A stretch of DNA of 64,000 nt from Lysobacter sp. TY2-98 (GTDB taxonomy: Bacteria > Pseudomonadota > Gammaproteobacteria > Xanthomonadales > Xanthomonadaceae). Both the position numbers and the translations under genes were made by a program. The stretch is taken from NCBI RefSeq assembly GCF_003367355.1, contig NZ_CP031413.1:558001-622000 (forward strand). The letters run 5' to 3'. The notes beneath the pieces were generated by a model. It saw nothing but the letters and a program-made list of their open reading frames with translations. It was not told the origin of the DNA and ran no database searches. Of this stretch, positions 1 through 64,000 are shown in pieces; position 1 is the stretch's first letter, and each line of letters starts with the position of its first letter.

Positions 1-2
1 GT

Positions 3-1184
3 CTCGCCTCGGGCAACGCGAACGTCATCCCGCTCGACACGTTCCACCTGTTGAGCGAAGTGATCGCCAACCCGGCGCAGTTCGGCATCACCAACACGAC
101 GGGCACGGCGTGCCAGCCGCAGATCACCGCGCAGTCGCTGACCTGCAACCCGACGACCTACGTCAACGTCAACGCGCCGTACACCTACCTGTTCGCCGAC
201 GGCGTGCATCCGTCGCTGGCCGGCCACCAGATCATGGGCAACTACGCGGTCTCGATCCTCGAGGCGCCGCGCCAGATCCAGCTGCTCACGCACACCACGT
301 CGGTCATCAACCGGTCGCGCGCCGAGATCGTCGGTGGCGAGGCGATGGCGCGTTCGATGGTCGAGGGCGACGCGATGCACTGGTGGGTCAACGCCCGCGG
401 TGACTTCCAGCGCTATGGCAAGGGCGATGTGTACGACGGTCAGGGCCCGTCGCTGACCGGCGGCGTGGACTGGAAGTCGGGCAACCTCGTGTACGGCGCG
501 TTCGGCGGCTTCGGTCGCTCGTCATTCGATTGGGGCCAGCGCGGCGGCGAGTTCGACCAGCACGACGCGACCCTCGGCGGCTACGTCGCCTGGCACAGCG
601 GCGCGGCCTGGGTCGACGGCCAGCTGAGCTACACCCGCACCAACTACGACACCGACCGCCACGTGCAGCTTGGCGTCGCCGAGCGCATCCACCGCGGCGG
701 CACGAACGGCAACACGCTGACGATCGGCGCCGAGGGCGGCTGGGAGTTCGGTACCGGCGCGTTCAAGCACGGTCCGGTGGTCGGCGTGCTCTCGCAGCAC
801 ATCGACATCGATGGCTTCGCGGAAGACCAGCCCAAGCTGTCGACCTCGCTGGCGTATCCCGACCAGTCGTTCGACTCGCTGATCGGCAAGCTGGGCTGGC
901 AGGCGCACTACGACGGCGGCGCAGTGACGCCGTACGCCCGTCTGACCGTGGACAAGGAATTCGAGGATCAGCCGGAGCAGGCGTTCGCGCGCTCGCAGTC
1001 GCTGGGCACCACGGGTGACTACGCGGTCCCGGGCGTCGAGCTCGACGACACCTACTCGACGCTGACCTTCGGCGTGCGCACCAAGATGTTCGGCCTCGAC
1101 ACCAACGTCGGTAGCAGCCTCACCGCGATGCAGAAGGGCGGCAACGACGCCTCGGTGTTCCTGACCGTCGGCGGCGGGTTCTGA
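3..1184 (+). CDS. GDSL esterase autotransporter, C-terminal part (5' end outside window)
   Basis: The reading frame is open from the window edge, so only the C-terminal ~393 residues are visible and the true start lies upstream. The first ~75 residues are the end of a GDSL/SGNH hydrolase passenger: FADGVHPSLAGHQ is block V, carrying the catalytic Asp and His. The rest (about 250 residues, from WWVNARGDFQRYGKG on) is an autotransporter beta-barrel with alternating strands and a terminal Phe (TVGGGF). This is the EstA/ApeE type, an outer-membrane-anchored esterase that exposes the lipase domain outside the cell. An internal TTG at 51 is not the start because it would cut the hydrolase domain. 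The substrate cannot be told from this fragment. Confidence 0.88.
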   Translation, partial: LASGNANVIPLDTFHLLSEVIANPAQFGITNTTGTACQPQITAQSLTCNPTTYVNVNAPYTYLFADGVHPSLAGHQIMGNYAVSILEAPRQIQLLTHTTSVINRSRAEIVGGEAMARSMVEGDAMHWWVNARGDFQRYGKGDVYDGQGPSLTGGVDWKSGNLVYGAFGGFGRSSFDWGQRGGEFDQHDATLGGYVAWHSGAAWVDGQLSYTRTNYDTDRHVQLGVAERIHRGGTNGNTLTIGAEGGWEFGTGAFKHGPVVGVLSQHIDIDGFAEDQPKLSTSLAYPDQSFDSLIGKLGWQAHYDGGAVTPYARLTVDKEFEDQPEQAFARSQSLGTTGDYAVPGVELDDTYSTLTFGVRTKMFGLDTNVGSSLTAMQKGGNDASVFLTVGGGF

Positions 1185-1201
1185 TCGACCGGCCGCGCGC
1201 G

Positions 1202-1231
1202 TTGCCAAGCGGCGCGCGCGCGGCCTAGACT
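1202..1231 (+). promoter_or_regulatory. Putative promoter of tRNA-Gly
   Basis: TTGCCA at 1202-1207 and TAGACT at 1226-1231 are separated by 18 nt, and the tRNA begins 10 nt after the -10 box. The spacer is almost pure GC. This is a sequence match only; no transcription start is known. Confidence 0.5.
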
Positions 1232-1240
1232 CTGCCCGCC

Positions 1241-1314
1241 GCGGGTGTAGTTCAATGGTAGAACTGCAGCTTCCCAAGCTGCTAGCGTGGGTTCGATTCC
1301 CATCACCCGCTCCA
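1241..1314 (+). tRNA. tRNA-Gly (anticodon CCC)
   Basis: The acceptor arms GCGGGTG and CACCCGC pair. The D-arm is TAGTTCAATGGTAGA. The anticodon stem GCAGC/GCTGC encloses the loop TTCCCAA, giving anticodon CCC. The T-arm loop GTTCGATTCC is standard, and CCA is encoded at 1312-1314. It decodes GGG. The layout closely matches gammaproteobacterial glyU-type genes. Confidence 0.97.
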
Positions 1315-1322
1315 CATTTTCG

Positions 1323-1355
1323 AAACGGCGACCCGTCACACTGGTCGCCGTTTTC
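1323..1355 (+). terminator. Rho-independent terminator after tRNA-Gly
   Basis: An 11-bp stem, AAACGGCGACC/GGTCGCCGTTT (1323-1333 with 1343-1353), is followed by a T-rich stretch. It begins 9 nt after the tRNA CCA end and separates the tRNA from rimB. Confidence 0.85.
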
Positions 1356-1375
1356 TTTTGCGCCAGGGGAATCCA

Positions 1376-1837
1376 TTGGACACCGCGTCGTCCCGTATCG
1401 TGGTCGGCTGGCGTGAGCGCGTGGCGTTGCCGGATCTCGGCCTCGCCGCACTCCGCGCGAAGATCGACACGGGCGCGCGCACGTCCGCGCTCCACGTCGA
1501 CGCGCAGTGGCGGTTCGAGCAGGATGGCGTCCCGTGGGTCGGCTTCCGCATCAGCCCCGGCGGACGTCAGGTCGTCGAGCTCGCTGCACCCGTGCACGAC
1601 GAGCGTACCGTGGTGGACTCCGGCGGCCACCGCACCACGCGCATCTTCCTGCGCACCCGCATGCGGCTCGCGGGCGTCGACTGCGACGTCGAGGTCAACC
1701 TCGCTCACCGTCACGGCATGCGGTTTCCGATGCTCGTCGGCCGGACCGCGCTCTCCGGAATTTTTACGGTCGATCCTTCACGATCCTTCCTGCACGGCCG
1801 CGCTCCGCGACGGTCCAAACTGCCGACGCCCCCATGA
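1376..1837 (+). CDS. rimB: RimB-like retropepsin-type protease (annotated as ATP-dependent zinc protease)
   Basis: This 153-residue protein belongs to the RimK-associated putative aspartic (retropepsin-fold) protease family. The signature [14 protein letters not shown] puts an Asp-Thr-Gly-Ala active-site loop at residues 31-34, and [10 protein letters not shown] is the second conserved block. TTG at 1376 is chosen as start because AGGGGA lies 5 nt upstream; an in-frame TTG at 1358 overlaps the tRNA terminator. Its stop overlaps the rimK start as ATGA (1834-1837), so the two are probably translationally coupled. In Pseudomonas the rimABK operon uses RimB together with RimK to modify and process ribosomal protein S6; a rimA gene is not visible here. 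Confidence 0.85.
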
Positions 1838-2742
1838 AACTCGCGATCCTCTCGCGCAACAGCTCGTTGTACTCCACGCGCCGGCTCGTCGAAGCCGCAC
1901 GCGAAGAAGGCCACACGGTCCGCGTGCTCGATCCGCTGCGCTGCTACATGCGCATCGCGTCGGAAGGCTTCGCCATGCACTACAAGGGCAAGCCGCTGAC
2001 CGGCTTCAATGCGGTGTTGCCGCGCATCGGTGCGTCGGTGACGCGATACGGCTCGGCGGTGCTCCGTCAGTTCGAGCTGATGGGCACGTACACGCCGAAT
2101 CCGTCCGACGCCATCCTGCGCGCGCGCGACAAGCTGCGCGCGCATCAGTTGCTCGCGGCGGAAGGCATCCGTATGCCGATCACCGTCTTCGGCGACAACC
2201 CGGATGACACGAGCGACCTTCTGAAGCTGCTGGGTCCGCCGCCGCACGTCATCAAGCTCACCGAGAGTTCGCAGGGCGCGGGCGTGATCCTCGCGGAGAA
2301 GCTGTCCGCATCGCGCGGCATCACGGAAGCGTTGCGTGGCCTTTACGCGAACTTCCTCGTGCAGGAATACATCGCCGAAGCGAAGGGCGCCGACCTGCGC
2401 TGCTTCGTCGTCGGCGACAAGGTCATCGCGGCGATGCGTCGCCAGGCGCCCGCCGGCGAGTTCCGGTCGAACCTGCATCGCGGCGGGACCGCGGTCGGGG
2501 TAAGGGCGTCGAAGGCAGAGGTCGAGGTCGCCGTCCGGGCGACCCAGGTGCTGGGCCTGGGGGTCGCCGGCGTCGACCTGATCCGTTCGGACCGGGGGCC
2601 GCTGGTCCTCGAGGTGAACGCCTCACCCGGCCTCGAGGGCATCGAGAATGCGTCGAAAAAGGACGTTGCCGGTGAAATCGTGCGCTTTGTTGCACAGGCG
2701 TGCCCGCCAAAAAAGGCGGCTCGAACCGCCCGTAAGAAATAA
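1834..2742 (+). CDS. rimK: Ribosomal protein S6--L-glutamate ligase RimK
   Basis: The 302-residue ATP-grasp ligase matches the length of E. coli RimK (300). It adds glutamates to the C-terminus of ribosomal protein S6 and is a post-translational ribosome modifier. Visible features are the N-terminal preATP-grasp domain (MKLAILSRN), the nucleotide-binding segment [17 protein letters not shown], and the Mg-binding tail [13 protein letters not shown] Lys/Arg-rich C-terminus ([12 protein letters not shown]) follows. The ATG at 1834 overlaps the rimB stop, and the operon ends at a strong terminator near 2900. A longer in-frame extension upstream overlaps rimB and is not coding. Confidence 0.95.
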
Positions 2743-3049
2743 CGAATTACTAACGAAAAAACCGGTATGTCCTTAACCATCGTTTAAGGGTTTCGGGCGT
2801 AGCGTGCCCCGACCGCAGCTCATCCCGGGGTGGCTCCTCGGCGGGCCGCGGTAATCGGGGTAACACCTTTTTGCCCGGGCGCTCGCGTCCGGGCACTTTT
2901 TTTGGTGCCGCTGGTCGGATGTGAAGACGAAGCATGAACAGCCGTCTGACAGAATCGAGACCATGCACACACGAACCCCCGATCCCCGCGCACACAACCC
3001 GCATCCGATGGTCGCGGGCGGTAGCCGGCTCCAGCCCCAGGAAACCTCC
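2743..3049. other. Intergenic region between rimK and the response regulator
   Basis: These 307 nt hold no convincing ORF. The first ~60 nt are AT-rich and contain an inverted repeat CCTTAA/TTAAGG (2771-2789). A second GC-rich repeat (CCCCG/CGGGG) lies at about 2810-2830, and the rimK terminator is at 2872-2903. The remainder presumably carries the response-regulator promoter, but no box stands out. Confidence 0.5.
2872..2903 (+). terminator. Rho-independent terminator of rimB-rimK
   Basis: Stem TGCCCGG/CCGGGCA (2872-2878 with 2889-2895) followed by C and seven Ts. It lies about 130 nt after the rimK stop, so the operon would have an unusually long 3' UTR. Confidence 0.85.
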
Positions 3050-3733
3050 ATGCGCATCCTTGTGATCGAGGACAACCCCGACATCGCGGCCAACCTCGGC
3101 GACTTCCTCGAGGACCGCGGCCACACCGTCGACTTCGCGGCGGACGGCATCACCGGCCTGCATCTCGCCGTCGTGCACGACTTCGACGCGATCGTGCTCG
3201 ACCTCAACCTGCCGGGCCTCGACGGCCTCGAGGTCTGCCGCAAGTTGCGCAACGAAGCGCGTAAGCAGACGCCGGTGCTGATGCTCACAGCGCGTGATTC
3301 GCTCGACAACAAACTCGCCGGTTTCGACTCCGGCGCGGACGACTACCTGATCAAGCCGTTCGCGCTCCAGGAAGTCGAAGTGCGCCTCGCGGCGCTGTCG
3401 CGTCGCGGCCGCGGCGTGCAGACGCGCGTGCTCAACGTTGCGGACCTGGAGTACAACCTCGACACGCTCGAGGTGCGTCGCCAGGGCAAGCTGCTGCAGC
3501 TCAACCCGACCGCGCTGAAGATCCTGCAGGCGCTGATGGAAGCGTCGCCGGCGGTGGTGACGCGTCAGGAGCTCGAGACGCGCGTCTGGGGCGAGGAGCT
3601 GCCGGATTCCGACTCGCTGCGCGTCCACATCCACGGCCTGCGTTCGGTCGTCGACAAGCCCTTCGGGAACCCGTTGATCCAGACCCGCCACGGCATCGGC
3701 TACCGCATCGCGGCGCCCGACGGCGGCGCCTGA
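3050..3733 (+). CDS. OmpR/PhoB-family response regulator
   Basis: The 227-residue protein has an N-terminal receiver domain with acidic pair E7/D8, phospho-acceptor D51 (AIVLDLNLPG) and the conserved Lys in DDYLIKPF. A C-terminal winged-helix Trans_Reg_C domain follows, ending HGIGYRIAAP. It should bind DNA when phosphorylated by the histidine kinase encoded 87 nt downstream. ATG 3050 is chosen because MRILVIEDN is the canonical receiver start and AGGAAA precedes it; an in-frame upstream extension is low-complexity. The target genes are not apparent. Confidence 0.92.
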   Translation: MRILVIEDNPDIAANLGDFLEDRGHTVDFAADGITGLHLAVVHDFDAIVLDLNLPGLDGLEVCRKLRNEARKQTPVLMLTARDSLDNKLAGFDSGADDYLIKPFALQEVEVRLAALSRRGRGVQTRVLNVADLEYNLDTLEVRRQGKLLQLNPTALKILQALMEASPAVVTRQELETRVWGEELPDSDSLRVHIHGLRSVVDKPFGNPLIQTRHGIGYRIAAPDGGA

Positions 3734-3820
3734 TCGGCTCGCATCCCCTGTGTCGCGCGGCCCTCGTGAGCGGCCGCGCGAACGCATAGACTGCGTCCAT
3801 CCCGCACGTCCCTGACGACC

Positions 3821-5146
3821 ATGGCGTCCGCCCCGGCCGAGACCCCGCGCGCCCGCACGCGCACCCGCTACCGCCGACGCCTGCGCAGCCGAATCATTCT
3901 CGGCTTCGTGTTGCTTGGTTTCGGCCTGACGGCGCTGTTTGCCGTATCGACACTCGCGCTCCGCGACCGTCTCGAAAGCCAGTTGGTTGAGCGCACGCTC
4001 ATGCTGGAAGCGAACAGCCTCGTTCAGCAGGTGGAAGCTGATCCTGCTGCGCCGAAGTACTTCCTTACTTTCGACGCGAAGACGTGGAGCGATCGCAAGG
4101 CTTATACCGTCGACCCGCACTATCGAGATCTAAGTCCCGGAATACATGATGTGCGGCAGCGCGCGCCCGATGGCACTCTGCGCGATTACAAGGTCGCTAT
4201 CAAGAAGGGACGCTTAGAGAATGGTGAGGCGTTTACGTCGCTTATCCGATACGACGTCACCGAAGCTGCGCAAACGGCAATCAAGCTGCGTCAAGGCGTC
4301 GTGTGGACCGTCTTGGCGTTCACCTTGCTGTCGTTTTTGCTCGGCTGGTGGTCGGCGTCGCGCGTGATGAGTCCCGTGCTCGAACTGGCGCGACGATTGA
4401 AGAAGTCGCGTGCGGGGCTCGACGAACCGTTGGCGAACGACTTCGCCGATGACGAAGTCGGCCAGCTGGCGGCCGCCCTTGATGAATACTCCGCGCGGCT
4501 CACGCACGTCGTGCAGCGCGACCGCGAGTTCAATGCGGACGTCAGCCATGAATTGCGCACGCCGCTCGCGGTGATTCGCGGAGCGATCGAATTGCTGCTC
4601 GCACGTCCGGATCTGGATGAAAAGACGCGCAATCGCATGCTGCGCATCCAGCGATCCGAGCAGCAATGCACCGACTTGATCGGCGCGTTGCTTCTGCTGT
4701 CGCGCAACGAACGGGGATCGGGCAGCACGGACGTCGCCAAGGTGTCCGAGCAGTTGCTCGATGCGCATCGCGCGCAGCTGGGCGGCAAGCCGGTGACGCT
4801 GCGCGTGGAAGGACAACGGGGATTGGTGGTCGACGCGCCCGAGTCGGCCGTCACCGTCGCACTCAACAACCTGATCGGTAACGCCGTGAAGTACACGTCG
4901 GAAGGCGAGGTGGTCGTGCGTCTGCAGCCGCTCGCCGTGGACGTGATCGATTCGGGGCCGGGGTTGAGTGCGGAAGACGCTGCGCGACTCTTCGAGCGCG
5001 GCTACCGCGGCACGCATGCCGGACATTCGCAGGGTGGCGGCATCGGCCTGTCGATCGTGCGGCGGCTCTGCGAGCTGTACGGGTGGAACGTGCAGGTGAA
5101 GCCGGGCGCCGAGCGGGGCGTGGTGGCGACGCTGACGTTCGGGTAA
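3821..5146 (+). CDS. Sensor histidine kinase, partner of the adjacent response regulator
   Basis: This 441-residue inner-membrane kinase has TM1 at about residues 24-46, a ~110-residue periplasmic sensor, TM2 at about 158-180 and a HAMP-like linker. The H-box VSHELRTPLAVIRG carries the phospho-acceptor His243. The HATPase domain shows the N-box (LNNLIGNAVKYT), G1 (DVIDSGPGL) and G2 (GGGIGLSIV). Immediate co-orientation with the OmpR-type regulator indicates a cognate pair. The sensor-encoding stretch (about 4000-4270) is visibly less GC-rich than its flanks and uses more A/T-ending codons. The signal sensed is unknown. A TAGACT box at 3787-3792 may be a -10 element. Confidence 0.92.
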   Translation: MASAPAETPRARTRTRYRRRLRSRIILGFVLLGFGLTALFAVSTLALRDRLESQLVERTLMLEANSLVQQVEADPAAPKYFLTFDAKTWSDRKAYTVDPHYRDLSPGIHDVRQRAPDGTLRDYKVAIKKGRLENGEAFTSLIRYDVTEAAQTAIKLRQGVVWTVLAFTLLSFLLGWWSASRVMSPVLELARRLKKSRAGLDEPLANDFADDEVGQLAAALDEYSARLTHVVQRDREFNADVSHELRTPLAVIRGAIELLLARPDLDEKTRNRMLRIQRSEQQCTDLIGALLLLSRNERGSGSTDVAKVSEQLLDAHRAQLGGKPVTLRVEGQRGLVVDAPESAVTVALNNLIGNAVKYTSEGEVVVRLQPLAVDVIDSGPGLSAEDAARLFERGYRGTHAGHSQGGGIGLSIVRRLCELYGWNVQVKPGAERGVVATLTFG

Positions 5147-5245
5147 TCGTTGCCGCGATGTCACGCGAGAGTGTCTTGCCTGTGCGCATCGAAGTGACAT
5201 GTGCCGTGCGACCGCTTGCCTCGTGAACGCGCGTTGCGCGCAAAT

Positions 5246-5274
5246 AAAAACCGGCGCTCGAGGCGCCGGTTTTT
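5246..5274. terminator. Bidirectional terminator between the histidine kinase and ilvE
   Basis: Stem CCGGCGC/GCGCCGG (5251-5257 with 5263-5269) is flanked by five As on the left and five Ts on the right, so it can work on both strands. It serves the two convergent genes. Confidence 0.88.
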
Positions 5275-5289
5275 CTCTGATGCCTTGGC

Positions 5290-6207
5290 TCAACCCTCGA
5301 GCGGTTCAAGCCAGCCGTAACGATCCGGCGTCGTCCCTTCGAACAGACCGAAGAACAGGTCCTGGATGCGCTTCGTGACCGGCCCCGGCTTGCCGGCGCC
5401 GACCTGGCGGCCGTCCACCGAACGGATGGGCGTGATCTCGGCCGCCGTGCCGCACATGAAGAGCTCGTCGCAGAGGTAGAGGTATTCGCGCGGGATGTCG
5501 CGCTCGATGACGGTGATGCCGGCCTCGCGGGCGAGCGTCATGATCGTGTTGCGCGTGATGCCGTTGAGCAGCGCCGCGCTGACCGGCGTGGTGTGCAGCG
5601 CGCCGTCGAACACGAGGAAGAGGTTCTCGCCGGCGCCTTCGCTGAGCAGGCCGGTCGAAGCGAGCGCGATGCCTTCGCCGAAGCCGAGCCGGCGCGCCTC
5701 GCGCGCGATCAGCTGGCCCGAAAGGTAATTGCCGCCGGCCTTGGCGCCCGCCGGGATCGTGTTCGGCGCGAAACGCTGCCAGCTGGAGACGCAGGCGTCG
5801 ATGCCCTGCTCGAGCACGCCTTCGCCCAGATACGGGCCCATGAACCACGAGGCGACGGAAACATCGACCGGCGTTTCCGCGGACAGACCGAAGCCGCCCA
5901 GGCCGCGATAGGCCAGGGGACGCAGGTAGGCGCGCGTCAGGCCGTTGCGCAGGATGACCTCACGGCAGGCTGCATTGATCTCGTCCAGCGAGTACGGCAG
6001 CTCCATGTCGTAGATGCGCGCGGACGCGAACAGACGACGGTTGTGATCCGTCAGACGGAAGATCGCCGGGCCGTTCGGCGTCTCGTAGCAGCGGATGCCC
6101 TCGAACACCGACGAGCCGTAATGCAGCGCATGCGACATCACGTGGGTGGTGGCGTCGGCCCACGGCTTGATCGCGCCGTTGTGCCAGATCCATTCGGGGT
6201 AATGCAT
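5290..6207 (-). CDS. ilvE: Branched-chain amino acid aminotransferase
   Basis: A class IV PLP aminotransferase catalysing the last step of Leu/Ile/Val synthesis. The 305 residues match E. coli IlvE along the length: HVMSHALHYGSSVFEGIRCY near the N-terminus, the PLP-lysine segment AKAGGNYLSGQ, SEGAGENLF, and GTAAEITPIRSVDG. The ATG at 6207 (MHYPEWIWHNG) fits the family N-terminus; a GTG at 6237 would add ten residues and cannot be excluded. The gene stands alone and converges on the two-component system. Confidence 0.96.
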   Translation of the reverse strand: MHYPEWIWHNGAIKPWADATTHVMSHALHYGSSVFEGIRCYETPNGPAIFRLTDHNRRLFASARIYDMELPYSLDEINAACREVILRNGLTRAYLRPLAYRGLGGFGLSAETPVDVSVASWFMGPYLGEGVLEQGIDACVSSWQRFAPNTIPAGAKAGGNYLSGQLIAREARRLGFGEGIALASTGLLSEGAGENLFLVFDGALHTTPVSAALLNGITRNTIMTLAREAGITVIERDIPREYLYLCDELFMCGTAAEITPIRSVDGRQVGAGKPGPVTKRIQDLFFGLFEGTTPDRYGWLEPLEG

Positions 6208-6264
6208 GCGCGCGAGTCCGGGGTAGGGAGACCGCACATTGTCCCATGAGGTGGAGCCCGGTCG

Positions 6265-6870
6265 TCAGTCGACCAGTGGAGCGGGAGCCGCAGGCGGGGC
6301 GTCCGCATCGGAACGCGTCGCGGGGCGACGGGCCCCCGGCTCGACGATCCACCAGCAATCCAGATACTTCCGCAGCCCGAAGACGGCGCGGATCGGTGTG
6401 CTCCCGCGCGCGGAGGTCTGCTCCAGGCGCAGCGCCACCGGCGGACGCGTGGGAACGGTGGTCGGGTAGGGCTCGTTGGGGTTGCCGGGCCAGACGGGCT
6501 GCAGATCTACCAGCGGCCGGTCGACCACCGCCTGCAGCCGGTCCATGAGCGCGTAACCCGCGCGCGTGCCGATGCCGTCCCAAAGGTAGACACCCGCCAG
6601 CCGGTTGACGTCGTGCGCCTCGACCGCCGACGTCACTTCGAAGGCCAGGTCGCGCAGGGTGCGCGGGCAGGCCGGTCGGTAGCTGCGCAGTTGCGGCGCG
6701 CCGCCTTCGGGCGCCGGCTTGGCCTTGCGTTCCTGCGCGCCGATCGCGTCGCAGCGCTGGTCGGTGTAGACCAGCGTGCCGTCCGCCAGGACGCAGTGGC
6801 GCACCTGCGCGAACCCGGTCAGCGGGGCCGTGCATAGGAGAAGGGTGATGAGGAGCAGGAGCCGTCGCAC
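6265..6870 (-). CDS. Secreted DUF4124-domain protein
   Basis: This 201-residue protein has a clear signal peptide (MRRLLLLITLLLCTAPLTGFAQ). A short DUF4124 motif follows (CVLADGTLVYTDQRCDAIG), the small domain found in many Xanthomonadaceae envelope proteins. The C-terminal part has two Cys and a proline-rich end but no recognised catalytic domain. It resembles its neighbour (6917-7555) in architecture: leader, DUF4124, then ADG/ACxRT and DVNRLA blocks. The pair is therefore probably an old tandem duplication. Function is unknown; periplasmic location is inferred. Confidence 0.8.
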   Translation of the reverse strand: MRRLLLLITLLLCTAPLTGFAQVRHCVLADGTLVYTDQRCDAIGAQERKAKPAPEGGAPQLRSYRPACPRTLRDLAFEVTSAVEAHDVNRLAGVYLWDGIGTRAGYALMDRLQAVVDRPLVDLQPVWPGNPNEPYPTTVPTRPPVALRLEQTSARGSTPIRAVFGLRKYLDCWWIVEPGARRPATRSDADAPPAAPAPLVD

Positions 6871-6916
6871 CCGCCAAGCCTAAGGCCGGCGCGGCGCGAC
6901 GTCGCCCCGTCGGCAA

Positions 6917-7555
6917 TCAGAACTTGACGAAGTAGCAGCCCGCGTAGCGCTCGACGTTCAGCTCGAGCATCTGCGGCGCGCTCTTGCCGACCAGCGAAAC
7001 CTGCAGGATGCCCGCGCGGCCGTCGCCGGTGTCGCGGTCGTTCGATGCGAGCTGCAGGCCGAAACCGATCTGCGCGTCGAAGTACTGCGTCGACATCACA
7101 CGCTCCTGCGTCAGCTGCTCGAGGTGCTTCATGACCGGCAGCGCCTGCTGCTTGGTCATGCCCGCCCACTGCCAGCTCTCGGCGAGACGGTTGACGTCGC
7201 GCATCGCCAGCGAACCCTGGATGTCCATCGCGAGCTGCGTCGGCGTGCGCGCACACCCGTCGGCGAGGGAGCGACGTCCCGTGTTGGCTGACGGTGCGAT
7301 CGCGTTGCTCTGGTTGACGTCGGCATACGCCTCGGGCTCGCGCGAGGCTTCGCTCATCAGGCGCATGCCGAGGTCCTGCGACATGGCCTCCGGATGCGCG
7401 CCGAACATCGCGCACGGCTTGTCGGTATAGACGGCCGTACCGTCAGGCGCGCGACACCGCTGAATGCCGGTGTACGCCGCCTGCACGTCCGGCGAAGCGG
7501 GCAGCGTCAGGCCGAGACCCAGCGCGATCGTCAACACGGACATCGGAACTTTCAT
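6917..7555 (-). CDS. Secreted DUF4124-domain protein, paralogue of the downstream gene
   Basis: This 212-residue protein has a signal peptide (MKVPMSVLTIALGLGLTL...) and a DUF4124 motif (CRAPDGTAVYTDKPCAMFG). The motif aligns with that of the adjacent protein, and both share CARTPTQLA/CPRTLRDLA and RDVNRLA/HDVNRLA segments. The C-terminus ends ERYAGCYFVKF. ATG 7555 is preferred over GTG 7564 because AGGTG lies upstream and the signal peptide begins cleanly. Function is unknown. Confidence 0.78.
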   Translation of the reverse strand: MKVPMSVLTIALGLGLTLPASPDVQAAYTGIQRCRAPDGTAVYTDKPCAMFGAHPEAMSQDLGMRLMSEASREPEAYADVNQSNAIAPSANTGRRSLADGCARTPTQLAMDIQGSLAMRDVNRLAESWQWAGMTKQQALPVMKHLEQLTQERVMSTQYFDAQIGFGLQLASNDRDTGDGRAGILQVSLVGKSAPQMLELNVERYAGCYFVKF

Positions 7556-7663
7556 GGCACGCACCTGCGAACTTCAGTGCGTGAAATGCTGGGAACGATC
7601 GCGTCAACGCGAAGTGTGACGAAGGCCCTTTAACTGAATCCGTCACGAACAAAACGCGCGCAT

Positions 7664-8485
7664 TTAGCGCATTTGCGCGAGAACGTTCAGAGTCGGTTTG
7701 GAGAGATTCAGCGTGTAGAAGTGCAGCGACGGTGCGCCGCCTTCGACCAAGCGGCGGCAGAGCTGCGCGACGACTTCCGCGCCGAATGCGCGGATGCTTT
7801 CCGCATCGTCGGCATACGCGAGCATGCGCTGCTCGATCCAGCGCGGGATTTCCGCACCGCAGAGTTCGGAGAAGCGGCGGATCTGGCTGAAGTTGGCGAT
7901 CGGCATGACACCGGGCACGACCGGGATGTCGATGCCGGCGCGACGCACGTCGTCGACGAAACGGAAATACGCGTCGGCGTTGTAGAAGTACTGCGTGATC
8001 GCGCCGTTCGCACCGGCGCGCACCTTGCCGATGAAGTTCTTCAGGTCGACCTGCGAGTCCCGCGCCTGCGGATGCATTTCCGGGTACGCCGCGACTTCGA
8101 CGTGGAAGTGATCGCCGGTTTCCTCGCGAATGAAGCGCACCAGCTCGTCGGCATAGCGCAGTTCGCCGGCGCTGACCATGCCGGAGGGCAGATCGCCACG
8201 CAGTGCGACCAGGCGTTTCGCGCCAAGGGCACGGTAGAGCTTGAGCAGACCGCGGATTTCTTCCCGCGAACCCCCCATGCACGTGATGTGAGGGACAGCC
8301 TCCAACCCACCGGTACGAAGCTTCTGGATGGTCTCCGGCGTGTGGCTGAGAGTGGACCCGCCAGCGCCGAACGTAACGCTGACGTACTCCGGACGGTGCC
8401 TCTTGAGCTTGGCGACCGTATTGTCGAACTGGGCCTGCTGCTCGGGCGTCTTCGGCGGATAGAACTCGAAGCTGACGGGAACCAT
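7664..8485 (-). CDS. metF: Methylenetetrahydrofolate reductase
   Basis: The 273-residue FAD enzyme reduces 5,10-methylene-THF to 5-methyl-THF, the methyl donor for homocysteine remethylation. It shows the MetF start VPVSFEFYPPKT, GAGGSTLSHT, PHITCMGGS, and LVALRGDLPSG. The flavin/substrate region includes ANGAITQYFYNADAYFRFVDD and VPGVMPI. It lies about 1.1 kb from ahcY on the same strand and is part of the methionine cluster. A perfect inverted repeat (8521-8542) and a TAGAAT -10-like box (complement of 8513-8518) lie just upstream. Confidence 0.96.
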   Translation of the reverse strand: MVPVSFEFYPPKTPEQQAQFDNTVAKLKRHRPEYVSVTFGAGGSTLSHTPETIQKLRTGGLEAVPHITCMGGSREEIRGLLKLYRALGAKRLVALRGDLPSGMVSAGELRYADELVRFIREETGDHFHVEVAAYPEMHPQARDSQVDLKNFIGKVRAGANGAITQYFYNADAYFRFVDDVRRAGIDIPVVPGVMPIANFSQIRRFSELCGAEIPRWIEQRMLAYADDAESIRAFGAEVVAQLCRRLVEGGAPSLHFYTLNLSKPTLNVLAQMR

Positions 8486-8512
8486 GGCGCGCCCACAAAG
8501 GAGATGGGCAGG

Positions 8513-8542
8513 ATTCTATCTTTCTATCGCGATGGATAGAAA
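8513..8542 (-). promoter_or_regulatory. metF promoter region with probable operator (perfect 8-bp inverted repeat)
   Basis: TTTCTATC (8521-8528) and GATAGAAA (8535-8542) form a perfect inverted repeat with a 6-nt spacer. On the minus strand it overlaps a TAGAAT -10-like box (8513-8518) located about 30 nt before the metF ATG. TTCTATC occurs a third time at 8514-8520. GGATAGAAA recurs upstream of metK (14360-14368) and TTCTATCGCG recurs at the ahcY promoter (about 11159-11168). A SahR/SamR-type ArsR-family repressor, known for methionine genes in Xanthomonadales, is a candidate binder; that assignment is inference. Confidence 0.6.
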
Positions 8543-8627
8543 CAGTCCCTCCCGTTCTCGCGAAACAGGCGAGCCGTGCGGTCGCGGCCCGTCAAGGAAC
8601 CGGAAGGCGCTCAGGCGTCTCTGCGCG

Positions 8628-9305
8628 TCACTGCGTGCTGCGGGACGCGTCGGCGACCGCGCCACGCACCAGCCGCCCGGAGCGCGCGTCCAGCGACGCG
8701 GCGTGCCCCGTGGTGTCCAGCAGCTGGAACGGTACGCCGCCGGTCTTGAGCTCGTACGGGCTGAACCAGCTCATGGCGCTGGACGGCGTCGACGCCCCGA
8801 CCGCGATCACGCGCTCGGGGAATCCCGCACGACGCAGCACGTCGTCGGTCTGGCGATCGTTGTGCGCCATCAGCTTCTGCCGGACGACGTCGGGCAGGGC
8901 GAGGGACGGATCGAGCGCGCTGCGGTGCAGGCCCAGGCCCGAGTCGAACGTCATCTCGCGCGTATTCGCGGCCGCCCACATCAATGCGCACGCGCTCGCG
9001 CAGCGACCGGACACGCGGACCGCGAGCCCGCGCCTGTTCGCCAGCTCGGCGACGCGCAGCGCCTGTGCGCGCATGCCGCCCGGGCCGTTCACGATCAGCC
9101 GCTGTGTGTCCGGATTGCGATCGAGCGCCGCGCGGATGTCGCTCTCGAACCGATTGCCGATGACGCCGGTGACGAGCAGTGCGTGCTGCGCTGGCACGAC
9201 CTGCACCGTCGCGTTGTCGTCATCGACATCCGGTGCACCGGCCGCGCGCGAGGCGCCTGCGGCCAACAGAAAGGCGAGGTTCGCCGCGACAAGAAAACGC
9301 TTCAC
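8628..9305 (-). CDS. Periplasmic ClpP/crotonase-fold protein (COG3904-like)
   Basis: The 225-residue protein begins at GTG 9305 with a signal peptide (MKRFLVAANLAFLLAAGASRA). The body looks like the COG3904 family of exported ClpP-like proteins: GVIGNRFESDIRAAL, LIVNGPGGMRAQALR and GRCASACALMW. In the last of these, S-A-C stands where ClpP-type enzymes have the catalytic Ser region. A long in-frame extension upstream of the GTG has atypical composition and was not included. Substrate and role are unknown; it lies between metF and ahcY but shares no obvious function with them. Confidence 0.72.
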   Translation of the reverse strand: MKRFLVAANLAFLLAAGASRAAGAPDVDDDNATVQVVPAQHALLVTGVIGNRFESDIRAALDRNPDTQRLIVNGPGGMRAQALRVAELANRRGLAVRVSGRCASACALMWAAANTREMTFDSGLGLHRSALDPSLALPDVVRQKLMAHNDRQTDDVLRRAGFPERVIAVGASTPSSAMSWFSPYELKTGGVPFQLLDTTGHAASLDARSGRLVRGAVADASRSTQ

Positions 9306-9536
9306 GAGTGCACATTCGATTCCGGATCCCCGGGTCCATCGTCGCGCAACGGTGTACGCACTCCGTGCCGTTCGTCGCGGAATCATTTCGAATTCGGCAA
9401 CTGAATGTGCGCACGTCCGCAGTTTCACGCTAGTGGTTCACGCGCTTCTCACGCCGGCCGTGTTGCGGAAGACCCGCGCATGGCCTGCTTGCTCCACGCC
9501 ACGCAATTCAAGCGGCTGCGACGCCCAATGCGCGGA

Positions 9537-9564
9537 AAGAAAACGGGCGCCGAAGCGCCCGTTT
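9537..9564 (-). terminator. Terminator of ahcY
   Basis: Stem AAACGGGCGC/GCGCCCGTTT (9541-9550 with 9555-9564). On the minus strand it is followed by TTTTCTTT. It lies 27 nt after the ahcY stop. Confidence 0.88.
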
Positions 9565-9590
9565 CCCCGTATCGCGATACCGCCGCTTGA

Positions 9591-11021
<1,431 letters not shown>

Positions 11022-11063
11022 GGATTGCTCCGTTCAGGAGTCCGGAAAGGACTCGCGTCAAAC

Positions 11064-11147
11064 GGGCGCCGTTACAGGAAAACCGTGCCGAGCCTGATTC
11101 CGAAAACACACGCCGGTCGGCGGTCGGACTTGCAGCGCCCCTCGGCA
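11064..11147 (-). promoter_or_regulatory. SAH riboswitch controlling ahcY
   Basis: Read on the minus strand, the leader has P1 TGCCGAG/CTCGGCA (11147-11141 with 11092-11086) and the hallmark core GAGGGGCGCTGCAA. CAGGCTCGG follows, then AACGGCGCCC. GGCGCCC (11070-11064) can pair with GGGCGCT of the core as the H-type pseudoknot known from this class. The ATG lies 42 nt downstream and an SD-like GGAG sits between. The class switches ahcY on when SAH accumulates. A TAGAAT box (complement of 11158-11163) places a likely transcription start right at P1. Confidence 0.93.
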
Positions 11148-11157
11148 GGGCCCGGGC

Positions 11158-11163
11158 ATTCTA
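11158..11163 (-). promoter_or_regulatory. Probable -10 element of ahcY
   Basis: TAGAAT on the minus strand, about 11 nt before the first paired base of the SAH riboswitch. The same hexamer lies upstream of metF. No good -35 box is visible in the GC-rich upstream stretch. Confidence 0.45.
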
Positions 11164-11298
11164 TCGCGTCGCGGCCGGCCGCACCCGGCCGACGCCCCAA
11201 CGCCGGCGGCAGCCCTTGAACGGAGCGGCGTGCGAAGCGGCTGTTTCGACGTGAAGCGAAGAAAGGCCGGCGCCGTTCGCTTCAAGCCCGCTGTGGAC

Positions 11299-12906
11299 TC
11301 ACCAGTCGGTCGGCCGGTAATCCTTGAGGAACTGCCCCCACACGTGCTCGCCCGTTTTGATGCCGTGGATGATCGGATCGACGATCCGCGCGGCGCCGTC
11401 GACGATGTCGAGCGGCGGATGAAACCGCTCATCCACGACCTTGCGCGCCGCGATCTCCACCGGATCCTCGTCCGTCACCCAGCCGGTGTCGACGGAATTC
11501 ATGTGGATGCCGTCGACCTGGTAATCGGCCGCCGACGTGCGCGTCATCATGTTCAGCGCGGCCTTCGCCATGTTGGTGTGCGGATGACGCGTCGTCTTGA
11601 AGTTGCGATAGAACTGCCCTTCGACCGCCGACACGTTGACGATGTGTTTGTCGCGTCCCGGCGTGCGCAACATCAGCGGCTTCAGGCGCGCATTGATGAT
11701 GAACGGCGCGACCGCGTTGACGAGCTGCGTTTCCAGTAGCTCGACCGCCGGCACCTCGTGCATGAGCAGTCGCCACGAGTTGCGACCGCGCAGGTCGACC
11801 TGCTGCAGATCCTTGTCGAGCTGGCCTTCGGGGAAGAGATGCTTCTGCCCGAGCAGTTCGTCGGCGAGCAGCGGCACCTGCGACAGTTCCGCGGCGCGCG
11901 TCAGACCCGCGGCGTTGTGCAGCGCGCTTGCGTCCGGTGACATCAGCGACTGTCCGACATCGCCCTCCGGCAGCATCGTATAGCTGCGCAGCCCTTCGTA
12001 ACGTCCGACGAGGCGACGGATTTCCTCCGGCGCGTCGTGCAGCGCCGCGGTTTCGCCTTCCATCATGTGCGCATAGAAGCCCGGTGGGCGACGCACCGTC
12101 TGACAGGCGTTGTTGATGATGAAGTCGAGCTGATCATGCGTGCGGAGCATCTCGCTGCAGAACGCTTCGACGCTCGGTGTGTGGCGCAGATCAAGCCCGA
12201 AGATCTCGAGGCGATCGCTCCACTCTGCGAAGTCGGGCTCCTGCGCATAACGCATCGCGGAGTCGCGCGGAAACCGCGTCGTCACGATCAGTCGCGCACC
12301 CGCGCGCAGCAGCTTGATGCCGGCCTGATAACCGATCTTGACGCGGCCGCCCGTCAGTAGCGCGACTCGGCCGCGCAAATCCGCGAGTTCGCCGCGCTTG
12401 AAGAAGTTGAAGTCCGCACACGGCGGGCAGAGCTGATCGTAGAAATGGTGGACCTGCGTGTACTTCTGCTTGCAGACGTAGCAGGTCAGCACTTCGGGCG
12501 ATTCGCGCCCGGGCGAATCCACATGCATCGCCGGCGATTCAAGCGCCATGCGATCGGGGCCGCGCGGCGGCAGGTAGTTCGGTGTCGTGAACACGGGCTT
12601 GCGGCGGAGCTCGCGGATGCCCGTGCTGTCGAGCAGCGCTTCGGTGCGACGCACGTTTTCGGCGTTGCGCTCGCGCTCGCGATTTTTCTGGCGCTCCTTG
12701 CGTGCCTTGCGGTCGGGATGGAACGCCGCGGCGATCGCAGCGTGGAGTCGCGCGCGATCATCGGCGGGCACGGCGTCGAGCACGGTGCGGTCGGTCGCGA
12801 CCTGCGCCAGCAGGGCGGTCGCGTCGCGGATGCGATCGACCAGGTCGTCGGCGGACGCGGCGCGGGTGTCCGTCGCGTCGGCGCCGGTGGAGTTCGATGA
12901 AGTCAT
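11299..12906 (-). CDS. Zinc-ribbon plus SDR-like oxidoreductase, catalytic Tyr apparently missing
   Basis: This 535-residue protein has an Arg/Glu-rich N-terminus (about residues 60-90). A putative zinc-binding segment follows: CYVCKQKY, then CPPCADFNFFKR. From about residue 170 there is a Rossmann domain starting RVALLTGGRVKIGYQ (TGGxxxIG) with the NNA motif FIINNACQTV. At the usual YxxxK site the sequence is HTNMAKAALNM, so the Lys is present but the Tyr position is Thr. A fold role or altered chemistry is possible. It sits between ahcY and metK on the same strand; the link to SAM metabolism is unproven. Confidence 0.8.
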   Translation of the reverse strand: MTSSNSTGADATDTRAASADDLVDRIRDATALLAQVATDRTVLDAVPADDRARLHAAIAAAFHPDRKARKERQKNRERERNAENVRRTEALLDSTGIRELRRKPVFTTPNYLPPRGPDRMALESPAMHVDSPGRESPEVLTCYVCKQKYTQVHHFYDQLCPPCADFNFFKRGELADLRGRVALLTGGRVKIGYQAGIKLLRAGARLIVTTRFPRDSAMRYAQEPDFAEWSDRLEIFGLDLRHTPSVEAFCSEMLRTHDQLDFIINNACQTVRRPPGFYAHMMEGETAALHDAPEEIRRLVGRYEGLRSYTMLPEGDVGQSLMSPDASALHNAAGLTRAAELSQVPLLADELLGQKHLFPEGQLDKDLQQVDLRGRNSWRLLMHEVPAVELLETQLVNAVAPFIINARLKPLMLRTPGRDKHIVNVSAVEGQFYRNFKTTRHPHTNMAKAALNMMTRTSAADYQVDGIHMNSVDTGWVTDEDPVEIAARKVVDERFHPPLDIVDGAARIVDPIIHGIKTGEHVWGQFLKDYRPTDW

Positions 12907-13073
12907 GAGATGCCGGGGAAGCGGCCGAAGCGGTGATCGCGCGTCGGCTGGAATGGGCCGAACGCGAGGCGGGATTATCCGATAACGCGATGGGTCGCGG
13001 ATCCGGTAGCGCCCGCGGTTCCGTGAACGAACCGAATTCCGCGACTCGCAATGCGCCTCGGTTCGCCCGACCC

Positions 13074-13104
13074 CAAAACGAAACGGGCCGCTTTCGCGGC
13101 CCGT
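13074..13104 (-). terminator. Terminator of metK
   Basis: Stem ACGGGCCGC/GCGGCCCGT (13083-13091 with 13096-13104) with a 4-nt loop. On the minus strand it is followed by a T-rich tail (TTCGTTTT). It begins 24 nt after the metK stop. Confidence 0.85.
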
Positions 13105-13127
13105 CCGTCACGCAATGTCGCCGCGGC

Positions 13128-14339
<1,212 letters not shown>

Positions 14340-14359
14340 CGGCTTATATCCCTGTATTC

Positions 14360-14368
14360 GGATAGAAA
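14360..14368 (-). promoter_or_regulatory. Possible regulator half-site in the metK leader
   Basis: GGATAGAAA at 14360-14368 is identical to one arm of the metF inverted repeat (8534-8542). The second arm is poor here (TATATC at 14345-14350, with a longer spacer). It lies about 20-30 nt before the metK start codon. It may bind the same regulator; the match is short and could be chance. Confidence 0.35.
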
Positions 14369-14449
14369 GATGGCCGTGCATGATACAGCCTCGGGGCCAG
14401 CCGCGCATTCTGCGCCGGGCCGCGGAAGCGCGGGGTCAACGGGGGTTCA

Positions 14450-15280
14450 TCAGAACACGGTCGCCCGCGCCTGCAGGAACGAATAGAAGAACACCGCGTT
14501 CGGATCGTTCTGCACCTGGTGCATCTCCCGCCGCATCGCGTCGACGATGTCCGGCGTGACCGCGCCGGCTTCGAGCAGGTTGTCGGCCGCCGACAGCAGC
14601 AGCTCCTCCCAGAAGGCGATCATGACCTTGCGACGCGCCGGCTCGCGGTTGTCGAAATAGAACGTCTTCACTTCGGTCGACACGTCGCGGTAGCCGCCGG
14701 CGAGCAGCAGGTTGCCGAGCTTCGCGCCCACGAACGGGTCGCCACCGTGTTCGTGCTGGAAGTCGTTGAACGCCATCCAGTAGCGCCAGACGTTCGGCGA
14801 ATACGGGTCGAGGAAGAACGAGGAATTCATCACCTCGGTGATGTAGACCGGCGAGCCCGGGTTGAGCACGCGGCGCACCTCGTTGAGCACGCGGGCAGGC
14901 GAGGGCACGTGTTCGAGCACCCAGCACAGGAAGGCGGCGTCGAAGCTGCGTGGCTCGAAGGGCAGGTCGGTGGCGTCGGCCTGCTTCAGCTCGTAGCGGC
15001 CGCCGAGCCATGGCTTGCCACCGAGATGCTCACGCGCCGCGGCGAGCTGGGGTTCGCTCAGGTCGACGCACGTGACGTGCAGGTCGGGAAAGCGTCGCAG
15101 CAGGATCTCGGTCTGCGCACCGACGCCGCTGCCGACCTCGAGCAGGCGACGCGCGCCGCTGTAGTCGATCGTCGTGAAGATCGTCGACTCGGCGAGCCGC
15201 GCCTGCTTGAGTAGGCGAGCCTGCTCGGTGCGCGAAAAGCCGTGAAGGTAGACGTGGTCGGTGTCGTCGGTGTCGGTCAT
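14450..15280 (-). CDS. Class I SAM-dependent methyltransferase
   Basis: The 276-residue protein has a Rossmann-like methyltransferase domain: motif I RLLEVGSGVGAQTEILL at about residue 46, VTCVDLSEPQL, and FDAAFLCWVLEHVPSP. The C-terminal half is helical with no known substrate signature. Size and motifs fit the UbiE/Methyltransf_11 superfamily. It is downstream of dusB on the same strand with a 123-nt gap and may be expressed separately. The target could be a small molecule or cofactor precursor; it is not identified. Confidence 0.85.
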   Translation of the reverse strand: MTDTDDTDHVYLHGFSRTEQARLLKQARLAESTIFTTIDYSGARRLLEVGSGVGAQTEILLRRFPDLHVTCVDLSEPQLAAAREHLGGKPWLGGRYELKQADATDLPFEPRSFDAAFLCWVLEHVPSPARVLNEVRRVLNPGSPVYITEVMNSSFFLDPYSPNVWRYWMAFNDFQHEHGGDPFVGAKLGNLLLAGGYRDVSTEVKTFYFDNREPARRKVMIAFWEELLLSAADNLLEAGAVTPDIVDAMRREMHQVQNDPNAVFFYSFLQARATVF

Positions 15281-15403
15281 CGTGGGCCTCCGTGCGCCAC
15301 ATCATGGACGCGCCGCGCTAAGCGTCCGTGACATCGACGGGTGGGGGGCGGCTTCGTCTGGAACACGATGTCGCGGAAGCGACACTGGAACGCCGCACTG
15401 CGC

Positions 15404-16396
15404 TCAGGCGGCGAGTTCGAGCGGCGCGCCGGCGATCAGGGCGTCGAAATAGTCGCGGGTGAGGCGCAACTGCGCGTCGGCGGTCTCCGCCCGGTTTACG
15501 ACTGCGCGGAACGCCGCGTTCTCCGGGCGGTCCTTCGCGTACCAGCCCAGGTGCTTGCGCGCGATGCGGACGCCGGAGACTTCGCCGTAGAACGCGTGCA
15601 GCGCCTCGAGGTGGCCGAGCAGGACGTCGCGCACCTCCTCGAGCGAGGGCGGCGCGAGCTCTTCGCCCGTCGCGAGGAAATGAGCGACCTCGCGGAAGAT
15701 CCAAGGCCGGCCCTGCGCGGCGCGCCCGATCATGACCGCATTGCAGCCGGTGCGCGCCAGGACGTCGGCCGCCTTGCGCGGCGAGTCGACGTCGCCGTTC
15801 GCAACCACCGGAATCGACAGCGCCGCCTTGACCATCGCGATCGTGTCGTACTCGGCGAACCCGGTGTACTGCTGGTCGCGCGTGCGGCCGTGGATCGCGA
15901 GCGATGCGATGCCGGCGGATTCCGCGATACGCGCGATGGTCAGTGCGTTCTTGGCATCGGCGGCCCAGCCCGTGCGGATCTTCAGTGTGACCGGCACGTC
16001 CACCGCTTTGACGACCGCATCCAGAATGCGGCCCACGAGCGCCTCGTCACGCATCAGCGCCGAGCCCGCCCAGGCGTTGCAGACCTTCTTCGCCGGGCAG
16101 CCCATGTTGATGTCGATGATCTGCGCGCCGTGTTCGACGTTGTGGCGCGCCGCGTCGGCCATCACCTCCGGGATCGTGCCGGCGATCTGCACGCTGATGG
16201 GCGCCGGCTCATCGACGTGATCCATGCGATGGCGCGACTTTGCCGTCGTCCAGAAGCGGGGATCCGACGTAGTCATTTCCGACACGCACAGGCCCGCGCC
16301 CAGCTGCTTGCAGAGCAGCCGGAACGGTTTGTCGGTAACGCCCGCCATGGGCGCGAGGATCACGCGGGGCGCGATCCCGTAGGGGCCGATGCGCAT
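15404..16396 (-). CDS. dusB: tRNA-dihydrouridine synthase DusB
   Basis: The 330-residue FMN enzyme reduces specific uridines in the tRNA D-loop. It begins IGPYGIAPRVILAPMAGVTDKPFR. The active-site block NMGCPAKKVCNAWAGSAL contains the catalytic Cys. The FMN-phosphate part includes VVANGDVDSPRKAADVLA and GCNAVMIGRAAQGRPWIF. KKVCNxxAGSAL is typical of DusB rather than DusA or DusC. The usual partner fis is not next to it. The start is 21 nt downstream of the PfkB kinase stop, so it may be read from the upstream operon. Confidence 0.93.
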   Translation of the reverse strand: MRIGPYGIAPRVILAPMAGVTDKPFRLLCKQLGAGLCVSEMTTSDPRFWTTAKSRHRMDHVDEPAPISVQIAGTIPEVMADAARHNVEHGAQIIDINMGCPAKKVCNAWAGSALMRDEALVGRILDAVVKAVDVPVTLKIRTGWAADAKNALTIARIAESAGIASLAIHGRTRDQQYTGFAEYDTIAMVKAALSIPVVANGDVDSPRKAADVLARTGCNAVMIGRAAQGRPWIFREVAHFLATGEELAPPSLEEVRDVLLGHLEALHAFYGEVSGVRIARKHLGWYAKDRPENAAFRAVVNRAETADAQLRLTRDYFDALIAGAPLELAA

Positions 16397-16417
16397 GCGG
16401 CCATTCTACGCGGCGGG

Positions 16418-17398
16418 TCAGGACGGGGCGGTCGCGTCCGGGAAGCGGGCGTGAACGGCCTCCTTGGACGGCATCGCCGGCGCCGTGCCGGACGTTTCGG
16501 TCGACAGGCTCGCGTAGGCGATCGCGTAGCGCGCGTGCGCGGCGAGGGCGAGCGCTGGCCGCGTGGCGAGCGACGCAGCGAGTGCGCCGTTGAAGGCGTC
16601 GCCGGCGCCCGTGGTGTCGACCACGGCCACGCGTGGCGCGGGCAGGCGGTAGTGCGAGCTGTCGTCGCCCCGACGGACGACGTCCGCATGCGAAACGAAG
16701 ACGCCAGCCGCACCGAGAGTCACCACGACGGTGCCCGTCGGCAGCAGCGCACGGCAGAGGGCGTGAAGATCGGCGTCCGCGATGTCGACCAGCGACTTCG
16801 CATCGAGCTCGCGCGACAGGTGCGCGCGTACGAGTGCGGCGAATTCCGTTTCGTTCGGTGTGACGATGTCGCTTGCGGCGAGCAGCGATGCATCGACCTG
16901 CACGTTGGCCGGGGCGGGGTTCAGCACTGCGATCGCGTTGGCCGAGCGGGCGAAGGCGAACGCATCGATCGCCGCGGCCGTCGGGGTTTCGAGCTGTGCG
17001 AGAACCACGGCAGGCGCTTCGCCGGACAATGCCTCACGCACGTGCGCGGCGGTCAGACCATCGTTCGCGCCGCCCGCGACGGCAATGGAATTGCGCCCGT
17101 TCGCGTCGACGAAGATGCCGGCCGAACCGGTGGGGGCGTCGCTGCGCGCGTCGCGAAGATCGATGTCGTCGGCGACCGCCAGCGACCGCGCGTACGCGCC
17201 GCCGGCGTCGTCGCCAAGAGCACAGACGAAGCGAGTCGCGGCTCCCGAACGCGCGGCCGCAACCGCCTGGTTGAAGCCCTTGCCACCGGGTCCGCTCATG
17301 TAGCGCGCGGCCCGCGTTTCGCCGGGTGCGGGGAGTGCGTCGAGCATCCATACGTGGTCGACGTTGAAACTTCCGACCACCACGACCTTCGCCGTCAT
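16418..17398 (-). CDS. PfkB-family sugar kinase, ribokinase-like
   Basis: The 326-residue kinase shows the two PfkB signatures: GPGGKGFNQAVAAARSG near residue 40 and the anion-hole/catalytic-base motif VVDTTGAGDAFNGALAASL near residue 260. FNVDHVW at the start resembles ribokinase, but GGKGFNQ replaces the usual GGKGANQ. It overlaps the preceding ORF by 4 nt and is in a run with a NupG-like nucleoside transporter. Phosphorylation of ribose or a nucleoside during salvage is therefore plausible. Confidence 0.88.
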   Translation of the reverse strand: MTAKVVVVGSFNVDHVWMLDALPAPGETRAARYMSGPGGKGFNQAVAAARSGAATRFVCALGDDAGGAYARSLAVADDIDLRDARSDAPTGSAGIFVDANGRNSIAVAGGANDGLTAAHVREALSGEAPAVVLAQLETPTAAAIDAFAFARSANAIAVLNPAPANVQVDASLLAASDIVTPNETEFAALVRAHLSRELDAKSLVDIADADLHALCRALLPTGTVVVTLGAAGVFVSHADVVRRGDDSSHYRLPAPRVAVVDTTGAGDAFNGALAASLATRPALALAAHARYAIAYASLSTETSGTAPAMPSKEAVHARFPDATAPS

Positions 17399-17775
17399 AC
17401 GTCCTCCTGCAGGATCGTGCCCTGGTGATACACGGCGCGCCAGCCGTCGGTGTCACGTCGCCACAGCGTCATGCGCCGAGTCACGCGCGCGCCTTGGTGC
17501 AGCGTGTACGTCAGCAAATAGGTATCCGCGCCTAGCGCGCGGCATCGAAAACCTTCGCAGTGCCACTCGTCTTCATATCCGCCGCCGGCGTAGCGACGCT
17601 CGAGTTCGTCGAGAACGAACGCGCGGTCGTAGCGACGACCGGACGCGCCCGTTTCCCAGAAGTCCTCGACGATCATCCGCTCGAAGTCGGTACGCGAGGT
17701 ACCGAATTCGGTGCGATGAAACAACGGCTCGCGCGCGATCAGCGCGGCGAGCACGTCGTCAGGGGGCGTCGACAT
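17395..17775 (-). CDS. DUF4440/NTF2-like small protein
   Basis: The 126-residue protein begins at ATG 17775 (MSTPPDDVLAALIAREPLFH) and shows the DUF4440-like NTF2 fold pattern: FERMIVEDFWETGASGRRYDR, TYLLTYTLHQGARVTRRMTLWRR, and DGWRAVYHQGT. Its start overlaps the end of the transporter gene by 17 nt and its stop overlaps the kinase start, giving a tight three-gene operon. Such proteins are often small-ligand-binding or enzyme-like; no activity can be assigned. Confidence 0.82.
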   Translation of the reverse strand: MSTPPDDVLAALIAREPLFHRTEFGTSRTDFERMIVEDFWETGASGRRYDRAFVLDELERRYAGGGYEDEWHCEGFRCRALGADTYLLTYTLHQGARVTRRMTLWRRDTDGWRAVYHQGTILQEDV

Positions 17776-19039
17776 CCGCAGCGCCATGCGCGACAACGCG
17801 CGTTGCGACGGCGTTATGGCGGTGACGGAACAGTGGCACGAACAGGATCGCCATCGCGAGGGAATACAGCGCGAACGTCGTCCAGATGGCGTGCCAGTCC
17901 TTCGCACCGTTCGCGTCGGTGAAGAAGCGATCGATCATCCAGCCGCTGATCGAGCTGCCGAGCACGGCACCAATACCGTTCGTCATCAGCATGAAGAGAC
18001 CCTGCGCCGACGCACGGATGCGCGGGTCGCTCTGCTGTTCGACGAACAGCGAACCGGAGATGTTGAAGAAGTCGAAAGCCATGCCGTAGACGATGCAGCT
18101 CAGCACGATCATCCACAGACCCGGGCCCGGGTCACCGTAGGCGAACAGGCCGAAGCGCAGGAACCAGGCGATCATCGAGATCGTCATCACCGTCTTGATG
18201 CCGAAGCGCTTCAGGAAGAACGGGATGGTGAGGATGAAGAGCGTTTCGGAGATCTGCGAGATCGAGACGATCACCGCCGCGTGGCGCACGCCGAACGAGT
18301 CCTTGAACTGCGGCAGCGCTTCGAAGTCCTTGAGGAACGTCACTCCGTACGCGTTGGTGAGCTGCAGTGCGGCACCGAGCAGCATCGCGAAGACGAAGAA
18401 CACCGCCATGTTGCGGTCGCGGAACAGGCGGAAGGAGGTCAGGCCGAGCGCGTCGATCAGCGAACGGCTCTCGTCACGACCGAGGCGCGGCGGCGCGGCG
18501 GGCAGGGTGAACCCGTAGACGCCGAGCAGGAATGAGCCGGCGGCGGCGACGTAGAACTGGTTCGCGGACGACTCGAAGCCCAACCAGCTCGTCGTCCACG
18601 TCGCCGCGATGAAGCCGATCGTGCCCCACACGCGGATCGGCGGGTAGTCGCGCACGACGTCCATGCCCTGCTGCTTCAGCGCGTTGTACGCGACCGCGAT
18701 CGCGAGCGAGATGGTCGGCATGTAGCAGAGCATCGTCGCGAGGATCAGGACGTAGAACTGGTCGGGATTGGCTGCGCGCGGCAGCATGCAGAGGAAGACA
18801 CCGCCGAGGATATGCAGCGCGCCGTAGAGACGCTCGGCATTGATCCAGCGGTCGGCGACGATGCCCATCAGCGACGGCATGAACAGCGCCGAGATGCCCA
18901 TCGTCGAAAAGATCTGGCCGAAGCTGGTGCCCGACCACTGGCGGTTCTGGAACCAGTAGGCCCCGACCGTGAGCAGCCACGCCCCCCAGACGAAGAACTG
19001 GAGGAAGTTCATCAGCGTGAGGCGGAGCTTGAGGTTCAC
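17759..19039 (-). CDS. nupG: NupG-family nucleoside:H+ symporter (MFS)
   Basis: The 426-residue protein has about 12 predicted membrane helices and the hallmarks of the NupG/XapB family: LKLRLTLMNFLQFFVWGAWL at the N-terminus, FMPSLMGIVADRWINAERL, and SDPRIRASAQGLFMLMTNGIGA. It imports nucleosides across the inner membrane. As first gene of a run with DUF4440 and the PfkB kinase it suggests uptake followed by phosphorylation of the sugar or nucleoside. The gene symbol is by family; the exact substrate is not determined. Confidence 0.88.
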   Translation of the reverse strand: MNLKLRLTLMNFLQFFVWGAWLLTVGAYWFQNRQWSGTSFGQIFSTMGISALFMPSLMGIVADRWINAERLYGALHILGGVFLCMLPRAANPDQFYVLILATMLCYMPTISLAIAVAYNALKQQGMDVVRDYPPIRVWGTIGFIAATWTTSWLGFESSANQFYVAAAGSFLLGVYGFTLPAAPPRLGRDESRSLIDALGLTSFRLFRDRNMAVFFVFAMLLGAALQLTNAYGVTFLKDFEALPQFKDSFGVRHAAVIVSISQISETLFILTIPFFLKRFGIKTVMTISMIAWFLRFGLFAYGDPGPGLWMIVLSCIVYGMAFDFFNISGSLFVEQQSDPRIRASAQGLFMLMTNGIGAVLGSSISGWMIDRFFTDANGAKDWHAIWTTFALYSLAMAILFVPLFRHRHNAVATRVVAHGAADVDAP

Positions 19040-19076
19040 GGGCGGTCTCGGCGTACGAAGTCGCCGCAGCGTAGAG

Positions 19077-19106
19077 GCAAAAGCGGCCGTGGTGAAGCCG
19101 GCCGCT
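19077..19106 (-). terminator. Terminator of the GDT1-type transporter gene
   Basis: Stem AGCGGCCG/CGGCCGCT (19082-19089 with 19099-19106). On the minus strand it is followed by TTTTGCC, a short T tail. It begins 16 nt after the stop at 19122. Confidence 0.6.
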
Positions 19107-19121
19107 CAGCCGGGAACCTGA

Positions 19122-19685
19122 CTAGCCGATCCCGCGGACCAACGCCCAGATGCCCAATGCCGCGAACACGGCGGCCGCGGTGAGGCGCGCGGCCTTCAGC
19201 GGCAGGCGATCGGCGAAGCGCGCGCCGAGCAGCACCACCGGCACGTTCGCCAACAGCATGCCGAGCGTCGTGCCCGTCACCACCGGCACGAAATCGTGGA
19301 AACGCGCGGCAAGCAGGACGGTGGCCACCTGCGTCTTGTCGCCGATCTCGGCGAGGAAAAAGGCGATCGTGGTCGCCGCCAGCGCGCCGTACCTGGAGAG
19401 CCTGTCGTCGCCCTCGTCGAGCGTGTCCGGCTTGAGCGTCCACAGGGCGACTGCGATGAAGCTGCCGGCGACGATCCAGCGCAGCACGTCGGGCGTCAGC
19501 AGTGTCGACAGCCAGTCGCCCAGCGCGGCGGCGAGCGCGTGATTCAGGACGGTCGCGATGACGATGCCGGCGACGATCGGCCACGGGCGCCGGTAGCGCG
19601 CGGCAAGCATGAGGGCGAGGAGCTGCGTCTTGTCGCCGATTTCGGCGAGCGCGACCGTACCGGTCGAAACGAGGAGTGCGTTCAA
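19122..19685 (-). CDS. GDT1/UPF0016 (TMEM165-type) Mn2+ exporter
   Basis: The 187-residue membrane protein has two copies of the defining motif: ALAEIGDKTQLLALMLAARYR near residue 11 and FLAEIGDKTQVATVLLAARF in the second half. Each repeat has about three helices, as in the family of Ca2+/Mn2+ transporters; bacterial members export Mn2+. TTG 19685 is chosen as start because it gives the family N-terminus (LNALLVSTGTVALAEIGDKTQ) and normal length. A longer reading frame would run through the riboswitch aptamer. Manganese control is directly supported by the yybP-ykoY element upstream. Confidence 0.93.
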   Translation of the reverse strand: MNALLVSTGTVALAEIGDKTQLLALMLAARYRRPWPIVAGIVIATVLNHALAAALGDWLSTLLTPDVLRWIVAGSFIAVALWTLKPDTLDEGDDRLSRYGALAATTIAFFLAEIGDKTQVATVLLAARFHDFVPVVTGTTLGMLLANVPVVLLGARFADRLPLKAARLTAAAVFAALGIWALVRGIG

Positions 19686-19749
19686 GGCGGGGTTCCGAAT
19701 GCGCCGGGCATGCACGAAGGCGAGGCACGGCCCGGCAGGACGCGCATCG

Positions 19750-19860
19750 CCTTCGGTCTTGCCCCGGATCGCTGGGCGATCCTCCGTACGCCATGGCCGA
19801 CGGGCCAAGTGTGTTGACGTACGGGCCGTCGAAGCGACGGCGGACTACTCCCCGAGAGGA
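19750..19860 (-). promoter_or_regulatory. yybP-ykoY manganese riboswitch
   Basis: On the minus strand the leader contains the conserved aptamer blocks in order: TCTCGGGGAGTAG, then GTCAACACACTTGG, then GGGGCAAGACCGAAGG. A variable stem (ATCGC...GCGAT region) and the GCCGTC/GACGGC hairpin lie between them. The outer helix pairs CCTCTCGG with CCGAAGG around a bulge. This class binds Mn2+ and turns on exporters. The start codon is 65 nt downstream and no U-tract terminator was seen between, so control is probably translational or through alternative pairing. Confidence 0.93.
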
Positions 19861-19866
19861 AGCCGC

Positions 19867-19872
19867 ATTGTA
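19867..19872 (-). promoter_or_regulatory. Probable -10 box of the Mn2+ exporter transcript
   Basis: TACAAT on the minus strand lies 7 nt before the first base of the riboswitch outer helix, as expected for a promoter that starts the aptamer. No clear -35 box. Confidence 0.5.
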
Positions 19873-19977
19873 ACGAGATGCCGGACCCGCGCGGTGAACG
19901 CGCACCGATGCAATCGATTACCGGAACTGCATCACAGGGCGCGCGGGTACGATGCGACGCTCACCTCGGAGACGCCC

Positions 19978-20952
19978 ATGCACTACCGCCGCCTCGGATC
20001 CTCCGGCCTGCAGTTGTCCGCGCTGTCCTTCGGGGCGTGGCTCACCTTCGGCAACCAGGTGCCGCGCAGCGAAGGCCGCAACCTCGTCGCCGCGGCGTGG
20101 GACCACGGCATCAACTTCTTCGACAACGCCGAGAGCTACGCGAACGGCAACGCCGAGTCGGTGATGGGCGACGTCATCGCCGACCTGCGCCTTCCGCGCG
20201 ACGGTTTCTGCGTGTCGAGCAAGGTGTTCTTCGGTGCCGCGGAAGATCCGCGACCGACGCAGCGCGGCCTGTCGAAGAAGCACGTGCACGATGCCTGCCA
20301 CGCAGCACTCAAGCGGCTGCGCGTCGACGCGCTGGACCTCTTCTATTGCCACCGCCCCGATCCGGACACGCCGGTTGAGGAAACCGTGTGGGCGATGGAC
20401 GCGCTGATCCGCCAGGGCAAGGTGCTGTACTGGGGCACGTCGGAGTGGCCGGCGCATCTCATCCGCGAGGCGCATCGCGTCGCCAAGACGCATCACCTCG
20501 TCGCGCCGCAGATGGAGCAGCCGCAATACAACCTGCTGCATCGCGAGCGCGTCGAACTCGAATACGCGCCGCTGTACGCGGAACTCGGCCTGGGGACGAC
20601 GACGTTCTCGCCGCTCGCATCGGGCCTCCTGACCGGCAAGTACGCGGACGCATCCAAGGACGAGCCCGCGCGACTGGAGCGCGAGGAACTCGGCTGGCTC
20701 AAGCGCATCGTCGTCGGCGACGAAAGCGAGCGACGCGTCGAGCGCGCGCGTCGTTTCGCCGAAGCCGCGAAGGCGATCGGCCATCCGCCGGCGACGCTCG
20801 CGATTGCGTGGTGCCTGCGCAATCCGCACGTGTCGAGCGTGATCCTCGGCGCGAGCCGCGTTGAACAGCTGCTGCAGAACCTCGCGGCGCTGGAGCTCGT
20901 CGACACGCTCGACGAGGTGCAGTGGCAACAGCTCGAAGCCGCGGCCGCATGA
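19978..20952 (+). CDS. Aldo/keto reductase (Kv-beta/YghZ-like)
   Basis: The 324-residue NADPH-dependent reductase starts at ATG 19978 (MHYRRLGSSGLQLSALSFGAW). The catalytic tetrad is visible: Asp and Tyr in NFFDNAESYANGNAE, Lys in CVSSKVFFG and His in FYCHRPD. The C-terminal cofactor site includes SSVILGASRVEQL. The length and sequence style match the AKR subfamily of potassium-channel beta subunits and bacterial YghZ, which reduce aldehydes. It diverges from the Mn2+ exporter and shares its intergenic region. No partner channel gene is adjacent. Confidence 0.92.
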   Translation: MHYRRLGSSGLQLSALSFGAWLTFGNQVPRSEGRNLVAAAWDHGINFFDNAESYANGNAESVMGDVIADLRLPRDGFCVSSKVFFGAAEDPRPTQRGLSKKHVHDACHAALKRLRVDALDLFYCHRPDPDTPVEETVWAMDALIRQGKVLYWGTSEWPAHLIREAHRVAKTHHLVAPQMEQPQYNLLHRERVELEYAPLYAELGLGTTTFSPLASGLLTGKYADASKDEPARLEREELGWLKRIVVGDESERRVERARRFAEAAKAIGHPPATLAIAWCLRNPHVSSVILGASRVEQLLQNLAALELVDTLDEVQWQQLEAAAA

Positions 20953-20979
20953 AAAAAAGGCGCCGGGAACGCCGGCGCC
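20952..20979 (-). terminator. Terminator of the sigma/anti-sigma/PDZ operon
   Basis: Stem GGCGCCGG/CCGGCGCC (20959-20966 with 20972-20979). On the minus strand it is followed by seven Ts. It lies 25 nt after the PDZ gene stop, directly against the aldo/keto reductase stop. Confidence 0.88.
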
Positions 20980-21003
20980 GATTGGGAAAAAAAGTGAGGT
21001 GCC

Positions 21004-22155
21004 TCAGTCGACGCGCGGAGGCGGCGGCAGCGCGATCATCGCGATCGGTGCCTTGCCCATGTCGAACTGCATGCCCACCTCCGGCCCCGCCGGCGGAGGC
21101 GGCGGCATCGGTGCGCCCGGATCGAGCGGCCGCATCGGGCCCATCGGAAAGCGCATCGGCTTCGGCACCTTGATCTGCGCGGTGCCGCTCTTGCGATCAC
21201 GCAGGTACTCGACGGCGACCGTCGCGTCTTCAGGCTTGGTGCGCAGAACGTCCATCACGTCACGCGGTGTCCTGACGTCGCGACCGTCGACCTTGCGGAT
21301 CACGTCGCCCGCCTGCAGGCCGGCCAGATCCGCGCCCGCGCTCACGACTAGCACGCCGCGATCGGTGCCGAAGTAACGACCGAGCTGCGCGTCGACCGAT
21401 GCGAGATTGAGCCCGTTCCAGCGGAAGGCTTCGGCGAGCGCGAGGTGCTCGCACTTGTCGCCGTCCTTGCAGGCGCCGTCGCGGGCGATGCGAACGATTT
21501 CGCGATGCATGCCCGGGTCGACGCCCGCCGGGGTGCCCGCCATCGGTTCGCCGTCGGGGCCGCGAACGATGCGGATCTCCCGCACGCCCGGGCCACCCGG
21601 ACCGCGCATCCCATGCATGCCCGGCATCGGACCACCCGGGCCCATCACCATCATCCGATCGGCGATCTTCGGCGTGACGTTGACCGTCGCCTTCCTGCCG
21701 TCGCGCTCGTAGTCCACCTTCACCGGCGTGTGGGTCTTGAGGTCGGCGAGCCGCGAGCGCAGGCCGTCAAGACGCGCCGCGCCGTCCGCACCGGTCAGCG
21801 TCCTGCCGTCGATACCGGTGATGCGGTCACCCGCACGCAGTCCAGCGGCGGCCGCGCCGCTGTCCGGCGTGACGCCTGCGACAAGTACACCGCGCGCTGC
21901 ATCCGGTTCGAGCAGCACGCCGAGCACGGGGCGACGGTACATCCGGTGCTCGATCACCATCGGGCCCTCACCGGGCACGCCGAGTTCCCGAGAGAGTTCA
22001 GCGACGCGCTTCGCATCCTGCTCCAGGCGAGTGCGCGCGTCAGCGAGTTCCTTCTCCTTCTGCGCGCGATCGTTCGACTGCGCGAACGCGCCGAACGCGA
22101 AGGTGGCGGCCAGCGCGATGGCCAATGTGGAGCGTGTTGCGATGCGTGCGTACAT
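21004..22155 (-). CDS. Exported protein with two PDZ domains
   Basis: The 383-residue protein starts at ATG 22155, preceded by GAGAGAGG, with a signal peptide (MYARIATRSTLAIALAATFAFGAFA). A short coiled-coil-like stretch (residues about 26-50) follows. PDZ1 (LGVLLEPDAARGVLVAGV, AGLRAGDRITGIDG), a Met/Gly/Pro-rich linker, PDZ2 (RGVLVVSAG, AGLQAGDVIRKVDGRDV), and a proline-rich tail come after. There is no trypsin-like protease domain, so it is not a DegP-type enzyme. It follows an ECF sigma and anti-sigma gene, suggesting an envelope-stress role. Confidence 0.85.
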   Translation of the reverse strand: MYARIATRSTLAIALAATFAFGAFAQSNDRAQKEKELADARTRLEQDAKRVAELSRELGVPGEGPMVIEHRMYRRPVLGVLLEPDAARGVLVAGVTPDSGAAAAGLRAGDRITGIDGRTLTGADGAARLDGLRSRLADLKTHTPVKVDYERDGRKATVNVTPKIADRMMVMGPGGPMPGMHGMRGPGGPGVREIRIVRGPDGEPMAGTPAGVDPGMHREIVRIARDGACKDGDKCEHLALAEAFRWNGLNLASVDAQLGRYFGTDRGVLVVSAGADLAGLQAGDVIRKVDGRDVRTPRDVMDVLRTKPEDATVAVEYLRDRKSGTAQIKVPKPMRFPMGPMRPLDPGAPMPPPPPAGPEVGMQFDMGKAPIAMIALPPPPRVD

Positions 22156-22172
22156 GGTCACCTCTCTCGAAA

Positions 22173-22991
22173 TCAGTCGACGCGTGCGAGCGCGTCTTCG
22201 TACGACTCGCCGTGCGCGGCGAGCCAGCGTTGCGTGCCTTCCAGTCCGGCGAGTTCGCGCAGTGCATTGACGCGGCGGCTCCACAGGTCCAGGCGTTCGG
22301 AATCGGTAAGCGCGGTCTGCGAGAGCGCGGCGTCGATCACGTGCAGGCGATCGTCGACGTCGCCCGTGAGCATCGCGGCTGCGGCGCTCTGCATGCGCTC
22401 GTCGCGGGCGTACGCGACCAGCGCTTCGAGGCGCGCGGATTCGGCGCGGAGATCGTTGAGCGATGCCGATGTCGTCGCTGCGTCCGGCGCGGGCGTTGCG
22501 GCGGTGCCAGTGATCGCGGACGGCCTGACTTCCGACGCGCGGTGCGGCGTCGTCGAAGCGACTGCTGGGGCCGCCAACGTCGCAGGCGCGTGCCCGGCCA
22601 CCGCGATGGCGGGCATCGATGCTGCCGTCGAAGCGCCTGTTGCATCGCCACTCTTATTAGAAGAGTTCGTCGTCGTGCTCTGCGCGGCGCCCGGCGCTGC
22701 ATCCGCACGCAGGCTCCGCGCATCCGCCGGGCCGGCCGAATCCTGCTGCGCGATCACCGTCGGTGCTTCGCGCGAGGCGGACATGACCAGCCACGCGCCG
22801 CCCGTCGCAACGGCGAGCGTCGCGGCGATCGCCCAGCCGGTCGTCGACCGACGATGGCGCGGCGTCGCCCCCGGCAGCGACGCGGCGATGCGCGACCACG
22901 CATCGGATGGCGGCGCCTCGGTCGGCAACGACGCGAACGCCTGCGACCAGTCGGACGGCTGCATTGGGTGGGAAGGAAATGAATCAGCCAC
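22173..22991 (-). CDS. Probable anti-sigma factor, single-pass membrane protein
   Basis: The 272-residue protein has a cytoplasmic N-terminus of about 50 residues, one transmembrane segment (GWAIAATLAVATGGAWLVMSA), and an Ala/Thr/Ser-rich periplasmic linker. A helical C-terminal domain (LEALVAYARDERMQ to the end) follows. It overlaps the sigma-factor gene by 8 nt and no ZAS zinc motif is visible. Assignment as anti-sigma factor rests on topology and on the overlap with the ECF sigma gene, not on a recognised domain. Confidence 0.72.
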   Translation of the reverse strand: MADSFPSHPMQPSDWSQAFASLPTEAPPSDAWSRIAASLPGATPRHRRSTTGWAIAATLAVATGGAWLVMSASREAPTVIAQQDSAGPADARSLRADAAPGAAQSTTTNSSNKSGDATGASTAASMPAIAVAGHAPATLAAPAVASTTPHRASEVRPSAITGTAATPAPDAATTSASLNDLRAESARLEALVAYARDERMQSAAAAMLTGDVDDRLHVIDAALSQTALTDSERLDLWSRRVNALRELAGLEGTQRWLAAHGESYEDALARVD

Positions 22992-23595
22992 GAACGGCCT
23001 CCTGCGGTGTTTCCAGCAGCGCGCGCAGCCGGCGGCTGCCGCGTGCGAGTTGCGATTTGGAAAAACTGGGCGTGCGCTGCATGAGGTCGGCGATCTCCTC
23101 GTGCGTATAGCCCTCGGCGTGGTACAGCCAGAGCACGCTGCGGGTGGACGACGGCAGCTTGTTCATCGCGCGAGACAGCGCGGCGGCGTCCGCCGCGGCC
23201 GCGGGCGGCGGCGCGAAGTCCTCGAACTCGTGCTCGCCCATCGGCAGTTCGTCGCTCAGCAGTCGCCGCTTGCGCAGCTTCTGCAGCGCCTCGTTGACCG
23301 CCACCTGCCGCAACCAGCCCCAGAACGGACTGCCGCCGCGGAACGAGCCGATGTTGCCGAACACCTTCAGCATGGTGTCCTGCAGCACGTCGGCCGCGTC
23401 GTCGCGATCGCCGCAGAGGCGCATCGCGAGGGTGAACACCGGGCGTTCGAACCAGCGGAACAGCTGCTCGAGCGCCGCATGCTCGCCGCGGCGCGCGCGG
23501 TCCAGCAGCGACGCCGGCACGTCGATCGCGAAGCTGCTCCGCGGGCGCGGCGCAACGGCGGGCGAGGGGTCGACGGCGGTCATGGCGACGGTCAT
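22984..23595 (-). CDS. ECF-type RNA polymerase sigma factor
   Basis: The 203-residue sigma-70 family protein has region 2 at about residues 30-100 (LEQLFRWFERPVFTLAMRLCGD, DAADVLQDTMLKVFGNIGSFRGGSPFWGWLRQVAVNEAL). Region 4 is at about 140-190 (LPSSTRSVLWLYHAEGYTHEEIADLM, KSQLARGSRRLRALL). It redirects RNA polymerase to a small regulon. It is the first gene of a likely operon with the membrane anti-sigma candidate and the PDZ protein, and it diverges from the SPFH gene. The inducing signal is unknown. Confidence 0.92.
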   Translation of the reverse strand: MTVAMTAVDPSPAVAPRPRSSFAIDVPASLLDRARRGEHAALEQLFRWFERPVFTLAMRLCGDRDDAADVLQDTMLKVFGNIGSFRGGSPFWGWLRQVAVNEALQKLRKRRLLSDELPMGEHEFEDFAPPPAAAADAAALSRAMNKLPSSTRSVLWLYHAEGYTHEEIADLMQRTPSFSKSQLARGSRRLRALLETPQEAVRG

Positions 23596-23679
23596 TCCCT
23601 CCTATCGATGCACGAGGCCGGCAAACCGTCGCAGGCGGCGGCGAGGCCTATACTCCGCCCATCAAAAGGGGAGACTGTC

Positions 23680-24624
23680 ATGGGTGGATCGATCGTCGGA
23701 CTTGTACTCGCGTTCCTCGTCGTCATCGCGCTGTTCAAGACGGTCCGCATGGTCCCGCAGGGCTACGAGTGGACGGTCGAACGTTTCGGCAAGTACACCC
23801 ACACGCTCGAGCCCGGCCTGCACTTCCTGTTCCCGATCGTTTACGGCGTCGGCCGCAAGATCAACATGATGGAGCAGGTGCTCGACGTGCCCAGCCAGGA
23901 CGTCATCACCAAGGACAACGCGGTCGTCAAGGTCGACGGCATCGTGTTCTTCCAGGTGCTCGACGCGGCGAAGGCGGCGTACGAGGTCGCGACGCTGGAG
24001 ATCGCGATCCTCAACCTGGTGATGACCAACATCCGTACCGCGATCGGTTCGATGGACCTCGACGAGTCGCTGTCCAAGCGCGACGAGATCAATACGAAGG
24101 TGCTGGTGGCGGTCGACCAGGCGACGCATCCGTGGGGCATCAAGGTCAACCGCATCGAGCTTAAGGACATCGCGCCGCCGCGCGACCTCGTCGACTCGAT
24201 GGCGCGGCAGATGAAGGCCGAGCGCGAGAAGCGCGCGAACATCCTCGAGGCCGAGGGTTTCCGCCAGGCGGCGATCCTGAAGGCCGAAGGCGAGAAGCAG
24301 TCGGTGATCCTCGAGGCCGAAGGCCAGCGCGAAGCCGCGTTCCGCGCCGCCGAGGCACGCGAGCGTTCCGCCGAAGCTGAAGCCAAGGCGACGCAGCTGG
24401 TGTCGAACGCGATCGCCGAAGGCAATGTGCAGGCGATCAACTACTTCGTCGCGCAGAAGTACATCGAGGCCTTCAAGTCGCTGGCCGAAGCGCCGAACCA
24501 GAAGTTCGTGATGATGCCGATGGAGTCGAGCGGCATCATCGGTTCGATCGCCGGCATCGCCGAACTGGCGAAGGAAGCGATGGACCGCCAGTCGGCGCCG
24601 AAGCCGCCGTCGCTGCCGCGCTGA
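23680..24624 (+). CDS. SPFH/band 7 stomatin-like membrane protein (QmcA-type)
   Basis: The 314-residue protein starts at ATG 23680, preceded by AAAAGGGGAG. It has one N-terminal membrane segment (IVGLVLAFLVVIALFKTV). A band-7 domain (VPQGYEWTVERFGKYTHTLEPGLHFLFP) and the Ala/Glu-rich coiled-coil typical of stomatins (AILKAEGEKQSVILEAEGQREAAFRAAEARE) follow. It forms membrane scaffolds and is usually paired with NfeD, as here. A TATACT box lies about 30 nt upstream. A far longer in-frame ORF upstream runs across the opposite-strand sigma operon and is not coding. Confidence 0.92.
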   Translation: MGGSIVGLVLAFLVVIALFKTVRMVPQGYEWTVERFGKYTHTLEPGLHFLFPIVYGVGRKINMMEQVLDVPSQDVITKDNAVVKVDGIVFFQVLDAAKAAYEVATLEIAILNLVMTNIRTAIGSMDLDESLSKRDEINTKVLVAVDQATHPWGIKVNRIELKDIAPPRDLVDSMARQMKAEREKRANILEAEGFRQAAILKAEGEKQSVILEAEGQREAAFRAAEARERSAEAEAKATQLVSNAIAEGNVQAINYFVAQKYIEAFKSLAEAPNQKFVMMPMESSGIIGSIAGIAELAKEAMDRQSAPKPPSLPR

Positions 24625-24634
24625 GGCCGCCGCC

Positions 24635-25075
24635 ATGCACTGGTCGTTTGCCGCCACCGTCTGGGCCGTCGTCGCGCTGGTACTGATCGCGGCGGAGATC
24701 ATCGCGCCCGGCGCCTTCATGCTCTGGCTCGGCATCGCCGCCGCGGCGACGTGTCTGCTGGTCGTCCTCGCGCCGGGGCTCGCGCTGGCGTGGCAGCTGG
24801 TCGCGTTCGCGCTGCTGAGCCTGCTCTCCGTCTTTATCTATGTGCGCTTCTTCCGTGGACGCGGTCGCGAGAGTGATCGACCGGCGCTCAACCGTCGCGC
24901 CGAGCAGCTGGTCGGTCGCGTGGTGCCGTTGATGGCCCCGATCATCGACGGCCACGGTCGCGTCCAGATCGCCGATGCGTTCTGGGACGTCGAAGGCCCG
25001 GATCTTCCGGCGGGCGCACGCGTCCGCGTGATCGGCGTGCGCGGGATGACGCTGGAAGTGCGGCCGCAGGAGTAG
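24635..25075 (+). CDS. NfeD-like membrane protein
   Basis: The 146-residue protein has two to three hydrophobic helices in the first 70 residues (WAVVALVLIAAEIIAPGAFMLWLGIAAAATC and the next helix). A C-terminal OB-fold domain (LVGRVVPLMAPIIDGHGRVQIADAFWDVEG) follows. This is the short NfeD1b type, without a serine protease domain. It starts 11 nt after the SPFH gene; the stomatin-NfeD pair is a conserved operon and the products are thought to work together in the membrane. Confidence 0.9.
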   Translation: MHWSFAATVWAVVALVLIAAEIIAPGAFMLWLGIAAAATCLLVVLAPGLALAWQLVAFALLSLLSVFIYVRFFRGRGRESDRPALNRRAEQLVGRVVPLMAPIIDGHGRVQIADAFWDVEGPDLPAGARVRVIGVRGMTLEVRPQE

Positions 25076-25124
25076 GGCGCGTCGACCCCTCGACGGGTCG
25101 CACGAATGCCGTGGTCCGACTCGC

Positions 25125-25156
25125 AGCCCGGGCGGTGATGACCCTCCGGGCTTTTC
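25125..25156 (+). terminator. Terminator of the SPFH-nfeD operon
   Basis: Stem AGCCCGG/CCGGGCT (25125-25131 with 25146-25152) and a 14-nt loop, followed by TTT and a T-rich stretch. Confidence 0.75.
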
Positions 25157-25298
25157 ATTCTTTAGTGTCCGCGATCGCACATCGCGTGTCCGCCGTGCGG
25201 TAGCGCATCGGGATTCGGCGCCGACAAGTCGAGGCGCGGTGCGATCAGCCGCTGGCAATCCGCGATAATCGCCGGCTCACCCACGCCGCGATCCCGCC

Positions 25299-26402
25299 AT
25301 GACGAACAAGACGGTCCTCAACGAGACCCACCGCGCCCACGGCGCCAAGATGGTCGACTTCGGCGGATGGGACATGCCCATCCATTACGGCTCGCAGATC
25401 GACGAGCACCACCAGGTGCGTCGCGACGCCGGCATGTTCGACGTCTCCCACATGACGGTGGTCGACCTGAAGGGCGCGCGCGTGCGCGAGTTCCTCCGCC
25501 GGCTCGTCGCCAATTCGGTCGACAAGCTCAAGAAGCCGGGCAAGGCGCTGTACACCTGCATGCTCAACGAGCGCGGCGGCGTCATCGACGACCTCATCGT
25601 CTACTTCCTCGACGAGTCGTTCTTCCGGCTGGTGGTCAACGCCGCCACGCGCGAGAAAGACCTCGCGTGGATCCGCCAGCAGGCGGCCGCGTTCGACGTC
25701 AGCGTCACCGAGCGCGACGACTACGGAATGATCGCGGTGCAGGGTCCCAACGCGCGCGCCAAGGTGATCGGCCTGCTGCGCGAATCCGATCGTGCGGCGG
25801 TCGAGAAGGTCGGCCGCTTTGCCGCGGCGACGGGCATCACCGACGACGGCCTCGAACTGTTCGTCGCGCGTACCGGCTATACCGGTGAGGACGGTTTCGA
25901 AGTGCTTGTTCCCGCCGACCAGACCGTGCGCGTGTGGGATCGGCTCGTCGAAGCGGGCGTCAAGCCGGCGGGCCTGGGTGCACGCGACACGCTACGCCTC
26001 GAAGCCGGCATGAACCTCTACGGCCAGGACATGGACGAGGACGTCTCGCCCTATGAAGCGGGTCTCGCCTGGACCGTGTCGATGGACGAAGGCCGCGACT
26101 TCATCGGCCGCGCGCCGCTCGAGAAGCAACTCGCCGAAGGTACGGCGCGCCAGATGGTCGGGCTGGTGATGGACGAGAAGGGCGTGCTGCGTCACGGCCA
26201 GAAGGTCATCACCGCGGCGGGCGAGGGCGAGATTCTTTCCGGCACGTTCTCACCGACCATCGGCAAGGCGATCGCACTCGCGCGCGTGCCGGCGGGCGAG
26301 ACCGGCGATGTGCGCGTCGACATCCGCGGTCGCGAAGTGCCGGTGCGCGTCGTCAAATATCCGTTCGTGCGCGAAGGCCAGAACCTCGTTCCCGACGCAT
26401 GA
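25299..26402 (+). CDS. gcvT: Aminomethyltransferase, glycine cleavage T protein
   Basis: The 367-residue folate enzyme of the glycine cleavage system starts [30 protein letters not shown]. It shows [45 protein letters not shown] and [14 protein letters not shown], all typical of GcvT. It transfers the aminomethyl group from lipoyl-GcvH to THF, giving ammonia and methylene-THF, which MetF (7664-8485) can use. gcvH follows after 103 nt; gcvP is not in the window. No glycine riboswitch was found upstream. Confidence 0.96.
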
Positions 26403-26505
26403 TCCGAAAGCGTGCGGACGAGCGGCTGCCGCGTCCGCATCGCTTGGCTAAACTAGCCGCGCATCGCATCCACCCCACGCGACCCCACGACGCACCGGAG
26501 CACCC

Positions 26506-26898
26506 ATGAGCGAGATCCCTGGCGACCTGAAGTTCCTCAAGACCCACGAATGGGCCCGCGTCGAAGGCGGCGGCAAAGTCACCGTCGGTATTTCCGACCA
26601 CGCGCAGGGACTGCTCGGCGACCTCGTCTATGTCGAACTGCCGAGCGTCGGTGACCGCGTCGAAGCGGGCAACGCCTGTGCCGTCGTCGAGTCGGTCAAG
26701 GCGGCGTCCGACGTCTACGCGCCGGTCAGCGGCAAGGTGATCGCGGTGAACTCCGCGCTGACCGACAAGCCGGAAACGATCAACGAAGACGCGTACGGCG
26801 AAGGCTGGCTGTACCAGCTCGAGATCGAGGACGCCGAGCAGCTCAACGACCTGCTCGAGCCCGACGATTACGCCGAGCAGCTGGACGAAGATCACTGA
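26506..26898 (+). CDS. gcvH: Glycine cleavage system H protein
   Basis: The 130-residue lipoyl carrier has the lipoyl-attachment segment [20 protein letters not shown], with the modified Lys in VESVKAAS, and the C-terminal WLYQLEIED. It starts at ATG 26506 preceded by CCGGAGCACCC. It shuttles the aminomethyl group between GcvP and GcvT. It follows gcvT in the same orientation and ends at a strong terminator. Confidence 0.96.
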
Positions 26899-26923
26899 GC
26901 GATCGCTCAGGTGGAATCTCGGG

Positions 26924-26958
26924 AAGGCCGCGGAAGTCCGCGGCCTTCTTCGTTTTTT
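26924..26958 (+). terminator. Terminator of gcvT-gcvH
   Basis: Perfect stem AAGGCCGCGG/CCGCGGCCTT (26924-26933 with 26938-26947), loop AAGT, then CTTCGTTTTTT. Confidence 0.92.
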
Positions 26959-27641
26959 GGGGGCGTGCCGACGTCGCGGCGAGCGAGCGCCGCGTGGATG
27001 TGCGGAGTCGCGCTCGTCGCGCGCGAGTGCGTCGGCACCGGTCGGCGGTGGCGCGCCGACACTCGTGACGCGCCACGCAGTTCAATGGCGCGCGGGTCGT
27101 GATCGCGACGCACCGGCATCGACCCACGCCAGCGCACCGACGCTCGGACACGTCGCGCGAGTGATGGCGCGACCTCATCGATGCGCCCGTTCGCGACACG
27201 CGATGCGGTCGCTCAGCGACGTCGAACGATGCGTCGAAGACGATTCGCGACACCGCGATCGCGTCTCGTCGACCGTCCCGAACGCTCCGTCGAGGGCGCC
27301 GACAGTTCGCGCAAATTCGCGCAATCGGGGTGGTGCGACGCGCCAGTTGTCGGATTTCTTCGCGCCGCGCACACGCCCGCGAAGCCGTCCGTTCGGCTCC
27401 CGTTTGGGGTGCGAGCGCGGGTGTGCGACGTCGCACTGCGTGCGACCGCTTCGTGCATGCGTCGAAAAGAAGTGCCTTTAAACAAGACGTTTTTTTTCGA
27501 CGCGCGATTCGATGCGCGTTCGTTGCATCGAATCGGATCGCGTCCAGCGATGCGTCATCGTGCGGCGCGGTCGGCGCCCCCGTCCGACCACCCCGAAAAA
27601 AATTTCGCCTAAGTTGTTGACACACCAAAAAACCGTGATTA

Positions 27642-27824
27642 GGTTTCGCCCCAGCAGCGAAACCTGCATAAGCGAGTGGCAAAAAACGACGCGACAACGC
27701 GCACCACAAAACGGAACTCCGCCCGGACCTCAAAACCGGTGGACGCAGGATCCGTTTCCCTCGCGAAAACGTTCGACGCATTCCGAAGCAGCCCGATCCG
27801 CCGCTGGCGGGCCGGGCTTTTTCA
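27642..27824 (+). ncRNA. Candidate small RNA upstream of the histone-like gene
   Basis: The segment lies between a TTGACA box (27617-27622) and a strong intrinsic terminator (27790-27824). It begins with a perfect 8-bp hairpin GGTTTCGC/GCGAAACC that exposes CCCAGCA, a C-rich loop of the kind seen in Xanthomonas regulatory RNAs. No protein reading frame fits. The -10 box is weak (TAGGTT) and would overlap the hairpin, so the 5' end is uncertain. It could instead be the leader of the histone-like mRNA. Confidence 0.35.
27790..27824 (+). terminator. Intrinsic terminator with no protein gene before it
   Basis: Outer stem AGCCCG/CGGGCT (27790-27795 with 27813-27818) and inner stem CCGCC/GGCGG (27798-27802 with 27806-27810), followed by five Ts. 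The nearest upstream protein gene already has its own terminator 830 nt earlier. Confidence 0.8.
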
Positions 27825-28003
27825 TGGGCGCATCGAACGTGCAGAACAGACAGGTGCTGTCGATTTCGGCGGGCGCGAAAGTGTTCCGCCGCTGCTTCCA
27901 CCGCATCGGTTCCAGGATGCGGTGGCCAGTCGCTGGGCTGTTCCCGCGACGTTGTCTTGAACTGGGCAATACCCCGATAGACCACTAAACGAGGAGCCAC
28001 CCC

Positions 28004-28504
28004 ATGGCCACGAAGAAAGCCACCAAGAAGTCCACCGCGAAGAAGGCGACCAAGAAGGCTGCTGGCAAGAAGGCCGGCGCTAAGAAGGCCGTCCGCAAGA
28101 CCGCCAAGAAGGCCAGCGCGAAGAAGGCTGTCCGCAAGACCGCCAAGAAGGCCGGCGCGCGCAAGACGACCGCCAAGAAGGCTGGCGCGAAGAAGGCCGT
28201 CCGCAAGACTGCCAAGAAGGCTGGCGCCAAGAAGGCTGTCCGCAAGACCGCCAAGAAGGCTGGCGCCCGCAAGACCACCGCCAAGAAGGCCGGCGCGAAG
28301 AAGGCCGTCCGCAAGACTGCCAAGAAGGCTGGCGCGCGCAAGACCACCGCCAAGAAGGCTGGCGCCAAGAAGGCCGGCGCTCGCAAGACGGCCAAGAAGG
28401 CCGGCGCCAAGAAGACCGCCAAGAAGGCTGGCGCTCGCAAGGCAACCCGTCGTCGCGCGTCGGCTCCGGCCGCCATGCCGCCGACCCCGGCGCCGATGAT
28501 CTAA
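28004..28504 (+). CDS. Histone H1-like / AlgP-type Lys-Ala repeat protein
   Basis: This 166-residue, extremely basic protein is built from repeats such as [13 protein letters not shown] and [10 protein letters not shown], starting [18 protein letters not shown]. It ends in a short Pro/Met tail ([11 protein letters not shown]). The composition matches bacterial histone H1-like C-terminal-domain proteins (AlgP/AlgR3, HctB-like), which bind DNA and condense or bend it. There is no globular domain. The start is supported by AGGAG at 27992-27996. The repeats are near-identical at DNA level, so copy number may vary between strains. Confidence 0.85.
28030..28445 (+). repeat. Imperfect tandem repeat array inside the histone-like gene
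   Basis: Blocks built on AAGAAGGCTGGCGC / AAGAAGGCCGTCCGCAAG recur with only third-base changes, in 39- to 60-nt combinations. This makes the segment prone to slippage and to assembly error. It is coding in the plus frame and all repeats keep that frame. Confidence 0.8.
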
Positions 28505-28539
28505 GAAGAACAGAAACACCCGATTACCGCGACAAACCG

Positions 28540-28579
28540 ACTCTCTCCCGCAGCCCAGGCGGGGGAGAGTTTTTTTTTT
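28540..28579 (+). terminator. Terminator of the histone-like gene
   Basis: A 12-bp stem ACTCTCTCCCGC with GCGGGGGAGAGT (28540-28551 with 28559-28570, one wobble), followed by about nine Ts. Confidence 0.92.
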
Positions 28580-29314
28580 GACGATCGTACGGCTGCGTCG
28601 AATGCCATCGGATCAATTTGGCCGTCGAGCGATCAAGCTGAGCGGGCGATCGGCGCGACGAGCCGATAGAGGCCGCCACGTCCTCGATGCGGCGAGGCGC
28701 GGCACCGTGCCCGCGACGCGGACTGGCGTGCTTGCCATCGACGCGCCCGTCGACTGCGGCGCGCGCGCGACGGATGGCAAGCGAAAGGAGCAGTCGTACG
28801 GGCGCGCCCTAGCTGCTGCTCGGTCGAGGTGCGTGGGTCGTTGGAGTTTTTCCGATCAGCCAGTGCGCTGTGCAGAACCCCATGTGGATCGAGCGGCGGT
28901 CGCCGTCGACCGGAACGCTTCGACCTTTGCCCTGCAGCTCGGGCACGTCTTCGAGAAGGCGGCTGCAGTCGGGATAGGGAAGCGGTGGACCATTCTGCAA
29001 GCGCGCCGCATGGGTTGAGCCGCCGCTCGCTCCAACGCGGATCCGACCGGCAGTGCGCGCCGATGAGTCGCCGTGGTGGGCGTGCCGCTGCCTCGCGATC
29101 GCTGCTCGCGCCCGGGTGCACGGAAGGACCAGGCACGCCCCCGTGAGGTCACCCTTCAGGACGCCGACGCGCGACGTGATGCACCTGTGCCGTGTTTGCG
29201 CACCCGTACCCGCACACGCACACGAACCGCGCGACGCGTGCTTCAGCGAGCGTCCAAGCGCCTTATGCCCGTGCGGTCCGTCGCGAATATCCCGCTAGAA
29301 CGTTCCCGCACCCC
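28580..29314. other. 735-nt region with no confident gene
   Basis: Frames on both strands are Arg/Ala-rich and without domains, in the same style as the region before the histone-like gene. The only stretch with plausible codon bias is a short minus-strand frame at 28809-29000, listed separately. No promoter, terminator or repeat stands out. Confidence 0.5.
28809..29000 (-). CDS. Possible small ORF of unknown function
   Basis: A 63-codon frame starting at TTG contains SRLLEDVPELQGKGRSVP and RRSIHMGFCTAHWLIGK. It has fairly high G/C at third positions in its middle part, unlike the other frames of this region. There is no good ribosome-binding site and no recognised domain. It is kept as a low-confidence candidate only. 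Confidence 0.22.
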   Translation of the reverse strand: MQNGPPLPYPDCSRLLEDVPELQGKGRSVPVDGDRRSIHMGFCTAHWLIGKTPTTHAPRPSSS

Positions 29315-29344
29315 AAAGAAAAACGGCCGGCATTCGCCGACCGT
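29315..29344 (-). terminator. Terminator of the serine hydrolase gene
   Basis: Stem ACGGCCGGC with GCCGACCGT (29323-29331 with 29336-29344, one mismatch). On the minus strand it is followed by TTTTTCTTT. Confidence 0.8.
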
Positions 29345-29368
29345 CTTTCAACCCCGAAACTCGCGCAC

Positions 29369-30715
29369 TCAGTGAGGCGCGGCGGTCGACTTCGCGGTGC
29401 TGGCGCCCGACTGGTCTTCGTCGTTCTGCACGAACTGGGTCGGCTCGTCGAAGTCTTCCTTCATCCAGCGGCTGCCCTGGATGCCGAGCGCGCGGTCGAG
29501 GATGGTCGGCACCAGCGCGGACGGCAGCGAGCTCTCACTGTTCCAGAGCAGGGCGACGCCGAAGTCGCGATCCGGCAGCATCGCTACCGCGCCGCGATAG
29601 CCCTGCACGGCGCCGCCGTGGAAGACCAGCGTGTTGCCGGCGTAGTTGTAGACACGCCAGCCAATCGCGTAGCCGGCGGAGTTCAGACGCTCGCGACGCC
29701 ATGCGGAGGCCCGCATCTCGCCCGGCGTGTCGACGCGCGGCGTGTGAAGCGTGGCGAGCAGCGACGGCGGCAGCACGTCGGGGCGATAGCCCGTGTGCGC
29801 GATCAGCCACTGCGCCATGTCGGTCGCGCTGGCGTTGACGCCTGCGGCCGGCAGCACCTGGTAGTACGGCGTCTTCGGCATCACGGACACCCAGCCGCCG
29901 CGACCACGCACGTGGGGATGCGCCCAGCGCGGACTCGACTCCAGGCCTTCCATGCCGACGCTCGCGTCGTTCATGCCCAGCGGCTTGAAGATGCGGCGCT
30001 GCACTTCCTGACCGTAGAACTGACCCGTCGCCGCGAACACGACGTCACCGATCAGGCTGAAGGCAACGTTCTGATAGCCGTAGCACGCACCCGGCGCGCA
30101 CGCGAGCGGCACGTTCGCAAGGCGCTGCGTCAGCGTCGAATAGGGGACGTACGACTCGAGGTCGCGATCCAGCGAATTGCGCGGCAGGCCGACGCTCTGG
30201 CTCACCACGTTCGCGACCGTCACCGCCTGCGTCGCGTTCGGATCGCTGAGCTGGAAGTTCGGCAGGTACTGCGTGACCTTGTTGTCCCAGCGCAGCGAGC
30301 CGTCGGTGACGAGCATGCCCGTCAGCGTGCCGGCGAATGCCTTCGACAGCGACGCGAGACGGAACACGGTGTGCGCGTCGACAGGCTCGGCGGCCGACAT
30401 GTCGGTGATGCCGTAACCACGCACGCTGACGATGCGGCCCTTGTGCACGATCGCCATCGCGAGGCCCGGCACCTTCTGGTCCGCGACGAGCGACTGCGCC
30501 AGCGACTCGATCTGCGCGACGTTGAAGTCGGCTGCGATCGGCAGTGGGTTGTGCACGACCTGCGGCATCGCGGCCGGCGTCGCAACGGGCGGCGTCCAGG
30601 TCGGCGGTTGGGTCTGTGCGCCCGCACCCGTACCGAGTGCGAGCGGCAGCAGGAAAGCCAGCGCGCCGACATGCAGACCACGGCGGCGGATGCGGGAAGC
30701 AGAGGCTTCGGTCAT
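29369..30715 (-). CDS. Exported serine hydrolase, class C beta-lactamase family
   Basis: The 448-residue protein starts at ATG 30715, with GGAAG 8 nt upstream, and has a signal peptide ending near GAGAQTQ. The penicillin-binding/beta-lactamase fold is marked by SLSK (FRLASLSKAFAG, catalytic Ser and Lys), a Tyr motif YQN in ACYGYQNVAF, and HGG near the C-terminus (LVFHGGAVQGYRG), equivalent to KTG. This group includes esterases, D-aminopeptidases and EstB-like enzymes as well as AmpC. The HGG variant and overall style fit a general serine hydrolase rather than a resistance enzyme. Substrate unknown. Confidence 0.88.
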   Translation of the reverse strand: MTEASASRIRRRGLHVGALAFLLPLALGTGAGAQTQPPTWTPPVATPAAMPQVVHNPLPIAADFNVAQIESLAQSLVADQKVPGLAMAIVHKGRIVSVRGYGITDMSAAEPVDAHTVFRLASLSKAFAGTLTGMLVTDGSLRWDNKVTQYLPNFQLSDPNATQAVTVANVVSQSVGLPRNSLDRDLESYVPYSTLTQRLANVPLACAPGACYGYQNVAFSLIGDVVFAATGQFYGQEVQRRIFKPLGMNDASVGMEGLESSPRWAHPHVRGRGGWVSVMPKTPYYQVLPAAGVNASATDMAQWLIAHTGYRPDVLPPSLLATLHTPRVDTPGEMRASAWRRERLNSAGYAIGWRVYNYAGNTLVFHGGAVQGYRGAVAMLPDRDFGVALLWNSESSLPSALVPTILDRALGIQGSRWMKEDFDEPTQFVQNDEDQSGASTAKSTAAPH

Positions 30716-30933
30716 GTGCGCGACTTCCACGAAACGTTCACCACTGGATCATAACGTCGTCATCAAGTGAAGCCAGAGGAAACACATTCATATTCATGTT
30801 TTTCCTCGGAAACAGTGACGTGGAACCGGTCGCTTCGGGACGTTTCGTTCACCGTCGGGCGAACAGCGGCCGCAGACGCGATGGTCGCGCCGCTCCGCGT
30901 TCGGCAGTCGTCAGCGATTTGTAAAAAGATCGT

Positions 30934-32528
30934 TCATGCAGCGTGCGTCGCCTCGTCACGAAGCAGGTCCGCGGCGCGCTCCGCGATCATGATGGTCGGC
31001 GCGTTCGTGTTGCCGCCGATGAGGCGCGGCATCACCGACGCATCGATGACGCGCAGGCCGTCGACGCCACGCACGCGCAGCGCAGGGTCGACGACGCTCG
31101 CTGCGTCGCTGCCCATCCGGCATGTGCCGACGGGGTGATAGACGGACTCGGCCTTCGCGCGGATGAAATCGACGAGCGCGGTGTCGTCGAGATCATTGCG
31201 GCGCGGCACCACCGGGGCGCCCCGATAGGGCGCGAACGCGGGCTGCATCAGCAGCTCGCGCGACAGTTTCGCGCACTCCAGCATCATCCGCAGGTCCAAG
31301 CCGTCGGCATCCGACAGGTAGTTCGCGCGGATGCGCGGCGGCTGCGATGCATCGGCAGATGCCAGTTCGATGACGCCACGACTGCGCGGACGCAGGAAGC
31401 AGGCGTGGATCGTGTAACCGTCGCCCGGCAGACGATGACGCCCGTGATCGTCGAGCTGCGCGGGGACGAAATGCAGCTGCATGTCGGGCCGTTCATCCGG
31501 CGCCAGCGGCGAGCGCACGAATGCGCCACCCTCGGCGATGTTCGACGTGCCGGGGCCGCGACGGCCGCGAAGGAAATAATCGAAGGCGATGCGCGCGTCG
31601 CTCACACGATCGTAGGTGACACGCTGGGTGCTCGCGTGCAGCGTGCAGATGTCGAGATGGTCCTGCAGGTTGGCGCCGACGCCGGGGGCGTCGTGACGTA
31701 CGTCGATGCCGTGCGCACGCAGCGCATCGGCCGGGCCGATACCGGACAGCAGCAACAGCTGGGGCGAGTTGATCGCGCCGCCGCAGAGCAGCACTTCGCG
31801 CGCGGCGTCGACACGCTGCACACGGCGGCCGATGGCGTACTCGACACCGCAGGCGCGTCGTCCATCGAACAGCACGCGCGTAGTCAGTGCGCCGGTACGG
31901 ACCTCGAGATTGGGACGATGCAACGCCGGGCGCAGGTAGGCAACGGCGCTGGAACAGCGCGCCCCGTCCTTTTGCGTCACCTGGTACAGCCCGAAGCCCG
32001 CCTGCGTGATGCCATTGAAGTCGTCGTTGCGCGCGAAGCCGAGTTGCGCGCCAGCGTCGACGAACGCGCGCGACAGCGGATTCACGTGGCGCAGATCGCT
32101 GACGTACAGCGGTCCTGCATCGCCGTGCAGGGCGCTCGCGCCACGCGTGTTGTGTTCGCTGCGCAGGAAGTAGGGCAAGACCTCGCGCCAGGACCAGCCG
32201 GTCGCGCCATCGCGCGACCAGTCGTCGTAGTCGGCGGGATTGCCGCGGATGTAGCACATGGCGTTGATCGAGCTGGAGCCGCCGAGCACGCGTCCGCGTG
32301 GCCACCACAGGCGGCGACCGGCGAGCGCGGCTTCCGGCGCGGTGCTGTAGTCCCAGTTGAGGCGCCGCACGTTCACCAGCTTGGCGATGCCCGCGGGCAT
32401 GTGGATGAAGGGGTGGCGGTCGCGCGGGCCGGCTTCGAGCAGCGCACGCGCACCGACGAGTCTTCGCTCAGGCGGTTCGCGAGCACGCAGCCGGCCGAGC
32501 CGGCGCCGACGATGACGTAGTCGTACAT
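30934..32528 (-). pseudogene. GMC-family FAD oxidoreductase with a frameshift near the N-terminus
   Basis: The gene should start at ATG 32528 with [20 protein letters not shown], the FAD-binding GxGxxG motif. That frame goes wrong after EDSSVRV, at about 32445. The neighbouring frame resumes with [19 protein letters not shown] and is intact to the C-terminus, including WPRGRVLGGSSSINAM, the catalytic His in VYHPVGTCRMG and IGGNTNAPTIM. One missing base in GTGCGCGT-GCGCTGC explains it. Intact, it would be a ~530-residue choline/alcohol dehydrogenase-like enzyme. It may be a real inactivating mutation or a sequencing error. The other start in the second frame lacks the FAD motif. Confidence 0.85.
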
Positions 32529-32622
32529 GACCCATTCCCGGTGCGTCGACCCAGCATAGCGGGCAGGGTGGCGGTGCGGCCGCGCGGACGGTACGGTGCG
32601 CATCCCCGACCGGAAGCGATCG

Positions 32623-33933
32623 ATGAGCGCGGATCCCGAGCAGTCCCCGGCCGAGCAGGGACGCGTGCGACGCGGCGAATGGCCGGCGCTACTGGTCTCG
32701 CTCGCCTACTTCTTCTGCGTGCTCACCGCGTACTACGTGATCCGTCCGGTGCGCGAGCAGTTATCCGCGGCGGTCGGCTCGACGCAGCTGCCGTGGTTCT
32801 ACCTCGCCACGTTCATTTCGACGCTCGCGCTCACGCCGCTGTTCGCCGCGCTGGTGTCGCGCTGGCGGCGTCGCGTGATGGTGCCGGTGGTGTACGGCGT
32901 GTTCGTGGCCTGCCTGCTCGGCTTCATGCCGTTCTTCGCGCACCAGGATGCGCTCGACGCGCGCACGCTCGGCATCGTGTTCTTCGTCTGGGTGAGCGTG
33001 TTCAACCTGTTCGTGGTGTCGGTGTTCTGGGTGTTCATGTCTGACATCTGGTCGCCGGTGCAGGCGCGCAGGCTGTTCCCGCTGATCGGTTTCGCGGGCA
33101 CCGCGGGCGCGCTGGCTGGGCCGGTGATCACCAGGTCGCTCGTCGGTGTCGTCGGCATCGCGCCGCTGCTCGGCGTGTCGGCCACGCTGCTGACTGTGGC
33201 GACGATATGTTCGATCGTGCTCGGTCGCTGGGCACGCGATGAGCAACGTCCTGAAACATTGGACGATGCACCGCTCGGTGGCGGGATGCTTGATGGCCTG
33301 AAGCAGGTCTTCGCCAGCCCGTTCATGCGCAACATGGCGATCCTGCTGATCCTTGCGGACGGCATCGGCACGATCAATTACGCGTTGCTCGCGGACTACA
33401 GCGGCGCGACGTTCGCGACTGGCGAAGCGCGCACCGCGTTCGCCGCGACCGTCGACCTGGCGTCGAACGTGTTCACCATGCTCCTGCAGGTGGGCGTGAC
33501 GTGGTGGCTGATGCCGTTGATCGGACCCGGCCGCGCGCTGATTCTGTGGGCTGCGGTCGCGATGGTGTCGCTGGCGCTGGTCGTGTTCGCATCGGATGCG
33601 TACGCGCCGCTGGTGGGAACGATGCCGGCAGTGGCGGTCGCTGCGATCGCGAGTCGCGCGCTGGGCTACGGACTTGCGGAACCGTCGCGGCATGCGCTGT
33701 TCACGCAGGTCGCGCGCAGCGAGCGCTACAAGGGCCAGAACGCCGTCGACACGGCGGTGTGGCGATTCGGTGACCTTCTGGTGGCGCTCACGATGAATGG
33801 CATGAAGACCCTCGGCGCGAGCGTCGGCGGCGTCGCGTCGATCGGGCTGGCCGCGGCTGCCGCGGCCGCCGCGATTGGCTGGCGCCTGTCACGCGTCCGC
33901 GATCTGGTCACGCCGGTGTCGCGCCGCACATGA
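32623..33933 (+). CDS. ATP/ADP-translocase-like (Npt/Tlc-type) MFS membrane protein
   Basis: The 436-residue protein has about 12 helices and starts at ATG 32623 (MSADPEQSP), with CGGAAG upstream. [21 protein letters not shown] and [18 protein letters not shown] resemble the nucleotide-transporter-related MFS branch in free-living Proteobacteria. [36 protein letters not shown] is also typical. Real ATP/ADP exchange is unproven outside intracellular bacteria, so the substrate is open. Its stop overlaps the start of the downstream phosphoesterase by 4 nt, indicating an operon. Confidence 0.8.
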
Positions 33934-34784
33934 GGCCGGCGCTCCGTCACTGGGCGCGGCGCCTCTTCTTTGCCTGGGTGGCGATCGCTTTCGCCGCCAT
34001 CGCTTACGGCGTGTTCGTCGAACCACGCGAGCTGGTCGAGCGTGATTACACGATCGCGATACCGCACTGGCCGGCCGCGTGCGAAGGCCTGCGCCTCGAT
34101 CACGTCAGCGATGTCCATACGGGTTCGCCGAACAACGGGCTGGAGAATCTGGACCGCGTCATCGCGAAACTCGTCGCGAGCGATTCCGATGCGGTCGTGA
34201 TGACCGGCGACTACGTGATCCTGAGCGTGCTCGGCGGCAAGTACATTCCCGCCGACGTAAGCGCGCCGCGCTGGCGTGCACTCACCGCGCGCAAGCCGGT
34301 CTACGCCGTGCTCGGCAACCACGACTGGTGGAAGGGTGGGCTGCAGGTGCGACGCGCGCTGGAAGCCGCGGGCGTCGTCGTGCTCGAGGACGAATCGACG
34401 CGCACCACGATCCGCGGCTGCCCGCTGTGGATCGTCGGCGTCGGTGATTTCTGGACCGCGAAGCACGATGTGCACAAGGCCTTCGCGGGTGTAAACGACG
34501 ACGCGCCGGCGATCGCGCTCACGCACAACCCAGTGCTCCTCGACGAGATTCCCCTGCGTGCATCGCTGCTGCTGGCCGGGCACACGCACGGCGGACAGAT
34601 TTCGCTGCCCTTCGTGGGGCAGCCCGCGAAGTGGGGCAAGCCGGAGAACCGTTACATCCGCGGCTTCTATTCCGAGAACGGTCGCGAGCTGTTCGTCTCC
34701 CCGGGCATCGGTACGAGCATCCTGCCCATGCGCCTCGGCGTACCGCCGGAGATCTCGCGACTGACGCTGCGCGCCACGCGCTGA
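33930..34784 (+). CDS. Membrane-anchored metallophosphoesterase (YkuE/YaeI-like)
   Basis: The 284-residue protein has an N-terminal membrane anchor (LFFAWVAIAFAAIAYGVFV). It carries the calcineurin-like metal motifs in order: LDHVSDVHTG (DxH), VVMTGDYV (GDxx), VLGNHDWW (GNHD/E), ALTHNP, and LLAGHTHGGQIS (GHTHGGQ). The family includes YkuE and YaeI, which cleave UDP-diacylglucosamine-type or other phosphodiesters at the membrane. It overlaps the transporter gene by ATGA and is probably translated from the same mRNA. Confidence 0.9.
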   Translation: MRPALRHWARRLFFAWVAIAFAAIAYGVFVEPRELVERDYTIAIPHWPAACEGLRLDHVSDVHTGSPNNGLENLDRVIAKLVASDSDAVVMTGDYVILSVLGGKYIPADVSAPRWRALTARKPVYAVLGNHDWWKGGLQVRRALEAAGVVVLEDESTRTTIRGCPLWIVGVGDFWTAKHDVHKAFAGVNDDAPAIALTHNPVLLDEIPLRASLLLAGHTHGGQISLPFVGQPAKWGKPENRYIRGFYSENGRELFVSPGIGTSILPMRLGVPPEISRLTLRATR

Positions 34785-34787
34785 GCG

Positions 34788-35258
34788 TCAGGCGTCGCCC
34801 GTCGGTCGCGCCGAAACCCACATCCCGATCACTGCGCGGACCACGATCTCGTTGGAGGGATCGCGCACCTCCACGACCACGGGCACGTCGCCCGTCTGCC
34901 GGCTGTCGACGATGCCGCGGACGGTCGCCGTGGCGGTCATGCGCCCCATCGCCTTGCGCAGGTATTCGACCTGCATGCCTTTCGGAATCCATCGCAGCGT
35001 CGGGGGCAGACCGGCTTCGATCGCGAGGCCAGCCGCCAGCTCGGCGGCATTGCACAACGCGATCGCATGCACGGTGCCGATGTGGTTCGTGACTGCGCGT
35101 CGGTGTCGGAACGAGACCACGCAGCGTCCCGGCTCCAGCGCATCGACGCGCGGCGCGATGCTGGCGAAGTAGGGCGCCTTGAAGCAGACGGCGCGCGAGA
35201 ACAGCCACGTGCCGAGCGGCCAGCGCGTCACACGGCGATGCAGGGCGAGCAGGTTCAT
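34788..35258 (-). CDS. DUF4442 hotdog-fold protein
   Basis: The 156-residue protein fits the DUF4442/PaaI-like hotdog thioesterase group: FKAPYFASIAPRVDALEPGRC near the N-terminus, NHIGTVHAIALCNAAELAAG (the acyl-site helix region), and a long sheet segment ATATVRGIVDSRQTGDVPVVVEV. It may hydrolyse acyl-CoA or bind acyl groups. It lies directly downstream of fadE on the same strand (63-nt gap), consistent with a role in fatty-acid turnover. Confidence 0.85.
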   Translation of the reverse strand: MNLLALHRRVTRWPLGTWLFSRAVCFKAPYFASIAPRVDALEPGRCVVSFRHRRAVTNHIGTVHAIALCNAAELAAGLAIEAGLPPTLRWIPKGMQVEYLRKAMGRMTATATVRGIVDSRQTGDVPVVVEVRDPSNEIVVRAVIGMWVSARPTGDA

Positions 35259-35321
35259 GCGAACTCCCGATACGACGACGGCGGGTCGAGCCCGCCGTCG
35301 TGATTCAACATTCCGATGCGA

Positions 35322-37796
35322 TCAGGCCGCGACGCGCTGGCCTTCCGGATTTACCACGGCGGCGTAACCCGACGAGCGCAGTTCCGACGCTTCGAAGTCG
35401 TCGACGCTGATCGTGTCGATCGTCATCTCGCGCAGCTGCTCGAGCTGGCGACGCTCGTCCGCCGTGATCCAGCCGCGCTCGACCGCCAGCGTGAGCTGCG
35501 ACGCGAAGTCATGCGCTTCCACCTCGTGACCCTTGAGCGCCTTCTGGAACTTGCGCTCGATGGGCTCGGCGGCGACGACGGCGGGGAGGTAGCTGTCGAT
35601 GCGACCGGCGGGGTTGTGCGGACCCGGCGTCAGGAAGGCGCCGCGGCCGATGCGGTCGCGCGCTTCGCCCGGCGTCATCAGGATCGACGCGACCTTGCGG
35701 CTGAGGCGATCGCTCGGCGCAACGGCGCGGCGGCCGAACGGGAACACCAGCGCCCACAGCAGCCAACCGACCGGGCGCACCGGGAAGTTGCGCAGCGCGG
35801 CCGACAGCGACAGCTCCAGCTTGTGCATCGAGTTGTGGAACGCCCAGGCGAGCAGCGGGCGATCGGCCGTCGGCGCATCCTGGTCGTGATAACGCTTGAG
35901 CATCGCGCTCGAGATGTACAGCTGGCTCAGCACGTCGCCGAGGCGGCCCGACAGCGACTCCTTGAACTTCAGCTTGCCGCCGAGCAGCAGCATCGAGGTG
36001 TCGGCCATGAGCGCGAGCACCGACGAGTAGCGGTTGAGCTTGCGGAAGTAGCGCTTGGTGTAGTCGTCGCCCGGCGCCGCACCGATCGTCGCACCGGTGA
36101 TGCCGAACCACAGCGAACGCACCGCGTTGCTGATCGCGAAACCGATATGGCCGAACAGCGCCGAATCGAAGTCACGCAGGCCCTGCGCGCGGTCGGGGTT
36201 GTTCGCGGCCTTCATCTCCTTGAGCACCCACGGATGGCAGAGGATCGCGCCCTGGCCGAAGATCATCAGCGAGCGCGTCATGATGTTCGCGCCTTCGACG
36301 GTGATGCCGATCGGCGACGCCTGCCACGCGCGTCCGAGGTAGTTCTTCGGCCCGAGGATGATGCCCTTGCCGCCGTGGATGTCCATCGCATCCTTGACGA
36401 GCTCGCGGCCCATCTCGGTGCAGTGGTACTTGGCGATCGTCGACGGCACGGCCGGCAGCTCCCCACGCGTCACCGCTGCGGCCGAAGCTTCGGCGAGCGC
36501 AGTGATCGTGTACGCGTTGCCGCCGATGCGCGCGAGCGCTTCCTCGACGCCTTCGAAGCGACCGACCGACAGGCCGAACTGCTTGCGGATGCGTGCATAT
36601 GCGCCGGTGACGCGCGCGCCCAGGCGCGAGCCGCCCGACGCGGTGGAGGGCAGGGTGATCGAGCGACCGATCGACAGGCACTCGACCAGCATCTGCCAGC
36701 CCTTGCCCGCATAGGCCTCGCCGCCGATCAGCTGGCGGAGCGGGATGAAGACATCCTTGCCACGGATCGGGCCGTTCTGGAATGGCGAGTTCAGCGGCAT
36801 CGCGCGGCGACCGATCTCCACGCCCGCCGTGTCGCGCGGCAGCAGCGCGAGCGTGATGCCGATGTCGTTCTTCTCGCCGAGCAGGCCGTCCGGGTCGTAC
36901 ATGCGGAAGGCGAGGCCGATCAGCGTCGCGACCGGCGCGAGCGTGATGTAGCGCTTGTCGAAGGTGAGCTTGACGCCGACGACGCGCGCGCCGTTCCAGT
37001 CGCCCATGGTCACGATGCCGTAGTCGGGAATCGACGTGGCATCCGAACCCGCCCACGGGCCGGTGAGGCCGAAGCACGGCACTTCGCGGCCGTCGGCGAG
37101 GCGCGGCAGGTAGTAGTCCTTCTGCTCCTGGGTGCCGTAATGCATCAGCAGCTCGGCCGGGCCCAGGGAGTTCGGTACGCCGACGGTGGAGCTGACCACC
37201 GACGAGATCGACGCCAGCTTCTCGATCACCTTGTGGTTGCCCAGCGCGGTGAAGCCGAGGCCGCCGTACTCCTTCGGCACGATCATGCCGAAGAACTTGT
37301 TGCGCTTGATGTAGTCCCAGAGCTCCGGCTGCAGGTCGGCGTGTACGTGCGTGATCGACCAGTCGTCGACCATGCGGCACAGTTCCTCGACCGGGCCGTC
37401 GAGGAAGGCCTGCTCGTCTTCGCGCAGCGTCGGCTTCGGCTGCGAGAACAGGACGTTCCAGTCCGGCTTGCCCGAGAACAGCTGGCCTTCCCACGCGACC
37501 GTGCCGGCTTCGAGCGCGACGCGCTCGGTCTCCGACAGCGGCGGCAGGATCTTCTTGTAGAAGCCGAAGAGCGGTTTGGTGACCAGCGCCTGGCGCAGCG
37601 CGGGCACGAGCAGCGGGATCGCGATGATCGCGAAGAGGACGGCGGCGACGGCGGTCGCCGTCGAGTTCGCGCCGACCAGCCAGGCCGCGACGAGGCCGAC
37701 AACGGAGATTGCGACCCACGGCGCGAGGCGCATGCGGTGGTAGGCGGCCACGCCGCCGAGGATCAGCAGGACGAGGAAGGGTGCGGCGATGCTCAT
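35322..37796 (-). CDS. fadE: Acyl-CoA dehydrogenase FadE
   Basis: The 824-residue protein is the size of E. coli FadE (814) and catalyses the first step of beta-oxidation. The N-terminus has hydrophobic segments (APFLVLLILGGVAAYH, WVAISVVGLVAAWLV). The dehydrogenase core includes IVPKEYGGLGFTALGNHKVIEKLAS, FGLTGPWAGSDATSIPD and DIHGGKGIILGPKNYLGR. The C-terminal extension is typical of FadE. ATG 37796 is chosen for its GGAG SD and family fit; a longer frame runs into the divergent promoter. It diverges from a TetR regulator, and a perfect inverted repeat lies between them. Confidence 0.95.
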   Translation of the reverse strand: MSIAAPFLVLLILGGVAAYHRMRLAPWVAISVVGLVAAWLVGANSTATAVAAVLFAIIAIPLLVPALRQALVTKPLFGFYKKILPPLSETERVALEAGTVAWEGQLFSGKPDWNVLFSQPKPTLREDEQAFLDGPVEELCRMVDDWSITHVHADLQPELWDYIKRNKFFGMIVPKEYGGLGFTALGNHKVIEKLASISSVVSSTVGVPNSLGPAELLMHYGTQEQKDYYLPRLADGREVPCFGLTGPWAGSDATSIPDYGIVTMGDWNGARVVGVKLTFDKRYITLAPVATLIGLAFRMYDPDGLLGEKNDIGITLALLPRDTAGVEIGRRAMPLNSPFQNGPIRGKDVFIPLRQLIGGEAYAGKGWQMLVECLSIGRSITLPSTASGGSRLGARVTGAYARIRKQFGLSVGRFEGVEEALARIGGNAYTITALAEASAAAVTRGELPAVPSTIAKYHCTEMGRELVKDAMDIHGGKGIILGPKNYLGRAWQASPIGITVEGANIMTRSLMIFGQGAILCHPWVLKEMKAANNPDRAQGLRDFDSALFGHIGFAISNAVRSLWFGITGATIGAAPGDDYTKRYFRKLNRYSSVLALMADTSMLLLGGKLKFKESLSGRLGDVLSQLYISSAMLKRYHDQDAPTADRPLLAWAFHNSMHKLELSLSAALRNFPVRPVGWLLWALVFPFGRRAVAPSDRLSRKVASILMTPGEARDRIGRGAFLTPGPHNPAGRIDSYLPAVVAAEPIERKFQKALKGHEVEAHDFASQLTLAVERGWITADERRQLEQLREMTIDTISVDDFEASELRSSGYAAVVNPEGQRVAA

Positions 37797-37888
37797 TGGA
37801 GCGCTCCAGCGGACGGGCGTCCGCGCGGGGTTTCGGGCTGGCGGTGGCGGTCGGGCGCGGCATTCAAACGGCAGCATGAAACACCCGA

Positions 37889-37954
37889 CATACGGGCGAG
37901 TATGGTAACGTTTCCCGACCGCTGTCAACGGACATTTCGCGGCCGGAATGTCCG
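37889..37954. promoter_or_regulatory. Probable TetR operator region between fadE and its divergent regulator
   Basis: CGGACATT (37929-37936) and AATGTCCG (37947-37954) are perfect inverted arms with a 10-nt spacer that is itself partly symmetric, giving a ~26-bp palindrome. A second, shorter repeat CATAC/GTATG lies at 37889-37904. Position in a divergent fadE-tetR intergenic region fits autoregulation and repression of fadE by the TetR protein. Confidence 0.6.
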
Positions 37955-38005
37955 ATCGTTGTCCGCATACTGTCCCGGCCGGACCCGTACGGATACACTG
38001 CCCCC

Positions 38006-38590
38006 ATGACGACCGAAACGCCGGCCAAGTCCGACCGCACGGGGCGCCTGAGCGCCGACGACTGGGCGCAAGCCGCTCTCGACCTCATCGCCGAACAGGG
38101 CGTCGCCGCCGTCGCGGTCGAGCCGCTGGCGCGCCGTCTCGGCGTCACCAAGGGCAGCTTCTACTGGCACTTCCCGTCTCGCGAGTCGCTGCTCGTCGCC
38201 GCGCTCGAGCGCTGGGAGAAGACCGAGCAGGAGGCCATCTTCGGCCAGCTCGAGCAGATCGCCGATCCCCGTCAGCGTCTTCGCCAGCTGTTCGACGTCG
38301 TGGCGCACGAGGTCACCTCGCACATCATCTATTCGGCGCTGCTCAAGGCGCTGGACCACCCGATCGTCGCGCCCGTCATCGGCCGCGTCTCGCAGCGCCG
38401 CCTCGAATGGCTGGCCGCCTCCTTCCGCCAGGCCGGCCTCGACCCGCACGCCGCGCTCAACCGCGCGCGCCTCGCGTACGCCGCCTACGTGGGCTTCCTG
38501 CAGCTCAACCTCCAGCTCAACCAGACGCGCCTGCCGCGCGACGAGTTCGAGGCGTTCGTCGAGCACATGATGGCCACGCTGATCCCGTAG
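38006..38590 (+). CDS. TetR/AcrR-family transcriptional regulator
   Basis: The 194-residue protein has the N-terminal TetR helix-turn-helix: AALDLIAEQGVAAVAVEPLARRLGVTKGSFYWHFPSRESLLVAALERW. A helical ligand-binding C-terminal domain follows. Divergence from fadE suggests it is a local acyl-CoA-responsive repressor of beta-oxidation; that link is from position only. The start follows GGATACACT (possible -10) closely, so the mRNA leader would be very short. Confidence 0.9.
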   Translation: MTTETPAKSDRTGRLSADDWAQAALDLIAEQGVAAVAVEPLARRLGVTKGSFYWHFPSRESLLVAALERWEKTEQEAIFGQLEQIADPRQRLRQLFDVVAHEVTSHIIYSALLKALDHPIVAPVIGRVSQRRLEWLAASFRQAGLDPHAALNRARLAYAAYVGFLQLNLQLNQTRLPRDEFEAFVEHMMATLIP

Positions 38591-38638
38591 GGGATCGCCG
38601 CACCCGCTTTCCCATTCGCAATTGAAGGAGGTTCCCGC

Positions 38639-40441
38639 ATGAACGCCCTCGTCCAGGACGTCGACAAACGCACCCCCGAGGTGCAGGGCCGCGGAACCAC
38701 GCTGGACAGCCTGCGTCGCTGGGTCGACGACGTCGCCGCGCTTACGCGCCCCGACGCGATCCACTGGTGCGACGGCAGCGACGCCGAGAACGCCGCACTC
38801 GTCGCGAAGATGGAGAAGGACGGCACGCTGATCCGCCTCAACGAGCAGACGAACCCGGGCAGCTGGCTGCACCGCTCGCATCCGGACGACGTCGCGCGCG
38901 TCGAGCACCTCACCTTCGTCTGCACGTCCAACCAGGACGACGCCGGCCCGAACAACCACTGGATGGCGCCGGCCGACGGCCACGCGCAGATGGACGCACT
39001 GTTCGACGGCTGCATGGAAGGCCGCACGCTGTACGTCATTCCGTACTGCATGGGTCCGATCGATTCGCCGATCTCGCGCTGCGGCGTCGAGATCACCGAC
39101 AGCCCGTACGTCGTCGCCAACATGCGCATCATGACGCGCATGGGCGAGGCCGCACTCCAGCGCATCGAGCGCGAAGGCACGTTCGTGCGTGGCCTGCATT
39201 CGACCGGCGAGCTCGACCCGAACCGCCGCTTCATCATGCATTTCCCGGAAGAGCTGACGATCAAGTCGTACGGCTCCGGCTACGGCGGCAACGCGCTGCT
39301 CGGCAAGAAGTGCCACGCGCTGCGCATCGCCTCGCACCAGGCCCGTCAGGAAGGCTGGCTCGCCGAGCACATGCTGATCCTCGGCATCGAGAACCCGCAG
39401 GGCGAGACGCACTACATCGCCGCGGCGTTCCCGTCGGCCTGCGGCAAGACCAACCTCGCGATGCTGATCCCGCCGGAGGGCTATCGCCAGGACGGCTGGA
39501 AGGTCTGGACCATCGGCGACGACATCTGCTGGATGCGCCCGGGCCCGGACGGCCGCCTGTATGCGATCAATCCGGAGGCCGGCTTCTTCGGTGTCGCGCC
39601 GGGCACGTCGGCGAAGTCCAATCCGAACGCGCTGGCCACGATCCGCAAGAACACCATCTTCACGAATGTCGGTCTGACGGCAGACGGCCAGCCGTGGTGG
39701 GAAGGCCTCGACGAAGGCACGCCCGCCTTTGACTGGCGCGGAAATGACTACGATTTCAACAAGGGCCCGGCGGCGCATCCCAATGCGCGCTTCACCGTGT
39801 CGGCCAAGCAGTGCCCGAGCTACAGCGAGCACGCGGAAGATCCGACCGGCGTGCCGATCAGCGCGATCGTGTTCGGCGGCCGTCGCGCGTCGCTGGTCCC
39901 GCTGGTGTTCGAAGCGCGCGACTGGACGCACGGGGTACTGGTCGGCGCCGCGATGGGCTCGGAGACCACGGCCGCGGCGACCGGCGCCGTCGGCGTCATG
40001 CGTCGCGACCCGATGGCGATGAAGCCCTTCTGCGGCTACAACTTCGCCGACTACTTCGCGCACTGGCTGTCGTTCGACAACGGACAGAACAAGCTGCCGA
40101 AGGTCTTCCACGTCAACTGGTTCCGCAAGGGCGACGACGGCAAGTTCCTGTGGCCCGGATTCGGCGACAACCTCCGCGTGCTGGAGTGGATGATCAAGCG
40201 CGTCGAAGGGCAGGCGGATGCGACGGAGACGCCGATCGGCGCACTGCCGCGCGAGCAGGACCTGAACCTCGACGGCGTGCAGCTCTCCGATGAATCCCGC
40301 GCCAAGCTGTTCGGCTTCGACCACGCGGGTTGGACCACCGAGTTCACGAGCATCGGCAACTACCTGCGCGAATACGGCCCGCGCATGCCGCAGGCGTTGC
40401 ACGAGGAGCAGCAGCGGATCGCCGCTATGCTTGGCGGATGA
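38639..40441 (+). CDS. pckG: Phosphoenolpyruvate carboxykinase (GTP)
   Basis: The 600-residue enzyme makes PEP from oxaloacetate and GTP for gluconeogenesis. It is the GTP type: FPSACGKTNLAML contains the P-loop with the reactive Cys, and FGGRRASLVPLVFEARDW, FCGYNFADYFAHWL and HVNWFRKGDDGKFLWPGFGDN are diagnostic. A strong SD (AAGGAGG) precedes ATG 38639. Its stop overlaps the start of the 2OG oxygenase gene (ATGA at 40438), which ties a central metabolic gene to an accessory oxygenase. Proximity to fadE fits growth on fatty acids. Confidence 0.97.
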   Translation: MNALVQDVDKRTPEVQGRGTTLDSLRRWVDDVAALTRPDAIHWCDGSDAENAALVAKMEKDGTLIRLNEQTNPGSWLHRSHPDDVARVEHLTFVCTSNQDDAGPNNHWMAPADGHAQMDALFDGCMEGRTLYVIPYCMGPIDSPISRCGVEITDSPYVVANMRIMTRMGEAALQRIEREGTFVRGLHSTGELDPNRRFIMHFPEELTIKSYGSGYGGNALLGKKCHALRIASHQARQEGWLAEHMLILGIENPQGETHYIAAAFPSACGKTNLAMLIPPEGYRQDGWKVWTIGDDICWMRPGPDGRLYAINPEAGFFGVAPGTSAKSNPNALATIRKNTIFTNVGLTADGQPWWEGLDEGTPAFDWRGNDYDFNKGPAAHPNARFTVSAKQCPSYSEHAEDPTGVPISAIVFGGRRASLVPLVFEARDWTHGVLVGAAMGSETTAAATGAVGVMRRDPMAMKPFCGYNFADYFAHWLSFDNGQNKLPKVFHVNWFRKGDDGKFLWPGFGDNLRVLEWMIKRVEGQADATETPIGALPREQDLNLDGVQLSDESRAKLFGFDHAGWTTEFTSIGNYLREYGPRMPQALHEEQQRIAAMLGG

Positions 40442-41016
40442 CCGCCACGCAACCGCTGAAACCGGCCCGTTCGTTCTCGGTGGACGGACGGGCCATCCAC
40501 ATCTTTGATGGGCTGCTGCCCAATGCGGGCGCGTACGAGCAGGGTCTCGCGCGCGCCGCGTTCACGCGCACCGAAGTCGCGCGCCCCGACACCGCCGGCT
40601 ATCGCCATTGGGTGACTGAGACGCGCGTCGACGCGCTGCGCCAGCAGCCCATCTTCCAGCTCACGCTCGACGCGGTGCATTCGCTGCACCCGGCGCATCG
40701 TTACGACGTGCATCGCGCGTACACGAACGTCGCCAGCTACGGCGACATGCTGTTCACCCACGTCGACTGCCTGCCCGATCAGAAGGACCTCACCGCGCTC
40801 TGGTACATGTGCGAGCAGTGGGACGTGGAGTGGGGCGGCGAAACGGTGTTCTTCGATTCCGCCGATGAAATCGCCGCGGCTGTGCGTCCGTCGCCCGGGC
40901 GGCTGGTGATCTTCGACGGCGCGATCAAGCACGTCGGTCGTCCCCCCAACCGCATCTGCTACCACCCGCGCTACACCTTCGCGCTGAAGCTCCTGCGGAC
41001 GGGCGCGACGGGATGA
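40438..41016 (+). CDS. 2-oxoglutarate/Fe(II)-dependent oxygenase, prolyl-4-hydroxylase-like
   Basis: The 192-residue protein has the jelly-roll dioxygenase signature: metal ligands HVD in MLFTHVDCLPDQ and the distal His in GAIKHVGRPPNR, with basic residues just after it that could bind 2OG. WDVEWGGETVFF matches the WxxxxGGEt...f block of P4Hc-type enzymes. It starts by ATGA overlap with pckG and ends by ATGA overlap with the sulfotransferase-like gene. Likely a protein or small-molecule hydroxylase; substrate unknown. Confidence 0.82.
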   Translation: MTATQPLKPARSFSVDGRAIHIFDGLLPNAGAYEQGLARAAFTRTEVARPDTAGYRHWVTETRVDALRQQPIFQLTLDAVHSLHPAHRYDVHRAYTNVASYGDMLFTHVDCLPDQKDLTALWYMCEQWDVEWGGETVFFDSADEIAAAVRPSPGRLVIFDGAIKHVGRPPNRICYHPRYTFALKLLRTGATG

Positions 41017-42035
41017 GTCGCGTGGATTTCGACGAGGCGAGCTGGTTCCCCGTCGACCTGCACGTGCCGGAGCGGTGGTTCGGATTTGCACGGATCGCGC
41101 CCGACGTCGTGGAGCGCTCGTCGTTTCTCGACACGCGCATCGAGGCGTCGATCGGCGTGCTCGAGCGCGTGCCGGTCGACCAGCTTCCAGTGCTCCCGCC
41201 TCCAGCGCGCGTGGGCTGGTTGTTCCATACCTCGTTCTGCGGATCAACGCTGCTCGCCCGCGCGCTGCACGGGACGGCGCGCACGGTGCTCCGCGAGCCG
41301 CTGGTGTTGCGTCGCCTCGGCGACGCACGTCGCGGTGGATGGAGTGTCGATGGTCTCGTCGATCCCGCGGTGCGCCTGCTCGGGCGCTCGTGGAGCGAGG
41401 ACGGCCGGGTCGTCATCAAACCTACGCATGCGGCACTCAACGTCGGCCGCGAGCTGCTCGACGCTGCGCCCGCGACTCGCGGTGTGATTCTCACCTCGTC
41501 GCTGGATGACTTCCTGATCTCCAACATCAAGAAGACGCCGGAGACGCACGCCAAGGTGCCCGAACTGGCCGAGCGTGCGCTCAACGCGTCACCGTTCGGC
41601 GCGCGATTGCCCCGGGCCGCATTCGCCGCGCCCGACCTCCTGGAAGCGGTCGCGTTGCAGTGGGCGGCCCAGCGCGAGGTCTGCGCGGAGCTGTTGAATC
41701 ACGCAGGCGACCGGCTTCGCACGCTGGATGCCGCCGACCTTTATGCGCATCCGGGGGAGATCGCTGTCGCGACTGCCGTCTGGCTTGGCGACGCCCCCGA
41801 CGCGGCCGCCATTCGCCAGCGCGCAGCCCAGGTTGCGTCCCGCAACGCGAAGGCCATGGACGTCGCGTACGATGCAGCGGTGCGTGCCCGCGAGGCCGCC
41901 GCAATCGCGCAGCATTACGCGCGTGAACTCGACGCAGCGCGGGCATGGTTCGATCAACACGTCGCGCCGCATATGTCGGATGCGGCACGTAATCTCGGCT
42001 CCCGGTCGCCCCTGACGGCCGCGGCGTCGACCTGA
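41013..42035 (+). CDS. Sulfotransferase-like P-loop protein
   Basis: The 340-residue protein contains VGWLFHTSFCGSTLLARALHG at about residue 67, which resembles the PAPS-binding loop of sulfotransferases (TSxSGST), here with Cys at one position. The second PAPS motif is not obvious; LTSSLDDFLISN may be the equivalent. A long Ala/Arg-rich helix fills the C-terminus. ATGA overlaps with the preceding oxygenase gene. It sits directly before a clear TPR-sulfotransferase, so the two may act in sequence. Catalytic competence is uncertain. Confidence 0.65.
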   Translation: MSRVDFDEASWFPVDLHVPERWFGFARIAPDVVERSSFLDTRIEASIGVLERVPVDQLPVLPPPARVGWLFHTSFCGSTLLARALHGTARTVLREPLVLRRLGDARRGGWSVDGLVDPAVRLLGRSWSEDGRVVIKPTHAALNVGRELLDAAPATRGVILTSSLDDFLISNIKKTPETHAKVPELAERALNASPFGARLPRAAFAAPDLLEAVALQWAAQREVCAELLNHAGDRLRTLDAADLYAHPGEIAVATAVWLGDAPDAAAIRQRAAQVASRNAKAMDVAYDAAVRAREAAAIAQHYARELDAARAWFDQHVAPHMSDAARNLGSRSPLTAAAST

Positions 42036-42047
42036 CCGGTCTTGACG

Positions 42048-43622
42048 ATGCACCCGAATCAGCTCTGGATGGCCGGTGAGCAGGCCCTCGATCGCAAAAA
42101 CTTCAAGCGCGCCGAAATCAGCTATCGGCAGGCTCTGGCAATTGACCCGAGGCATGCCCCTGCACTCGTCGGCCTGTCCTCCGCGCTCACTGGATTGAAT
42201 CGTCACCGCGACGCCCATGACGCGGCGATGGAGGCGTTTCGGTTCCGGCCGCCGATTGCCCCCGTGCTGTTCGGGATTGCGCAACGGCTACGATATTTCC
42301 ACGAATTCGAAGCGCTCGAGCAGTGCCTCGCGACGCCGTCGTTCGGCCTCGAGGCACCCGCCGACATCATCGCGAAAGCTGCGGTCATGCTGAGCTCGAT
42401 CGGCGCCCATGACCCGGCGGTCGCGCTGGTCGAGCGGGGTCTCGTGAAGAAGCCGACGGACGCCGCTTGCCTGCACGTCCGCGGCAATTTCCACTACTTC
42501 CGCGGCGAGCTTGATCGCGCGGAAGCGTGCTATGAAGCGTCGCTGCGATCGGATCCGCTGCTGTTCCAGAATTCGATGATGCTCGCCGGCGTACGTCCTG
42601 CAACCGAGGAACGCAACTACGTCGAGCGCTTCCGTGAGCAGCTCAAGCTTGCGCGTCCCGGCGGGAACGGTGAGATCTATCTGCCGTTCGCACTCCACAA
42701 GCAGTTGCACGAGCTCAAGCGTTACGACGAAGCATGGGATGCGCTCGCGCGCGGTTGTGCCGCCAAGCGCAAGCAGATGCCGTATCAGCTGTCGTCGGAC
42801 CGTGCACTGGTCGACGCGATCGTGGAAACCTGCACGGCGCAGTTCGTGGGCGAGACCAGCAGCGTCGAACAGCCCATCGTCCCGATCTTCATAGTCGGCA
42901 TGCATCGATCGGGGACGACGCTGCTCGAGCGCATGCTATCCGGCCACAGTCGTGTGGGTGATGCGGGCGAGACGTCGGCGTTCCACGCAGAACTGGAACT
43001 GGCCGTTGACCGCGCAACGCCCGCCGGGCCGGATGCTACGTTCATCCACGCGGCGAAGGACGCCGACTTCGATGCGGTGGCACGCGGCTACGCGCGGCGC
43101 GCGCAATGGCTCGGCCGCGGCAAGCCGTATTTCACCGAGAAACTTCCGCAGAACTTCCTCAATGTAGGACTGATCGCCAAGACGATGCCCCAGGCGCGCT
43201 TCTTGCACCTGGTGCGCGATCCGATGGACACCTGTTTCTCCAACCTCAGGCAGCTTTTCTCCGGCGCTGCGCAATATTCCTACGCTTCGGACGAGCTCGC
43301 GGGCTTCTATCTTCTGTATCGGCGCACTATGGCGCACTGGCGACGCGTGCTACCGGGCCGTGTGCTCGACATCAGCTACGACAAGTTGATCGCAGATCCC
43401 GAGGCCATGGCGCGTCGCGTCGCGTCGCATTGCGGTCTTGTCTTCGAGGACGGGATGGTCGATATCCAACGCAGCTCGGGCACCGTCGCCACGCCCAGTG
43501 CGGGTACGGCGCGTCAGGGGTTCCGCAAGGATCGAGGGCAGGTCTGGCGCAACTACGAGCGCCATCTCGGGCCGCTACGCGCGTCGCTTCAACCGGCTTA
43601 CGACGAGATATTACCGGTCTGA
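42048..43622 (+). CDS. TPR-repeat sulfotransferase
   Basis: The 524-residue protein (start ATG 42048) has tetratricopeptide-type repeats in the first ~260 residues (FKRAEISYRQALAIDPRHAPAL; ELDRAEACYEASLRSDP). A sulfotransferase domain follows with the PAPS 5'-phosphosulfate loop FIVGMHRSGTTLLERMLSGHS and the 3'-phosphate region FLHLVRDPMDTCFSN. TPR-sulfotransferases of this type resemble tyrosylprotein sulfotransferases, where TPRs may dock the substrate. The gene converges on the second 2OG oxygenase, with stops at adjacent bases (43622/43623). Confidence 0.9.
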   Translation: MHPNQLWMAGEQALDRKNFKRAEISYRQALAIDPRHAPALVGLSSALTGLNRHRDAHDAAMEAFRFRPPIAPVLFGIAQRLRYFHEFEALEQCLATPSFGLEAPADIIAKAAVMLSSIGAHDPAVALVERGLVKKPTDAACLHVRGNFHYFRGELDRAEACYEASLRSDPLLFQNSMMLAGVRPATEERNYVERFREQLKLARPGGNGEIYLPFALHKQLHELKRYDEAWDALARGCAAKRKQMPYQLSSDRALVDAIVETCTAQFVGETSSVEQPIVPIFIVGMHRSGTTLLERMLSGHSRVGDAGETSAFHAELELAVDRATPAGPDATFIHAAKDADFDAVARGYARRAQWLGRGKPYFTEKLPQNFLNVGLIAKTMPQARFLHLVRDPMDTCFSNLRQLFSGAAQYSYASDELAGFYLLYRRTMAHWRRVLPGRVLDISYDKLIADPEAMARRVASHCGLVFEDGMVDIQRSSGTVATPSAGTARQGFRKDRGQVWRNYERHLGPLRASLQPAYDEILPV

Positions 43623-44300
43623 TCAGCCGTTCTTGCTGCCGAACCAGCAGTTGAAGGCGATCGTTATGCGCTCGTCGCTGCCATAGAAAGGCAACACCTC
43701 GTGCGATACCCACGACGGAAACAGCACGAGCTGGCCCGCCTTGAGGCGGATGCTCCAGGTGCCGTGGTGGTAGGGCGCCTGCAGCCGAGCATTGCCCGCG
43801 TCCAGGAACATGTTGCTGTAGTAGTGCGGGTTGTGGAATCGCAACACGCCCGATTCCGGGTGGGCCGCCGATGGCTCGCCCTCGCTCACGCAATAGACAC
43901 CCGACCACGACGCCATTGGATGCGTGTGCGCGATCACGAACCCCGGCCTGCGGGTGATGTGGAACCACGTATGCGAATAGATGCGGAAGTTGGCCATCTC
44001 CGCCGACGTATAGCCGTTGATCGTCTGGATCGTGCGCCCGAGTTCAGTCCAGCAGAACTCCCGCAGCTTCTGGACGCACGCTTCTGGCCAAGAAAACAAA
44101 TTGAACTGGCTCTCGAATACACCCGCCTGCTGCTTGAGTGACGGATTGTCATTGGCGAAGCGGGGATCCTTCTCGCGTTCGAGAAGTAGCGCCTTCAGAG
44201 CGGCGTTGACTTCGAGATGCTCGTGAAAGCGCGCCTGCGCCAGCGGCACAGCGAACATCGACGCGAGTTCAGCCTGCTCGGGGAGATCTTCGGATGCCAT
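43623..44300 (-). CDS. Putative 2OG-Fe(II) oxygenase (TIGR02466-type)
   Basis: The 225-residue protein starts at ATG 44300 (MASEDLPEQ). It shows the conserved blocks of this family: FVIAHTHPMASWSGVYCVSE, ESGVLRFHNPHYYSNMF, and QLVLFPSWVSHEVLPFYGSDERITIAFN. The HTH and SHEV histidines are the expected iron ligands and Arg in DERI the 2OG anchor. These proteins are often next to TonB-dependent receptors and TPR-sulfotransferases. Here it lies directly downstream of both receptors on the same strand. Its substrate is unknown. Confidence 0.85.
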   Translation of the reverse strand: MASEDLPEQAELASMFAVPLAQARFHEHLEVNAALKALLLEREKDPRFANDNPSLKQQAGVFESQFNLFSWPEACVQKLREFCWTELGRTIQTINGYTSAEMANFRIYSHTWFHITRRPGFVIAHTHPMASWSGVYCVSEGEPSAAHPESGVLRFHNPHYYSNMFLDAGNARLQAPYHHGTWSIRLKAGQLVLFPSWVSHEVLPFYGSDERITIAFNCWFGSKNG

Positions 44301-44342
44301 GGGCGGATGTTGCCAACCGCCACCATGTGCTGCAAGGGCGCA

Positions 44343-44375
44343 CAAAAAAAACTACGGCCCCTTTCGGGGCCGTAG
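44343..44375 (-). terminator. Terminator of the first TonB-dependent receptor gene
   Basis: Perfect 10-bp stem CTACGGCCCC/GGGGCCGTAG (44352-44361 with 44366-44375) with loop TTTC. On the minus strand it is followed by eight or more Ts. The same hairpin follows the second receptor gene. Confidence 0.92.
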
Positions 44376-44399
44376 CGGGTGTTGCGATGGAGCGCCAGA

Positions 44400-47318
44400 T
44401 TAGAACTTCTGGTTGTACGACATGTAGAAGAAACGGCCCGGAACTTCGTACTGCGGATCGAACGTATTGGCGAACGCGTTGAACACCAGCGGCGGATCCT
44501 TGGCGAACACGTTGTTAACACCGACCGTGATCTTCGCGTTCCACGGCGCCTTCCAGTACACGGACACGTCGTGATACGTCGTCGCACCGATGTAGTTCCG
44601 CGACAGCACCGGATCAACCGCACCCGTGGTCGGGTCCGTCACAGCCGCGTTGCAGAGCTCGCCGAAGCCGTAGTCGTTGTAATAGAACGGGCACGACTCT
44701 TCCTGGCGCGAGTAGAAGCGCGTGAACCACGTGGCGCCGAAGTCACCCTTCTCCCAACGCGTCATCATGTTGGCGCGGATGCGCCACTGATTGTTGTTCT
44801 GCGTGTAGTTGGCGACGTTGTTGCCGTTGTCGTTGCCGTCGATGATGCCGTCGTTGTTGTCGTCGATCTCGTTGAGCGACTGGTAGGTCGCGTCAAGCGA
44901 GAACGACAGCTTGCCCCAGCTCTGCTCCGGCAGCTTGTAGTTCGCCGTCAGGTCCCAGCCTTCGACGTTCTGCGCGCCGATGTTCAGACCGGCGGACAGC
45001 AGGTCATTGATCTGACCCGTGCCGTTGCGGTTAAACAGCGTGCAGTAGTTGCTGAGGCCCTGCAGGATGCAGCGATTCAGGATGTCCTGGCCCGAGAAGC
45101 TGGTGATGGCGTTACGCAGCTCGATGCGCCACCAGTCCAGCGACACGTCGAACGAACCCGGAACGTACTTCGGGCTCCACACGACGCCGAGGGTCTTGGT
45201 GGTCGACGTTTCCGGCTGCAGGTTCGGGTTGCCGCCGACACTGATACGGATCTGCGCATTACCCTGGTCGTAACCGCCGGCCGGGACGCCCTGCGCCGTG
45301 CAGCGCGCGCGCTGTTCCGGGGTCAGGATGTTGTAGCGGCCACCGAACGTCGTGGAGCACGGATCGGCGATGGTCGGGAACGAATCGGCGACGCCCTGGT
45401 ACAGCTCGAGGATCGACGGGCCACGGAAGCCTTCGGCCCAGTTGCCGCGGACCATCAGCTCGTCAACCGGACGCCACTTGAAGCCGAACGCCGAGTTCGT
45501 GGTCTGGCCGAAGTTGCTGTAGTCCGAAATGCGCGACGACAGGTCGAACTCGAGCTGCTTGGCGAACGGCACGTCCTTGAGCAGCGGCACCGACAGTTCG
45601 ACGTAGCCTTCCTGGATCGAGTAGCCGCCGCTGGTCGGCGTACGCGCGTTGCCCGTCGTGTTGCCCGAGGCGATCAGCGCGTCCGGCGAGTCGTAGCCCG
45701 ACTCCGTACGACGCTCGACACCCGCTGCGAACGCCAGCATGCCGCCCGGCAGCTCGGCGATTTCGCCGGTGATGTTGGCGTAGTAGTCCTTCATTTTGTA
45801 CGCGGTTTCGTCGTGTGCGACGAACGACGAGTACGACAGCATCTGCGGCGTGATCACGCCCGGCGCGCCGAGCAGGTTGAGCGGCACGCAGCCCGGGATC
45901 GCCGCGCCACCCGGCGCGACAACGCAGGTCGGCACGCCATTGCGCATTTCCGACGGACCGAGCGCATTGCGGAGAGCAAGGACGTTGAACAGGCCGTAGG
46001 TCGTGTCGTTCTCGTCGTTGCGGCCATACACCATGCCCGCATCCCACGTGAAGTAACGGTTCCAGCGCTCGAACGAACCTTCCAGGCCGCCGTTGAAGCC
46101 GAACGTGTCGACGTTCTGGTTGAACGAACGACCGCCCGTCTCGACCGCACGACGCTGGATACGCGTGACGTCCGCGCCAAACGGGTTGTACATGCTGAAG
46201 CGGGAGATCGTGATCTGCTTCGACTGCGTATTCGCGCCGGGGCCCGAGCCCAGGACGATCGGCATCGCGGCGAGCAGCTGCTCCGAACGACGGTTGTTGT
46301 ACGTCGCGGTGATGAACGCGCTGACGTTGTCCGTCAGGTTGACCGAAGCGCGGCCGAAGATCGACTTGCGCTCCTGCGGCGTCAGCAGATAGTTGTCCGG
46401 CGCGAAGTTGTAGAGGTCGGCGCCGGTGCGATTGCGCCAGTTCAGACCGCTCTTGCCCGGGTCGTAGGTGAACTGGCCAGCGGTGCCGTTCGGACGGGTT
46501 TCGCCCACCGAGCAACCGGTTGCTGCCGAGTAGGTGCCCGTGCAGAGCGCGAAGCGGCCTGCCGGCGTCGTGGACGAACCAAACGCCACGCCGGTGTGAT
46601 ACGTCGGCTCAGCCGAGATCTCGCGATCGCCGGCCATGACCGGCTCTTCCTTGACGTAGCCGGCGCCGAACATGGCGCTGAAACGGTCGTCGGAGGTGCC
46701 GATGGTGAAGTCGTAGGACTGACGGAAGCCGTCGCCCTTGTCGAACATGCCGAGGTAGCCGTTGAGCTCGGCGCCCTGGTAGTCCGTACGCAGGATGACG
46801 TTGACCACGCCCGCGATCGCGTCGGAGCCGTAGATCGACGAGGCGCCGGCCTTCAGGACTTCGATGCGCTCGACCGCGGCGGTCGGGATGGTGTTGAGGT
46901 CGACCGCGCCACCGAGGCCCGTGCCACCGACCCAGCGACGGCCGTTGACGAGGACGAGGGTGCGGTTCGAACCGAGGTTACGCAGGCTGACGCGGGTTTC
47001 GCCGTTACCACCGTTGTTGAAGGTGGTGTTGAGGGTCGAACCGTTGGCGGCGAGGTTCTGGATCACGTCGCCGACCGAGGTCAGGCCCTGGGCCTGGATC
47101 TCTTCACGGTTGAGCGAAATGATCGGCTGCGAGGTCTCGGACTCGGCGCGGCGGATGCGCGAACCGGTCACTTCGACGCGGCCCAGCTCCTGGGTCTTGG
47201 TGTCGGTCGAGGGCGGGGTGGCGGTGGTGTTCTGCGCGTACGCAGCACCCGTACCGGCGGCGCTCACGGCGAGCGCGAAGGTGATCGCGTCCCGGAGCCT
47301 GGTGGTCTTAAAGGTCAT
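44400..47318 (-). CDS. TonB-dependent outer-membrane receptor (copy 1)
   Basis: The 972-residue protein starts at ATG 47318 ([20 protein letters not shown]), after a GAGAGAGAG SD, and has a signal peptide ending at AYAQ. The plug domain carries [40 protein letters not shown], and the TonB plug block [27 protein letters not shown]. The barrel ends in an aromatic residue (YNQKF). An upstream in-frame ATG at 47354, also with a GGGAGG SD, is possible. The neighbour at 47545-50460 is a close paralogue. The ligand is unknown; the family imports peptides, sugars or siderophores. Confidence 0.95.
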
Positions 47319-47497
47319 TCTCTCTCTCTCCAAGTGAGTCTTGGTGTTTCCCATGGGAACCTCCCAGGCGGGCTCGGAGAACCCAATCCGATGAGGTCGG
47401 TCCCGATGGTAATCGGGTCCGCCAGAGAATTAAAGGGTCGTTAAGGCGATGCCGCCAAGCGGCTGTCAAGGGCCGCAAGGAGGGGGTCCTGAACGAA

Positions 47498-47521
47498 CTA
47501 CGGCCCCTTTCGGGGCCGTAG
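47498..47521 (-). terminator. Terminator-like hairpin of the second TonB receptor gene
   Basis: The same CTACGGCCCC/GGGGCCGTAG stem as at 44352-44375, but the T-run behind it is degraded to TTCGTTC. Read-through into copy 1 is possible. Confidence 0.75.
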
Positions 47522-47544
47522 CGGTGTTACGGCGAAGCGTCGGA

Positions 47545-50460
47545 TCAGAACTTCTGGTTGTACGACAGGTAGAAGAAGCGACCCGGGACTTCGTACTGAG
47601 GATCGAACGAGTTGGCGAACGCCGTGAACGCGGTCGGCGGATCCTTCGCGAACACATTGTTCACGCCAAGCGTGACCTTTGCGTTCCAAGGCGCCTTCCA
47701 ATACGCGCTCACATCGGTGTAGGTCGTGCCGCCGATCGAGTTCTCGGAACCCGGCTGCACGATTCCCGCTCCGTTGACAGTGGCCTTGTTGCAGAGCTGG
47801 CCGAAGCCGAGGTCGTTCGCGCTGCCGATGAAGCGGCACGGCTCGTCCTGGCGCGAGTAATAACGCGTGAACCAGGTCGCGCCAAAATCGCCCTTCTCCC
47901 AACGCGTCATCAGGTTTGCACGGATGCGCCAGTTGTTGTTGCGATCCTGGTACTCGCCGACCACGCTGCCGCCGTCGAGAGCGTCGATGTCGCCGTCGCC
48001 GTCGTTATCGGACTCGTTGAGCGATTGGTAGGTCGTGTCAAGCGTGAACGACAACTTGCCCCAGCTCTGCTCCGGCAGGCGGTAGTTCGCGGTGAGGTCC
48101 CAGCCTTCGATGTTATTGGCGCCAATGTTCACGCCGCTCGACAACAGCGAGTTGACCACGCCGCCCGCGCTGCGCGAGTACTGATTGCAGAACGGCTGGA
48201 TGCCGTTGAGGATGCATTGGTCGAGGATGAACTGACCCGAGAAGCGGGTGATCGTGTTGCGCAGTTCGATGCGCCACCAATCCAATGAGACATCGAACGA
48301 ACCCGGGATGAACTTCGGGCTCCATACGACACCAAGCGTCTTGGTCGTCGACGTCTCCGGTCCGAGGTTCGGGTTGCCGCCGACGCTGATGCGGATCTGC
48401 GAGTTGCCCTGGTCGTAGCCTGCTGCCGGCACGCCCTGCGCGTTGCAGCGGGCCTTCTGCGTAGCGTCCAACGTGTTGTACTTGCCGCCGAACGTCGTGG
48501 AGCAGGGGTCCTGGATTGCCGGGAACGAGTCCGCGACGCCGCGATAGAGCTCGAGGATCGAGGGTGCGCGGAAGCCTTCCGCCCAGTTGCCGCGAACCAT
48601 CACTTCGTCGATGGGACGCCACTTGAAGCCGAACGCCGAGTTCACGGTGCGGCCGAAGTTGCTGTAGTCCGACACGCGCGAGGACAGGTCGAACTCGAGC
48701 TGCTTGGCGCCCGGAACGTCCTTCAACAGCGGGACCGAGAGTTCCAGGTAGCCCTCGTCGATCGAGTAGCCACCCGAAGTCGCGGTGCGCGCGTTACCGG
48801 TGGTGTTGCCGGAGTTGATCAGTGCATCCGGCGAGTCGTAGCCGGATTCGGTGCGGTGTTCGAGGCCGGCCGCGAATGCCAGCATGCCACCCGGCAGCTC
48901 GGCGATTTCGCCGGTGATGTTGGCGTAGTAATCCTTCATCTTGTACGACAGTTCGTCGTGCGCCACGAAGGAGGAGTACGCCAGCATTTCCGGCGTGATC
49001 GAACCGGTCGCACCAAGGATGTTCATCGGCACGCAGCCTGGAATCACTGCACCGCCGGGAGCCGTGACGCACACTGGCACGCCGTTACGCATCTCGGACG
49101 GACCCAGCGCGTTCTTCAGCGCGAGGATATTGAACAGACCGTAGGTCGTGTCGTTCTCGTCGTTGCGGCCATACACCATGCCCGCGTCCCACGTGAAGTA
49201 ACGGTTCCAACGCTCGAACGAGCCTTCCAGGCCGCCGTTGAAGCCGAACGTGTCGACATTCTGATTGAACGAACGACCGCCCGTCTCCGTCGTACGGCGC
49301 TGGATGCGCGACACCGGCGCACCGAACGGGTTGTACATGCTGAACTGGCTGACGCTGACCGTGCGCGCCTGCGTCGCAGTCGTTGCGGTGCCGAGCGTAA
49401 TCGGCATCGCCGCGAGCAGCTGCTCCGAACGACGGTTGTTGTAGGTCGCGGTGATGAAGGCGCTGACGTTGTCCGTCAGATTGACCGAAGCGCGGCCGAA
49501 GATCGACTTGCGCTCCTGCGGAGTCAGCAGGTAGTTCTCGGGCGCGAAGTTATACAGGTCCGCCGGCGAGCTGAAGTTGCGCCAGTTGGTGCCGCTCTGG
49601 CCCGGATTGTAGGTGAACTGACCGCTGGTGCCGTTCGGACGGGTTTCGGCAATCGAGCATGCGCCCGTAACCGGGTTGATCGTCCCGCGACACAGGGCGT
49701 AACGGCCAAACGGGGTCGTCGTGCTGCCGAACGCGGTGCCCGTGTGGTAGACCGGCTCAGACGAGATCTCGCGATCGCCGGCCATGACCGGCTCTTCCTT
49801 GACGTAGCCGGCGCCGAACATGGCGCTGAAGCGGTCGTCGGAGGTGCCGATGGTGAAGTCGAACGATTCCTTGTTGCCGTCGCCCTTGTCGAACATGCCT
49901 ACGTAGGCGTTGAGTTCGGCGCCCTGGTAGTCGGTGCGCAGGATGACGTTGACCACGCCCGCGATCGCGTCGGAGCCGTAGATCGACGAGGCGCCGGCCT
50001 TCAGGACTTCGATGCGCTCGACCGCGGCGGTCGGGATGGTGTTGAGGTCGACCGCGCCACCCAGGCCCGTGCCACCGACCCAGCGACGGCCGTTGACGAG
50101 GACGAGGGTACGGCTCGAGCCGAGGTTGCGCAGATTGACGCGGGTCTCGCCGTTACCACCGTTGTTGAAGGTGGTGTTGAGCGTGGAACCGTTGGCGGCG
50201 AGGTTCTGGATCACGTCGCCGACCGAGGTCAGGCCCTGGGCCTGGATCTCTTCGCGGTTGAGCGAAATGATCGGCTGGGAGGTCTCGGACTCGGCGCGGC
50301 GGATGCGCGAACCGGTCACTTCGACGCGGCCCAGCTCCTGAGCCTTCTTGCTGTCGTCGGCCGGAGCGTTCTGTGCGAACGCCGCGCCCGTGCCGGCGAC
50401 GGTGCCCACGGCGAGCGCGAGAGTGATCGCGTCGCGGAGCGTGGATGTCTTGAACGTCAT
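47545..50460 (-). CDS. TonB-dependent outer-membrane receptor (copy 2)
   Basis: The 971-residue protein starts at ATG 50460 ([20 protein letters not shown]), preceded by GGGGAAGAG. An in-frame ATG at 50496 is an alternative. The signal peptide ends near AFAQ. Plug and barrel are nearly the same as copy 1 in the N-terminal ~250 residues and diverge more in loops of the barrel, such as the [10 protein letters not shown] and [12 protein letters not shown] regions. The C-terminus is [10 protein letters not shown]. Tandem duplication followed by loop divergence suggests the two copies bind related but different ligands. Confidence 0.95.
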
Positions 50461-50634
50461 TGGATCTCTTCCCCAAAAGTGAATGGTCTTGCCCATGGAG
50501 CCCGCCGAACCGAGAGAGGTGATTCGTTAAGGCTTCGTGAGCCTAGCGCCAAAGTATGGTTGTGAACAATATGTTTTTAATCTTCCGATGAGTGGTTGTG
50601 TCGCACGCATAGATGAGATGAGGGTCGTGCGTCC

Positions 50635-50667
50635 ACAAACAAAAACGCCGCCCTAGGGGCGGCGTTT
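50635..50667 (-). terminator. Terminator of the small barrel-like gene
   Basis: Stem AAACGCCGCCC with GGGCGGCGTTT (50643-50667). On the minus strand it is followed by TTTTTGTTTGT. It lies 22 nt after the stop at 50690. Confidence 0.9.
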
Positions 50668-50689
50668 ATTCCATCAGCGGTAAGGAGAA

Positions 50690-51526
50690 CTAAAGGTCTT
50701 GCTGGTACCGGACGTACGGCACCGCGCCTTCCTCTTCGTCACCGTTGCCTGGCGCGAACGGGTTACGTCCGCGGGTGACGACGTTTTCGGCGCCGACGCT
50801 GAGCTGGCCGCTCCACGGGGTGCGCCAGCTGAGGCCCAAGTCGAGGCCTTCCCAGCGGCCCGGCTGCATCGGCGAGTCCACGACGCGGCCGATCACATTC
50901 GCGCCGAAACGCCCCACGCTGGTGCCGACGCTCAGGGTCTTGATGTCCCAGCGGTCGGCCAGTTCCGGCACGGCTTCCGGCGACACGAGGCGCGCGCGCG
51001 CGATGGTGCCGGCGATGGATACCGTGGCCTCGCGACCGATGTTCTTCTCGCCGATCAGTGTGAGCGCGTTCTGGTTGACCCGCGAATTCGCATGGCCGGA
51101 CGTGAGCCACGCCGGAAGCGTGTCGCGGCTGTTGTTGACGCCGACGCCGACGCGGAGACTCTTGTGCGACACCGTCGCGCCCGCGCTGGTCTGCTTCGCG
51201 CCGTGCGAATTGCCGAGCGAGGCGAGCAGGCAGTTGTCGGCGAGCGCGCTGATCGCGCTGCCGATGCCCGACTTGCGATCGCACAGCAGGCCGAGCGTGT
51301 CACCCGTGCCGACGCCGAGCGCGCTGTCGAGGCGCGTGTTGCCGAACTGCCACGTCGCGGTCGACACCGGTTCGAGGAGGAGAACCGCCTCGACCTTGCC
51401 ACTGTCCTGGTTCCATACAGGAAGCGCCTGCGGACGCGGACGGGCGGCCTGCGCCGACGCAACGCCGACGACGGCCAGAAGGCCGACGGCGAGGAGGTTG
51501 CGGAACGGGCGGGCTCGGGACGTCAC
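50690..51526 (-). CDS. Exported beta-barrel-like protein, C-terminus resembling TonB receptors
   Basis: The 278-residue protein starts with a signal peptide (MTSRARPFRNLLAVGLLAVVGVASAQA). It then has alternating hydrophobic/polar strands rich in Gly, Asn and Ser, with two Cys (LGLLCDRKSG, DNCLLAS). The last ~50 residues, LDLGLSWRTPWSGQLSVGAENVV...PF...YVRYQQDL, closely parallel the end of the receptors ([18 protein letters not shown]...YLSYNQKF). It therefore looks like an outer-membrane protein related to receptor barrels. A good promoter precedes it. Function unknown. Confidence 0.75.
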   Translation of the reverse strand: MTSRARPFRNLLAVGLLAVVGVASAQAARPRPQALPVWNQDSGKVEAVLLLEPVSTATWQFGNTRLDSALGVGTGDTLGLLCDRKSGIGSAISALADNCLLASLGNSHGAKQTSAGATVSHKSLRVGVGVNNSRDTLPAWLTSGHANSRVNQNALTLIGEKNIGREATVSIAGTIARARLVSPEAVPELADRWDIKTLSVGTSVGRFGANVIGRVVDSPMQPGRWEGLDLGLSWRTPWSGQLSVGAENVVTRGRNPFAPGNGDEEEGAVPYVRYQQDL

Positions 51527-51583
51527 GTTGATTGCGACCGGGGCAGGAACCGGAAAGTTCCGGGCGTGTGAAGGGAGGGTTCA

Positions 51584-51612
51584 ACTATAGGCGATTTATC
51601 AATCTTTAACAA
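51584..51612 (-). promoter_or_regulatory. Sigma-70-type promoter of the small barrel-like gene
   Basis: On the minus strand, TTGTTA (complement of 51607-51612) and TATAGT (complement of 51584-51589) are 17 nt apart, the optimal spacing. The start codon at 51526 is about 57 nt downstream of the -10 box. This is the best consensus promoter in the window. Confidence 0.75.
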
Positions 51613-51628
51613 TCCGCTCGTCGTCCGG

Positions 51629-52537
51629 TCACTGCGGTCGGTCGGGTGAAGCCATTTCGCGGCGGGCGGTTTCGAACAGGGTGTCGACCTCGTCCGGGCT
51701 GAATACGTAGGACTGGCCGCAGAACTCGCAGCGGATCCGGGCCTCGCCGCCGGCCGCCGCCAGTCGCGCCTCCTCGTCGCCGATCGCGACGAGCATGGAC
51801 TCAACCCGCGCGCGCGAACAGGAGCAGCCGAAGGCCAGCGGCTTGTCCGCCAGCAGCTCGACGCCGTCCTCGTGGAAAAGGCGGTGGAGCAGGTGGACGG
51901 CATCGGTGGCGAGCAGTTCGCCTTCCCCGAGGGTGTCGAACAGCGCGCCGATGCGATTCCAGCCGTCTGCATCCCCCTCGTCGCCGGGGAGCTTCTGCAC
52001 CATGAGGCCGGCAGCGGTGTCGCCATTCGCCGCGAGCAGCAGGCGGGTCGGCAGTTGCTCGGACTGGCGGAAGTAGTCCTCGAAGGCGGCGTCGAGGCGA
52101 TGTGCTTCGAGCGGGACGAGGCCCTGGTAACGCACCGGTTCGCCGTCCATGCCGTGGTTCTCGATGGTGATCGCGAGGATGCCGCCATGCCCCAGATCGC
52201 GTAGGTCAGCCGACACCTCGCCGGGCGCGTCCTCAGCCAGCTGAACGATGCCGCGCAGCGTGCCTGCAGCCGTGCACTCGGCGAACAGCGTGCGGATCGC
52301 GCCATCGCTGCGCATCTGCACGGACAGGCGCCCGTCGACCTTGGCGTGGCCTGTGAACAGTGCGGCGGCGGCGCAGGCCTGGCCCAGCATCGTCATCGCG
52401 GCGGCGGGGTACTGCTCGCGCTCGCGGATGTGGCGCCAGGTCTCGTCCAGGCGCACGTGTACGCCGCGCACGCCGGCGCGATGGATCAGGAAGCGGACGA
52501 GGTGGTCGCGTCCATCTGCGGAAATGGGATCGGTCAT
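51629..52537 (-). CDS. hslO: Redox-regulated chaperone Hsp33
   Basis: The 302-residue protein has the Hsp33 N-terminal domain (DHLVRFLIHRAGVRGVHVRLDETW) and the zinc-binding redox switch at the C-terminus: CSC in AFGCSCSRARVESM and CEFC in IRCEFCGQSYVFS, matching CxC...CxxC. Oxidation releases zinc and activates holdase activity against aggregation in the cytoplasm. It is divergent from mtgA. Confidence 0.96.
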   Translation of the reverse strand: MTDPISADGRDHLVRFLIHRAGVRGVHVRLDETWRHIREREQYPAAAMTMLGQACAAAALFTGHAKVDGRLSVQMRSDGAIRTLFAECTAAGTLRGIVQLAEDAPGEVSADLRDLGHGGILAITIENHGMDGEPVRYQGLVPLEAHRLDAAFEDYFRQSEQLPTRLLLAANGDTAAGLMVQKLPGDEGDADGWNRIGALFDTLGEGELLATDAVHLLHRLFHEDGVELLADKPLAFGCSCSRARVESMLVAIGDEEARLAAAGGEARIRCEFCGQSYVFSPDEVDTLFETARREMASPDRPQ

Positions 52538-52611
52538 GGGGATCGTGGAAACGGCGCTTGGCCGATAATGCCCGGCGGAGCTGCAAGGCGATGCGACGAC
52601 ATGGGGGCGTA

Positions 52612-53337
52612 ATGGGGACGACTCAAGACAAGGGCACGCGCCTGCGACGCTGGCTGCGTCGACTGCTGTGGCTCCCTGTGCTCTTCGCGGCGGTCACGGT
52701 GCTGCAGGTGGCGACGCTGCGCTTCGTCGACCCGTGGTTCTCGAGCTTCATGATGATCCGACAGTTCGAGGCCTGGGGCGAGGGCGATTTCCACTATCGC
52801 ACCGCATACGACTGGCGCGATCTCGATCGCATGTCGCCGAGCCTTCCCGTCGCGCTGGTCGCGGCCGAGGACCAGCGGTTCGCCGACCATTTCGGCTTCG
52901 ACTTCGCGGCGATGGAAAAAGCCGAGCGCAACAACGCGCGCGGTCGGAAGTTGCGCGGCGGCAGCACGATCAGCCAGCAGCTCGCGAAGAACCTGTTTCT
53001 CTGGGGCGGACGCAGCTACGTGCGCAAGGGCGTCGAGGCCTGGTACACGCTGCTCATCGAGGCCATGTGGCCCAAGCAGCGCATCATCGAGGTGTACGCG
53101 AACGTCGTGGAGTTCGGCGACGGCGTGTATGGCGCGCAGGCGGCGTCGCGACGCTACTTCGGCAAGGACGCGTCGCGCCTGGCGCCCGCGGATTCGGCAC
53201 GGCTCGCCGCCGTTCTGCCGGCTCCCAAGCGCTACAGCGTGGCGCGACCCGGGCCGTACGTCGCGCATCGCGCCCGCGCGATCCAGCATCAGATGGCGAT
53301 GATCGGCGGATCGAACTACCTCGAACGCCTGGATTGA
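52612..53337 (+). CDS. mtgA: Monofunctional peptidoglycan glycosyltransferase
   Basis: The 241-residue GT51 enzyme polymerises lipid II into glycan strands. It has one N-terminal membrane segment (LLWLPVLFAAVTVLQVATL). The catalytic Glu sits in ALVAAEDQRFADHFGFD, GGSTISQQLAKNLFLW follows, then the second Glu region LLIEAMWPKQRIIEVYANVVEFG. No transpeptidase domain. ATG 52612 has a GGGGG SD; earlier in-frame starts overlap hslO's promoter region and are unlikely. Confidence 0.95.
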   Translation: MGTTQDKGTRLRRWLRRLLWLPVLFAAVTVLQVATLRFVDPWFSSFMMIRQFEAWGEGDFHYRTAYDWRDLDRMSPSLPVALVAAEDQRFADHFGFDFAAMEKAERNNARGRKLRGGSTISQQLAKNLFLWGGRSYVRKGVEAWYTLLIEAMWPKQRIIEVYANVVEFGDGVYGAQAASRRYFGKDASRLAPADSARLAAVLPAPKRYSVARPGPYVAHRARAIQHQMAMIGGSNYLERLD

Positions 53338-53371
53338 GCGCTTTGCACGGCCGGGCGATTAGGATGCGCGC

Positions 53372-54322
53372 ATGCATATTGACCGCCTGACCGTCGTCGT
53401 CGCCGCCTGCAACGAGGCCGAGAGCCTGCCGTTGCTGCACCCGCGGATCGTGGCGGCGTTCGACGGTATCGAGCACCTCGACGGGCGCGTTCTGTATGTC
53501 GACGACGGCAGCACGGACGCCACCTGGCGCGTGTTGGCCGACATCGCCGCTCATGACGCGCGCGTGTCGCTGCTGCGCCTGTCGCGCAATTTCGGCAAGG
53601 AAGCCGCGCTTACGGCGGGCCTCGACCTGGTGGACGAGGGTGGCGCGCTGATCCTCGATGCGGACGGCCAGGATCCGCCGGAGCTGATCCCGATGTTCGT
53701 CGCGAAATGGCGCGAGGGTTTCGACGACGTGTATGGCACCCGGACGATGCGCGCGGGCGAGGGGCTTGCAAAGCGGGCGACGGCGCACGCGTTCTATCGT
53801 GTGATCGGACGCCTGTCGCGGACGCCGATCCCGGCCGACACCGGCGACTTCCGCTTGCTGTCGCAGCGGTCGCTCAGCGCGCTTCGCCAGCTGCGCGAAC
53901 GGCATCGTTTCATGAAGGGTCTCTTCGGCTGGGTCGGCTTTCGACGCGTGGCGATTCCGTATGAGCGCGACGCGCGCCTCGCCGGCGGTAGCAAGTTCAA
54001 CTTCTGGCGCCTGTGGAATTTCGCGATCGAGGGCATCACCAGCTTCTCGACGGCACCCTTGCGGATCGCGACCTACATCGGCCTCGCGACCGCGGTGCTC
54101 GCGTTCGTGTATGGGGTCTGGATCATCGTCAAAGCGTTCGTATGGGGCGATCCGGTCGCCGGCTGGCCGACCATGATGGCCGTGATCCTTTTCCTCGGCG
54201 GCACGCAGCTCATCGCGCTGGGGCTGATCGGTGAATACCTCGGCCGCATCTACGACGAATCGAAGCGGCGCCCGTTGTATCTGGTCGACGAATTCCGCCC
54301 GGCCGACGCCGACGGCGGCTAG
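53372..54322 (+). CDS. Family 2 glycosyltransferase, polyprenyl-phosphate-sugar synthase type
   Basis: The 316-residue protein has the GT2 core (LTVVVAACNEAESLPLLHPRI, VLYVDDGSTDATWRVLA, ILDADGQDPPELIPMF with the DxD-like motif, GDFRLLSQRSL). Two C-terminal helices (IATYIGLATAVLAFVYGVWIIV; MMAVILFLGGTQLIALGLIGEYLGRIYDESK) anchor it. This is the DPM1/GtrB/ArnC layout: it transfers a sugar from a nucleotide donor to undecaprenyl phosphate at the inner membrane. It follows mtgA by 34 nt. The sugar is not determined. Confidence 0.92.
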   Translation: MHIDRLTVVVAACNEAESLPLLHPRIVAAFDGIEHLDGRVLYVDDGSTDATWRVLADIAAHDARVSLLRLSRNFGKEAALTAGLDLVDEGGALILDADGQDPPELIPMFVAKWREGFDDVYGTRTMRAGEGLAKRATAHAFYRVIGRLSRTPIPADTGDFRLLSQRSLSALRQLRERHRFMKGLFGWVGFRRVAIPYERDARLAGGSKFNFWRLWNFAIEGITSFSTAPLRIATYIGLATAVLAFVYGVWIIVKAFVWGDPVAGWPTMMAVILFLGGTQLIALGLIGEYLGRIYDESKRRPLYLVDEFRPADADGG

Positions 54323-56301
54323 CGCGCGTACTGCCCGCCGCAGTTCGCGTCCTTGCCGCCGCCAAGCTCCATTGTTGCTAGCAGGGCGGCGGGCGGCGCG
54401 ATGTGACCGAGCGCGATCGCGAGCGCGGCGCGCAGGCCGACACGTGCCATGTCCGGCCGGAAATGCGGCTGTTTGAAGGTGCCGGTGAGATAGAGCGGCG
54501 CGCGGAACGACAGCAGGCTGCGATCCTTTGGACGCGGTCGCAGCTTCAGGTTGAGCGTTTCGTCGCGCAGGCTGATGGTGCCTTCGCCGACGATGATCGT
54601 GTCCGTAGTATCGAAGGCGAGCGACTTCGCGCTCATCACGCCGTTGTTGACGGCGAAGTCGCCGAACGCGCAACGCACGGGGATCTGCTTGTCGCCGCCG
54701 ATCATGAACTTCAGCGACTCCTGCACGTCCAGGCCCGCAAGTTCCATGACCAGGTTGCTGATGCGCCCCGAACCCATGCCGATCCCGACGCCGCCGTCCG
54801 ACGAACCGAGGATCGCGGCGATGGAATTGCCGGTGCCGGCGAGCGTGGCCTCGCCGCCAACCTTGCCGACCGCCTGTTTCACCAGTTCGGCGCGCGGCAT
54901 CAGGCGACCGAGATTCAAGCCGCGTGCGCTGATCTGCGCGCGCGTGCGGATCGGCGACTCGCGTGCGTCCATGCGGATGGTCGAGCGGATGTCGCCGCCT
55001 GCGACGCCGAAGTTCAGCGGTTCGAGACGCAACAGGCCGTTGTCGAGCTTGAGGTGCGCATCCATGTCGTCGAGCGGCAGCGACAGCGAGCTGATCTGCG
55101 TCGCGCGCAAGGTCACGTCCGCATCCATCGAGCGCAGCTTGTCGAGGTGATAGGGCTCATTCGGAAATACGCGAGGGTTCGCGGCGTCGCGCGCGGCCTT
55201 GGCGGCGAGCTCGGGATTCGTGCTTTCGCCACCCGCGGCGGTCGGTGCTCGACCGATGAAGCCGGCGAGGTCATCGAAGTCGAGGTGGTTCGAGATGAAA
55301 CGGCCCTTCAGGAACGGACGCTTGCCGCCGGTCACGAAGGTGGCGTCGCCCGACAGGTCGCTGTCGCCGACGCGGCCTTTGAACTTGTCGTAGTGCCATG
55401 ACGTGCGGCTGCCGTCGACATCGCGCGTGAGTCGGCCGTCGAGTGCGTACGGCGGCGTCGGCGGTGCGGCGAGGCCGAACAGCGGATAGAGGTCATCGAG
55501 GTTCTCGCCTGCGAGTGCGAGCTGCAGGTTGAAATCCGCGAAGCGCAGCGGATCGAGCAGCGTGCCGCGTGCATGCGCGCGCGTGCGACCAGCCGACGCG
55601 TGCACGTCGACGTGGTAGGGCGTCTCGCGGTTCGCGAGTTGCAACGGCGACTCCGCGCGCCCTTCGAGCGTGAATGGATTGCCCCGCCAGTGACCCGTGC
55701 CTTTTGCGGTGAAGGGCGGCGGTCGACCGTCCTTCGCCGCTTCGCTCTGCACCGAGATGCTGATGTCGGTCTTCTTGGGTGGATCGAGGAGTTCGAAGTG
55801 GCCGTCGTTGACCCACAGATTGCGGAACTCGACTTTCGTCGTGCTCGGATTCTTCTTGTCGAACACCCAATTGCCGCCGTGCACGCCGGTCTCGAGGTTG
55901 ACCACGGGCTTTTCCAGCCAGATCCCCGGAATGCGCACCTGGCGCTTGAACAACGGGCGAATCTCGACGCGCGCGGTGATCTTGTCGGTCTGCGCCATCA
56001 GCGGGCGCTTCGCCCACGTCGCGTTCGAAAAGGTGACGCGTTCGGCGCTGATCGTCGGCACCCAGCCGAGTTTGACGTCGAGATTTCCGTTGATATGCAG
56101 TTCGCGGCCGGTCTTCGCGTGGACCAGCTTCTCGACAGGACGACGGAACCAGTTCCAGTCCCAGAAGATGATGAGCAGGATGATCCCGATCGCCAGCAAC
56201 GCGAGCAGCGTGCGGAACGGATGACGGACGATCGCGCCGACCGGCGATCCACCGTGCTGGGTCGGTGGCGTTTCGGCCGGTGTGGACGCGGTCGTCGTCA
56301 T
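54319..56301 (-). CDS. AsmA-family inner-membrane protein
   Basis: The 660-residue protein has an N-terminal membrane anchor (TLLALLAIGIILLIIFWDW), the AsmA start FRRPVEKLVHAKTGRELHINGNLDVKLGW, and a long beta-rich body. RDETLNLKLRPRPKDRSLLSFRAPLYLTGTFKQPHFRPD near the C-terminus is the typical AsmA end. AsmA-like (TamB/YhdP-type) proteins are thought to help lipid movement between the membranes. It converges on the glycosyltransferase with a 4-nt overlap of 3' ends (54319-54322). Confidence 0.88.
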   Translation of the reverse strand: MTTTASTPAETPPTQHGGSPVGAIVRHPFRTLLALLAIGIILLIIFWDWNWFRRPVEKLVHAKTGRELHINGNLDVKLGWVPTISAERVTFSNATWAKRPLMAQTDKITARVEIRPLFKRQVRIPGIWLEKPVVNLETGVHGGNWVFDKKNPSTTKVEFRNLWVNDGHFELLDPPKKTDISISVQSEAAKDGRPPPFTAKGTGHWRGNPFTLEGRAESPLQLANRETPYHVDVHASAGRTRAHARGTLLDPLRFADFNLQLALAGENLDDLYPLFGLAAPPTPPYALDGRLTRDVDGSRTSWHYDKFKGRVGDSDLSGDATFVTGGKRPFLKGRFISNHLDFDDLAGFIGRAPTAAGGESTNPELAAKAARDAANPRVFPNEPYHLDKLRSMDADVTLRATQISSLSLPLDDMDAHLKLDNGLLRLEPLNFGVAGGDIRSTIRMDARESPIRTRAQISARGLNLGRLMPRAELVKQAVGKVGGEATLAGTGNSIAAILGSSDGGVGIGMGSGRISNLVMELAGLDVQESLKFMIGGDKQIPVRCAFGDFAVNNGVMSAKSLAFDTTDTIIVGEGTISLRDETLNLKLRPRPKDRSLLSFRAPLYLTGTFKQPHFRPDMARVGLRAALAIALGHIAPPAALLATMELGGGKDANCGGQYAR

Positions 56302-56308
56302 GCCGTGA

Positions 56309-56728
56309 TCAGCCGCCCGCGCAGCGCGAGATCGCGCCCTCGTCCGGGGCCAATTCGCCTTGGCCGTCCTTCATGCGGAACGACAGCGCCTCGCCCTGGA
56401 AGTGAAACGCGTCGTCGGGATCGCGTGCGATCTGAACGGTGCGGCCGTCGTTGAGGGTCACGACGGCGACGAGATCCGCGATGTCGACCTTGCTTCCGTT
56501 GTCACAGGTGAAGGCCGCAGGCGCGCGTGGGTTGGGTGCCGCAGGTGCATCGGACGTCGTCGCGGTGGCGGAGTCTTCGCCGGTGCGCGTGGACGCGCTG
56601 CTGGCCGGCGTTGCCGCATTCGGCGTGTCGTTTGTCGGCGTCGTCGCATCGCCCTTGTCGCGCGAACACGCGGTCAAGGCGAGTGCGAACGTCAGCGCGA
56701 TGAGCAAGCGGTGCGACGGATGCGACAT
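56309..56728 (-). CDS. MliC-like lipoprotein (lysozyme-inhibitor fold)
   Basis: The 139-residue lipoprotein starts at ATG 56728 (MSHPSHRLLIALTFALALTACSRD) with lipobox LTAC. A Thr/Ala/Ser linker follows, then a small domain FTCDNGSKVDIADL...LNDGRTVQIARDPD...ALSFRMKDGQGELAPDEGAISRCAGG. The two Cys and the pattern are like MliC/PliC, membrane-bound inhibitors of c-type lysozyme. A longer frame upstream overlaps the TrhA gene and lacks a leader. It is 7 nt before the AsmA start on the same strand, so the two are co-transcribed. Confidence 0.75.
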   Translation of the reverse strand: MSHPSHRLLIALTFALALTACSRDKGDATTPTNDTPNAATPASSASTRTGEDSATATTSDAPAAPNPRAPAAFTCDNGSKVDIADLVAVVTLNDGRTVQIARDPDDAFHFQGEALSFRMKDGQGELAPDEGAISRCAGG

Positions 56729-56801
56729 GGGTGCGTCCAACGGAAGTGGGCGCACATTCTCCGGCCGACAGTCGACGACCGGTGAATCCGTTGCGTTCGG
56801 T

Positions 56802-57482
56802 TCAGACCACCTGGCGCAGCACCGCAACGTAATGGCAGACGCTGCCCGCTACGCAGAACAGGTGCCAGACCGCGTGCGCATAGCGTGAATTGCGCAGGTA
56901 GAAGACGGTGCCGAACGTGTAGGCCACGCCGCCCGCCAGCAGCCAGCCGAGCGTGGTCGTGTCGACAGCCTGCATCAACGGGCGGATTGCGATGACCGCG
57001 AGCCAGCCCATGGCGACGTAGAGCGCGGTCGATGTGCGCTTGAAACGTCCGGTGAAGAACAGCTTGAAGACGATGCCGGCGACGGCGAGCGTCCAGATCG
57101 CGGCGAACAGGCTCCAACCCCATGGGCCACGCAGGTCGATCAGCGTGAACGGTGTGTAGGTGCCGGCGATCAGCAGATAGATCGCGCAGTGGTCGAGCAC
57201 CTTGAGGCGAGCCTTGACCACCGGGTTGCGGATCGCGTGATAGAGCGTCGACGCCAGATACAGCAGCAGCAGGCAGACGCCGAAGACGATCGCGCTCGCC
57301 AGCTGCCAGCCGTCGCCCCACACCGCGGCGAGGGTGACGAGCACGGAACCGGCGGCAAGCGCAGCGATCGCGCCGACGCCGTGCGTCAGCGCATTCGCGA
57401 GTTCATGGGTCGCGGTGCGCAGCCCGTCGTTGCGGGGCGGCACGGCGGCCGAGCGGGGGTCGAGGCCGGTGGAGGCGTCCAT
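56802..57482 (-). CDS. trhA: Hemolysin III / TrhA-type seven-helix membrane protein
   Basis: The 226-residue protein belongs to the PAQR/hemolysin III family. The family marks are THELANALTHGVGAIAALAAG (first helix with the conserved H), LYLASTLYHAIRN (the S...H motif), DHCAIYLLIAGTYTPFTLIDLRG and HAVWHLFCVAGSVCHYVAV with the final metal-binding histidines. About seven membrane helices are visible. E. coli TrhA is linked to membrane energetics; true hemolysis is doubtful. Confidence 0.92.
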   Translation of the reverse strand: MDASTGLDPRSAAVPPRNDGLRTATHELANALTHGVGAIAALAAGSVLVTLAAVWGDGWQLASAIVFGVCLLLLYLASTLYHAIRNPVVKARLKVLDHCAIYLLIAGTYTPFTLIDLRGPWGWSLFAAIWTLAVAGIVFKLFFTGRFKRTSTALYVAMGWLAVIAIRPLMQAVDTTTLGWLLAGGVAYTFGTVFYLRNSRYAHAVWHLFCVAGSVCHYVAVLRQVV

Positions 57483-57532
57483 GCCCGCATCCTAACGTAC
57501 GGATGCGAATGGCTTGCAACACCGGTGGTCGG

Positions 57533-59137
<1,605 letters not shown>

Positions 59138-59314
59138 GGCGTCGGCGCGCTAGTCGCGCGGCAGCAGATCGGGGAGGGCCGCGATTATAGCCGGCGGCGC
59201 CGGGCACGCCGCCGAAACGCGCGGTGCGTCGCAGTCCCGCGATCCGGTGGCTCAGGTAGATGAAGAACGCCGGCCGGCGGCCGTTACTCCGTCCAGACCA
59301 CTAGCGTCGAGGGA

Positions 59315-60409
59315 ATGTCGGTGTACATCGTGATCGTCGGTGAGGAAGGCGGGCGTGCGGGCGAGCTCCAGCTCGCACTGCAGGATTTCGGCCTGGACTG
59401 GAAGGTCGACTGGCTCACCGGATCCGGCGATGTGGTCACGCTGCCCGCCGATCGCCGCATCGACGTGGTCGTCAGCGACATGCAGGTGGGCCGGATGGCG
59501 GGCGCTGCGCTGCTGGAGCAGGTGCGCACGCTGCATCCCGAAGCGGCACGCATCCTCCTGCTCGATCGCGGCCACAGCAGCGACGCGATGCAGGCGCTCG
59601 ACATCGCGCACCGCTTCCTGCGCAAGCCGCTCGACGCCGGCGAACTGATCGAGGCGGTCGAGAGCGTGCAGGAACTGCGCGACCTGCTCACCAATCCCAC
59701 GCTCGTGCAGACGATCGGTCTCGTCAGTTCGCTGCCGCCGCCGCCCAAGCTCTACCTCGAGCTCGAACGGCTGATGCAGGACCCGGACGTGAGCGCGGCG
59801 GAGATCGCGACGCTGATCTCACAGGATCCGGCGGTCGTCGCCAAGGTGCTGCGCCTGTGCAATTCCGCATATTTTTCCGCGGGCCGTGCCATCACCGACA
59901 TGCGCACCGCGGTGACGCGCCTGGGGACCAAGATTCTTCAGCGCCTCGTGCTGACCACCGAAGCGTTCGGCGAAGGCACGATGTCGCCGAGCGAGCGCGA
60001 GGCGATGCAGGAACGCGCATTGCGGACGTCGCGTCTCGCGAGTCAGTTGCTCACCGGTCCGAGCGCGGAACTCGCGGCGACTGCGGCGTTGCTCGCGGAA
60101 GTCGGCAAGTTGCTGCCGGGTGTGAACCGCGGCGGCGCGAACGACAGCGGCCCGCACTACGCCGAAGCCGGCGCGTATCTGCTCGGTCTGTGGGGCCTGC
60201 CGATGCCGATCGTCGAAGCGGTCGCGTATCACCATCGCCCGGGCGCGGTGCGCATGTCGGGCTTCTGGGTGCCGGGCGCGGTGCATGTCGCCTGCGCGCT
60301 GGTGTCGGACCTGCCGCTCGACGAGGAATACCTGCGCTCGACGTTCCAGCTCGAGCGCCTGCCCGAATGGCGCGAGAAGGCCGAAAAGCTCGCCGCTGTC
60401 CCGGCGTGA
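59315..60409 (+). CDS. Response regulator with HDOD domain
   Basis: The 364-residue protein has an N-terminal receiver-like domain (about residues 1-115) with a candidate phospho-Asp in VVVSDMQVGRM and the Lys in RFLRKPLDAGEL. An HDOD domain follows: PPPPKLYLELERLMQDPDVSAAEIATLISQDPAVVAKVLRLCNSAYF and MRTAVTRLGTKILQRLVL. The HD residues of a phosphodiesterase are absent, as usual for HDOD. Such proteins act as signalling adaptors in xanthomonads. No kinase is next to it. Confidence 0.88.
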   Translation: MSVYIVIVGEEGGRAGELQLALQDFGLDWKVDWLTGSGDVVTLPADRRIDVVVSDMQVGRMAGAALLEQVRTLHPEAARILLLDRGHSSDAMQALDIAHRFLRKPLDAGELIEAVESVQELRDLLTNPTLVQTIGLVSSLPPPPKLYLELERLMQDPDVSAAEIATLISQDPAVVAKVLRLCNSAYFSAGRAITDMRTAVTRLGTKILQRLVLTTEAFGEGTMSPSEREAMQERALRTSRLASQLLTGPSAELAATAALLAEVGKLLPGVNRGGANDSGPHYAEAGAYLLGLWGLPMPIVEAVAYHHRPGAVRMSGFWVPGAVHVACALVSDLPLDEEYLRSTFQLERLPEWREKAEKLAAVPA

Positions 60410-60415
60410 GGTGCG

Positions 60416-61333
60416 TCAGCCGCCGCTGAGGTTGAGCGGCCCCTGCGGGCCGCGCATGCGGAAACGGATCGACTCGAGTCGCATGCCGCGATTCACCTGC
60501 ACGGCGAAATGCAGGTGCGGGCCCGTGGTGAAGCCGGTGTTGCCCGACAGCGCGATCTGCTGACCCGCACGCACGCGCTGGCCGGCACGCACGAGCATGC
60601 CGTCGAGCTTGAGGTGCGCGTAGATGGCCATCGTGCCGTCGTCGTGCAGGATGCGGATGAGGTTGGCGCGACCGGCGTAACGCTCGCGATCGAGGCCCGC
60701 CTTCGAGAAATCCGATTCGACTTCCATGACGACGCCGTCGCGCGCCGCCAGTACCGGCGTGCCGATCGGCGCGGCGAGGTCGAGTGCGTAGCGATTCTGT
60801 TCGTCGTCGTGGCTGAAGCTGCCGCCGAAACCCTGGTCGATATGCCAGCCCGCCATGCGCAACGGCAGCAGGTATTCGACGTCCTGTGGCCGTGCCTTCG
60901 GATCGCCGGGCACCACGTCCATGCGCAGTTCGAAGTCACCGGGTGCATTGCTGTCGACCGTATCGAGCAGGCTGACCACGGTGTGCCCGTAGGCGGGCAC
61001 CACGGTGCGCGCAGGAAGGTCGGGATCGCCGCGCACGTTGTCGGCGCGCGCGAAGTCCAGACGCACCTCGACCGGGCCGGCCAGGCGGTTGTCGGCGATG
61101 GCCTGGAACGCGCGACCCACCTGCTGCGTGCGCAGCGACGCGATCGCCGAGGGTTCGGCGACTACCGGAATCACGCGCACGCCGGAAGGCGAGGCTGCCT
61201 TGGGGTCGGGCCGGTGATCGCCGTAATGCACCACGCCGCGTGAATCCACCCAGCGATACACCTTGCCGGCATATGCAAGTGGCAGCGCTGCGAGCAGCAG
61301 CGTGGCGAGCAGCGTGCGGCCGAACGTGCTCAC
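60416..61333 (-). CDS. M23-family peptidase with N-terminal DUF4124
   Basis: The 305-residue exported protein has a signal peptide (MSTFGRTLLATLLLAALPLAYAG), then DUF4124 (KVYRWVDSRGVVHYGDHRPD). A beta-rich middle and a LytM/M23 domain follow. The zinc-site pattern is HDDEQNRYALD (first His and Asp) with GPHLHFAVQVN (HxH) at the end. It probably cuts peptidoglycan cross-bridges in the periplasm. It overlaps the NHL-like lipoprotein gene by 4 nt. This is the third DUF4124 protein in the window. Confidence 0.9.
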   Translation of the reverse strand: MSTFGRTLLATLLLAALPLAYAGKVYRWVDSRGVVHYGDHRPDPKAASPSGVRVIPVVAEPSAIASLRTQQVGRAFQAIADNRLAGPVEVRLDFARADNVRGDPDLPARTVVPAYGHTVVSLLDTVDSNAPGDFELRMDVVPGDPKARPQDVEYLLPLRMAGWHIDQGFGGSFSHDDEQNRYALDLAAPIGTPVLAARDGVVMEVESDFSKAGLDRERYAGRANLIRILHDDGTMAIYAHLKLDGMLVRAGQRVRAGQQIALSGNTGFTTGPHLHFAVQVNRGMRLESIRFRMRGPQGPLNLSGG

Positions 61334-62427
61334 TGCGCGCAGCGCTCGGACAGGTGCAGCGCAGTCGCAACGTCGCGCAGATCAAATGCGGTGATCGCGC
61401 GATCGTCATGCACGGCGTACATCACGCCGTGCGGAAAGCTCGGCGTCGCCGCGGCGTACAGCGAAATTCCGTCGGTATGCGAGGTGGTGCGGCCCTCGAA
61501 GGAGCCGACGGGCGCGAGCGTCGTGCGATCGAACACGTGGAAAACCGTGTGCGGCGCGAGCTGGTCGACGCCGACCCAGTAGCCGACATCGGCGTCGCAG
61601 GTCCACAGTGCGACGCCCTCCGCTTGCGCGGTGAACGTGCCGGACGCGGTCGAGCGTCCCGTATAGCGGCCGTCGAAGCCGTACTCGCGCAGCGTGGAGG
61701 GACGCGCAGTGTCTTCGTCGGCGACGAGCAGCCGATCGTTCGCCGGATCGCCGGCGATGGACTCGACGATGTGCAGTGACGCGGCATCGGTCGTGTCTCC
61801 GAACGAGCCGACGAGACGCGCATGCACGCGATCCGGGCCGTCGACATCCACGCGGAAACGCTTCACGCGTTGTGCGAGTTGCGGCAGCGGCGGCACGACA
61901 TCGAACTTCGCGCCGTCCATGAAGTTGTCGGTGACGTAGACATCGAGATCACCGGGTTCGACTTCGTGGATCCACAGGCCGTACGGGCTGCGCAGGTCGG
62001 TGTCGCCGAAGGTCGCGACGCTCTTGAAGTCGGGCAGCGACAGCACCTGCACGCGATGGTTGTCGCGCTCGACGACGAACACGAAGTCGCCATGCACGGC
62101 GACCCCGTTCGGCCGGTTGAACTGCCCCGGCGCGGTGCCGCGGCTGCCGACCTCGCTCAGGCGCTCGCCGCTGTCACCGTCGTAGACGACGAGGCGATGC
62201 GTCGACTTCGCAGTGACGATCACCCACGTGCGGCCGTCTTCGGTCGACCACGTCGCGGGCGAGTCGAGTTCGTCATCCGGGCTTTCGACCGAGACGAAGC
62301 GTTCGGGGACGACGGTGGCGGTCGGTGCCGGGACGGTGGACGGCGGCGGAGTCGAAGTCGCGGGCGGGCGCGTCGTCGCGCAGCCGGCGAGGGCCGCGAT
62401 CAGCGCGGCGGGGACAAGGAATCGCAT
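61330..62427 (-). CDS. NHL/phytase-like beta-propeller lipoprotein
   Basis: The 365-residue protein has a lipoprotein leader (MRFLVPAALIAALAGCATT, lipobox LAGC) and a Pro/Thr-rich linker. A six-bladed-propeller-like body follows: RLVVYDGDSGERLSEVGSRGTAPGQFNRPNGVAVHGDFVFVVER and NHRVQVLSLPDF are NHL-type repeats, and LADEDTARPSTLREYGFDG recalls 3-phytase-like proteins. It probably acts outside the inner membrane on an unknown substrate or as a binding propeller. Its stop overlaps the start of the peptidase gene. Confidence 0.8.
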   Translation of the reverse strand: MRFLVPAALIAALAGCATTRPPATSTPPPSTVPAPTATVVPERFVSVESPDDELDSPATWSTEDGRTWVIVTAKSTHRLVVYDGDSGERLSEVGSRGTAPGQFNRPNGVAVHGDFVFVVERDNHRVQVLSLPDFKSVATFGDTDLRSPYGLWIHEVEPGDLDVYVTDNFMDGAKFDVVPPLPQLAQRVKRFRVDVDGPDRVHARLVGSFGDTTDAASLHIVESIAGDPANDRLLVADEDTARPSTLREYGFDGRYTGRSTASGTFTAQAEGVALWTCDADVGYWVGVDQLAPHTVFHVFDRTTLAPVGSFEGRTTSHTDGISLYAAATPSFPHGVMYAVHDDRAITAFDLRDVATALHLSERCAQ

Positions 62428-62531
62428 GCCGGCAGTGTACGAGCCGCGGCTGGCCGCGACCTGAGCGAACCATTCATCGCTTCATCGCAATGAAGCGATT
62501 GACAGTCCGGAAATCGGGGGGCAGACTGCGC

Positions 62532-62631
62532 CCATCCATCGAGACCGGCGGAGGGACAGGCCCTTTGATGCCGGGGCAACCAGCACGCGAGTGCCAGGTG
62601 CCAATTCCTGCGGCTCCCGCCGAAAGATGGT
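62532..62631 (+). promoter_or_regulatory. SAM-I (S-box) riboswitch upstream of metX
   Basis: The conserved core blocks are present in order: ATCGAGACCGGCGGAGGGAC, AGGCCCTTTGATGCCGG, GGCAACC, a variable hairpin CACGCGAGTG, GGTGCCAATTCC and the closing GAAAGATGG. The P1 helix pairs CCATC (62536-62540) with GATGG (62626-62630). SAM binding is expected to shut off metX-metB. No U-tract terminator lies between the aptamer and ATG 62703, so control is probably translational. A hairpin CCCTG/CAGGG (62642-62660) may be part of the switch. Confidence 0.93.
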
Positions 62632-62702
62632 CTAGCGGATTCCCTGTCTGAGCGGCAGGGCGTCGCAGGCTCGATGGCCCCGTTTCCCGCCGGAGCCCCG
62701 TC

Positions 62703-63731
62703 ATGAGCCTCGTTTCCGCCCTCTCTACTGCCGACGCCGCGTTCGTGGCCGTCGAATCCGAAGCCGAATCCCTGCTGCCGGCGGCCCGTCGCGGCGAGTT
62801 CGATGCCGCGCTCGCGTTGCGTCATGCCGGCCCGCGCCGCGTGAAGCTGCGCTACGAGGTCGTCGGTGATCTCTCGCAGCCGGTGGTGTTCGTCGCCGGC
62901 GGCATCTCGGCGCGTCGTCATGTCACCGCCAACAGCGCCGACCCATCGCGTGGCTGGTGGGACACACAGGTCGGCACGGATCGCGCCATCGATCCGACCG
63001 CGCGTTGCATCGTGTCGTTCGACTGGATCGGCGCCGACGGCGCCCTCGACGCGCCCATCGATCCCGCCGACCAGGCCGACGCGATCGTCGCGCTCCTCGA
63101 TCACCTGCGCATCCGTCGCCTGCATGCGTTCGTCGGCAGCTCGTACGGCGCGATGGTCGGTCTGCAGCTGGCGGCGAAGCATCCGTCGCGCGTGCAGCGT
63201 CTGGTCGCGATCAGCGGCGTGCATCGCGCGCATCCGTATTCGAGTGCGTGGCGCGCGTTGCAGCGTCGTGCCGTGCAGTTGGGCGCGCTGCAGTGCGATG
63301 GTGTGGACGGCCTGGTGCTGGCGCGCCAGCTCGCGCTGCTGAGCTATCGCACGCCGGAGGAATTCGAGGAGCGCTTCGGCGCGGCGCAGGTGGTCGACGG
63401 TCGCGTGCACGTTCCGGCCGAGGACTACCTCGACCACGCCGGCCAGAGCTATGCGGCGCGCACGCCGGTCAGTGCGTTCCTGCGGCTTTCGGAGTCGATC
63501 GACCTGCAGGATGTCGCGCCGGAAACCATCGTCACGCCCGTCACGCTGGTCGCGATCGAACAGGATCGCCTGGTTCCCCTCGCCGATGCTTACGCACTGG
63601 CGCAGCGCCTGCGTGGCGAGACGCGCCTGCGCGTACTGCGCTCGCGCTATGGCCATGACGCGTTCCTCAAGGAGCACGAGGCGATCGCCGCGATCCTGGA
63701 CGAAGCGCTGGCCACGGAGGTGGCGGCATGA
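62703..63731 (+). CDS. metX: Homoserine O-acyltransferase MetX
   Basis: The 342-residue alpha/beta-hydrolase enzyme acylates homoserine, the first step of methionine synthesis. The nucleophile Ser is in AFVGSSYGAMVGLQL (GxSxG-like), followed by catalytic Asp (VTLVAIEQDRLVPL) and His (RYGHDAFLKEH). FVAGGISARRH and FDWIGADGAL are typical of the Xanthomonas-type enzyme, which in that genus is reported to use succinyl-CoA; that choice is not visible here. Expression is under the S-box riboswitch, and the stop overlaps the metB start as ATGA. Confidence 0.93.
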   Translation: MSLVSALSTADAAFVAVESEAESLLPAARRGEFDAALALRHAGPRRVKLRYEVVGDLSQPVVFVAGGISARRHVTANSADPSRGWWDTQVGTDRAIDPTARCIVSFDWIGADGALDAPIDPADQADAIVALLDHLRIRRLHAFVGSSYGAMVGLQLAAKHPSRVQRLVAISGVHRAHPYSSAWRALQRRAVQLGALQCDGVDGLVLARQLALLSYRTPEEFEERFGAAQVVDGRVHVPAEDYLDHAGQSYAARTPVSAFLRLSESIDLQDVAPETIVTPVTLVAIEQDRLVPLADAYALAQRLRGETRLRVLRSRYGHDAFLKEHEAIAAILDEALATEVAA

Positions 63732-64000
63732 GTGCGTCGGGTCCGACGCGTCCCGCCACCGTCGCCGTGCGTGCGGGCATCGATCGCGACACCGCGTTCG
63801 GTGCGGTGACGCCGCCGCTGGTGCTGTCATCCAACTTCTCGTTCGCCGGCTTCAACGCCAAGCGCACCTACGACTACACGCGCAGTGGCAACCCGACGCG
63901 TGACCTGCTCGGCGAGGCGCTGGCGGAACTCGAAGGCGGCATCGGCGGCACGATCACGTCGACCGGCATGTCGGCGATCACGCTGGTGCTGCATGCGCTG
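63728..64000 (+). CDS. metB: Cystathionine gamma-synthase/lyase, N-terminal part (3' end outside window)
   Basis: The first 91 codons are visible: RPATVAVRAGIDRDTAFGAVTPPLVLSSNFSF, then YDYTRSGNPTRDLLGEALAELEGG and TSTGMSAITLVLHAL, the N-terminal part of the Cys/Met-metabolism PLP enzymes. The PLP lysine lies beyond the window. The ATGA overlap with metX and the shared riboswitch make transsulfuration of O-acylhomoserine the likely role. Confidence 0.92.
   Translation, partial: MSASGPTRPATVAVRAGIDRDTAFGAVTPPLVLSSNFSFAGFNAKRTYDYTRSGNPTRDLLGEALAELEGGIGGTITSTGMSAITLVLHAL

Follow-up and report, generated by a model that had tools for sequence, protein, structure and literature searches.

A manganese riboswitch leader of the sole GDT1-family gene in Lysobacter sp. 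TY2-98, with a TTG start and probable manganese-induced translation

In the genome of Lysobacter sp. TY2-98, a 64,000-nt stretch (the window) holds a gene of the GDT1/UPF0016 family that had been predicted, on the minus strand, to lie behind an Mn2+ riboswitch and to start with TTG. The locus raises the questions of where translation begins, in which direction the leader would act on it, and how far manganese can be regarded as the substrate of the encoded exporter. That this riboswitch is paired with UPF0016/GDT1 genes has already been published as near-universal in bacteria (PMC7380456), and the same review on GDT1 gives the number of bacterial UPF0016 genes under a yybP-ykoY riboswitch as 328 of the 333 that were screened. 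The family-specific expression platform and the exchange of exporters within a bacterial family may be new; no paper on either was found in the literature searched, the coverage of which was incomplete. We consider it probable that the window carries the Mn2+ riboswitch leader of a sole GDT1-family gene for a putative Mn2+ exporter, that this gene starts at TTG 19685, and that its translation would be switched on by Mn2+. The features discussed below are collected in Table 1.

Aptamer, gene, and start codon

The original prediction had named a scan with the yybP-ykoY model as its check, and an Rfam covariance-model search returned an RF00080 (yybP-ykoY, Mn2+) match at 19859-19766 (-) that covers the whole model (1-177) with 51.2 bits (E 1.1e-10), about 6 bits above the gathering score of 45 bits. 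The three aptamer blocks that had been called intact (GGGGAGTAG, GTCAACACACTTGG, and GCAAGACC) are all exact on the minus strand, as are the class-defining motifs L1 GGGGAGUAG, L3 GUCAACAnACUUGG, and 3' GCAAGACC. Because the model ends short of the conserved GCAAGACC, the originally proposed interval of 19750-19860 fits the aptamer better than the Rfam match does. From GCAAGACC to the GDT1 start there are about 70 nt, and the aptamer thus lies in the 5' leader of a putative Mn2+ homeostasis gene. It is the sole RF00080 match in the 3.16-Mb genome, and it is retained at the same-genus loci L154 and L155. Across the order Xanthomonadales the element is common, since 159 of 299 genomes have a match. 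Judged from sequence, an intact and ordinary Mn2+ riboswitch ahead of the GDT1 gene is confirmed.

In all 28 GDT1 leaders of the family, a TACAAT-like hexamer precedes the L1 motif by 19-28 nt, and this conserved position of the -10 box would place the transcript start at about 19860, just before the aptamer. A full two-box sigma-70 site was not found at the leader by a generic scan. The assignment of the gene to GDT1/UPF0016 was upheld by a profile search, in which its product has two PF01169 domains (E 3.3e-45), and by two E-x-G-D-K-T repeats, AEIGDKT occurring twice. The gene at 19685-19122 (-) is the only GDT1 gene in the genome, a genome search for MntP found no gene, and two TerC-family and two Nramp-family genes are located elsewhere. 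The next gene downstream on the same strand encodes a nucleoside permease (19039-17759 (-), TIGR00889 above cut-off).

Table 1. Positions of leader and gene features in the window
Feature	Position	Strand	Basis
Probable -10 box, TACAAT	19867..19872	(-)	Conserved in GDT1 leaders
Mn2+ (yybP-ykoY) riboswitch aptamer	19755..19859	(-)	RF00080 match and conserved blocks
P1.1 switch helix, 5' strand (TCTCGG)	19852..19857	(-)	Potential pairing, with one mismatch, to CCGAAGG 19756-19750; P1.1 pairing in relatives
L1 block GGGGAGTAG	19853-19845	(-)	Exact in sequence
L3 core GTCAACACACTTGG	19818-19805	(-)	Exact in sequence
Aptamer 3' strand GCAAGACC	19762-19755	(-)	Just past RF00080 model end; kept in relatives
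Strand a CGAAGGCGA, shared by P1.1 (3' side) and hairpin A (5' arm)	19747..19755	(-)	Pairs perfectly over 9 bp with 19723-19715
Strand b (GCCGGGC), 5' arm of hairpin B, within loop of A	19730..19736	(-)	Covariation in relatives
Strand a' TCGCCTTCG, 3' arm of hairpin A	19715..19723	(-)	Covariation in relatives
GTG, in-frame alternative start, rejected	19713..19715	(-)	No Shine-Dalgarno sequence; no start codon there in L155
Strand b' (GCCCGGC), 3' arm of hairpin B, adjoins Shine-Dalgarno sequence	19703..19709	(-)	Covariation in relatives
Shine-Dalgarno sequence CGGAA, 7 nt before TTG	19693..19697	(-)	Sequence; CGGA/CCGGAG in same place in relatives
GDT1/UPF0016 predicted cation exporter gene, TTG start 19685, 187 aa	19122..19685	(-)	PF01169 domains; start column in relatives

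The longest open reading frame in the GDT1 frame opens at TTG 19808, which falls within the aptamer, as had been claimed. The further claim that the riboswitch fixes the start at TTG 19685 was right about the start itself and went too far about the reason: two in-frame starts, GTG 19715 and TTG 19685, remain on the 3' side of the aptamer. The riboswitch thus limits the candidates to these two, and it is the relatives that decide between them. In L155 (same-genus genome G356, 96.8% identical protein) an ATG occupies the exact column of TTG 19685, and in L154 (same-genus genome G314, 85.6% identical protein) a TTG does. The same column holds TTG in seven further family members (L121, L124, L125, L133, L147, L149, and L158), most of them with a GGAG-type Shine-Dalgarno (SD) sequence in the usual position and without a better start, and ATG in L128, L129, and L151. 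Other relatives start with an ATG 3-27 nt further upstream, so that the N-terminus varies within the family. The SD of the window, with its 7-nt spacer, is weak. These comparisons support an unusual TTG at 19685 as the predicted start of GDT1 translation, which sets the N-terminus there, whereas annotation by the longest open reading frame would run the gene into the regulatory RNA.

Two other readings bear on these assignments. With a score just 6 bits over the cut-off, the RF00080 match might be taken for a degenerate relic or a chance match, but this is extremely improbable given its E value, the intactness of every core block, and its retention both in L154 and L155 and in more than half (159/299) of the genomes of the order. 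Translation might also begin at GTG 19715, which is in frame and 3' of the aptamer and would yield a protein 10 residues longer. We regard this as very unlikely: the codon lacks an SD and overlaps the last base of hairpin A, the 97%-identical L155 has no start codon in that column but an ATG in the TTG 19685 column, and the conserved protein begins at 19685.

Leader hairpins and the likely direction of the switch

From GCAAGACC to the start codon, four strands follow one another in the leaders of the family in the order a-b-a'-b', and hairpin B extends into the SD in most relatives. When 20 leaders were aligned, 90.5% of the cells in hairpins A and B were paired, compared with only 38-49% in a control with the partner slid by 1-3 columns, a comparison biased somewhat toward the unslid structure because the alignment columns were picked from the fold of one relative. 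The two-sided changes are for this reason the safer evidence, with 13 such pairs in A and B versus 6.0 in shuffles and none of 500 shuffles reaching 13. In addition, the cognate a:a' duplex was stronger than the mean non-cognate duplex in 27 of 28 species. For the region downstream of the aptamer in the window itself, the gain in folding over shuffles is slight (z -1.3), and the case for the platform therefore comes from the relatives.

P1.1 is the switch helix of the yybP-ykoY class (PMC6754395), and since strand a doubles as its 3' side, a full hairpin A and a full P1.1 are mutually exclusive. Most relatives keep CCUCCGG, which has one mismatch with strand a and a full match with the SD, and in most of them the P1.1 5' strand together with L1 is complementary to the SD over 8 bp (CUCCGGGG:CCCCGGAG). 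The window lacks this 8-bp complement; near its SD it has only a CGGGG:CCCCG pairing, and in its minimum-energy fold L1 pairs with the codons just after the start. Despite strong pairing in most relatives, covariation between the P1.1 5' strand and the SD is small (cognate -15.2 versus non-cognate -14.7 kcal/mol), and for that reason this is a pairing that we infer.

A generic scan found no intrinsic-terminator-like site between the aptamer and the GDT1 gene, which, together with conserved helices that reach the SD, points to control of translation, with Mn2+ most likely turning it ON. When Mn2+ is high, P1.1 would be kept closed by the docked aptamer, so that the P1.1 5' strand and L1 would be unable to pair with the ribosome-binding region; with this region left free, translation would rise and Mn2+ would be pumped out. 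At low Mn2+, P1.1 would open and hairpin A would take up strand a, leaving the P1.1 5' strand and L1 free; these (and/or strand b via hairpin B) would cover the ribosome-binding site. The pairings suggest, without proving, that the SD is covered by the freed P1.1 5' strand at low Mn2+ and uncovered once Mn2+ has closed P1.1.

Energy models of 28 leaders gave about the same cost of opening the SD with and without P1.1 (means of 4.1 and 4.0-4.3 kcal/mol), and in the Mn-like state of most leaders the SD tended to fold into hairpin B, a placement that by itself would correspond to a switch that is OFF with Mn. The same riboswitch could accordingly work with the opposite sign, Mn2+ closing P1.1 and blocking hairpin A so that strand b forms B over the SD, a reading also supported by the way in which the covarying helices a:a' and b:b' are interleaved. 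However, secondary-structure models leave out docking and pseudoknots, the same interleaved layout is seen by eye before the mntP exporters of the family, and the published cases found are all Mn-ON (PMC11647493, PMC13274385); an exporter repressed while its substrate is in excess would also make little sense. With the E. coli mntP switch ON with Mn (PMC11647493) and Vibrio mneA induced by Mn (PMC13274385, PMC7380456), we favor the ON direction and judge the opposite sign distinctly unlikely. Control could instead be mainly transcriptional, through Rho-dependent termination in the leader that Mn2+ relieves, with translation following, much as the E. coli mntP leader is Rho-terminated and partly relieved by Mn2+ (PMC11647493). 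This is unlikely here, where no intrinsic-terminator-like site was seen and the conserved helices that reach the SD fit control of translation.

The preferred reading, translation induced by Mn2+, can be set beside known systems. The mneA genes of Vibrio cholerae and V. parahaemolyticus share with the window the aptamer class, the transporter family, and a sole GDT1 gene under the switch, and mneA of V. parahaemolyticus is Mn-induced (PMC13274385); the window differs in a platform sequence specific to its bacterial family, in its TTG start, and in being known from sequence alone. In the translational mntP riboswitch of E. coli, an Mn2+ aptamer governs access to the ribosome-binding site of an Mn2+ exporter (PMC11647493), as proposed for the window, although MntP is unrelated to GDT1. 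The Xanthomonas oryzae yybP-ykoY riboswitch (yebN/mntP) belongs to the same class, with the P1.1 switch helix and a crystal structure (PMC6754395), and the mntP leaders of the family have by eye an interleaved layout similar to that of the window. It controls mntP, however, not GDT1, and was called transcriptional by its authors (PMC6754395).

GDT1, MntP, and manganese as the substrate

Of 119 Xanthomonadaceae genomes, 84 have GDT1 and 34 have MntP. Only 3 genomes hold both genes, and 4 hold neither, three of these 4 being less than 90% complete. The mutual exclusivity is strong (Fisher p 7e-21, ignoring phylogeny), and both alternatives are found within four genera, including that of the window (GDT1 in G000, G314, and G356; MntP in G339). 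Many MntP genes of the family carry an RF00080 riboswitch too. Within one family, a genome thus nearly always has one of GDT1 and MntP in place of the other, and in many cases the riboswitch class ahead of them is the same. The pattern is consistent with one of two unrelated Mn2+ exporters taking over the function of the other, and it provides circumstantial evidence at genome scale that GDT1 has the same role in bacteria as MntP.

The original prediction held that the riboswitch supports manganese as the real substrate of this transporter. As regulatory evidence this was fair, and the gene-content pattern, which is independent and circumstantial, strengthens it; transport itself is demonstrated by neither. 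Because human TMEM165 is in the same protein family, evidence on the substrate from natural replacement has some wider value. We also entertain, tentatively and as a doubtful possibility, that a single translational platform is common to the Mn2+ riboswitches of the family: the P1.1 5' strand would serve also as the anti-Shine-Dalgarno sequence and the interleaved hairpins A and B would tune it, the module being kept while MntP and GDT1 are exchanged.

In the stretches examined, no RF00080 match accompanies MntP in G339, G290, and G342 (loci L156, from the same-genus genome G339, L163, and L164) or GDT1 in G075, G054, and G160 (loci L165, L166, and L167). Upstream of the gene, L165 has a Fur/Mur-box-like palindrome, ATGATAATCATTCGCATTT, as does L040; in L165 it suggests that protein-based control may have taken over. 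Fur/Mur-box-like sequences also occur upstream of the -10 box in some riboswitch-bearing leaders (L169, with ATGAGAATAATTATCATTT, L117, L034, and L037); none was seen in the window leader.

Elsewhere in the window, an SAH riboswitch (RF01057, 57.5 bits, 11149-11057 (-)) lies directly upstream of an S-adenosylhomocysteinase-like gene (ahcY, 11021-9591), the usual pairing. A SAM-I riboswitch (RF00162, 76.1 bits, 62533-62633 (+)) is upstream of an alpha/beta-hydrolase gene at 62703-63731, which, judged by eye only, resembles a homoserine acyltransferase (MetX-like).
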